Below are positions 1-33,770 of a stretch of DNA of 33,770 bases, piece by piece; the stretch's first letter is position 1; each line of letters starts with the position of its first letter. The stretch covers positions 1 through 33,770 of the forward strand of contig NZ_WTPX01000043.1 of assembly GCF_013036045.1 (NCBI RefSeq), read 5' to 3'. Position numbers and translations under genes: made by a program. The notes under the pieces are model-generated. The model saw only the letters and a program-made list of their open reading frames with translations, did not search any database and was not told the DNA's origin. This stretch comes from Alienimonas chondri (GTDB lineage Bacteria > Planctomycetota > Planctomycetia > Planctomycetales > Planctomycetaceae).

Positions 1-1613
1 TGGGCGGCGGCTTCGGTCCTCTCCACCACACGGTCGAGAGCTTCGGCCTCGCGTTCGAGCGAATCGATGCGGGACTCAGCGGCGGCGGCGAGGTCGTCAA
101 TCGAGCGGACGGCTCCGTCTCTGAACGTGGCCTCGGACCGCAGCCGATCGAGTTCCGGTGATTCGCCGCGTGCGAGTTCTTTGCGGACCTCGATCACCTC
201 GGACGCGGTGCGTCTGTAAGTTTGGAGCATCCGAACCACACCTTCCCATTTTCCAGGGCCTTCGGGGGCGGCGAGGGAAGACTCCAAGCGTTCGTGAGCG
301 GTGGCGAGCGAGAGTTCCGCGTCCCTTCCGCCGCGGGCCAGCCGGCCCCACGCGACTGCCGTGCGTTCGACTAGGTCCGGGTGGTCGGACCCGATGTCCG
401 GGACGCTGGGCGGCGGCACGGCGGCGAGTCTGGCTTCAACCTCCCACAACGTGCCGAACGCATCCGCGGCGGTGTCCGCGATCTCCGCCGCTCTCTCCAA
501 CCCGGCGACCTCGATACCCGCCTCAAAGTCTCCCGAGTCGCGGAACTCTTTCGCTTGCTCCGCCATCAGGTCGAACGGCGTCTTGCCGCTCTCTCCACCA
601 CGCCGGGCGACCTTGGCGAAGGGGTTGTCCTGCCCAGCCACGCCGGCCCACGACATCAACTGATCCGCATCATGCACGCCCCCCGAGGACGCTTCGATCT
701 GTTCAGCGACAGCCCGACGGCGGGCGTGCAATCCGGCTTCGCCCCCGGTTGCCCAAGTCGCTTGGGTTTGCCGCATCGCATCGAGTTCGGCGACGGCAGA
801 ATGTAGCTTCCGCTCTTCCTGAAAAGCGCGGCGGGCTTCGGCCGCGGCCCGCTTCGCTTCCAGGGCGTGAAGGTCGACGGAAAGTAGATCCTGACCGGGG
901 GATCGGTCAGGGACGGCCGCGAGCCGATCCGAATGGACGCTCCCGAGGGCGCTGGCGAGGGCCGACACCTTGGCTCTCGCTCCTTCGGCGGCTTCCTCCG
1001 TGCCTTGAAGTCTGGCGATGACGTCGACCATCTGGACGGCGGCAATTCCGCCCAGCACCGCTAGGGACGCAGGTCCAGACCCCAACGTAGCGGCCATCAT
1101 CGCCAAGTTATTCGTCGCCCCCCGCATCCCGGCGAACGAGAAGTCCTCGACCATCTGCTGGGCCTGAAACGCCATTTGCACGCCACCGCCGCCGGGTCTC
1201 CCCCCGGCTCCGCCGCGACCGCCGGATCTTCTCGCGACGACCCCGCCGGTGCGGGCGTGGTGGATGGCATTAATCTCCCGGGCCGCTCTTCTTTCCTCCG
1301 CGACGATCCGGGTGAGGTGCTTTCTCAACTGCGTTTCGTCACGCCCGAACCCGTTGGCGAGTTCGCGACTGACCGCGATGCGGGATCGTCTGGCGAACTG
1401 AGCGGCTTGCGATCCGTGCTTCGCCTCGATGGCGTCAATGCTGGCGTGGAACTCTCTTCGGAGGCGTCTGAGCACGTCCCCGCGGTCACGCTCGTCTCTG
1501 ACCGCCGTTTTCTTCGCGGCCTGACCGCCGCTGCTCGACGCGAGAAAGGAATCGACGTCCTTCTTCGCCTTCCGGGTATCGACCCGGATGACGTACTCCA
1601 ATTTATACTTCAA
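1..1613 (-). CDS. Phage tape-measure-like tail protein (partial, runs off left edge)
   Basis: The minus-strand frame is open from a stop at 1731-1733 to the window edge. I choose the TTG at 1613-1611 because GGAAG lies 6 nt upstream and the protein then opens with a strand-like segment (KYKLEYVIRVDTRKAKK), as tape-measure proteins often do. An ATG at 1709 in the same frame would add 32 residues. About 537 residues are visible. Residues 1-130 are charged and helical, a Gly/Arg-rich linker follows (about 131-145), then MVEDFSFAGMRGATNN and a hydrophobic helix with GSGPASLAVLGGIAAVQM (about 165-195), then a long Ala/Glu/Arg coiled coil to the edge. Tape-measure proteins set tail length and carry such hydrophobic segments between coiled coils. 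The family call is inferred from architecture; another long coiled-coil protein is possible. The C-terminus is not in the window. Confidence 0.6.
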   Translation of the reverse strand, partial: MKYKLEYVIRVDTRKAKKDVDSFLASSSGGQAAKKTAVRDERDRGDVLRRLRREFHASIDAIEAKHGSQAAQFARRSRIAVSRELANGFGRDETQLRKHLTRIVAEERRAAREINAIHHARTGGVVARRSGGRGGAGGRPGGGGVQMAFQAQQMVEDFSFAGMRGATNNLAMMAATLGSGPASLAVLGGIAAVQMVDVIARLQGTEEAAEGARAKVSALASALGSVHSDRLAAVPDRSPGQDLLSVDLHALEAKRAAAEARRAFQEERKLHSAVAELDAMRQTQATWATGGEAGLHARRRAVAEQIEASSGGVHDADQLMSWAGVAGQDNPFAKVARRGGESGKTPFDLMAEQAKEFRDSGDFEAGIEVAGLERAAEIADTAADAFGTLWEVEARLAAVPPPSVPDIGSDHPDLVERTAVAWGRLARGGRDAELSLATAHERLESSLAAPEGPGKWEGVVRMLQTYRRTASEVIEVRKELARGESPELDRLRSEATFRDGAVRSIDDLAAAAESRIDSLEREAEALDRVVERTEAAA

Positions 1614-1633
1614 CGCTGCTTCCGCTTGAACAC

Positions 1634-1918
1634 TTAGAACCGACCTTCGCCCCTTGGCGTCGTCGTCATGGGGGGGCGGGTACGTCCCGCTGGCCTCCGT
1701 CCACCACATCGTACCACAGCCCCCGAACGGTCAGCCGCGGCCGGCTCGAATTGGTGGACATCGCACCCGCGGACCCCGACCGATTCGGGCACGGCCGACC
1801 CGCCGTAGGCGACTGGACGGACGGCCACCGCACGGCTCCCCACGTCGCCCGTACGGCGCCGGGAGCGGTCCGGGCGACCTCGGGGTCGGATGACGGCTCC
1901 GAGGCCGTCTGGGGGCAT
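1634..1918 (-). CDS. Doubtful small ORF upstream of the tape-measure gene
   Basis: This 94-codon frame starts at ATG 1918 and stops 21 nt before the TTG start of the tape-measure-like gene. The middle (AVAVRPVAYGGSAVPESVGV) reads like protein, but both ends are Arg/Pro-rich, as expected of an off-frame shadow. A second frame ending at 1666 also has a plausible short stretch (LTVRGLWYDVVDGG). Either could be a small tail gene, or a single gene could be frame-disrupted here. I recognise no domain. Confidence 0.2.
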   Translation of the reverse strand: MPPDGLGAVIRPRGRPDRSRRRTGDVGSRAVAVRPVAYGGSAVPESVGVRGCDVHQFEPAAADRSGAVVRCGGRRPAGRTRPPMTTTPRGEGRF

Positions 1919-2146
1919 CTGGGAAGCCGTGTGCGGTACAGCGTTCCGACCCCTGCGAACGATGCTCGATCCACCGCGGGACTTGCTCGAAACGATCGGC
2001 AGCGATCACAGTGGAAAAATCGACCAGGGCAATCAACTCTCAGACTGTCGTCATAGTGAACACATGGTCCCCGGCCTGCATCGATCGCGGGAGCGATCGG
2101 CTCGAATGTCCCCGATCGTTGCCGGGAGCTCGTCGGGGCAAATCGG
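1919..2146. other. Stretch without a convincing gene
   Basis: Together with the doubtful ORF beside it, this forms a gap of over 400 nt between the broken helix-turn-helix gene and the tape-measure gene. The frames I read in it are Arg/Pro/Gly-rich and overlap each other on both strands. One minus frame from about 2036 begins plausibly (ALVDFSTVIAADRFEQVP) and then degenerates, which would fit a decayed gene. No tRNA or clear terminator was seen. Confidence 0.4.
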
Positions 2147-2833
2147 CTACGTCGTCAGCGCCGTCCGCAGCCCCGCCGGCGTGGTGGTAGGGCCGTCGCG
2201 CTCCACCACAGGCTTGGGGGCCGGTTTCGTCTTCGATTTTCGGCGGGGCTGTTCGATTCCGTCGCGGCCGACGACGGTTATGCATTGCATAACCTCCCCC
2301 GACTCTTCCAGCCCCCTGCGAATGCGGTACACCGTGGATTGGTTCACCTTACACATCGTCGCGATTTGTTGATCGCTCTTATCCGCCCAGCACGGTTCTA
2401 GGAGGGCGGTCTCGACCGCCTTTCGTTTGTCGGCATTGGTTCACTTCGGCCCGATGCTCATGGTGTTAATTCTTCGTCCGTCCATACCTATCCTAGTGTA
2501 GTAATCGATCCTAGCTCGATTCACGGCGGTTTCCTCATTCGTCGGCCACACCTGCCACTCGATAGCCAATTTGCGGATGCGGTCCGCGAGTTCGACGCTA
2601 GGAGTTCGCTTGCTCGCGATGATCCTGCCCACAGTCGTGTCCGTCGTGGAGAGTGCATGTGCAATCGACCTGTTCGATTCTCCGGCGACACTCGCCAGGG
2701 CTAAGACGACATCCGCAACAGGGGTGTTCAACACCTGTTCGACTGTCAGTTCGGAAGAGGGAATAGGCATACGCCAAACTGCTCGTGAAGATCCGGCCAA
2801 TCGGCCGACTGAGAACAATGTGCAGTCAACCAA
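2147..2833 (-). pseudogene. Helix-turn-helix / ParB-like regulator interrupted by an in-frame TGA
   Basis: One frame runs from TTG 2833 (or the better ATG 2770) to TAG at 2147 and is broken only by TGA at 2443-2441. The first part has an XRE-like helix-turn-helix (RSIAHALSTTDTTVGRIIAS). The second begins immediately after the TGA with TNADKRKAVETALL, then SDQQIATMCKVNQSTVYRIR and LEESGEV, which resembles the DNA-binding segment of ParB-like proteins from phages and plasmids. That segment normally lies mid-protein, often after an Arg, so CGA to TGA is an easy explanation. No ATG, GTG or TTG lies between the TGA and the ATG at 2356, which is already inside the helix-turn-helix. The product is therefore probably truncated after about 130 residues. 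Bases 2461-2520 are AT-rich for this genome (26 of 60 G+C by my count), which supports foreign origin. Confidence 0.55.
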
Positions 2834-2873
2834 TTGGCAGCACCCCTGTCAACCGGCCGTCGCGGCCGACGAC

Positions 2874-2892
2874 GGTGTCGGAAACCGACACC
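2874..2892. promoter_or_regulatory. Perfect dyad upstream of the helix-turn-helix gene (candidate operator)
   Basis: GGTGTCGG-AAA-CCGACACC is an 8-bp perfect inverted repeat with a 3-nt spacer. It sits between the stop of the CxxC gene (2912) and the TTG start at 2833 of the regulator. Position and size suit a repressor operator, for example autoregulation. A simple hairpin or terminator is the alternative; there is no T-run on the minus strand. Confidence 0.35.
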
Positions 2893-2911
2893 TTACCAGC
2901 CAGTCCGACTG

Positions 2912-3403
2912 TCACCGGATTACAGTCGCCCGCAGCGCCCGCCAGCCCGTCACGAGGGCCGCCAGAACGGGCGACCTCGGAAGGCCGTGCGGGCTGGGCC
3001 GACCTCGCGACGCCCGACGTGCGGCGGGCGAGTCCGGGTAGTTCGCCCGGATCGATTCGTTGATGTCCGCCAGCGACGACCGACGTAGGCAATACGGATC
3101 GTCGTCCAGTTCGGGCACGGGCGTCCGTTCTCCCGGGGGCAGATCCGCCCGTGTGGTGGGCTGCATATCGACGTTGCACCCGATGCACTCGTGGAAGGCC
3201 CATTCCTCGAACGGGCGGAGCACGAGGGCGGACAGTTCGCCGGGGGCCATCCGATGACCGCAGCCGCGGCAGGGCGTGATAACGTCGGGCGGGGAGCGCG
3301 TCAGAAGCCGCTTCCCGTCGAGCCAATCATCCCACCGCGTATCGCGGGCGGGATCGTTCAGACGGTCGGCGGGGACCGGGGTTCTGGTGGTTTTCATGTT
3401 CAC
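2912..3403 (-). CDS. Small hypothetical protein with a CxxC...CxxC zinc-ribbon-like core
   Basis: This frame encodes 163 residues starting at GTG 3403, or 161 from the ATG at 3397. The central part has CRGCGHRMAPGE, then about 18 residues later HECIGCNVDMQP. Two CxxC knuckles at that spacing suggest one bound zinc. It also has a WDDWLDGKRLL N-terminus and an Arg-rich C-terminus. Such small zinc-knuckle proteins are common in phage and plasmid accessory regions, but I do not recognise a named family. It is co-oriented with the broken helix-turn-helix gene downstream, separated by 78 nt that hold a dyad. The coding call rests on the coherent cysteine motif and clean composition. Confidence 0.55.
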   Translation of the reverse strand: MNMKTTRTPVPADRLNDPARDTRWDDWLDGKRLLTRSPPDVITPCRGCGHRMAPGELSALVLRPFEEWAFHECIGCNVDMQPTTRADLPPGERTPVPELDDDPYCLRRSSLADINESIRANYPDSPAARRASRGRPSPHGLPRSPVLAALVTGWRALRATVIR

Positions 3404-3664
3404 TTGGGACAGGAGTCCGGGTCTTCCCCGGTCTAAGCGGGGTGGTCGGCTCGTTCGGGACTCCGGTTCCGCCAGGAAGGGGGGTGGGGTCCCCGTCCAC
3501 CACAGCCTTCGTATCTCTGGTCGGCTCCCCGACGCGGGCGGGGTTCTGCCCCGTAGCGGGCGATGGTACCGGCCACGCCCAAAGCCGGGGGGGGGCTTGG
3601 CGGCCTCGGGAGCGTGCCCCGAGACGACGGGGCCGGACGACGGGGCGAGGTCGTCAGCGGGCCG
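3404..3664. other. Gene-less G-rich stretch with small hairpins
   Basis: No plausible reading frame is seen. It contains a short hairpin CGGGG-TTCTG-CCCCG near 3537-3551 and a G9 run inside an AGCC...GGCT dyad near 3583-3597. These could be weak terminators for the minus-strand genes, but none has a T-run. Confidence 0.4.
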
Positions 3665-3862
3665 TCAGGCGGTCGCGTGTGCGGCTTCCACGATCGCCAG
3701 CACGGCGGAGCGTTCGTCGTCGGTCAGCCGGGGCCACGCTTCCACCACATCGGCGAGGTCGGCCGGCAGCCCGTCGTGCTCGACTGCCCCCGACCCCCCG
3801 AATGGCCTCGATCGTGGCCACGCCGGTTCAGCCCGAACCCCTGAGTCCTTACAGGATAGACC
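3665..3862 (-). pseudogene. Possible C-terminal fragment of a phage integrase-type gene
   Basis: The last 65 or so codons of a minus-strand frame read naturally, ending in LPADLADVVEAWPRLTDDE followed by a short Ala-rich helix. Short acidic tails of the form LPxDLxxVVxAWPxL occur at the C-terminus of tyrosine recombinases and small phage proteins in planctomycetes, as far as I recall. Upstream in the same frame the sequence turns Pro/Ser-rich, and no recombinase core (R...HxxR...Y) is visible, so any parent gene is lost or frame-disrupted. The assignment is tentative. It lies at the chromosome-proximal end of the phage-like patch, where an integrase would be expected. Confidence 0.25.
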
Positions 3863-3990
3863 CTGAGCGGAATCCGTTAGACCCCTACCCGGGGAGCTAT
3901 TCGGAAAGATCGGCGACGTTGGATGTGTGGGCGGGGGGACGGTAAGTTCGGGGCCGACGAGTTCCGACATCCTTCGAGGAAGCAACGGCC

Positions 3991-5340
3991 ATTACTGCTT
4001 CTTCGACGCCGGCGACGACGGTTGCCCCCCCCGACGACTCGACCGGCGGGTCCCCGGGGTTTCGTTTGCGGGATCTCGGACCGGCGCTGATCGTCGCCAG
4101 CGTGGTGCTGGGGCCGGGGACGATTCTCTCCGCCTCCCGCGTCGGCGCCGTTCATGGGACGAGCGCCCTTTGGGTACCGTTGCTGGCCGCGGTCGTGCTG
4201 GGGGGGACGGCGGCGCTCGCGGCCCGCATCGGCGTGGCGTTGGCGAAAAGCCCCTGCGACGAACTCGCGGATCGCCTCGGGCGGCCGTTCGCGGCGCTGG
4301 TCGGGATCACGCTGTTCCTGGTCGTGGTCGGCTTTCAGTCCAGCAACAACTTCGCGGTCGTCGCGGCGTTGGAACCGTTGCTGCTTCTCGGAGGCGAAGG
4401 GGCGCTGCCGACATGGGGGGCCGCGCTGATCCTGCTGGGCGTCAACGGGGCCGTGATCGCCGCCGTCCTCGGGCTACGGGGGCTGTATGCGAAGCTGGAA
4501 GGGCTGATGAAGGGGCTGGTCGCCTTCATGGCGGCGGCGTTCCTGTTCAACCTCTTTGCGGTTCGGCCGTCTGTGCGGGATGCGGTCGCGGGACTCGTGC
4601 CGCAGGCGCCGGACGGGGCGGACGGCGGGTTCCTGCCCACCCGCGACGCGTTGGGCGAAGTCGTCGTGCCGCTGGCGGCGTTGCAGGGGCTGGTGGCGAC
4701 GACGTTCTCCGTGGCGGGGGCGTTCTATCAGGCGTACCTGGTGAAAGAGAAAGGATGGGGGCCGCGGGACGGACGACGGGCCGGCGTCGAAGCCGCGGTC
4801 GGGGCGGGGGCCCTGGGACTGATGACCGCGATGGTGCTGCTGACGGCCGCCGCGACGCTGCACAACGTCGAGGGCGGGGGCTTCAGCACCACGGCCGATC
4901 TCGCGCGGCAACTCAGCCCGTTCTTCGGGGACTGGGCGGTCGGCATCTTCGCGGCGGGCATCCTCGCGGGGGCGCTCGGGTCGTTCCTCGGCAACGCATT
5001 GATCGGCGGCACGTTGCTGGCGGACGGGTTAGGGAAGGGGCGCTCGATCGATTCCAGCTGGGTCCGCGGGCTGACCGTCGCGGCGCTGCTCGCGGGGGCG
5101 GGTATTGCGGCGGCCGTGCTGGCCGGCGGCGCGGAAAAAGTGACCGCCATCATCATCGCGCAGGCGCTGACCGTGTTGGGCGGGCCGCTGCTGGCCGGGG
5201 CGTTGCTGTTCCTCGGAACGAAGGTGACGCCGCGTCCGCCGATCTGGACGTTCGCCCTCGCCGGCGTCGGGCTGGCGATCGTGTTGGCGCTGGCGGTCCG
5301 CACGGCGTGGAAGCTCGGTTTGGACCTGTTCGCGGGTTAG
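3991..5340 (+). CDS. Nramp-family-like membrane transporter (metal motifs absent)
   Basis: This is a polytopic membrane protein of about 11 hydrophobic segments and 449 residues if translation starts at ATT 3991. GAGGAAG at 3976-3982 is well placed for that codon, and no ATG or GTG occurs in frame downstream of the TAA near 3943. The next candidate, TTG 4066, has no ribosome site. The first helix reads LGPALIVASVVLGPGTILSA, matching the Nramp fold (GPG motif), but the DPGN metal motif is replaced by GPGT. The sixth helix has TTFSVAGAFYQAYLVKEKGW where canonical Nramp has MPH. It is therefore probably an Nramp relative with a different or unknown substrate rather than a standard Mn/Fe transporter. 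It lies 24 nt upstream of nagB, possibly co-transcribed, with no obvious functional link. Confidence 0.8.
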   Translation: MTASSTPATTVAPPDDSTGGSPGFRLRDLGPALIVASVVLGPGTILSASRVGAVHGTSALWVPLLAAVVLGGTAALAARIGVALAKSPCDELADRLGRPFAALVGITLFLVVVGFQSSNNFAVVAALEPLLLLGGEGALPTWGAALILLGVNGAVIAAVLGLRGLYAKLEGLMKGLVAFMAAAFLFNLFAVRPSVRDAVAGLVPQAPDGADGGFLPTRDALGEVVVPLAALQGLVATTFSVAGAFYQAYLVKEKGWGPRDGRRAGVEAAVGAGALGLMTAMVLLTAAATLHNVEGGGFSTTADLARQLSPFFGDWAVGIFAAGILAGALGSFLGNALIGGTLLADGLGKGRSIDSSWVRGLTVAALLAGAGIAAAVLAGGAEKVTAIIIAQALTVLGGPLLAGALLFLGTKVTPRPPIWTFALAGVGLAIVLALAVRTAWKLGLDLFAG

Positions 5341-5364
5341 CCCCGCCGTTCGTACACTCAACTG

Positions 5365-6105
5365 ATGCAGATCGAAACCTATTCCGACGCCGCCGCGATG
5401 GGTCGAGCCGCCGCGGCTCGCGGAGCCGCGGCGTTACGCGGAGCGATCGCGGAACGTGGTTCCGCAGCGTTGATCGTCGCGACCGGCGCCAGTCAGTTCG
5501 AAGTGCTGGCGGCGTTGGTGACCGAACCGGACATCGATTGGTCGAAGGTCACCGGGTTTCACCTCGACGAATACCTCGGCCTGCCGGCCGATCACCCGGC
5601 GAGCTTTCGCGGGTATCTACGGGAGCGGTTCGTCAGTCGCGTGCCGCTGGCGGCGTTCCACGAATTAAACGGCGAAGCGGCCGACCCCGCCGCGGAGTGC
5701 GACCGCGTCGGGGCGTTGCTGACGGCCCAGCCGATCGACGTGGCCTTCGTGGGGATCGGGGAGAACGCTCACCTCGCCTTCAATGACCCGCCGGCCGACT
5801 TCGAGACACGCGCCCCCTACCTGATCGTCGATCTGGACGAGGCCTGTCGCCGACAGCAGCACGGGGAAGGGTGGTTCGATTCGTTGGAGGCGGTGCCGAA
5901 GCAGGCGCTCAGCATGTCCGTCCGGCAGATCCTGGCGAGCCTCACGATCGTCTGTTCGGTTCCCGACGAACGCAAAGCGACGGCGGTGAAGGCGACCGTC
6001 GAAGGGCCGATCTCCCCGGACGTCCCGGCCTCTATTTTGCGGGAGCACGCCAATTGCACGCTGTTCCTGGACGAAGCGGCCGCCTCCGGGCTGGCGGAGC
6101 GATGA
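5365..6105 (+). CDS. nagB: Glucosamine-6-phosphate deaminase family protein (NagB)
   Basis: The encoded protein (246 residues) belongs to the glucosamine-6-phosphate isomerase/deaminase family, which converts glucosamine-6-phosphate to fructose-6-phosphate and ammonia in the cytoplasm. Visible motifs are the phosphate loop [11 protein letters not shown] (about 33-43), FHLDEYLGL (about 68-76) and the catalytic block [14 protein letters not shown] (about 130-143). The last keeps the catalytic His but has Asn and Asp where E. coli NagB has Asp141 and Glu148, as in a known GIGEN-type branch. ATG 5365 is the natural start, and the stop overlaps nagA by 4 nt (ATGA), so the pair is translationally coupled. 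Codons 16-23 contain an 11-bp inverted repeat (5409-5433) that resembles one in the permease gene at 14.86 kb. Confidence 0.88.
5409..5438. repeat. Short inverted repeat inside nagB, related to the one at 14858
   Basis: CGCCGCGGCTC (5409-5419) and its perfect complement (5423-5433) flank a 3-nt loop. The 20 bases 5419-5438 match 14871-14890 at 18 positions, including the GGCGTTAC end. It encodes ARGAAALRG in NagB, and the related copy encodes PRGASALQA in the permease. Confidence 0.45.
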
Positions 6106-7040
6106 GCGGCGAACCGGACGAGCGGCCGGCGTTCTTCGACTTGCAGGTGAACGGCTACGCCGGCGTCGACTTCAACCGGGACGATCTCACCGCCGAGGGT
6201 CTGCACACGGCCTGCGAACGCATCGCCGCGGACGGCGTGGAGGGGTTCCTGCCCACCGTCATCACCGACGACCTCGATGCGATGTGCCGGCGCCTCGCGC
6301 GGTTGGCGGAGCTGCGGGAACAGGACCATCTCGCCAAGCGGCTGATCGTCGGGCTGCACGTCGAAGGGCCGTTTTTGAACGAGACACCGGGCTACATTGG
6401 CGCCCATCCGTCACAGCACGCCCGGCCCGCGGAGGTGACGGCGATGAATCGATTGCTCGAGGCGGGCGGCGGGCTGGTGCGATTGGTGACGCTCGCCCCG
6501 GAACGCGATCCGAGGTTCGCCGTGACGCGGGCGCTCGCGAAGGCCGGCGTGACGGTGGCGGCGGGGCACTGCGACCCGTCGCGGGACGAACTTTCCGCAG
6601 CGTGCGACGCGGGGCTGACGCTGTTCACGCACCTCGGCAATGGCTGCCCGGCGAGCCTGCCGCGGCACGACAACGTCATTCATCGCGCCCTGTCGCTGCG
6701 AGATCGCTTGCGATTCACGCTCATCGCCGACGGCGTGCATCTGCCGTTCTGGTTCCTGCGGGACGTCATCGATCAGGCCGGCATCGACCGTTGCGCCGTC
6801 GTCAGCGACGCCGTGACCGCCGCGGGGCTGGGGCCGGGGCGGTTCACGCTGGGGGCGTGGGAGTTGGAGGTGGGCGAAGATCTGGCCTGCCGCGCCCCGG
6901 GCGGGGAGCACCTCGTCGGCTCGGCCTGCCCGCTGAGCGTCGCCTTTCAGCGGCTTTGCGACGCCTGCGGCTTCACCCAGCAGGATGCGACGGCTCTCAC
7001 GAGCCGCAATCCGCGGGCGTTTCTGTCATCGAACGCCTAA
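6102..7040 (+). CDS. nagA: N-acetylglucosamine-6-phosphate deacetylase (NagA)
   Basis: This 312-residue amidohydrolase removes acetate from N-acetylglucosamine-6-phosphate, feeding NagB. Starting at ATG 6102 it overlaps the nagB stop by 4 nt. Metal and substrate motifs in order are HVEGPFLN (about 87-94; the Glu ligand), AGHCDPS (about 154-160), THLGNG (about 177-182), DGVHLP (about 210-215) and SDAVTAAG (about 233-240; the catalytic Asp). The protein opens directly with the barrel strand [15 protein letters not shown], so the small N-terminal beta-sandwich half found in longer NagA enzymes is missing or minimal; total length is about 70 residues below E. coli NagA. Context with nagB supports the pathway assignment: recycling or use of chitin or peptidoglycan amino sugars. 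Confidence 0.88.
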
Positions 7041-7060
7041 GCCGGAGGCCTGCCTCCGGC
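7041..7060. terminator. 9-bp GC hairpin after nagA
   Basis: GCCGGAGGC-CT-GCCTCCGGC begins on the base after the nagA stop. It has no T-run, so it may act as a transcript-end or stability hairpin. Its GCCGGAG core recurs in the large palindrome at 31539-31592, which also sits directly at a gene's TAA. Confidence 0.5.
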
Positions 7061-7115
7061 ATGCAGGACGGGGAACGGTTGTTCGCTCCGCCGCGGAACC
7101 GATCATGCTCGGATC

Positions 7116-9938
7116 GTGACTGATTCAACCCCCGAGACGTCCGCTCCGCCCCGCTATGTCGTGGGGGTCGATCTGGGCACGACGAACTGTGCCGTGGCGT
7201 TCATCGATACGCAGGCCGCCGGCGACGCGGGGATGCGGGTCGAGACGTGGGCGATTCCGCAATTCGTCGCCGCGGGGACGGTCGAGGGCCGGGAGAACCT
7301 GCCGTCGTTTCTGTATCGCCCCGCCGCGGGCGAGTTTCCGTCGGCGGCTCTCGCTCCCCCCTGGTCGAAGGAGACGCCCGACTGGGCCGTCGGCGCCTTC
7401 GCCCGGGATCATGGGTCGAAGGTGCCCGGTCGGCAGGTGAGCAGTTCGAAGTCGTGGCTGTGCCATCCCGGCGTGGATCGCACTGCTCCGCTGCTGCCGT
7501 GGCACGCGGCGGAGGGCGTCGAGCGGCTCTCCCCGGTCGATGCGTCCGCGGCGCTGCTGGAACACCTGCGGGCAGCTTGGGATCACGCCCACCCGGGCGA
7601 TCCGCTGGCGGAGCAGGACGTGGTCCTCACACTGCCGGCGAGCTTCGACGAGGTCGCGCGGGAACTCACGGTGAAGGCCGCCCGCACCGCCGGGCTGCCG
7701 CGGGTCGTGCTGATCGAGGAACCGCAGGCGGCGTTCTACGCCTGGCTCGCCAAGCACCCGGACGACTGGCAGACCCGCGTCGCCCCGAACACCAACGTGC
7801 TCGTCTGCGACATCGGCGGCGGCACCAGCGACTTCGCCCTGATCCGCGTGAAGCCCGGGGCGGCTGATTCCGAGGACGGGGGCAAGGTCGAGTTCCATCG
7901 CGTCGCGGTCGGCGAGCACCTGATCCTCGGCGGCGACAACCTCGATCTCGCCCTCGCTCATCACCTCGAAGAGCGACTGAAGAAGGACGGCACGGAACTC
8001 TCCCCGAAGCAGTGGGACGTGCTGGTCCGCCAGAGCCGGCGGGCGAAGGAGACGCTGCTGGAAGAGAACGCCCCGGCGTCGTTCACGGTGACGCTGCCGG
8101 GCGCCGGGCGGGCGCTGGTCGCCGGCGGGTTGAGCGTCTCCGCCGACCGCGACGCGGCTCGAGCGGCGCTGCTGGAGGGCTTCCTGCCGACCGTCCCCGT
8201 CACCGCCGAGCCGGAGCGGAAGGACGCCGGCTTCCGCGAGGTCGGCTTGCCGTACGCCCCGGACGCGGCGATCACCAAGCATCTCGCCCGGTTCCTCTCC
8301 ACGCACGGCGCCGTCGCCGGAGCGAGCGACGACGAGCCGGCTCGCCCGGACGCGGTGCTGTTCAACGGCGGGTTCTTCGCCTCGCCGGTGCTGCGGGAGC
8401 GGTTGCTCGCCGCGGTCTCCGACTGGTTCCCCGAGGGCGACCGGCCGGAGGTGCTGGCGAACGACCGTCTCGATCTCGCCGTCTCCCGCGGGGCGGCGTA
8501 CTTCGGATTGGTGCGACGCGGGTTGGGCGTCCGCGTCGAGGCGGGCTTGGCTCGCACCTACTACCTCGGGGCAGAGGATGGAGAGGCCGGCGAACCGCGG
8601 GCCGTCTGCGTCGTCCCCGCCGGCACCCGGCCCGGCGAGACGGTCCGCCTGCCGGACACTCCCGTGCGTGTTCGCGTGGGGCGGCCGGTCGAGCTGCCGG
8701 TCTTCAGCAGCGGCGTGCGATTGACCGACCCCGCCGGCTCCGTGCATGCCGTAGACGAGGGGCAGTTCGCCTCCCTCCCCCCGATTCGCACCGTGTTGAA
8801 AGCAAAGGGAAAGGACGGCGACGAACTGCCCGCCACGTTGGAGGCGGGACTCTCCGAGATCGGCACGCTGGATTTGGCGGTCCGCGAGCGTCGGGACGAC
8901 GGCACCTCGGGCAAACGGTGGCGGTTGTCGTTCGACGTGCGGAGCACGACCCGCACCGACCTCTCCGCCCACGCGGGAGCCGGCGAAGCGGCCGGGGTGG
9001 CGGACGACGAAACGCTCGCCGCGGTCTCGGCGGTGTTGGACGACGCGTTCGGCTCCGGTTCAGGTGGAGCCAAGCCGTCGCTCAAACCGCGAGACGTGAA
9101 CGGCGCGCTTGTCGAGGCCGCCGGTTCGCCCCGCTCCGATTGGCCGCCGACGCTGCTGCGGAGCATCTGGGAAGGCTTGATGGAGCGGGAAGCCGGCCGC
9201 CGCGAGTCGCCGGCCCGCGAGGCCCGCTGGCTCAACCTGCTCGGCTATGCGTTGCGGCCGGGCTACGGCGTGGCGCTGGATGACTGGCGGGTCTCGGAGA
9301 CGTGGCGCCGGCTCAACGGCAAGCTCGCCCATGCCGACGCCGCGGTCCTGTCGCAGTCGCACGTCCTCTGGCGCCGCATCGGCGGCGGACTCGAAGCGGG
9401 CCAGCAACAGGCGTTAGCCGCTCCCCTCGCGGGAGCGCTGAAGGGCGGGGGGAAGAAGGGGGCCGCGCCGGACCCGGAACTGTTCCGTCTGCTCGCCTCG
9501 CTGGAACGGCTCTCGACGGACCTGCGCGAGACGTTCGGCCGCTCCTTCCTGCGACTGGCCTCCAAAGAGCCGAACGCCGGTCGTCGGGCGACGTTGTGGT
9601 GGTGCGTCGGCCGGACCGGCGCCCGCGCGCCGCTGTACGGCCCGGCGAACAGCGTGGTCTCCGCCTGGAACGCCGCCGAATGGGCGGACGGCCTCATCAA
9701 GCAATCGGACGACGACGACGATCCGCCGCTCTGGCCCCTGGTGCAGCTCGCCCGCAAAACCGGCGATCGCTATCTGGATCTGCCTCGCGACGCGCAACTG
9801 CGAGTGATGCAGTACCTCGCCGAGCGCGACGCCCCGTCGCATTGGCTGGCTCTGGTCCGCGATGGCGGGCGGCTGGATCATGAGGAGGAAGGGCTGGCGT
9901 TCGGCGAAAGCCTGCCCGCCGGCCTGCGACTGGGGTGA
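7116..9938 (+). CDS. Hsp70-family protein with long C-terminal DUF3731-type extension
   Basis: The product is a 940-residue cytoplasmic DnaK-related ATPase with a GTG start at 7116. The actin-like ATPase motifs are present: phosphate-1 VVGVDLGTTNCAVAF (about 15-29), phosphate-2 VCDIGGGTSDFALIRV (about 229-244) and the adenosine-type motif VLFNGGFFASPVLRERL (about 413-430). After about residue 470 there is a beta-rich part resembling a substrate-binding region (RPGETVRLPDTPVRVRVG). From about 620 to the end comes a long helical region with RRATLWWCVGRTGARAPLYG, as in the DUF3731 extension of Hsp70-like proteins. It is far longer than DnaK (about 640) and has no DnaJ or GrpE partner nearby, so it is likely a specialised chaperone or regulator of unknown client. 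Confidence in the family is high; the function is unknown. Confidence 0.88.
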   Translation: MTDSTPETSAPPRYVVGVDLGTTNCAVAFIDTQAAGDAGMRVETWAIPQFVAAGTVEGRENLPSFLYRPAAGEFPSAALAPPWSKETPDWAVGAFARDHGSKVPGRQVSSSKSWLCHPGVDRTAPLLPWHAAEGVERLSPVDASAALLEHLRAAWDHAHPGDPLAEQDVVLTLPASFDEVARELTVKAARTAGLPRVVLIEEPQAAFYAWLAKHPDDWQTRVAPNTNVLVCDIGGGTSDFALIRVKPGAADSEDGGKVEFHRVAVGEHLILGGDNLDLALAHHLEERLKKDGTELSPKQWDVLVRQSRRAKETLLEENAPASFTVTLPGAGRALVAGGLSVSADRDAARAALLEGFLPTVPVTAEPERKDAGFREVGLPYAPDAAITKHLARFLSTHGAVAGASDDEPARPDAVLFNGGFFASPVLRERLLAAVSDWFPEGDRPEVLANDRLDLAVSRGAAYFGLVRRGLGVRVEAGLARTYYLGAEDGEAGEPRAVCVVPAGTRPGETVRLPDTPVRVRVGRPVELPVFSSGVRLTDPAGSVHAVDEGQFASLPPIRTVLKAKGKDGDELPATLEAGLSEIGTLDLAVRERRDDGTSGKRWRLSFDVRSTTRTDLSAHAGAGEAAGVADDETLAAVSAVLDDAFGSGSGGAKPSLKPRDVNGALVEAAGSPRSDWPPTLLRSIWEGLMEREAGRRESPAREARWLNLLGYALRPGYGVALDDWRVSETWRRLNGKLAHADAAVLSQSHVLWRRIGGGLEAGQQQALAAPLAGALKGGGKKGAAPDPELFRLLASLERLSTDLRETFGRSFLRLASKEPNAGRRATLWWCVGRTGARAPLYGPANSVVSAWNAAEWADGLIKQSDDDDDPPLWPLVQLARKTGDRYLDLPRDAQLRVMQYLAERDAPSHWLALVRDGGRLDHEEEGLAFGESLPAGLRLG

Positions 9939-10020
9939 GCCGGCGGTCGGGGTGAGCATTCGGGGGCGCCGGCGGCATATTCTCTTTCGCTGATCCGTTC
10001 TTCATCCGATACTGAACCGC

Positions 10021-11622
10021 GTGTTCGCCCCGCTCGCCGCCGCCGTTCTCCTCTGCGGTTTCGCCGCGGACGACGGGGCTGCGTCGTCGCCGGAGCGGGT
10101 CGAGTTCCTCGTGCTCGCCCCGAACGGCCCGCTGCGGATCGCGGCCGACGTGACCGTCGACCGCCGGCCGTTCACCGACTCCGCCGGTCGCTACCGGGAG
10201 ACGCTCATGTCTCTGGTGGACGCGGACGGCGACGGTCGCGTGACTCGCGCCGAGGCGGCCCGCACGCCGACGCCGCGGGTGCTGGGCGGCGGGGGCGATG
10301 CGAACGAAGCCGTGATGGAACTGCTGGCGCTGTTCGACGAAGCCGGCGAGCCGGGGATGCCGGTCGATCGCTTCCGCAGTTGGGTGGAGGGGGTCATGGG
10401 GCCGCCGGTGCGGGTGCGGCAGCGGTTCGCCGGCGGCGACGCCTCGGACGTGGTCGGCGTGCTGGACGCCGACGGCGACGGTCGCCTGACGCCGGAGGAA
10501 CTCCGCGGCGCCGCGGCCGGTCCGTACGATTTCGACGCCGACGGCACGCTCTCCGCCGCGGAACTCGCTCCGTTTCGCTCGAGCGCCCAACGCGCCGAAC
10601 GCCGTCACTTCCCGCCCTCCAGCCCCTTCCGCCTGCTGACGCCGGTCAAATCGCCGGGACTCGCCGCGGATCTCGCGGAGCGATACGGAACGTCCGAGGC
10701 TCCTGACGAGCCGCATCTCGTCATTAGCGTGCGGTTGATCGCCACCTCGTTCGGCCTGCCGCGGCTGTCCGTGATCGCCAATCACGCCCCGGAGCGGGTG
10801 TCGGTCGCCGAGGACCGGCGGTCGATGACTTTGACCATCGACTCCGACCCGCGAAGCGGCGCCCCGGGCCTCGAGATCGAACTGGCGGCCGATCGGGTCG
10901 AATTGCTCGGTTCGGACGCGATCTCGCTGGGCCTGTTGAACATGGTGCGGGCCGACGGCGACGCCAACGGCTATCTGGACATGATGGAATTCCCCGCCGC
11001 GAACCTCCCCGGCGCCCCGGAGTTCGCCGATGTCGACCGAGACGGCGACGAACAGGCGACGCGCGAGGAGGTCCGGGCGTTTCTCGAAGAAGACCTGCGA
11101 TTGGCGAACAGCCGGATTTACTTGCTCAGCGAGGCGGAACGCTCGGAGCTGTTCGGCCTGCTGGATGCAGACGACGACGGCCGTCTGACCCCCGCCGAGC
11201 GGTCCGCCGCCGCGGAGGCGTTCGCCTCGACCGGCCGACGCCCCGGCTCCCCGGCGGCCCTCGACCGTGACCGGGACGGCGCGATCACCGCGGACGAACT
11301 GGTCGGCCGGTTCACGCTGCACCTCGGCCCCGGCCGCCCGCCGGATCGCCCGCCCTCCGCGGACGAACTCGAGATGATCCGCGGCCGCGACCCGGGCGTT
11401 CGCTCGGAGGAAGGCCCGGAATGGTTCCGCCGCTCCGACCGCAATGGCGACGGGGCGCTGACCTGGGCGGAGTTCGTCGGCCCCCGCGACGCCTTCGACC
11501 GGTTCGACGGCGATGGGGACGGAACTTTGACGCCGGCTGAAGCGTCCGGTTCAGCGCCGGATGACGATGAATCGCCGGATGACGGCGAAGAACCCCGCCG
11601 CGGCGGCGAATCGTTAGACTAA
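10021..11622 (+). CDS. Secreted multi-EF-hand protein
   Basis: This 533-residue protein has a GTG start at 10021 and a short hydrophobic N-terminus (FAPLAAAVLLCGFA) that looks like a Sec signal peptide. It carries about eight or nine calcium-binding loops. The clearest are DADGDGRVTRAE (near residue 66), DADGDGRLTPEE (near 149), DFDADGTLSAAE (near 170), DADDDGRLTPAE (near 381), DRDRDGAITADE (near 415), DRNGDGALTWAE (near 473) and DGDGDGTLTPAE (near 496). Between residues 190 and 310 lies a non-EF region with beta character. It is probably an exported calcium-binding or structural protein; such proteins are abundant in planctomycetes. The C-terminus is acidic and Gly-rich. It ends 31 nt before the next gene, so the two may share a transcript. 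Confidence 0.82.
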   Translation: MFAPLAAAVLLCGFAADDGAASSPERVEFLVLAPNGPLRIAADVTVDRRPFTDSAGRYRETLMSLVDADGDGRVTRAEAARTPTPRVLGGGGDANEAVMELLALFDEAGEPGMPVDRFRSWVEGVMGPPVRVRQRFAGGDASDVVGVLDADGDGRLTPEELRGAAAGPYDFDADGTLSAAELAPFRSSAQRAERRHFPPSSPFRLLTPVKSPGLAADLAERYGTSEAPDEPHLVISVRLIATSFGLPRLSVIANHAPERVSVAEDRRSMTLTIDSDPRSGAPGLEIELAADRVELLGSDAISLGLLNMVRADGDANGYLDMMEFPAANLPGAPEFADVDRDGDEQATREEVRAFLEEDLRLANSRIYLLSEAERSELFGLLDADDDGRLTPAERSAAAEAFASTGRRPGSPAALDRDRDGAITADELVGRFTLHLGPGRPPDRPPSADELEMIRGRDPGVRSEEGPEWFRRSDRNGDGALTWAEFVGPRDAFDRFDGDGDGTLTPAEASGSAPDDDESPDDGEEPRRGGESLD

Positions 11623-11653
11623 GACCCTCGTTCCCTCCCACCGACCCGACCCG

Positions 11654-13468
11654 ATGTCGCCGACTTCTCCGCCGAGAGACCTGGAGCGGATGCTCTCCGC
11701 GATTCGCGGGCGCCTGGCCTGGGCGGCGTTCGGTCGCACGCTGCTGTGGGCCGTCGCGGCGGGCTGCGCGGCGGGCGCCCTGCTGGTGCCGCTGGCGTGG
11801 TGGCGGCCGGATTGGCTGTCGACGCTGATCCTCGGAGCGGTGCCGCTCGCGGCGGTTCTGGCGCTCGGGTTGGCGATCGCCTTCCGCGAGAAGCCGACCC
11901 GCGAAGACGCCGCGAACCGGGCCGATCGCTTCGCCGGGACGAAAGATCTGTTCCTGACGGCCACGGAGCTGGGCCGCGACGAGAACGCTCCGGCCTTTGC
12001 TCCACTGGTTTACGCGAACGCTGCGGCCAACGTGCCTCGGGTCGATCCGGCCGCCGCGGTGCCGTTCGGGCTGCCCGGTCGCCGCCTCGTGCCGGCGGGC
12101 GTGGCGCTGGCCGTGTTGGTCGGGACGCTGTTCCTCGTCCCCCGCGTCGATCCGTTCGGCGCCGTCGCGGCGGCGGAAGAGGCGGCGAACGAAGCGGAGA
12201 AGTCCGCCCAAACCGCTGCCGAAGCCAAGCGGCGGACCGAGGAGCTGAAGCGCTCCCAGCCGGAATCGGATCTCTCCCCGCAGGTGACGGCCGCGGTGGA
12301 CAAGCTCGCCACGGATCTCAAGCAGACCAAGCGGGGCGAGGTGCAGGCGAACCGCAAGAAGCTCGCGGAGCGTCGCGACCAGCTCAATAAGCTGTGGCGG
12401 AAGATCAGCGCCGAGCAGGCCCGCGGCTTGCTCTCCGAGGAGGACGACCGCCGCAGTCTGGGCATGAATCCGGATGCGGACGAACGCAAGCAGTGGCTCC
12501 GCGACCTGAAGGAAGGCAACGCCGAGAGCGTCCGCGAAGCGTTGAACAAAATGGCCGCCGAAGCCGCCGAGGCTGCGAACGAGTCGGACCCGACCGCGCG
12601 GGCCGAGAAGATGGCCGCGCTGCGTGAACAGGCCCGCAAGCTGGAGAACTTCGCTCGCAACGACGCCGGCGACGAGCGTCTCGCCGAGGCGATGCGGCAG
12701 GCCGGCGAACAGCTCCGCAAAGCCGCCGAGCAAGCCAAAGCCGAGGCGAACGGCGAGGGCTCCCCCGAAGCGACCCGCAAGGCGATGCAGGAAGCCTCCG
12801 AGGCCGCCAAAGCGGTGCTCGAACAGGCGGGGCTGGAAGCCGAGAAGCTCGCTCAGGCGGCCCGCGATATGGCCGAGTTAGAGAAGGCGATGCAGACCGC
12901 CCAGCAGGCCGGCCGGCTGAACGAGATGGGCGAACTCGACGGGCAGGAAGCGACCGACGCCGCCTCCATGGCGGAGTTCTTGGAGGTCTATGAGGAGATG
13001 CTCGCTGAGAGCGGCCAGCAGGCCGTCGAAGCGACCGAAGGCACGGTGCGCGGCTCTGGCGAAGGTGAAGGAGAGGGCGAAGGCGGTGAAGGCGAGGGAG
13101 AGGGTGACGGCGACGGCGAGGGTGATGGAGACGGGGAAGGCGACGGCGTCGGCGAGTCCTCCGGCGGCACGGGCCGCGGGGAGCGGGAAGAGGTCGACGG
13201 CCGCGCGATGGACGAAACCCCGGACGCCAAAACCGGCTTTCGCACGGAGGTGTCCAAGAGCCATCTCGTCGCCGGCAAGACGCTGATGAGCCTGAAGTCC
13301 AAGGGCGAAAGCGATCGCGGCGAACGGACCACGGAGTACGAGGACAACCTCGCCCGGGTGAAAGAGGGCGTGGACGAAGCGATCTACGCCGAGGACGTCC
13401 CGCCCGGTTACCGCGACGGCATCCAGCGTTACTTCGACGCCCTCGAGCCGCCGGGCGGCGACGAGTGA
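11654..13468 (+). CDS. Membrane-anchored coiled-coil protein with Gly-acidic repeat
   Basis: A 604-residue hypothetical protein. Two hydrophobic segments (about 25-50 and 55-77) are followed by a third (about 150-170, VPAGVALAVLVGTLFLVP), then a very long Ala/Glu/Lys/Arg coiled coil (about 175-455). A GEGEG/GDGDG low-complexity run follows (about 465-500), and the C-terminus is conserved-looking (SHLVAGKTLMSLKSKG and AEDVPPGYRDGIQRYFD). Planctomycetes often encode such proteins beside VWA/BatA genes, and their C-terminus resembles a domain linked to those systems. No catalytic motif is seen. The stop overlaps the next gene's GTG by 4 nt, so it is coupled to the ABC transporter genes downstream; that link is unexplained. 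The topology suggests a short cytoplasmic N-terminus and a large soluble coiled-coil domain. Confidence 0.7.
   Translation: MSPTSPPRDLERMLSAIRGRLAWAAFGRTLLWAVAAGCAAGALLVPLAWWRPDWLSTLILGAVPLAAVLALGLAIAFREKPTREDAANRADRFAGTKDLFLTATELGRDENAPAFAPLVYANAAANVPRVDPAAAVPFGLPGRRLVPAGVALAVLVGTLFLVPRVDPFGAVAAAEEAANEAEKSAQTAAEAKRRTEELKRSQPESDLSPQVTAAVDKLATDLKQTKRGEVQANRKKLAERRDQLNKLWRKISAEQARGLLSEEDDRRSLGMNPDADERKQWLRDLKEGNAESVREALNKMAAEAAEAANESDPTARAEKMAALREQARKLENFARNDAGDERLAEAMRQAGEQLRKAAEQAKAEANGEGSPEATRKAMQEASEAAKAVLEQAGLEAEKLAQAARDMAELEKAMQTAQQAGRLNEMGELDGQEATDAASMAEFLEVYEEMLAESGQQAVEATEGTVRGSGEGEGEGEGGEGEGEGDGDGEGDGDGEGDGVGESSGGTGRGEREEVDGRAMDETPDAKTGFRTEVSKSHLVAGKTLMSLKSKGESDRGERTTEYEDNLARVKEGVDEAIYAEDVPPGYRDGIQRYFDALEPPGGDE
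13053..13151 (+). repeat. In-frame GGNGAN repeat encoding a Gly-Glu/Asp run
   Basis: Imperfect 6-nt units (GGCGAA, GGTGAA, GGCGAC and similar) encode alternating Gly-Glu and Gly-Asp over about 33 codons. The codons vary between units, so the protein composition rather than the DNA repeat appears to be maintained. A flexible acidic linker or low-affinity calcium binding is possible. Confidence 0.7.
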
Positions 13469-14517
13469 GCGCGGAAACGAACGAGATCGGCGTCTCGCGT
13501 CGGGCGTTCCTCGGAACCGCCTCCGCGGGGCTGCTGGCGGGATCGGTCGGCGCCGGCTGCGTGGGCGGCGGTGAGGACGAAGTCGTCGTCTACTGCGCCG
13601 CCGATCGCCTGCATGCCGAGCTGATCCTGCGGGACTTCGAGGATCGCACCGGCATTCGGGTGCGGGCGAAGTACGACACGGAAGCGACGAAGAGCCTCTC
13701 GCTGGTCGGTTCGCTGATCCGCGAGGCGGACGCCCCCCTGTGCGACCTGTTCTGGAACAACGAACGCGGCGGCACGGAGGATCTCGCCGCCCGCGGTTTG
13801 CTCGCCCCGTACGAGGGCCATGCCTGGCAGAACACGCCGGCCCGCCATCGCGACCCGGAAGGGTTGTGGTGCGGCTTCGGCGGACGGCTGCGGGTCTGGA
13901 TCGTCAACACGGACCGCCTGCCCACGACCCGCGCAGCGGTCGATGCGGAGTTGGCGAAGGCGGCCGAGATCAGCTTCGCCCACGCGAATCCCCGCTACGG
14001 CACGACGCTCACGCACTTTTCGCTGCTGCATCGCGAACTCGGCGACGAGGGGCTTCAGGCGTTTGCCGATCGGTTGGACGAGGCCGGGCGGGTGATCGCG
14101 TCCGGCAATGCAGCGGTGAAGGATCTCGTCGCCGCCGGCACGGTCGCCTGCGGTTGGACCGACACCGACGACGCCCACGCCGCGATCGAGGCCGGGGCGC
14201 CGGTCGAAACGCTGCCGATCGAGGTCGACGGCCCGGATGGCCCGGCGCCGATCTGCATCCCCAACACCGTCGCCCTGATCCGCGGCGGCCGACATCCCGC
14301 GCAAGCGGCCCAACTGGCGGACTGGCTGTTGGGCGAGGAGGTCGCCGTGCGATTGGCGAACGGGCCGTCGCGGCAGATTCCGCTCACCCCGATCACCGAA
14401 CCGCTGCCGGAGGACGTGGCGCAGTTCGCGGAACTCGCGGCGAATGCCGTTCCCCTCGCCGGTCTGGCGCCGCATCGGGACGCCGTTTTGCAGTGGCTGA
14501 CGGGCGCCGCGGCGTGA
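13465..14517 (+). CDS. Tat-exported lipoprotein, ABC solute-binding protein (iron/AfuA-like)
   Basis: This 350-residue periplasmic binding protein has a GTG start overlapping the upstream stop (GTGA). The N-terminus carries a twin-arginine motif SRRAFLG (11-17), a hydrophobic stretch and a lipobox ending in GAGC (Cys32), so it is probably a Tat-exported lipoprotein. The mature part begins VVVYCAADRLHAELILRDFE and continues with FEDRTGIRVRAKYD, typical of the extracellular solute-binding family 1 group of Fe3+, thiamine or spermidine binders. The pattern most resembles FbpA/AfuA-type iron binders, but I cannot confirm the tyrosine ligand pair, so the substrate is uncertain. Overlapping permease and ATPase genes downstream complete a full ABC importer. 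Confidence 0.83.
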   Translation: MSAETNEIGVSRRAFLGTASAGLLAGSVGAGCVGGGEDEVVVYCAADRLHAELILRDFEDRTGIRVRAKYDTEATKSLSLVGSLIREADAPLCDLFWNNERGGTEDLAARGLLAPYEGHAWQNTPARHRDPEGLWCGFGGRLRVWIVNTDRLPTTRAAVDAELAKAAEISFAHANPRYGTTLTHFSLLHRELGDEGLQAFADRLDEAGRVIASGNAAVKDLVAAGTVACGWTDTDDAHAAIEAGAPVETLPIEVDGPDGPAPICIPNTVALIRGGRHPAQAAQLADWLLGEEVAVRLANGPSRQIPLTPITEPLPEDVAQFAELAANAVPLAGLAPHRDAVLQWLTGAAA

Positions 14518-16010
14518 GTTTGTGGCCGAGCGTGCTGCTCTCGCTGGCTCGCACCCTGTTGGTGGTCGGCTTGGCGATCCCCGCGGCGGCGCCGATTGCC
14601 CGTCGATTGCGGGGCGAGCGGTCGAACCTCTGGTGGGCCGGCGTGCTCGCTCCGCTGCTGGTGCCCGAACTGCTGACCGGCTACGGCTGGAGCAACTTCT
14701 CGCTGTCGCTCGCCGCAAAGCCGTGGGCGAACGAAGCCCTGACCGCGGCGCTGATCTGGGGGCGATGCGTCTGCGCCGCCGCGGCGCTGCTGGCCGTCGC
14801 CCCGCCGTCGACCCGCACGGCGTCCGCGGTGTTCCTGCGGAAGCTCGTTTTCACCGGAACGCCGAGGCCCCGCGGAGCCTCGGCGTTACAGGCTTGGATG
14901 AGGGAGGGAGCGTTGCGAGCGATCGCCCGATTCGGTCCGGCGGCGGGGGTCGCGGGGCTGTTCGCGTTCGGGCAATTCGAGGTGCCGAGCCTCGCGGGGG
15001 TGAAGACCTGGGAGCCGTTCGGCTGGGCGGGGCAGTCGGCGTGGACGGTGGCGCTGTTCGACGCCCACGCGGACATGCAGAGCCTGGCCGGTTCGCTTCG
15101 CCTCGCCCTGCCGGCGGTGTTGGTGCAGCTTGTCGGGCTGATCCCTTTGTTGATCTGGCTACGGCGGTCGGGCGAACGCGGGCCGGGGGACGAACGGCAG
15201 GGGGGGGCCTCACGCGGTTCCCTCATCGCTGCAAGCGCCGTGCTCGCCGCGGCGGCGGGGCTGACGGTCCTCGTGCCGGCGGGCGTGCTGGCGTGGGAGA
15301 CGGGGCTGCAAGGGTGGACCGAGTTGGCCGCGAGCGAATGGCGGTTGTCCTCGTTCGCGGAGGAACTGGGGCTGTCGCTGGCGGTCGGGGCGGCGGCGGC
15401 GGCGCTCGCGGGGAGCGTGTTGTGGGCCGCGGGGCATGTGCGCGGCCCAGCGGGGACGGCGCTGATCGCCCTGCTGATCGCCCCGGGGCTGTGCGGGCCG
15501 CTGGTGGCGGGGCTGATCGTGAAGGCGGGCGTGACGTTCGCCGCGGCGAACGACTGGCCGGGCGGGCGGGTGCTGCAGGAGTCGTTCCTGCCGTTGATCG
15601 TTGCAGTCGCCCTATTCCTGCTCCCGCGGGCGGCACTGCTGCGGGCGTTCGCCCCGGGCCACGGTTCGGGGGCATTCCTCGCCGGGCTCCTGCGGAACGG
15701 CACGCGATCGCAACGTCGTGCGGGCGGGCGAATCTGGTGGGGGCTGACCGGGCGCTCGACTTGGGTGCGGTGGGGGCTGCTGACGCTGTGGGGCGGCGCG
15801 GACGTCTCCGCCGCCGCGCTGCTCACGCCGGCGGGCTACCAGACCGCCCCGCACGGGCTGTACAACCTGATGCACTACGGGCACAACGCGGTGCTGGGCG
15901 CGTTATGCCTGTTGAACACCGTGGCGCCGGCGGTTCTGCTCGCCCTCGGGGCCTGGGCGGCGCCGCGAGGCCGGGCGCTCCGCGGGCCGGCGATCGGAAC
16001 CACTTCATGA
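14514..16010 (+). CDS. ABC transporter permease, double-length (FbpB-like)
   Basis: The encoded 498-residue polytopic protein starts at GTG 14514 and overlaps the preceding stop by 4 nt. It has about 11-12 hydrophobic segments in two halves. Each half resembles an importer permease unit, as in FbpB/ThiP-type proteins that fuse two permease domains. A charged loop (RRSGERGPGDERQGG) near residue 225 separates the halves. Codons 116-125 hold an 11-bp inverted repeat, giving a local insert TGTPRPRGASALQAW between helices. The stop overlaps the ATPase ATG by 4 nt. It partners with the Tat lipoprotein binder upstream and the ATPase downstream. The reading frame stays open far upstream, inside the binder gene, but that part is Arg-rich shadow. 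Confidence 0.82.
   Translation: MSLWPSVLLSLARTLLVVGLAIPAAAPIARRLRGERSNLWWAGVLAPLLVPELLTGYGWSNFSLSLAAKPWANEALTAALIWGRCVCAAAALLAVAPPSTRTASAVFLRKLVFTGTPRPRGASALQAWMREGALRAIARFGPAAGVAGLFAFGQFEVPSLAGVKTWEPFGWAGQSAWTVALFDAHADMQSLAGSLRLALPAVLVQLVGLIPLLIWLRRSGERGPGDERQGGASRGSLIAASAVLAAAAGLTVLVPAGVLAWETGLQGWTELAASEWRLSSFAEELGLSLAVGAAAAALAGSVLWAAGHVRGPAGTALIALLIAPGLCGPLVAGLIVKAGVTFAAANDWPGGRVLQESFLPLIVAVALFLLPRAALLRAFAPGHGSGAFLAGLLRNGTRSQRRAGGRIWWGLTGRSTWVRWGLLTLWGGADVSAAALLTPAGYQTAPHGLYNLMHYGHNAVLGALCLLNTVAPAVLLALGAWAAPRGRALRGPAIGTTS
14858..14890. repeat. 11-bp inverted repeat inside the permease gene
   Basis: AACGCCGAGGC (14858-14868) and GCCTCGGCGTT (14877-14887) are perfect complements around an 8-nt loop. 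The right part is nearly the same as a piece of nagB at 5419-5438 (18 of 20 bases). It looks like a REP-type palindrome that settled in frame inside a loop-encoding part of the gene. Confidence 0.5.
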
Positions 16011-17890
16011 ACACGCCGGTCTTTCGCCTGAGGGAAGTCTCGCTCGCCGGCGGCGTCGGCCGATGGCGGTTGCGGCGCGTGTACGTCGATATCCCGCCCG
16101 GCGTGACGGCCGTCGTGGGGGCCAGCGGGGCGGGGAAATCGTCGCTGCTGGAAGTGCTCGCGGGGTTCGCGACGCCCTCGTCAGGCGTCGTCGAGCGGGG
16201 CGCGCCGCCTAGCGGCGACGGCGAAGCAGGGGGGCTGTTCTGGCTCCCGGCGGACCTCGGACTGTGGCCGTCAGAAACCGTTGAGGGACATCTCAGGGCC
16301 GTGCAGCCAGAACCGGACCACGCTGCCGTGGAGGAATTGCTGAGCACGTTCGGTCTTGAATCCGCGGCAGCTCGCCGGCCGGGGCTGCTCTCCGCCGGGG
16401 AGCGTTCGCGGTTGGCGGTCGCGCGGGCGATCGCCAGCCGGGCGGACGTGCTGCTGCTGGACGAACCGCTGGCCCACGTCGACCCGGCATCGCTGCCGCG
16501 GTATTGGGCTCGATTGCGTGAGGCGCTGGCCGAATGCCGGGCGGCCGTCTTCGTCACGCATGATCCGGTCGCCGCGGTGTGGGAGTCGACGCATTGTATT
16601 GCCGTCGCGGATCGGACGGTGACGTGGAGCGGCGCCACGGAGACGCTGTACCGTGATCCGCCTGAGGGAGCGCCGGCCGAACTATTGGGGCCGGTTTCGG
16701 TTCTGCCGCCGAGCGTCGCGGAGCGGCTGGGGCTGGAACGTTCGAATCGCCCGGCGAAGGTCCGTTCCGGACGCCTCGACCTCATCGCTGATCCGGACGG
16801 TTCGCTGCTTGTCGAGTCGTCTCATCCCGCTGGCCCGCTGACTGAAACCGTCGTGACCCCGGACCCGCCCGCGGAACCCTTTTCGCTACTGCATCGCACC
16901 GGCCCGCCGCTGGCCAAAGGCGCGCGGGCGGCGTTGCGGTTCGCGTTCCTGCTGCTCGCGGGGCTGTTCCCCCTCCTCGGCGCCGGGTGCGACGGCGGTC
17001 CGAAGCCGTCCGGGCCGGCGTTGAGCTTCGCCGAGGTCCGCGTGCGGGCCACGCCGAACGCCGGGGCGCAGTTGCCGGCGCCGCGGGGGGTGGGCATCGG
17101 GCCAAACGGGGAGGCGTTCGTGCTGGACGACGCCGGCCGCGTGCTGGTGTTTGCCCCCGACGGCGAAGAGCTGCGGCGCTGGGACATGCCCTCCAACGTC
17201 AACGGGAACCCGGAGGGCATCTGCGTCTACAGGCCGCCGGGCTCGGAGGAGTGGCTGGTCGCCGTGGCGGACACGCACTTCCATCGCATCGTGCTGTTCA
17301 CCACCGAGGGCGAGGAAGTCGTGCGATGGGGCGTGGAGGGGGACGAACCGGGCGACTTCCGCTTCCCGGTCGCGGTGACGGCCGACGATGCGGGGCGTTT
17401 GTACGTCGGCGAGTACGGCGGGAACGATCGCGTGCAGGTGTTCTCGCCGCATCCGGAGAACCGTCCGCTGCGGGAGTTCGGTTCGTTCGGCACCGGTCCG
17501 GGCCAGTTCAGCCGAGCCAGCGGCGTGGCCTGGGTTCCGCCCGAACGCGAGGGAAAGGACGCGTTCGTGTTGGTCGCCGACGCCTTCGGCGACCGCATTG
17601 CGCGATTCACGGATCAGGGCGAATACCGCGGCGTGCTGGGCGGCGACGACGCGGTTGCGCTGCACAGCCCTTACGACCTGGCCCGGGCCGCGGACGGCAC
17701 GCTTTGGGTGCCGGAGTACCACGGCGGCCGGGTGACGGCGCTGCGGCCGGACGGCACGCTGATTGGACGATGGAGCCGCGACGAAAAGGCCGGCGCCCTG
17801 CTGACGCCGTGGGGGTTGGACGTGGATGCTGCCGGCCGGGTGTGGGTCGCGGACACGGGGAACCGGCGGCTGGTGACGCTGGTGCCGTAG
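16007..17890 (+). CDS. ABC ATPase fused in frame to a lipoprotein-like NHL propeller
   Basis: One 627-residue frame starts at ATG 16007 (ATGA overlap with the permease). Residues 1-230 are an ABC ATPase: Walker A GASGAGKSS (about 41-49), signature LLSAGERSRLAVARA, Walker B DVLLLDEPLAHVD, His loop VFVTHD. The Q-loop position reads LPADLGLWPS, without the usual Gln. Residues about 235-308 look like a TOBE-type tail (LLHRTGPPLAKGARAAL). Then residues 310-328 form a lipoprotein-type signal ending GAGC (Cys328), followed by six NHL repeats (for example PRGVGIGPNGEAFVLD, GRLYVGEYGGNDRVQVF, GRVWVADTGNRRLVTL). No stop separates the parts. It is either a genuine ATPase-membrane-propeller fusion or two proteins, the second starting at an internal codon such as TTG 16934. 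The ATPase should power the importer encoded upstream. Confidence 0.8.
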   Translation: MNTPVFRLREVSLAGGVGRWRLRRVYVDIPPGVTAVVGASGAGKSSLLEVLAGFATPSSGVVERGAPPSGDGEAGGLFWLPADLGLWPSETVEGHLRAVQPEPDHAAVEELLSTFGLESAAARRPGLLSAGERSRLAVARAIASRADVLLLDEPLAHVDPASLPRYWARLREALAECRAAVFVTHDPVAAVWESTHCIAVADRTVTWSGATETLYRDPPEGAPAELLGPVSVLPPSVAERLGLERSNRPAKVRSGRLDLIADPDGSLLVESSHPAGPLTETVVTPDPPAEPFSLLHRTGPPLAKGARAALRFAFLLLAGLFPLLGAGCDGGPKPSGPALSFAEVRVRATPNAGAQLPAPRGVGIGPNGEAFVLDDAGRVLVFAPDGEELRRWDMPSNVNGNPEGICVYRPPGSEEWLVAVADTHFHRIVLFTTEGEEVVRWGVEGDEPGDFRFPVAVTADDAGRLYVGEYGGNDRVQVFSPHPENRPLREFGSFGTGPGQFSRASGVAWVPPEREGKDAFVLVADAFGDRIARFTDQGEYRGVLGGDDAVALHSPYDLARAADGTLWVPEYHGGRVTALRPDGTLIGRWSRDEKAGALLTPWGLDVDAAGRVWVADTGNRRLVTLVP

Positions 17891-17901
17891 CGGAGGACGT
17901 A

Positions 17902-18001
17902 GAGCCGCGACCGTCAGGGAGCGTCTCTGGTCGCGTTCCCCAACTCGGCGGCGTTCGATGAGGTCATTGCGTAGAGAGACGCTCCCTAACGGTCGCGGCT
18001 C
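17902..18001. repeat. Long inverted repeat, 27-bp arms with one mismatch
   Basis: The arms are 17902-17928 and 17975-18001, with a 46-nt loop. They start GAGCCGCGACCGT and end GAGCGTCTCT, and differ by one base. It fills much of the 225-nt gap between the ATPase-NHL gene and the VWA gene, where no gene is seen. It is probably a mobile REP-pair element, and it may end the upstream transcript. Confidence 0.7.
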
Positions 18002-18115
18002 CAAGTCTTCAGTTCGGATTTGGTTTTCCCGTGAACCGCTTGTGCCCGCGGCGGCGTTGTTCCGTAAGCTGATCCCGTTCCGTTTCCCGCGCTCCACCCC
18101 GGCCGCACCCCGCCG

Positions 18116-21100
18116 ATGGCCGTCGATCCCCATCGCCGATCCACGCTGACCTCCGCCGGGCGGCGCGATCGAGCCGGGTTCTGGGAGCGAACGGTGCGGT
18201 CGGCGTTCCCGGAGTCCCGCACGCCGGTGCGGCCCCGCGATTACTGGCCGCTGGCCGCGTTCGCTTTGCTTCTGGCGGGCTTCTACATCTGGCTGCAGAT
18301 CGACGAACGGGTGCTGTTTGCCCGGCCGGCGTTGTTCGGACTGCTGATCGCCGCCCCGTGGGTCTGGTGGCTGGCGGTGGCGAACCGCGGCGGGATGGGC
18401 ACGACGCGGGCTGAGGCGTCGACCTTCCTCCGGCTGTGTTTGCTCGGGCTGTGCGTCGCGGCGCTGGCGGAGCCGCGGGCAGTGCGGGAGCGGGACGTGA
18501 CGAGCGTCGTGTTCGCGCTGGACGTCTCCGACAGCGTCGGTCGCAGCGTGGAGAGCCAGGCGCTGGAACTGTTCGCCGGCGCCTCCGCCGAGAAGCCCAC
18601 GAACGACGAAGCCGGGCTCGTTGTGTTCGGACGGAACGCCGCCGTCGAACTCCCGCCGAAGAAAAGCGTGGCGTTCGAGGGCGTGATCAACTCCCAGGTC
18701 GACCGCGACGCGACGAACCTCGAACAGACCCTGAGCCTATCCGCGGCGATGATCCCGGAGGAGAACGCCGGCCGGGTCGTGCTCATCTCCGACGGCACGG
18801 AGACCGAAGGCCGGCTCGCCGGGGAACTGGATAGCCTGCGGGGCCGCGGCATCAAAGTGGACGTGCTGCCGGTGGACTACGGCGGGCGGGAAGAGGTCTG
18901 GCTCGAACGGCTCGACCTGCCCCGGTTCGTTAGGGAGGGGGAGAGCTACGAAGCCAGCGTCGTGCTGGAAGCCCTCGGCGCCGGCTCCGGGAAACTCACC
19001 CTGACGGAGAACGGCGAGGAGATCGCCAGCGAGCAGGTCGAGTACCGCGAGGGCAAGAACCGGTTCAGCTTCCCCATCCGTCTCCGCGGCCCCGGCTATT
19101 ACGAGTACGCCGCGACCATCAAAGCCGATAACGGCGCCGACGGCGTCGAAGCGAACAACACGGCCCTTAACTACCTCTATCTGGAGGGCGCCGGGAAGAT
19201 CCTCGTCGTCACCGACCCGTCCGGCGATCCGCGGGACGTGGACGACTTCGTCGCCGCCGCCCGCGAGGGCGAACGGGACGTGACCGTCATCGACGGCTAC
19301 GCCTTCCCGCGGGACGTGCTGAGCCTGATGCCCTACGACCTGATCGTGTTCGCCGGCGTCCCGGCGGACGCCTTCGACGCCCGGCAACTCAGCGCCGTGC
19401 GGGACTCGGTGGCGGACATGGGCGTCGGCTTCCTGATGCTCGGCGGGGAGAACAGCTTCGGCGCCGGCGGCTATCAGAACACGCCGATCGAAGAAGCGTT
19501 GCCGGTCGATCTGGACATCACCCGCCGCAAGGTGCTGCCCAAGGGGGCGCTGGTCATCATCTTGCACACGTGCGAGTTCCCGCAGGGAAACACCTGGGGC
19601 AAGCGGATCTGCAAACGGGCGATCAAGGTCCTCGGCGATCAGGACGAGTGCGGCGTGCTGGTCGCGGACTACGTCGACGGCGAGAGCTGGCTGTTCGAGT
19701 TGACCCCCGCGGCGAAGTACCCGGAGCTGGTGCCCAAGATCAACGCCGCCCAGATCGGCGACATGCCGGACTTCGCCCAGACGATGAGCGCCGGCCTGAA
19801 GGCGTTGAAGGAGAGCGACGCCAGTGCCAAGCACATGATCATCATCTCGGACGCCGACCCCAGCCCGCCCTCGGCGGCCCTCATCAAAGGCTTCGCCGAT
19901 GAGAAGATCGCCATCAGCACCGTCGCCGTCTTCCCCCACCAGGGCGACCGGGCCAGTCTGAACACCATGCGCGGCATCGCCGCGGGCACCGGCGGACGGT
20001 TCTATCTGCCGGACGACCCCAATCAGCTGCCGGGCATTTTCGTGAAGGAGGCGAAGACGCTTCGCCGAACGTTGATTCAGAACAAAACGGTCGTCCCGGA
20101 GGTCGCCCTCGGTCACCCCATCCTCAAGGGGCTGGTCGACTTGCCGCCGGTCCGCGGGTTGGTACTGACCACTCCCAAAGAGGGCCTGAACGAGCAGATC
20201 CTGCGGGTGCCGTCCGACGAACAGGTCGCCCCTGGCGAGTTTGACCCGATCCTCGCCGTCCGGCAGTTCGGTCTCGGGCGCACGGGCGCGTTCACCGCGG
20301 ACCTCGGGCCGAACTGGGGCGCCGACTGGGTGACGTGGGAAGGCTACGGCCCGTTTGTCCGGCAGCTCGTCACGCATCTCGGCCGCGTCCGCAAGCAGGG
20401 GCACCTGCGGATGAGCACCTACACTGACGGCTCCGACGGGGTGATCGTCGTCGAGGACTTCCATCCCTCGGAGCGGTTCCTGGAGATCTCCACCTCCGTC
20501 GCCGGGCCGCGGGAGAAGACGGAATCGCTTCCACTGGTGCAGGTCGGTCCCCGCCGCTATCAGGCCCGTTTGCCGCTGTGGGGAAAGGGCCGTTACCAAG
20601 TGATCGGTCGCTCCGTCACCGCCGGCGGCGGGGCGTTGGAGTCCCCGGCATCAGAGACGCCGGTCCCCGAAGGCGACACGCCGATGGGCACCGTCGCCGG
20701 GGCGAACGATGCGATCGAAGACGCCCCCGTCGCCGACGACGGCACGGAGCAGGTCGCCGGCGGATTCATCCTCCCCTACAGCGCGGAGTATCTGCGGTTC
20801 CGCAGCGACCCGATCGTGCTGAAGAACGTCGCCGAGCGCACCGGCGGGCGGGTGCTGGTCCCGGACGAAGAGACGACGAAATCGCTGTTCACCGTTGACC
20901 GCGAGCCGAAACGCAGCAGCCGACCGATCTTCGATTGGCTGCTGATCGTGTTGGCCTGCCTGATCCCGCTGGACGTGGCCGTGCGTCGGGTGCAGCTCGA
21001 TTGGTCGCTGATCACGGGGCTGTTCAAGAAGGAGAAGCTCGGCGTCGCCGGCGCCGGCGGGCCGACGCTGGAAGGGCTGCTCGCCAGGAAGCGGGAGCAC

Positions 21101-21265
21101 GCTCCGCCGTCCCGGCGTCCCGTCAGCCGCGCCAAGCCGACCAGCGTTCGCTCCGCCGCCTCCGAGAAGGCGGCGCCGGCTCCCCCTCCCGCGAAGAAAT
21201 CGGCTCCGCCGGCGAACACCACCGCGGCGCTGCTGGATTTGAAGAAGAAACGCGACCGGTCCTGA
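18116..21265 (+). CDS. Large VWA / glutamine-amidotransferase-like membrane protein
   Basis: A 1049-residue protein. Three hydrophobic segments near the N-terminus (about 43-61, 70-90, 100-118) lead into a VWA domain with an intact MIDAS start, ALDVSDSVGRS (about 136-146), and ISDGTETEG. A beta-sandwich-like region follows (about 255-350), then a class I glutamine-amidotransferase-like fold (GKILVVTDPSGDPRDVDD ... MLGGENSFGAGGY, about 360-455). Next comes a second VWA-like stretch (ALVIILHTCEFPQGN ... MIIISDADPSPPS) whose MIDAS is degenerate. A C-terminal helix (WLLIVLACLIPLDVAV, about 940-955) leads to a Lys/Pro/Ala-rich cytoplasmic tail. This architecture is common in planctomycete and proteobacterial MoxR-linked clusters. 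It lies 45 nt before the MoxR gene, which fits a joint role in envelope protein assembly. ATG 18116 has no clear ribosome site. Confidence 0.83.
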   Translation: MAVDPHRRSTLTSAGRRDRAGFWERTVRSAFPESRTPVRPRDYWPLAAFALLLAGFYIWLQIDERVLFARPALFGLLIAAPWVWWLAVANRGGMGTTRAEASTFLRLCLLGLCVAALAEPRAVRERDVTSVVFALDVSDSVGRSVESQALELFAGASAEKPTNDEAGLVVFGRNAAVELPPKKSVAFEGVINSQVDRDATNLEQTLSLSAAMIPEENAGRVVLISDGTETEGRLAGELDSLRGRGIKVDVLPVDYGGREEVWLERLDLPRFVREGESYEASVVLEALGAGSGKLTLTENGEEIASEQVEYREGKNRFSFPIRLRGPGYYEYAATIKADNGADGVEANNTALNYLYLEGAGKILVVTDPSGDPRDVDDFVAAAREGERDVTVIDGYAFPRDVLSLMPYDLIVFAGVPADAFDARQLSAVRDSVADMGVGFLMLGGENSFGAGGYQNTPIEEALPVDLDITRRKVLPKGALVIILHTCEFPQGNTWGKRICKRAIKVLGDQDECGVLVADYVDGESWLFELTPAAKYPELVPKINAAQIGDMPDFAQTMSAGLKALKESDASAKHMIIISDADPSPPSAALIKGFADEKIAISTVAVFPHQGDRASLNTMRGIAAGTGGRFYLPDDPNQLPGIFVKEAKTLRRTLIQNKTVVPEVALGHPILKGLVDLPPVRGLVLTTPKEGLNEQILRVPSDEQVAPGEFDPILAVRQFGLGRTGAFTADLGPNWGADWVTWEGYGPFVRQLVTHLGRVRKQGHLRMSTYTDGSDGVIVVEDFHPSERFLEISTSVAGPREKTESLPLVQVGPRRYQARLPLWGKGRYQVIGRSVTAGGGALESPASETPVPEGDTPMGTVAGANDAIEDAPVADDGTEQVAGGFILPYSAEYLRFRSDPIVLKNVAERTGGRVLVPDEETTKSLFTVDREPKRSSRPIFDWLLIVLACLIPLDVAVRRVQLDWSLITGLFKKEKLGVAGAGGPTLEGLLARKREHAPPSRRPVSRAKPTSVRSAASEKAAPAPPPAKKSAPPANTTAALLDLKKKRDRS

Positions 21266-21310
21266 CGGCCCCCGGCAGGCTCCCGGTTTCCATCCCCCGA
21301 CGAACGAAGC

Positions 21311-22419
<1,109 letters not shown>

Positions 22420-22423
<4 letters not shown>

Positions 22424-22812
22424 GCGGACAACGACTCATCCAGAAATCCGATCTGATGACAGCCACGACCATCGAGACGACTGGCTCAGTTCGCGAGGAG
22501 GCGGAACTTCTTCTCGCAACCACTGAACGTTGGGCTGAAAAACAAGCGGATTGGGGCGTCCGTCGTTACGAAATCGATGGATTGCCTCGACTGCTGATTC
22601 ACACCCCCGCGGGCCGGTTCATGCTCAGTCCCGGCAATGGAATCGCGACTTACTACAAGATCCCCTCCCTAACCTCAGAACATCTTTACTTCGACGAGGG
22701 CGAATGGGAATTCGCCGAGGGAAGTGACGATCCCCATGTCGGGGCGTTGATGGTTCCGTGGACCGAGAAGAAATTCTTAGAGGTGACCGCTCGCTTGGAA
22801 GACGCGGTTTGA
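22420..22812 (+). CDS. Unknown 130-residue protein, partner of the HEPN gene
   Basis: The gene starts at GTG 22420, overlapping the MoxR stop by 4 nt; an in-frame ATG at 22456 is the alternative. The protein is mixed alpha/beta ([19 protein letters not shown]-like helix, then [56 protein letters not shown]) with no signal, membrane segment or motif that I recognise. It is not an MNT nucleotidyltransferase (no GSxARG motif), the usual partner of HEPN toxins. The DNA is less GC-rich than its neighbours: 33 of 60 and 31 of 60 bases in two lines that I counted, against 40 of 60 at the end of MoxR. The stop overlaps the next gene by 4 nt (TTGA). It is probably imported with the HEPN gene and might be its antitoxin or cofactor. 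Confidence 0.65.
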
Positions 22813-23321
22813 GTGGTTCGCCCCCCGCGAAACAAGTCTGGTTGGACCGGATGGCCGAGGTCGAGCGTCAGTATCGCGTGACTCGGTCTGCGGTCGACGC
22901 TTTGTTGCGCGGCGTGGAGGACGGGACCGCCGGTCTGCCGGGCGACGTCACGCCGCGTGCGGTGAGGTCTTTGCTGGGAGCCGTTCCGGGCGAACCGGCA
23001 CCGAAGGCAGGCGGGCAGTTGGACGCGACGTTCGTCGTCCAATTGTTCGCCGTCTTTGAAACGGCGTGTCGTCGATGTTGGACGGAATATATCGGCAGTT
23101 CGCGAGAGCGACTCGCGGTGCAGGCGTTACTTAGGCGGTTGCGCGACCGTTCCAGGGGACTCATCGACGCAGGCAGTCTCGCGGAAGCCGATCGGGTCAG
23201 AGAGGCCCGGAACGGTATTGTGCACGGTGGGGACCGCACGTCCCAGATGGACTTCGTTGATGCGAAACAGCGACTGGGACGCTTTCTTGGTGGTTTGCCG
23301 CAAGAGTGGGTGATGCCATGA
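22809..23321 (+). CDS. HEPN-domain-like protein (putative RNase)
   Basis: This 170-residue, mostly helical protein is read from TTG 22809, which overlaps the previous stop by 4 nt. The last third has REARNGIVHGG. RNGIVH fits the R-N-x3-H pattern of HEPN ribonucleases, seen in HEPN toxins, RiboL-PSP and abortive-infection proteins. A central helix (FVVQLFAVFETACRRCWTEY) and an acidic/Arg helix (QALLRRLRDRSRGLID) match the helical-bundle fold. The stop overlaps the DUF58 ATG by 4 nt. With the unknown gene upstream it forms a two-gene unit placed between MoxR and DUF58, so a toxin-antitoxin or anti-phage module is plausible. The family call rests on one motif and helical context; the function is inferred. 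Confidence 0.6.
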   Translation: MSGSPPAKQVWLDRMAEVERQYRVTRSAVDALLRGVEDGTAGLPGDVTPRAVRSLLGAVPGEPAPKAGGQLDATFVVQLFAVFETACRRCWTEYIGSSRERLAVQALLRRLRDRSRGLIDAGSLAEADRVREARNGIVHGGDRTSQMDFVDAKQRLGRFLGGLPQEWVMP

Positions 23322-24223
23322 CCGCTCCCGCGTCGCTTTCCTCGCTGTTGCCCAACGACGTGCTCGGTCGGCTCGAACGAGTGCGGCTGCAACCGGTGCG
23401 TCGACTCACGAACCCGTCCCGCGGCGAGCATCTCGCCGGGAAGGGCGGCAGCAGCACGGAGTTTGCCGACTACCGCGACTACGCCCCCGGTGACGATGTC
23501 CGCTTCGTCGACTGGAACATCTTCAGCCGGCTCAACAAGCCGTACATGAAGCTGTATCGGCATGAGGAAGAACTGCACGTCTGCCTGATCGTCGACGCCA
23601 GCGCCTCGATGCGCTACGGCAGCGGCGAGACGAAACTGCTGCGAGCCGCCCGGATGGCCGCGGCGTTCGGGGTGTGCGCCCTCACCAGCGTCGAGAAGGT
23701 CTCCGCCCACGCCTGCTACGCGGCCGGCAGCGATCCGGTGCGGTTGCCGCCGTGCACCGGCCGCAAGTCGCTTCCCCGGCTGCTGAAGTTCTTGGAAGCG
23801 ATCGAACCGGGCGGGGACTACCCGATCGAGGAGGCCGTGAACGACGTGCTGAAGCGGCACCGCGGACGGGGCATCGCGGTGATCGCCAGCGACTTCCTGA
23901 CCTTCGGCGACGTGTCCGGGCTGTTCGGCCGGTTGCAGGCGGCAGGGCTGGAACCGTGGGCGGTGCAGGTGCTCGCCCCGGAGGAGATCGACCCGGATCT
24001 CACCGGCGATCTGCGGTTGGTCGACTGCGAGAACGGCGCCGGGCTGGACGTCACCCGGGCCGGCGATTTGCTGAGCTATTATCAGGATCACCGGCTGGCC
24101 CTGGAGGATGAACTCGCCGTGCAGTGCCGGCAGCGCGGCGGCCGGTTCCTGCCGGTCAGCACGCAGGAGCCGTTGAAGGATCTGTTGTTCGGCACGTTGC
24201 GGCGTCGGGGGTGGCTGCGATGA
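23318..24223 (+). CDS. DUF58 (VWA-like) protein
   Basis: A 301-residue protein starting at ATG 23318, which overlaps the HEPN stop (ATGA). Diagnostic DUF58 features are GEHLAGKGGSSTEFADYRDY and YAPGDDVRFVDWNIFSR (about 36-70), then a VWA-like core with MIDAS residues VDASASMRYG (about 91-100) and VIASDFLTF. DUF58 proteins work with MoxR ATPases in envelope-protein maturation, aerotolerance (Bat) and gliding-like systems; the exact role here is unknown. The C-terminus (RGGRFLPVSTQEPLKDLLF) is complete. Its stop overlaps the ATG of a 43-codon ORF made largely of an inverted repeat. Confidence 0.93.
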   Translation: MTAPASLSSLLPNDVLGRLERVRLQPVRRLTNPSRGEHLAGKGGSSTEFADYRDYAPGDDVRFVDWNIFSRLNKPYMKLYRHEEELHVCLIVDASASMRYGSGETKLLRAARMAAAFGVCALTSVEKVSAHACYAAGSDPVRLPPCTGRKSLPRLLKFLEAIEPGGDYPIEEAVNDVLKRHRGRGIAVIASDFLTFGDVSGLFGRLQAAGLEPWAVQVLAPEEIDPDLTGDLRLVDCENGAGLDVTRAGDLLSYYQDHRLALEDELAVQCRQRGGRFLPVSTQEPLKDLLFGTLRRRGWLR

Positions 24224-24351
24224 GCATGCAGTACCAGCCCGACGCGCAAGCGTCGGAAGTTCGTCGCAGATCAGCAGGAAAATCGGTCCGACTCGCTGCG
24301 CTCGTCGGCCGACGCTTGCGCGTCGGGCTGGTAAGAGAGGCGCTGCGATGA
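24220..24351 (+). CDS. 43-codon ORF formed by an inverted-repeat element, bridging DUF58 and BatA-like genes
   Basis: ATG 24220 overlaps the DUF58 stop (ATGA), and the ORF's own TGA (24349-24351) overlaps the ATG of the BatA-like gene (ATGA). Almost all of it is the 25-bp-arm repeat at 24232-24333. The predicted peptide is Arg-rich (QASEVRRRSAGKSVRLAAL) with no recognisable domain. Its plausible role is to carry terminating ribosomes across the insert so that coupling survives. Whether the peptide does anything is unknown. Confidence 0.45.
   Translation: MSMQYQPDAQASEVRRRSAGKSVRLAALVGRRLRVGLVREALR
24232..24333. repeat. Perfect 25-bp inverted repeat with 52-nt loop
   Basis: The arms 24232-24256 and 24309-24333 are exact complements, starting TACCAGCCCGACGCG and ending CGCGTCGGGCTGGTA. 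A 10-bp direct repeat GCTGCGATGA (24214-24223 and 24342-24351) flanks the element and could be a target duplication, or simply the same overlap signal used twice. Its length is a multiple of three and it has no stop in the coupled frame. Confidence 0.8.
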
Positions 24352-26276
24352 ACGCCCTCTCCTCGATCGGATTCGCAAACCTCGCCGCGGGGGCGTTGGC
24401 GGCGCTGGCCGTGCCGATCATCGTCTTCTACTTCCTCAAGCTGCGGCGGCCGAAGGCGGAGGTGCCCAGCCTCGCGCTGTGGCGGCGGGTCGTGAACGAC
24501 AAGCGGGTGAACAGCCCGTTCCAGAAGTTCCGCCGCAACCTGCTGCTGTTGCTCCAACTGCTGTTGCTGCTGGCGCTGATGTTGGCGGCGATGCAGCCGT
24601 TTCTGAACGCCGGCTCCGGCCGGGCCGAGTACCGCGTGCTGCTGATCGACACCTCCGCCAGCATGGCCGCGATCGATGCGACCGGCCAATCGCGGCTCGA
24701 TCTGGCGATCGAAAAGGCGGAGGAGATTATCGACGGCCTCTTGCCGGGGCAGCAGCTCGCCATCGTCGGATTCGATCGCCACGCCCGGACGATGCAGGAG
24801 TTCACCGACAACCAGAACCTGCTCGAGCCGGCGCTCAAACGACTGGTCACGAAGGACGTCGAGAGCGACCTCGGCGACGCCCTGCGGCTCGCGGGGGCGC
24901 TGGCTAGGACGGCGACGGTCTCGGAGGCGATTCTGCTCACCGACGGCAATCTCCCGCCGGCGGAGGACGTCGATCTGGCTTTCCCCGTGAACTATCAGCG
25001 GCTGCCGGCGGCGGGGGACAACGTGGGCGTGGTCGCGTTGAACGCTCGCCGCAGCGGGACGGGCGGTGCGCAGGATGCGGGGTGGGATCTGTTCGTGAAG
25101 CTCGCCGCCAGCACGCCGACCGGGGCGGTGGTCGAGCTGTACGGCGACGACGGCCCGGACGGCGGACAGCCGTTGGCGACCGAATCGGTGGGGTTCTCCC
25201 GCGCGGACGACTCCCCCCGTCTGGTATTTGAAGTGTCCGGGGACGGGCCGCGGGAAGTCACGGTGAAAGTCGTGGCGGAGGGCCGCGACAGCCTGCCGGC
25301 CGACGACGCAGCCGCCCTGATCCTCCCCCCGCCGCGGCCGCTGACGGCGTTCTGCCCGACCTCGCAAAGCGTGTTTCGGAAAGCGCTGACGCTCGACCCG
25401 GGCGCCGTCACGCTGTTCCCCCGGCCGGACGACTCCGGCCCGCCGCGGTACGACCTGGCCTTCATCGATCAGCCGGACAGCGAGGAGAACCCCGCCCCGG
25501 ACGCGTCCGTACGGGTGTTCGTCGGCATCGTTCCGAAGGACTTGCAGGGGCTGTTGGAAACGAAGGTCGGGTATGCGGATGTGGTCGACTGGCGCCAGAC
25601 GGCCCCGGTGCTGGAGCACGTGCAGCTACGTGAGGTGCAAATCACGGAGGAACCGATCTACCTGGAGCAACCCAGCGGCGAACCGGCGGATGCGTCGGAC
25701 CTCGAACAACTGGGCTACGAGGTGCTGATCGACGCCCGCACCGGGCCTTTGATGCTGCGTCGGCGGGAGGGTTCGCGGGTGGATTACCACCTGCTGTTCG
25801 ACCCGGCGACCAGCACGCTGCCGTACCGCGTGGCGTTCCCGATCCTCGTGCAAAACCTGATCCGCGAGGCGACCCGGGCCGCGTCGCTGAGCGAGGTGCG
25901 AGCGATCAAGACCGGGACGCTGCCTCCGGTGGATCTCGGCGATCCCGCCCGCGAGGCGACCGTCGCCGGGCCGGACGGGAGCCGCACGCTGAACGCCGAC
26001 GGCGGCGGGATGCTGACCGCGGTTCCCGCGGAGACGGCCGGGCTCTACACGGTCAGCGCCGGCGGGGAGGAGGTCGCGTCGTTCACGGCGGGTCTGCTCT
26101 CGCCGCTGGAGACCTCGCTGGTCGGTGTGGAAGAACTGGAGTTCAACGAAGTGCAGGTCTCCGTGGCGGGCGAGGAGGTCGTCACCGATCGTCCGTTGTG
26201 GCACTGGCTCGCGGCGGGGGCGTTCGTCCTGCTGCTCGCCGAGTGGTGGGTCTTCCACCGCCGCCCCGTCGTTTGA
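24348..26276 (+). CDS. BatA-like VWA membrane protein
   Basis: This 642-residue protein starts at ATG 24348. The N-terminus is a typical BatA/Aerotolerance domain: FANLAAGALAALAVPIIVFY, then FLKLRRPKAEVPSLALWRR, with a second helix LLLLLQLLLLLALMLAAMQPF (about 63-83). The VWA domain starts VLLIDTSASMAAID (about 99-112; DxSxS MIDAS intact), with LLTDGNLPPAED. A long extracytoplasmic region (about 210-600) with beta character precedes a last helix (WHWLAAGAFVLLLAEWWVF, about 617-635). It should sit in the inner membrane with its VWA domain on the outer side and cooperate with the MoxR and DUF58 proteins. A 104-nt gap without features separates it from the next gene. Confidence 0.88.
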   Translation: MNALSSIGFANLAAGALAALAVPIIVFYFLKLRRPKAEVPSLALWRRVVNDKRVNSPFQKFRRNLLLLLQLLLLLALMLAAMQPFLNAGSGRAEYRVLLIDTSASMAAIDATGQSRLDLAIEKAEEIIDGLLPGQQLAIVGFDRHARTMQEFTDNQNLLEPALKRLVTKDVESDLGDALRLAGALARTATVSEAILLTDGNLPPAEDVDLAFPVNYQRLPAAGDNVGVVALNARRSGTGGAQDAGWDLFVKLAASTPTGAVVELYGDDGPDGGQPLATESVGFSRADDSPRLVFEVSGDGPREVTVKVVAEGRDSLPADDAAALILPPPRPLTAFCPTSQSVFRKALTLDPGAVTLFPRPDDSGPPRYDLAFIDQPDSEENPAPDASVRVFVGIVPKDLQGLLETKVGYADVVDWRQTAPVLEHVQLREVQITEEPIYLEQPSGEPADASDLEQLGYEVLIDARTGPLMLRRREGSRVDYHLLFDPATSTLPYRVAFPILVQNLIREATRAASLSEVRAIKTGTLPPVDLGDPAREATVAGPDGSRTLNADGGGMLTAVPAETAGLYTVSAGGEEVASFTAGLLSPLETSLVGVEELEFNEVQVSVAGEEVVTDRPLWHWLAAGAFVLLLAEWWVFHRRPVV

Positions 26277-26380
26277 CCCCCTCACCTGCCTCCCCGCGTT
26301 TGAGCCATCCCGAGGAACGCGACGTGCCCCCCCTTCCGCCGGTATCGTCGCCCGGTCGTTCGACTCCTTTCACCGCGCCG

Positions 26381-28345
26381 ATGTTCGCCCATCGATTCCC
26401 CGCCGTCGCTTCGCTGGTCGCGCTGGCCTTCGCTCTGTGCGCGACGCCGACGGACGCGCAGGTGACGGTGCGGCAGGTGGACTGGGGCTTCGGCGGGCAG
26501 GTGATGCCGGGGGTCTTCACGCCGGTGTCGATTCTGTTGGACAACCCGACCAACGAAACGTTCGACGGCACGGTGACCCTCTATCGGGCCAACTACGTCG
26601 GCGAACGGCGAGGAGCGGCGCTGGAGGAACCGCTGTTCCTATCCCCCTTCGCGTCGCGGCGGGTGCAGTTCTATGTGATCCCGCTGGACAGCGGCGAATC
26701 CTGGAAGCTGGAGGCGGTCCCGGAAGAAGGAACCATCGAGGAGGGCGGTCTGTCGACGACGCTGCGGAAGCCCGGCTTCCCGGACAAACTCACGAAGCAG
26801 ACGGTGTTCCTGCTGGCGCCCGACGACGAGTTCACCCGCGTTCCCGGCCTGCCGCGGATGGACGAATCGCTCTTCCCCCAATGGCCCGAAGCGACCGACG
26901 GGCTGCGGGCCGTGGTGCTGGATCACGCCCCCGATTGGGAAGACCTTCGCCAGGACAGCTTCCTCGCCTGGGTGAACGGCGGCGGCGTGGTGCACCTGCT
27001 GAACGAACCCGACGGCTCCCCGGTGAAGTTCGGCGGGCCGTTGACCGTGATGAACGATCCGGCGTCGGAGTTCACGGTCGGTCGGGGCACGGTGTATCGG
27101 CATGCTCGCAAGACGACGGAACTCACCGAAGCGTTCGCCAAGGGCACGCTGCTGCCGGACGCGACCGTGCCTCGCATGAACGCCGAGGACGACGCCTTCG
27201 AGAAACGCCGTGAGAAGCAGACCGGCAGCTACCCCGTCGCCTACGTCCCCACCCGATTGGAAGAAGAGATCCTGCCCACGCTGCGGCGAATGGTGCGGCC
27301 GGAGCACAACTGGGGGCTGATTCACATCCTCTGCCTGGCGTACGTGGCGGCGCTGTTCCCGGGGGTGTTCCTCGTCGGTCGGGAGCGACGCGGCTATCCG
27401 GCGACGCTGGGGCTGTTGCTGGTCGTCACGCTGACGTTCGGCGCCGCCCTGCGAACCGTCGGACGACAGGGCTACGGCGAGGGTTCCTCGGTGCGAACCA
27501 CGGCGCTGGTGCGGGCGTTGCCGCCGCAACCGGGCGAGGAGCAGGGGGTGACGGAGGTCACGCAATGGTCGGACGCCTTCGTCATCAGCGGCGGCGACTA
27601 CACCTTCGCCGTGCCGGGCGAGGCGACGCTCTACAGCACCGGGCAGGCGTCCGAGCCGGTCAAGGGCGTGATCCGCAACGGCCGCGAAGGCTCGATCACG
27701 GCCGACGTCCCGCCGTTCTCCTCCCGAGCGTTCGTCTCGAAGGCCCGCCGCAGCGAGCCGGCACCGAACGTGGAACTGCTCGCCGGCTCATCCGGGACGA
27801 CCGCGGACGGCGCCGGCGTGCGGCTCAAATCACTGCGACTGAAGATCCCGGAGGCCATCGACAGCCGCGCCCGCCTGTTCGCGATTCATCACCGCCACGT
27901 CTATCCCCTGAACCTCTCGAACGGGGAGGCGACGTTGAACTCCTCCCAGGACGCGATCCCGCTGGGCAACCTGTTGACGGGCTACGGCTTCGCGCTCATC
28001 AGCGGCGTGGACGTGCGGCCGGCTCCGTACGGCGAGGGCGTCGGCAACGACTACGGATACGGCTACGACCCCTACGGGCAAAACTACGGCTGGGAGGACG
28101 ACGCGGAACTGATCGACCGCGGTCTGGATCTCTCCGCCCGACAACTGATCGGTCGCGATCTCGGGTTCCTCGAACCCCGCAACCTGTTCCGGCTCGCCGC
28201 GCCGAAAGGTCGCGTGCGGGTTTACGCGGTCATGCCGCTGCGAGACGAACATCGCATCCTCGGCGCCGCGGGGCTGGAACTGCCGACCGAACCGCTGCCG
28301 AACCAGAACGGCACCACGATTCTCTCCTACGAGTTCCCCCTGTGA
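26381..28345 (+). CDS. Exported membrane protein of the MoxR cluster, unknown function
   Basis: A 654-residue protein. I choose ATG 26381 because it gives a clean signal peptide (FPAVASLVALAFALCATPTDAQ, cut near 27); the frame is open further upstream but Pro/Arg-rich. The mature part starts VTVRQVDWGFGGQVMPGVFTP, with a beta-sandwich-like region and an amidotransferase-like stretch (GLRAVVLDHAPDW ... FLAWVNGGGVVHLL). Two membrane helices follow (about 308-331 and 338-357), then a second beta-rich exported region. This contains a Gly/Tyr-rich insert (YGYGYDPYGQNYGW, about 558-572). Such proteins sit between BatA-like and ABC genes in planctomycete MoxR clusters. The stop overlaps the ABC ATPase GTG by 4 nt. 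The role is unknown; it is probably a structural or substrate-handling part of the envelope complex. Confidence 0.7.
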   Translation: MFAHRFPAVASLVALAFALCATPTDAQVTVRQVDWGFGGQVMPGVFTPVSILLDNPTNETFDGTVTLYRANYVGERRGAALEEPLFLSPFASRRVQFYVIPLDSGESWKLEAVPEEGTIEEGGLSTTLRKPGFPDKLTKQTVFLLAPDDEFTRVPGLPRMDESLFPQWPEATDGLRAVVLDHAPDWEDLRQDSFLAWVNGGGVVHLLNEPDGSPVKFGGPLTVMNDPASEFTVGRGTVYRHARKTTELTEAFAKGTLLPDATVPRMNAEDDAFEKRREKQTGSYPVAYVPTRLEEEILPTLRRMVRPEHNWGLIHILCLAYVAALFPGVFLVGRERRGYPATLGLLLVVTLTFGAALRTVGRQGYGEGSSVRTTALVRALPPQPGEEQGVTEVTQWSDAFVISGGDYTFAVPGEATLYSTGQASEPVKGVIRNGREGSITADVPPFSSRAFVSKARRSEPAPNVELLAGSSGTTADGAGVRLKSLRLKIPEAIDSRARLFAIHHRHVYPLNLSNGEATLNSSQDAIPLGNLLTGYGFALISGVDVRPAPYGEGVGNDYGYGYDPYGQNYGWEDDAELIDRGLDLSARQLIGRDLGFLEPRNLFRLAAPKGRVRVYAVMPLRDEHRILGAAGLELPTEPLPNQNGTTILSYEFPL

Positions 28346-29406
28346 GCGTCGCCGAACCCGCCGTCGCGGACCCTGCCTCCGCCGACACCGTCGCAACGGA
28401 CTCCGTCGCCCCCTCGTCGCCCCCCGCGCCGATCGCGTCGGAGACGGCGGCGATCGAGGTCGTGCGGCTCTCGCACACCTACAAGAAACACCGCGCGCTG
28501 CAGCGGATGGAGTTCAACGTCGCGCCCGGGGAGATCCACGGGTTCGTCGGACCGAACGGCGCCGGCAAGACGACGACTCTCAAGATCATCTGCACCCTCA
28601 TGAAGCCCCAGCAGGGCGCCGTGCGGGTGTTCGGCCGAGACGTGGTGCGGCAGGTGCACGCCGTTCGCAGCAGCATCGGCTTCATGCCGGACCACTTCAG
28701 CATGTACCGGCAGATGTCGGTGCACGAGTACCTCGATTTCTTCGGCGCCGCCTACGGCCTGCCGACGAAGACGCGCGACGGCGTCATCAAAAACGTCCTC
28801 GAACTGACCGACATGGACGGCCGTCAGGACGACCTCATCAAGGGGCTGTCCCGTGGGATGACGCAGCGGGTCGGGTTGGCTCGCGTGCTGATCAACGACC
28901 CGTCGCTGTTGCTGTTGGACGAACCGGCGTCTGGCCTCGATCCGCGGGCCCGGATCGAATTGATGGACATCCTGCGGGCCCTCAAAGGCATGGGGAAAAC
29001 CGTCTTTATCTCCTCGCACATTCTGTCCGAGCTGGCGGAACTGTGCGATGCGGTGACGATCGTCGACCGCGGCACGACGAAGTTCAGCGGCTCGATCGAC
29101 GAACTGCTCTCCGCCGCCGCCGGGTTGGTGACGTACCGCGTGGTGCTCGACCCGCCCCGCGACGGCGCCCCGGAGCCGGAAAATCTGAGCGACGACCTGC
29201 AGGCGATCCCCGGCGTCACCGAAGTCCGCAAGTGCGAGGAACGCCCCGGCTGGCTGATGACGTTCGACCGCGACGTGATCCCCGTCAACGAGATCCTCGG
29301 CGGCGTGATCGCCTTGGGCCTGCCGGTCGTGGGCTTCGCGGAGGAGAAGAAGCACCTGAACCGGGCGTTTATGGAACTCACCGCCGGCGGGGTTCGGGAA
29401 GCGTGA
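28342..29406 (+). CDS. ABC transporter ATPase (export type)
   Basis: This 354-residue ATPase is read from GTG 28342, overlapping the upstream stop (GTGA). After about 38 Ala/Pro/Ser-rich residues the ABC domain starts (IEVVRLSHTYKKHRAL). Walker A is GPNGAGKTTT (about 71-80), the Q-loop region is IGFMPDHFSMYRQMSVHEY, the signature is LSRGMTQRVGLARVL (LSRGM instead of LSGGQ), Walker B is LLLLDEPASGLDP, and the His loop is ISSHILSEL. A C-terminal domain of about 110 residues follows. The sequence resembles the ATPases paired with ABC-2 type or gliding-motility (GldA-like) permeases, and such a permease gene follows after a 116-nt gap filled by an inverted repeat. The pair likely exports or remodels an envelope component with the MoxR/VWA proteins. 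Confidence 0.9.
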   Translation: MSVAEPAVADPASADTVATDSVAPSSPPAPIASETAAIEVVRLSHTYKKHRALQRMEFNVAPGEIHGFVGPNGAGKTTTLKIICTLMKPQQGAVRVFGRDVVRQVHAVRSSIGFMPDHFSMYRQMSVHEYLDFFGAAYGLPTKTRDGVIKNVLELTDMDGRQDDLIKGLSRGMTQRVGLARVLINDPSLLLLDEPASGLDPRARIELMDILRALKGMGKTVFISSHILSELAELCDAVTIVDRGTTKFSGSIDELLSAAAGLVTYRVVLDPPRDGAPEPENLSDDLQAIPGVTEVRKCEERPGWLMTFDRDVIPVNEILGGVIALGLPVVGFAEEKKHLNRAFMELTAGGVREA

Positions 29407-29411
29407 CGTTT

Positions 29412-29509
29412 GTAGTGGCACGCTTCAGCGTGCCCCGCGAGCGGAGCGAGCGGCCCGCCACGAGAGTCCACCGCAGATCACACGGGGCGCCCTGAAGGGA
29501 CGCCACTAC
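29412..29509. repeat. Paired-hairpin repeat between ABC ATPase and permease genes
   Basis: The two arms (29412-29436 and 29484-29509) begin and end as complements (GTAGTGGC...GCCACTAC and CCCC/GGGG), but differ inside. Each arm is itself a small hairpin: GGCACGCT-TC-AGCGTGCC on the left, and CCC-TTCA-GGG flanked by GCG and CGC on the right. Almost the whole gap is this element. Confidence 0.65.
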
Positions 29510-29522
29510 GAACGACAACCAC

Positions 29523-31103
29523 ATGCTCTCCGGCTCCCTCGCTCTTTTCGACCGCGCCCTCAAGACCGAGGCGAGCGGTCTGCGCGGCCATCTGTTGAGG
29601 CTCGGGTTCGCCGGGTTCATCGAGGTCGCGCTGCTCATCGCCGCGGCGACGAGCTTGTCGTTGGGGGCGCCGGGGTTGGCGTTCTTCGAGAACATCTGCT
29701 GGTTGAACGTCGTGTTCATCAGCCTCGCGGCGGTCAGCCTGTTCGCGACCGCCGTCACCGAGGAGAAGGAGGAGGGCACGCTGGGCCTGTTGCGAATGGC
29801 GAACGTCGGCCGGGCGGCGTTGATGCTGGGGAAGAGCACCAGCCGCTTGGTCGCGGCGCTGTTGCTGCTGGGCGTGCAGATGCCGTTCGTGCTGCTGGCG
29901 ATCACGCTGGGCGGCGTGCTGATCGGGCAGATCACCGCCGCGTTCGTCTGTCTGGCGGCCTATCTGATTCTGGTGGCGAATCTGGGTCTGCTGTGGAGCG
30001 TGCTCTGCCGACGCAGCGCCACGGCGGCGTTCTGGACCGGGGCCTCGCTGGTGGTCTATTTCGCCCTCCCGCCGGTCGTGGGGTTCCTCGGGCAAGTGCT
30101 CGTGCAGATCACGGGGCCGGTGGGCTGGGCGGTGGCGATCAAGGAGAACGGCGCCGACCGGGCCGCGGAGTTCGGCGTGCCGCATCGTCTGAACGAGATC
30201 TTCCAGACCGGCTTCGCCGAGGGCGTCTGGTGCCCGCAGGTCGGCTTCTGTCTGGCTGCGGGGCTGGCCTGCTTCGCCGCGGCGTGGATCTGCTTTGAGC
30301 GATTTGCCGACGCGGATCGCGCCGCCGCCCCGGACCGCGGACTCGCCGGCCGGGCCTCCTCGAAGAACCCCTCGGACCGCTCCCGGCCCCGCAAACGGCC
30401 GATCGCCTGGAAGGAATATCGCTTCCTCGTCGGCGGCGGGCGGGGGTTGGCCCTGCGGTTCGTCGGACTGTTGACCGTGTTGGGGGTGATTATCGGCTAC
30501 ATGATCTACGAGGAGGGCGTCTCCCGGATCCAACCCCGGGACTGGGGCAACGTCCTGGGCATCTGGGCGATGGGCTGCGTCGCGGCGATGGCGGCGGATT
30601 CGTTGTTCCTCGCCACCCGCATCCTGAACGAGGAGTTGAAGTGGAACACGCTCGGCAACCTGCTGTTGTTGCCGAAGAGCACGTCGTCGCTGGTGCTCGG
30701 CAAAATCGAGGGGGCGGTGTTCGCCCTCATTCCCGCGCTCGTCTGCGGACTGGCGGGCCTGGGCGGATTCGTGCTGCTGGGGCATCCGTCGGCCATCGAC
30801 GAAGTAATGCGGGGAATCGTCTCCCCCATCACCTGGGCCTTCGTGGCCGGATGGCTGCTGTATCTCACGATCGTGGCGTACCTCAGCACGGTGGTGCGCT
30901 ACGGGGCGACGGTGCTGGGGGTGATCGTGTATTGCGTCGGCGGCTACGCCCTGTCGCCGGTGTTTCTGGTGGCGGCGGCGGTGGGCGGGGTGACGGACTC
31001 CGGCGAGGTCGCCGCCGTCCCGATCGCCGCGGTGCTGGCGGCGCTGACCGTCGGCGGCGTCGTGCTCTGCATCAAACGCTTCGAGAGCCTCGGCGAACGA
31101 TGA
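29523..31103 (+). CDS. ABC-2-like transporter permease
   Basis: A 526-residue membrane protein with about 12 hydrophobic segments in two unequal halves, split by a soluble Arg/Ser/Asp-rich linker (about 258-295). The first half carries FATAVTEEKEEGTLGLLRMA, the cytoplasmic motif after a transmembrane helix that is typical of ABC-2 type permeases (the EKExGTLxLL pattern). The second half has a similar NEELKWNTLGNLLLLPKS, so the two halves look like a duplicated ABC-2 unit. ATG 29523 follows the repeat element. The stop overlaps the ASCH gene ATG by 4 nt. It pairs with the ATPase upstream as an export system in the MoxR cluster. Confidence 0.85.
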   Translation: MLSGSLALFDRALKTEASGLRGHLLRLGFAGFIEVALLIAAATSLSLGAPGLAFFENICWLNVVFISLAAVSLFATAVTEEKEEGTLGLLRMANVGRAALMLGKSTSRLVAALLLLGVQMPFVLLAITLGGVLIGQITAAFVCLAAYLILVANLGLLWSVLCRRSATAAFWTGASLVVYFALPPVVGFLGQVLVQITGPVGWAVAIKENGADRAAEFGVPHRLNEIFQTGFAEGVWCPQVGFCLAAGLACFAAAWICFERFADADRAAAPDRGLAGRASSKNPSDRSRPRKRPIAWKEYRFLVGGGRGLALRFVGLLTVLGVIIGYMIYEEGVSRIQPRDWGNVLGIWAMGCVAAMAADSLFLATRILNEELKWNTLGNLLLLPKSTSSLVLGKIEGAVFALIPALVCGLAGLGGFVLLGHPSAIDEVMRGIVSPITWAFVAGWLLYLTIVAYLSTVVRYGATVLGVIVYCVGGYALSPVFLVAAAVGGVTDSGEVAAVPIAAVLAALTVGGVVLCIKRFESLGER

Positions 31104-31555
31104 CCGGCGCCGCGTCCCCCGGCCTCGTCGATCCGACCCCGGAACGCGACCGCATCGCCCTCGGCATTCGTCAGCCGTGGTGCGAGTTGATCCTCGGCGG
31201 TCGGAAGACGCTGGAGATTCGCACCCGCTCGACGGCGGTGCGAGGCACGATCTACGTCTACTCCGCCAAAAAGTTCAGCGACCTGCCGGAGCTGGACGAG
31301 GTGCTGAGCCGCGAAGATGTGGACCTCGACGTGCTCCCCCGCGGGGCGCTGGTGGGCACGGTGGAGATCGTCGGTTGCCGGCGAGCGACCCCCGAGGACG
31401 TACACGCCTCCTGCGTACCGCTAAGGGAACTGTCGAACCGCTATGCGTGGGAATTGGCGAACCCCGTGCGGTTCGCGGCTCCGCTGAAGCCGCGGTTTCT
31501 GCCGTACGGGGTGTGGTTCTACCCCTTCAAGCGGCGAGGCGAATCGGCCGCCTAA
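31100..31555 (+). CDS. ASCH-domain protein
   Basis: This 151-residue protein starts at ATG 31100, overlapping the permease stop (ATGA). It has the ASCH signature: ALGIRQPWCELILGGRKTLE (about 18-37), RGTIYVYSAKK, GALVGTVEIVGCRRA, and an aromatic end (PYGVWFYPFKR). ASCH domains bind RNA or modified nucleosides and can have amidohydrolase activity; many are linked to translation or RNA modification. Why it is coupled to an ABC permease is not evident; it could be simple operon hitch-hiking. The last five codons and stop form part of a 54-bp perfect palindrome, so the C-terminus (RGESAA) may have been shaped by that element. Confidence 0.8.
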   Translation: MTGAASPGLVDPTPERDRIALGIRQPWCELILGGRKTLEIRTRSTAVRGTIYVYSAKKFSDLPELDEVLSREDVDLDVLPRGALVGTVEIVGCRRATPEDVHASCVPLRELSNRYAWELANPVRFAAPLKPRFLPYGVWFYPFKRRGESAA

Positions 31556-31592
31556 GCCGGAGCCATGGCTCCGGCTTAGGCGGCCGATTCGC
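31539..31592. terminator. 54-bp perfect palindrome between converging genes
   Basis: Arms 31539-31564 and 31567-31592 are exact complements (26 bp each) around the dinucleotide AT. The core is TAAGCCGGAGCC-AT-GGCTCCGGCTTA. It overlaps the ASCH gene's last codons and stops 5 nt before the trpA stop codon. A bidirectional terminator is likely, although T-runs are absent. Confidence 0.8.
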
Positions 31593-31597
31593 GACCA

Positions 31598-32404
31598 TTA
31601 CGCCTTGCACGCATCGACCATCGCCTTGGTGAAGTCCGCCACGTCGTTCAGCACGGCTTCCTTTGGCTGATCGGCGAACGCTTCGAGCCGACGCACCAAC
31701 GCGCTGCCGACGATCGCCCCGTCCGCGTGGCCCCGCAACGCGGCTGCGTGTTCCGGCTTGCTGACGCCGAACCCCACGGCGAGCGGCAAATCGGTTTGCT
31801 GACGAAGCCGATCGAGGTGCGCGGTCAGTTCCGGCGGCAGCGACTCGCGTTCCCCCGTCGTCCCAGCGACGGACAGGCAGTACACGAACCCGCTGCACGC
31901 CGAGAGAATCTTGCTCACACGCTCCGGCGGAGTGAGGGGCGAGACGAGTTGAATCAGGTCCAGCCCCGCGGCTTGGGCCGCCGCCGCTAACCCGGTGGCT
32001 TCGTCGCCCGGCACGTCGGGCACGATCAACCCGGCCAGCCCGCAGGCTTTGGCCTTTTCGCAGAATGCTTGCAGGCCGACCCGCTGCACGATGGAAACGC
32101 TGACCATCCCCACCAACGGCGGCAGGGCATTCGCGTCCAGTCCTTCCAGCATCGACCAAAAATCGGCCAGCTTGAACCCGCCGTCCAGCAGCGCCCGCGT
32201 GTAGCTGGCCTGAATGACCGGCCCGTCCGCGATCGGGTCGGAGAAGGGGACGCCGAGTTCAATCAGATCGGCGCCAGCGTCGGCAAGGGTGTGCAACACC
32301 TCTGCGGTCGTCGCGCAATCAGGATCGCCTGCTGCGACGAACGGCATGAAGGCGAGGCGGTTCTCCGCCTTCGCGGCGGCGAAGGCGGCGGTGATTGCAG
32401 ACAT
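31598..32404 (-). CDS. trpA: Tryptophan synthase alpha subunit
   Basis: This 268-residue TIM-barrel enzyme subunit cleaves indole-3-glycerol phosphate to indole and glyceraldehyde-3-phosphate and channels indole to TrpB. ATG is at 32404. Motifs are FMPFVAAGDPD (about 19-29), LIELGVPFSDPIADGPVIQ (about 46-64, with the catalytic Glu and Asp), GLIVPDVPGDEA (about 123-134) and the phosphate-binding GFGVSKPEHAAA and DGAIVGSALVRRL near the end. Length is exactly family-typical (E. coli TrpA is 268). It follows trpB on the minus strand after a 104-nt gap that holds an inverted repeat, and converges with the ASCH gene. Confidence 0.97.
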   Translation of the reverse strand: MSAITAAFAAAKAENRLAFMPFVAAGDPDCATTAEVLHTLADAGADLIELGVPFSDPIADGPVIQASYTRALLDGGFKLADFWSMLEGLDANALPPLVGMVSVSIVQRVGLQAFCEKAKACGLAGLIVPDVPGDEATGLAAAAQAAGLDLIQLVSPLTPPERVSKILSACSGFVYCLSVAGTTGERESLPPELTAHLDRLRQQTDLPLAVGFGVSKPEHAAALRGHADGAIVGSALVRRLEAFADQPKEAVLNDVADFTKAMVDACKA

Positions 32405-32435
32405 CGGATCGTTCGATTCGCTCGCGGTGGATTCC

Positions 32436-32489
32436 CGCTTGCGGTTTCGCGGCACCCGATCTTGGTGAGGCTCTGCGAAACCGCAAGCG
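32436..32489. repeat. 15-bp inverted repeat in the trpB-trpA gap
   Basis: CGCTTGCGGTTTCGC (32436-32450) and its exact complement (32475-32489) flank a 24-nt loop. It takes up half of the 104-nt spacer between trpB and trpA, which usually lie close together or overlap in bacteria. Confidence 0.75.
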
Positions 32490-32508
32490 AGCCGCCTGCC
32501 GACCTCTC

Positions 32509-33759
32509 CTACAACTCTTCGCCCAGCAACCGCGCCACCTCGTACACGTCCTTGTCCCCACGGCCGCTGAGGCAGATGACGATGTGGTCGTCCGCCGAGC
32601 GACCGCCGGCCGTTTCGAGGACGTATTGGATCGCGTGGGCGGTTTCGACGGCGGGGATGATGCCTTCCAACTCGCTGCATTTGCGGAAGGCGGAGAGGGC
32701 GGCGTCGTCGCCGACGGCGACGTACTTCACGCGGCCGGTGTCCTTCCAATAGCTGTGCTCCGGCCCGACGCCGGGGTAGTCGAGGCCCGCGGAGACGCTG
32801 TGGACCGGGCTGGTCTGGCCGTCGTCGTCCTGCAGCACGTAGCTGAACGACCCGTGCAGCACGCCGGGGCGGCCGAAGGAGAGGGTGCTGGCGTGATCGC
32901 CGTCCGCCTGACTGCGACCGCCGGCTTCGACGCCGGTCAGCGTCACCGCGTCGTCGTCCACGAACGGGAAGAAGATCCCCGCGGCGTTCGAGCCGCCGCC
33001 GACGCAAGCGACCACTTCGTCCGGCAGGCGGTCGAAGTGATCGAGACATTGCTCGCGGGTTTCGCGGCCGATCACGCTCTGGAAGTCCCGCACCATCTTG
33101 GGGAACGGGTCCGGGCCGACGACGCTGCCGATGATATAGTGCGTGTTCTCCACGCTGCCCATCCAGTCCCGCATCGCCTCGTTCGTGGCGTCCTTGAGGG
33201 TCTTCGACCCGCTGGAGACCGGCCGCACCTCCGCCCCCATCAGCTTCATGCGGAACACGTTGAGCGCCTGCCGGCGGATGTCCTCCTCGCCCATGTAGAC
33301 GATGCATTCGAGGCCGAACCGGGCGCAGGCCGTCGCGGTGGCGACGCCGTGCTGGCCAGCGCCGGTCTCCGCGATGATGCGCCGCTTGCCCATCCGCCGG
33401 GCCAGCAGCGCCTGCCCGAGCGAATTATTAATTTTGTGGGCGCCGGTGTGGTTCAGATCCTCCCGTTTGAGCCAGACCGTCGCTCCTCCGCAGGCCTCGG
33501 TCAGACGATCGGCCCGGTACAGCGGCGTCGGGCGGCCGACGTACTCCTTCAGCAGGCCGCGGAACTCCGTCTGAAACGCCTCGTCGCCGGCGAGGGCGGC
33601 ATAGCCCTCGCTGAGCTGCTCCAACGCCCGCATCAGGGTTTCAGGGACGTAACGCCCGCCGTGATCGCCGAAGCGGCCGGCGGCGTCGGGGACGTGGGAC
33701 GTGGCCTTTCCGACAGATTCTGAAGCGGCGTCGGCGGGCGGATCGAGCGTGGAGGGCAT
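32509..33759 (-). CDS. trpB: Tryptophan synthase beta subunit
   Basis: The encoded PLP enzyme of 416 residues condenses indole and serine to tryptophan. ATG is at 33759, close to the window end, with no visible upstream promoter. Residues 1-25 form an extra Ala/Ser/Asp-rich N-terminus compared with E. coli TrpB (397), before [16 protein letters not shown]. Motifs are [16 protein letters not shown] (about 96-111, with the PLP Lys in HK), [14 protein letters not shown] (about 129-142), [13 protein letters not shown] (about 252-264), [14 protein letters not shown] and CLSGRGDKD near the C-terminus (about 394-402). It appears complete and catalytically intact. Confidence 0.97.
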
Positions 33760-33770
33760 ACGGGGATGAT

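Follow-up and report, generated by a model that had tools for sequence, protein, structure and literature searches.

The stretch of Alienimonas chondri DNA analysed here (33,770 nucleotides of contig NZ_WTPX01000043.1, referred to as the window) carries, on its + strand, an operon in the order substrate-binding protein (SBP), permease and ABC ATPase. The SBP gene (13465..14517, +) has a GTG start, and its product matches SBP_bac_8 (2.1e-7) and shows a twin-Arg stretch and a GAGC motif in its N-terminal region. The permease gene (14514..16010, +; 498 aa), identified from its sequence and frame, starts with a GTG that overlaps the SBP stop, and its TGA in turn shares bases with the ATPase ATG. 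Eight hydrophobic segments were detected in the permease by a simple scan; it matched no Pfam family at E 0.1 or below, and a PDB sequence search gave no match. A permease homologue was located upstream in 78 of 122 loci. An SBP homologue precedes the gene in the same orientation in 47 of the 122 (five duplicate loci counted in), and 30 loci had only about 1.5 kb of flank, too short to reveal an SBP.

The third gene is a fusion of an ABC ATPase and an NHL lipoprotein (16007..17890, +), identified from its frame, Pfam matches and relatives. As stated in the preliminary description, both parts lie in one frame, which runs from the ATG at 16007 to the TAG at 17890 (627 codons) with no internal stop. 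The calculated mass of the precursor is 66.5 kDa, and not 68 kDa as first given, and a cut at Cys328 would yield 34.3 and 32.2 kDa. The 627-aa product starts with an FbpC/MalK-type ABC ATPase, followed by a lipoprotein-type segment (LRFAFLLLAGLFPLLGAGC) and a six-bladed NHL propeller. Its AlphaFold2 model (pLDDT 91.4, pTM 0.55) showed, in order, the ABC domain, a strand-rich C-terminal domain, a short helix at residues 313-320, a low-pLDDT stretch and the propeller.

The ABC ATPase domain (16007..16693, +) was recognized from the sequence, its conserved motifs and an ABC_tran match in Pfam (residues 26-156, 6.9e-21). Walker A (GASGAGKSS, 16112-16141), the ABC signature LSAGER (16388-16405), Walker B (VLLLDEP with the catalytic Glu, 16448-16468) and the H-loop His (H185, 16559-16561) were all identified on the + strand, and the key columns of these four motifs are invariant or nearly so in 58 aligned fused sequences. 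Position 82, taken as the Q-loop position from the motif spacing, is Ala in this ATPase, and Gln was found there in only 7 of the 58 fused sequences, as against 20 of 26 among the separate ABC genes in which the motif could be located (31 examined). The preliminary description had assigned a TOBE part to the ATPase; no TOBE family match was detected by Pfam in the 627-aa product up to E 1, and a putative TOBE-like domain (16694..16942, +) is assigned from the AlphaFold2 model and the FbpC/MalK matches. The strand-rich domain covers residues 230-312 in the model, with its final strand at 307-312. The top Foldseek match of the ATPase half was 9j4r_B (FbpC), aligned over 342 columns.

The six-bladed NHL beta-propeller (17015..17887, +) is supported by Pfam, the AlphaFold2 model and structural matches. 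The NHL match (3.8e-11) is above the cut-off, with two stretches passing singly. The propeller superposed on the solved NHL domain of Thin (Z 37.2, rmsd 2.7, 275 residues) and on the extracellular domain of Mycobacterium tuberculosis PknD (1rwl; Z 30.2, rmsd 2.3, 246 residues).

Between the two halves, we identified a hydrophobic core of a putative internal lipoprotein signal (16943..16981, +; residues 313-325) and a lipobox, GAGC (16979..16990, +), whose Cys328 (16988-16990) is predicted to be lipidated and to mark the cleavage point. With this Cys as residue 328 in a chain of 627, the signal lies inside the protein and not at its N terminus. A strict lipobox scan of the window, covering all stop-to-stop frames of at least 300 aa (23,698 residues over the six frames), returned this segment only. 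The lipoprotein-like segment ending in GAGC that had been noticed in the single sequence is borne out by the relatives, as all 71 distinct fused loci examined for the Cys retain it, at about 40% identity. The residue preceding it is Gly in 68 of the 71 and Ser in the other 3, and in the aligned fused sequences Cys328 is invariant (58/58) and Gly327 nearly so (57/58).

The search of 170 genomes of the window's order, 128 of which had a strong match, revealed the fused frame in at least 69, the window's own genome included. This is a lower bound, since genomes with only half a match were left out; five genomes that look fused by match (G094, G091, G139, G163 and G102) are also outside the count. 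The fused frame was also found in two named MAGs and in four genomes of other families, and all four of the latter genes retain the lipobox Cys. Five loci that repeat ones already taken from whole genomes (L038, L039, L040, L042 and L043) were excluded from the Cys and start-codon counts. On the other side, separate neighbouring ABC and NHL genes were detected in 31 distinct loci, compared with 71 fused. In most of them, the ABC gene stops close to the point at which the hydrophobic run starts, and the separate NHL genes have a hydrophobic run and a Cys of their own (45/45). Both states were found in one genus, with a fused gene in G005 (L141) and a shortened ABC gene next to a separate NHL gene in G004 (L158).

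The separate genes, which according to the preliminary description would imply a local stop loss or a sequencing error, together with the in-frame TAA of relative G072 (L139), are what would speak for a frame that is continuous by accident, whether through stop loss, sequencing error or gene decay. We give such an accident practically no chance, given that 68 further genomes of the order have the same frame at listed identities of 38-73%, single-contig genomes among them, and that the ATPase motifs and the propeller residues are conserved; a local stop loss or sequencing error is ruled out by the 69 fused genomes. The ATPase::lipoprotein fusion is thus a feature of many planctomycetes and not a local accident. 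Its single origin was also rejected, as the tree as drawn requires the fused label to change 11 times, fusions and fissions undistinguished, and the starred branches force at least three. The tree is of a quick kind, with 40 of its 132 inner branches drawn open. It carries a warning that long branches join one another, and several such branches belong to the permease fusions described below and to the fused genes of other families.

One frame could also give two proteins by an internal start, with or without the full-length product, as was suggested for the TTG at 16934. This codon is in frame at 18 residues before the Cys, and the lipoprotein signal that it would yield is short yet plausible. 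In the sister species the corresponding place lacks a TTG, although a GTG lies at Cys minus 20. Some start-type codon was found at positions -45 to -13 in 66 of the 71 fused junctions, so that internal initiation is conceivable in any single species, but 87% would be expected from the background, and ATG was present in only 20 of the 71 (expectation 27%), as against 36 of 45 separate genes (L139, with its in-frame TAA, was counted in neither group). The positions of these codons are not fixed; five of the 71 junctions have no ATG, GTG or TTG in -45 to -13, and 16 have none in -35 to -14. In two clades, with 16 and 12 sequences, synonymous change was not reduced across the junction. Since start-type codons are at background and synonymous sites are unconstrained, a conserved internal start at the junction is unlikely judging from the sequences, and the production of two proteins in this manner appears to us quite improbable.

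In a second lineage, the permease and not the ATPase is the in-frame fusion partner of this lipoprotein, and the Cys is invariant in 10 of 10. These fusions were taken from long-frame matches only, and therefore 10 is a lower bound. They form one side of a tree branch with an SH-aLRT of 94. Start-type codons were present in eight of the nine junctions examined, and the ninth (L224) has none from -48 to -4, which also speaks against an internal start. In the model of a permease-fused relative, the first permease match was 9j4r_A (FbpB), at rank 27. Both fusion partners of the lipoprotein thus match chains of one solved importer, 9j4r_B (FbpC) and 9j4r_A (FbpB).

The matches of the ATPase, of the permease in the permease-fused relative and of the SBP all point to the FbpABC ferric-ion importer (Thermus thermophilus FbpBC, 9j4r; Neisseria gonorrhoeae FbpC, 3fvq), with which the operon shares the order SBP, permease, ATPase. 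It differs in that most fused members are without the Q-loop Gln, and we know of no NHL lipoprotein in FbpABC systems. The closest PDB relatives of the SBP are FbpA-type iron-binding proteins. In ferric-iron binding proteins, an adjacent Tyr pair provides the iron ligands; among 47 aligned SBPs no conserved Tyr pair was found, and Tyr43 is the sole Tyr kept at 93% or more. Iron as the substrate, although suggested by Foldseek and the SBP relatives, is thus unsupported.

The junction resembles the signals of bacterial lipoproteins handled by Lgt and Lsp, with positive charges, 10-18 uncharged residues and a lipobox with an invariant Cys, but it lies about 310 residues in, behind a cytoplasmic enzyme or, in the second lineage, a multispanning permease. 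The mean net charge in 58 sequences is about +2.5 before the segment (lowest -1) and -1.3 after it, which fits an N-in/C-out orientation. The run from the last charged residue to the Cys has a median of 13 residues in the fused loci (10-18, n=71) and 15 in the separate lipoproteins (9-27, n=45), whereas hydrophobic runs of the permeases have a median of 26 (n=52, 6 loci), a control whose median was raised by counting only runs of at least 15. By sequence, the fused run is of signal-peptide length and short for a membrane span. On the other hand, the best 12-mer is more hydrophobic in the fused segments than in the separate signals (2.77 against 2.44, p = 2e-7), which could also favour a membrane anchor.

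A rival reading is the sensor-motor fusion proposed in the preliminary description. The hydrophobic segment would then keep the ATPase tethered to a propeller outside the cytoplasm; the Cys might be lipidated, but the chain would stay uncut. The in-frame fusion itself holds, and it has been maintained across wide divergence. PknD offers a precedent, as its cytoplasmic kinase is joined to an extracellular NHL propeller that shares the fold; the connection there is a proper membrane span without a lipobox, and a span of about 20 residues is absent from the 71 fused sequences. A plain anchor would not explain the invariant lipobox Cys either, and many species produce the two proteins separately. 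In the model, strand 307-312 directly abuts helix 313-320 with no linker, and in MalK/FbpC complexes the TOBE-type domain is on the side away from the membrane, which counts against a tether. Given the invariant Cys and a hydrophobic run that would make a short span, a permanent tether is less likely than a cut precursor, and we consider it a rather unlikely alternative.

With a conserved lipoprotein export signal between its two halves, the product is probably split there by lipoprotein signal peptidase. We propose that one gene gives one polypeptide, whose ABC ATPase would fold in the cytoplasm, and that the internal segment would act as a lipoprotein signal, with everything downstream exported by Sec. 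Cys328, which lies in a stretch with pLDDT below 50 (residues 323-332), would be lipidated by Lgt, and Lsp (signal peptidase II) would cleave just before it; the genes of both enzymes are present in the genome. The products would be the ATPase subunit of an FbpABC-like importer and an NHL propeller lipid-anchored at the outer face of the inner membrane, in equal numbers. We infer the export, lipidation and cleavage from the conserved signal, and the propeller would serve as an accessory or sensor of the same importer. Such a precursor, giving ATPase and lipoprotein 1:1, is to our judgement probable on the sequence comparisons. Against the cleavage, Lsp is not known from any tested case to act on a signal that a folded cytoplasmic domain of some 300 residues precedes.

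A comparable arrangement is the cytochrome b/c1 precursor FbcH of Bradyrhizobium japonicum, where one ORF gives two subunits of the same complex by the cut of signal peptidase at an internal export signal. The gene described here is similar in having two subunits in one frame, an internal export signal and separate genes in relatives; it differs in that FbcH uses signal peptidase I and a cytochrome, while signal peptidase II and a lipoprotein are predicted here. In the titles and abstract openings of the open-access papers listed, neither an internal lipoprotein signal nor an ABC-NHL fusion was described.

With the permease fusions included, we lean, if only slightly, towards an ABC importer made from a polyprotein that is cut by signal peptidase II at an internal lipoprotein signal, different subunits (ATPase and permease) of its own transporter having captured the lipoprotein on at least two occasions in evolution. 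If the precursor is cut in this way, capture by different subunits could be explained because any upstream partner with a cytoplasmic C terminus can replace the n-region of the signal. The ATPase would then keep a C-terminal signal-peptide tail, which may keep the enzyme membrane-bound or may be trimmed off.

If this proposal is correct, the pathway of lipoprotein export and maturation tolerates large folded or multispanning proteins ahead of the signal, and bacteria would have a simple means to set the ratio of subunits and to co-localize them across the membrane. The assumption in annotation that lipoprotein signals are N-terminal would be broken, and thus such lipoproteins may be overlooked elsewhere. 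The NHL propeller is linked to this ABC importer family, in which one or the other of two subunits is fused to it.

The fused gene (16007-17890, forward strand) opens with ATG 16007, closes with TAG 17890 and encodes 627 residues without a stop inside the frame, which bears out the preliminary description of an ABC ATPase continuing in one frame through an NHL propeller; Pfam matches on the product were ABC_tran and NHL repeats. Its start codon overlaps the stop codon of the permease (ATGA) and the permease gene overlaps the stop of the substrate-binding protein (SBP) gene via GTGA at 14514-14517; the three genes, ordered SBP, permease, ATPase, therefore form a tight operon. In the SBP N-terminus (13465-13560), the twin-arginine sequence SRRAFLG and a lipobox (GAGC) suggest a Tat-exported lipoprotein. 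A protein with many EF-hand matches is encoded upstream of the operon (10021-11622), and a large vWA/GATase1-like protein and a MoxR-type AAA ATPase lie downstream (18116-22423). The inverted repeat directly 3′ of the fused gene (17906-17997; arms CGCGACCGTnAGGGAGCG) is a dispersed palindromic element, the 18-base arm having 16 genomic copies, as seven facing pairs and two singles, and its reversed control pattern none.

A strict lipobox scan of the window's long frames (23,698 residues) found no segment other than that of the fused gene. Among 170 genomes of the order, 128 had matches at E 1e-30 or better. Of the 122 loci read, five duplicates and one broken frame were taken out before counting; 71 loci were fused (69 from the order, including the window, and two named MAGs, L041 and L044), in 31 a separate NHL gene came after the ABC gene at a spacing of 67-468 bases with one exception at 1,720, and 14 had the NHL gene alone within the fetched stretch. 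Of 392 genomes sampled from the phylum, 173 gave matches at E 1e-20; four further fused genes came from other families (L230-L233), all retaining the lipobox Cys. Two members of one genus differ: the gene is fused in L141 (genome G005), and in L158 (G004) the ABC gene stops short of the TOBE-like part and the NHL gene is separate, which, judged from these sequences, is a switch of state inside a genus. At three planctomycete loci (L045, L046 and L048), SBP, permease-like frame and NHL lipoprotein were separate neighbours, and no ATPase match was found in the fetched stretch.

The fused junction follows the pattern HRP....L..G.RV.LR, then a hydrophobic run and GC. In most separate-gene species the ABC gene closes on a similar ..L..G.RV.L stretch followed by a stop (it terminates earlier in a few, e.g. 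L158, L160, L163 and L177), while the NHL genes bear their own hydrophobic run and GC; the end of the fused ATPase therefore replaces the positively charged start of the lipoprotein signal. The Cys was conserved in all 71 fused loci and all 58 aligned sequences, and the preceding Gly (57/58) was its only near neighbour about as constant. Within the ATPase, the likely Q-loop position (residue 82, 16250-16252) is Gln in just 7 of 58 fused sequences, as against 20 of the 26 separate ABC genes in which the motif was located (31 examined), with W79, P81, G85, L86 and W87 invariant or nearly so across the 58; this difference may reflect clade history rather than the fusion.

An internal start near TTG 16934, the alternative raised earlier, is disfavoured. 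An ATG at -45 to -13 from the Cys occurred in 20 of 71 fused junctions, against the 27% (about 19) expected from the background rate of these genes, and any ATG, GTG or TTG in 66, where 87% (about 62) is predicted; 16 junctions had no start-type codon at -35 to -14. For comparison, 36 of 45 separate NHL genes had an ATG. Fourfold sites at the junction changed as fast as elsewhere in two clades (16 and 12 species), and the sister species L009 lacks the TTG, with a GTG at minus 20. Together these make a conserved internal start unlikely, although individual species may differ.

We predict that the fused product is probably cut at the lipobox by Lsp, and the genome encodes both Lgt and Lsp. The sequence ahead of the segment has a mean net charge of about +2.5 and that behind it -1.3, a drop that matches the orientation of a signal peptide. 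The uncharged run ahead of the Cys had a median of 13 (range 10-18) in fused proteins; for separate lipoproteins the median was 15 (range 9-27; p = 0.055). An uncut tether, as in PknD of M. tuberculosis, where a cytoplasmic kinase is joined to an extracellular propeller, is a rather unlikely second reading: a plain membrane anchor would have no use for a lipobox, and permease hydrophobic runs had a median of 26, runs below 15 being left out by the method; on its side, hydrophobicity is higher in the fused segments than in separate lipoprotein signals, and Lsp cleavage behind a large domain is a prediction. In the AlphaFold2 model (pLDDT 91.4, domains confident; pTM 0.55, placement between domains uncertain), the final strand of the TOBE-like domain (307-312) runs directly into a helix (313-320), and a low-confidence stretch surrounds Cys328.

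In FbcH, one frame encodes two subunits that signal peptidase separates at an internal signal. This is the nearest known kind to the predicted cleaved precursor, sharing two subunits per frame and the internal signal, but the fused gene would use the lipoprotein pathway; no such counterpart of FbcH was found among the best-matching open-access titles and abstracts.

Among long-frame hits in the phylum, ten loci (L216-L218, L220 and L222-L227; families f89, f96 and f7) carry the NHL lipoprotein in frame with the permease rather than the ATPase. The Cys is invariant in all ten, and eight showed a homologue of the SBP immediately upstream. In the L218 model (pLDDT 78.5), permease helices extend to residue 549, followed by a short helix (554-563) and the propeller, with low confidence at 553-577. 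The match of its permease to FbpB (9j4r_A) ranks 27th, below NHL domains, and the closest Foldseek match of the window's ATPase half is FbpC of T. thermophilus FbpBC (9j4r_B), so that the two matches are chains of one complex; the remainder of the window's product is closest to solved NHL propellers. In an NHL tree (quick method, long branches) the ten fall on one side of a branch (SH-aLRT 94), apart from the ATPase fusions. The two sets suggest at least two separate joinings of the lipoprotein to different subunits of its own transporter, each at the subunit's cytoplasmic end.

Ferric-iron binding proteins are expected to have a conserved Tyr pair, and none was found among 47 aligned binding proteins; NCBIfam matches of the SBP were to 2-aminoethylphosphonate binding proteins, with scores far below cut-offs. 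The NHL propeller is tied to this importer by its place in the operon, by the resemblance of the subunits to FbpBC and by its recurrent fusion, and it could capture or sense a ligand beside the SBP.
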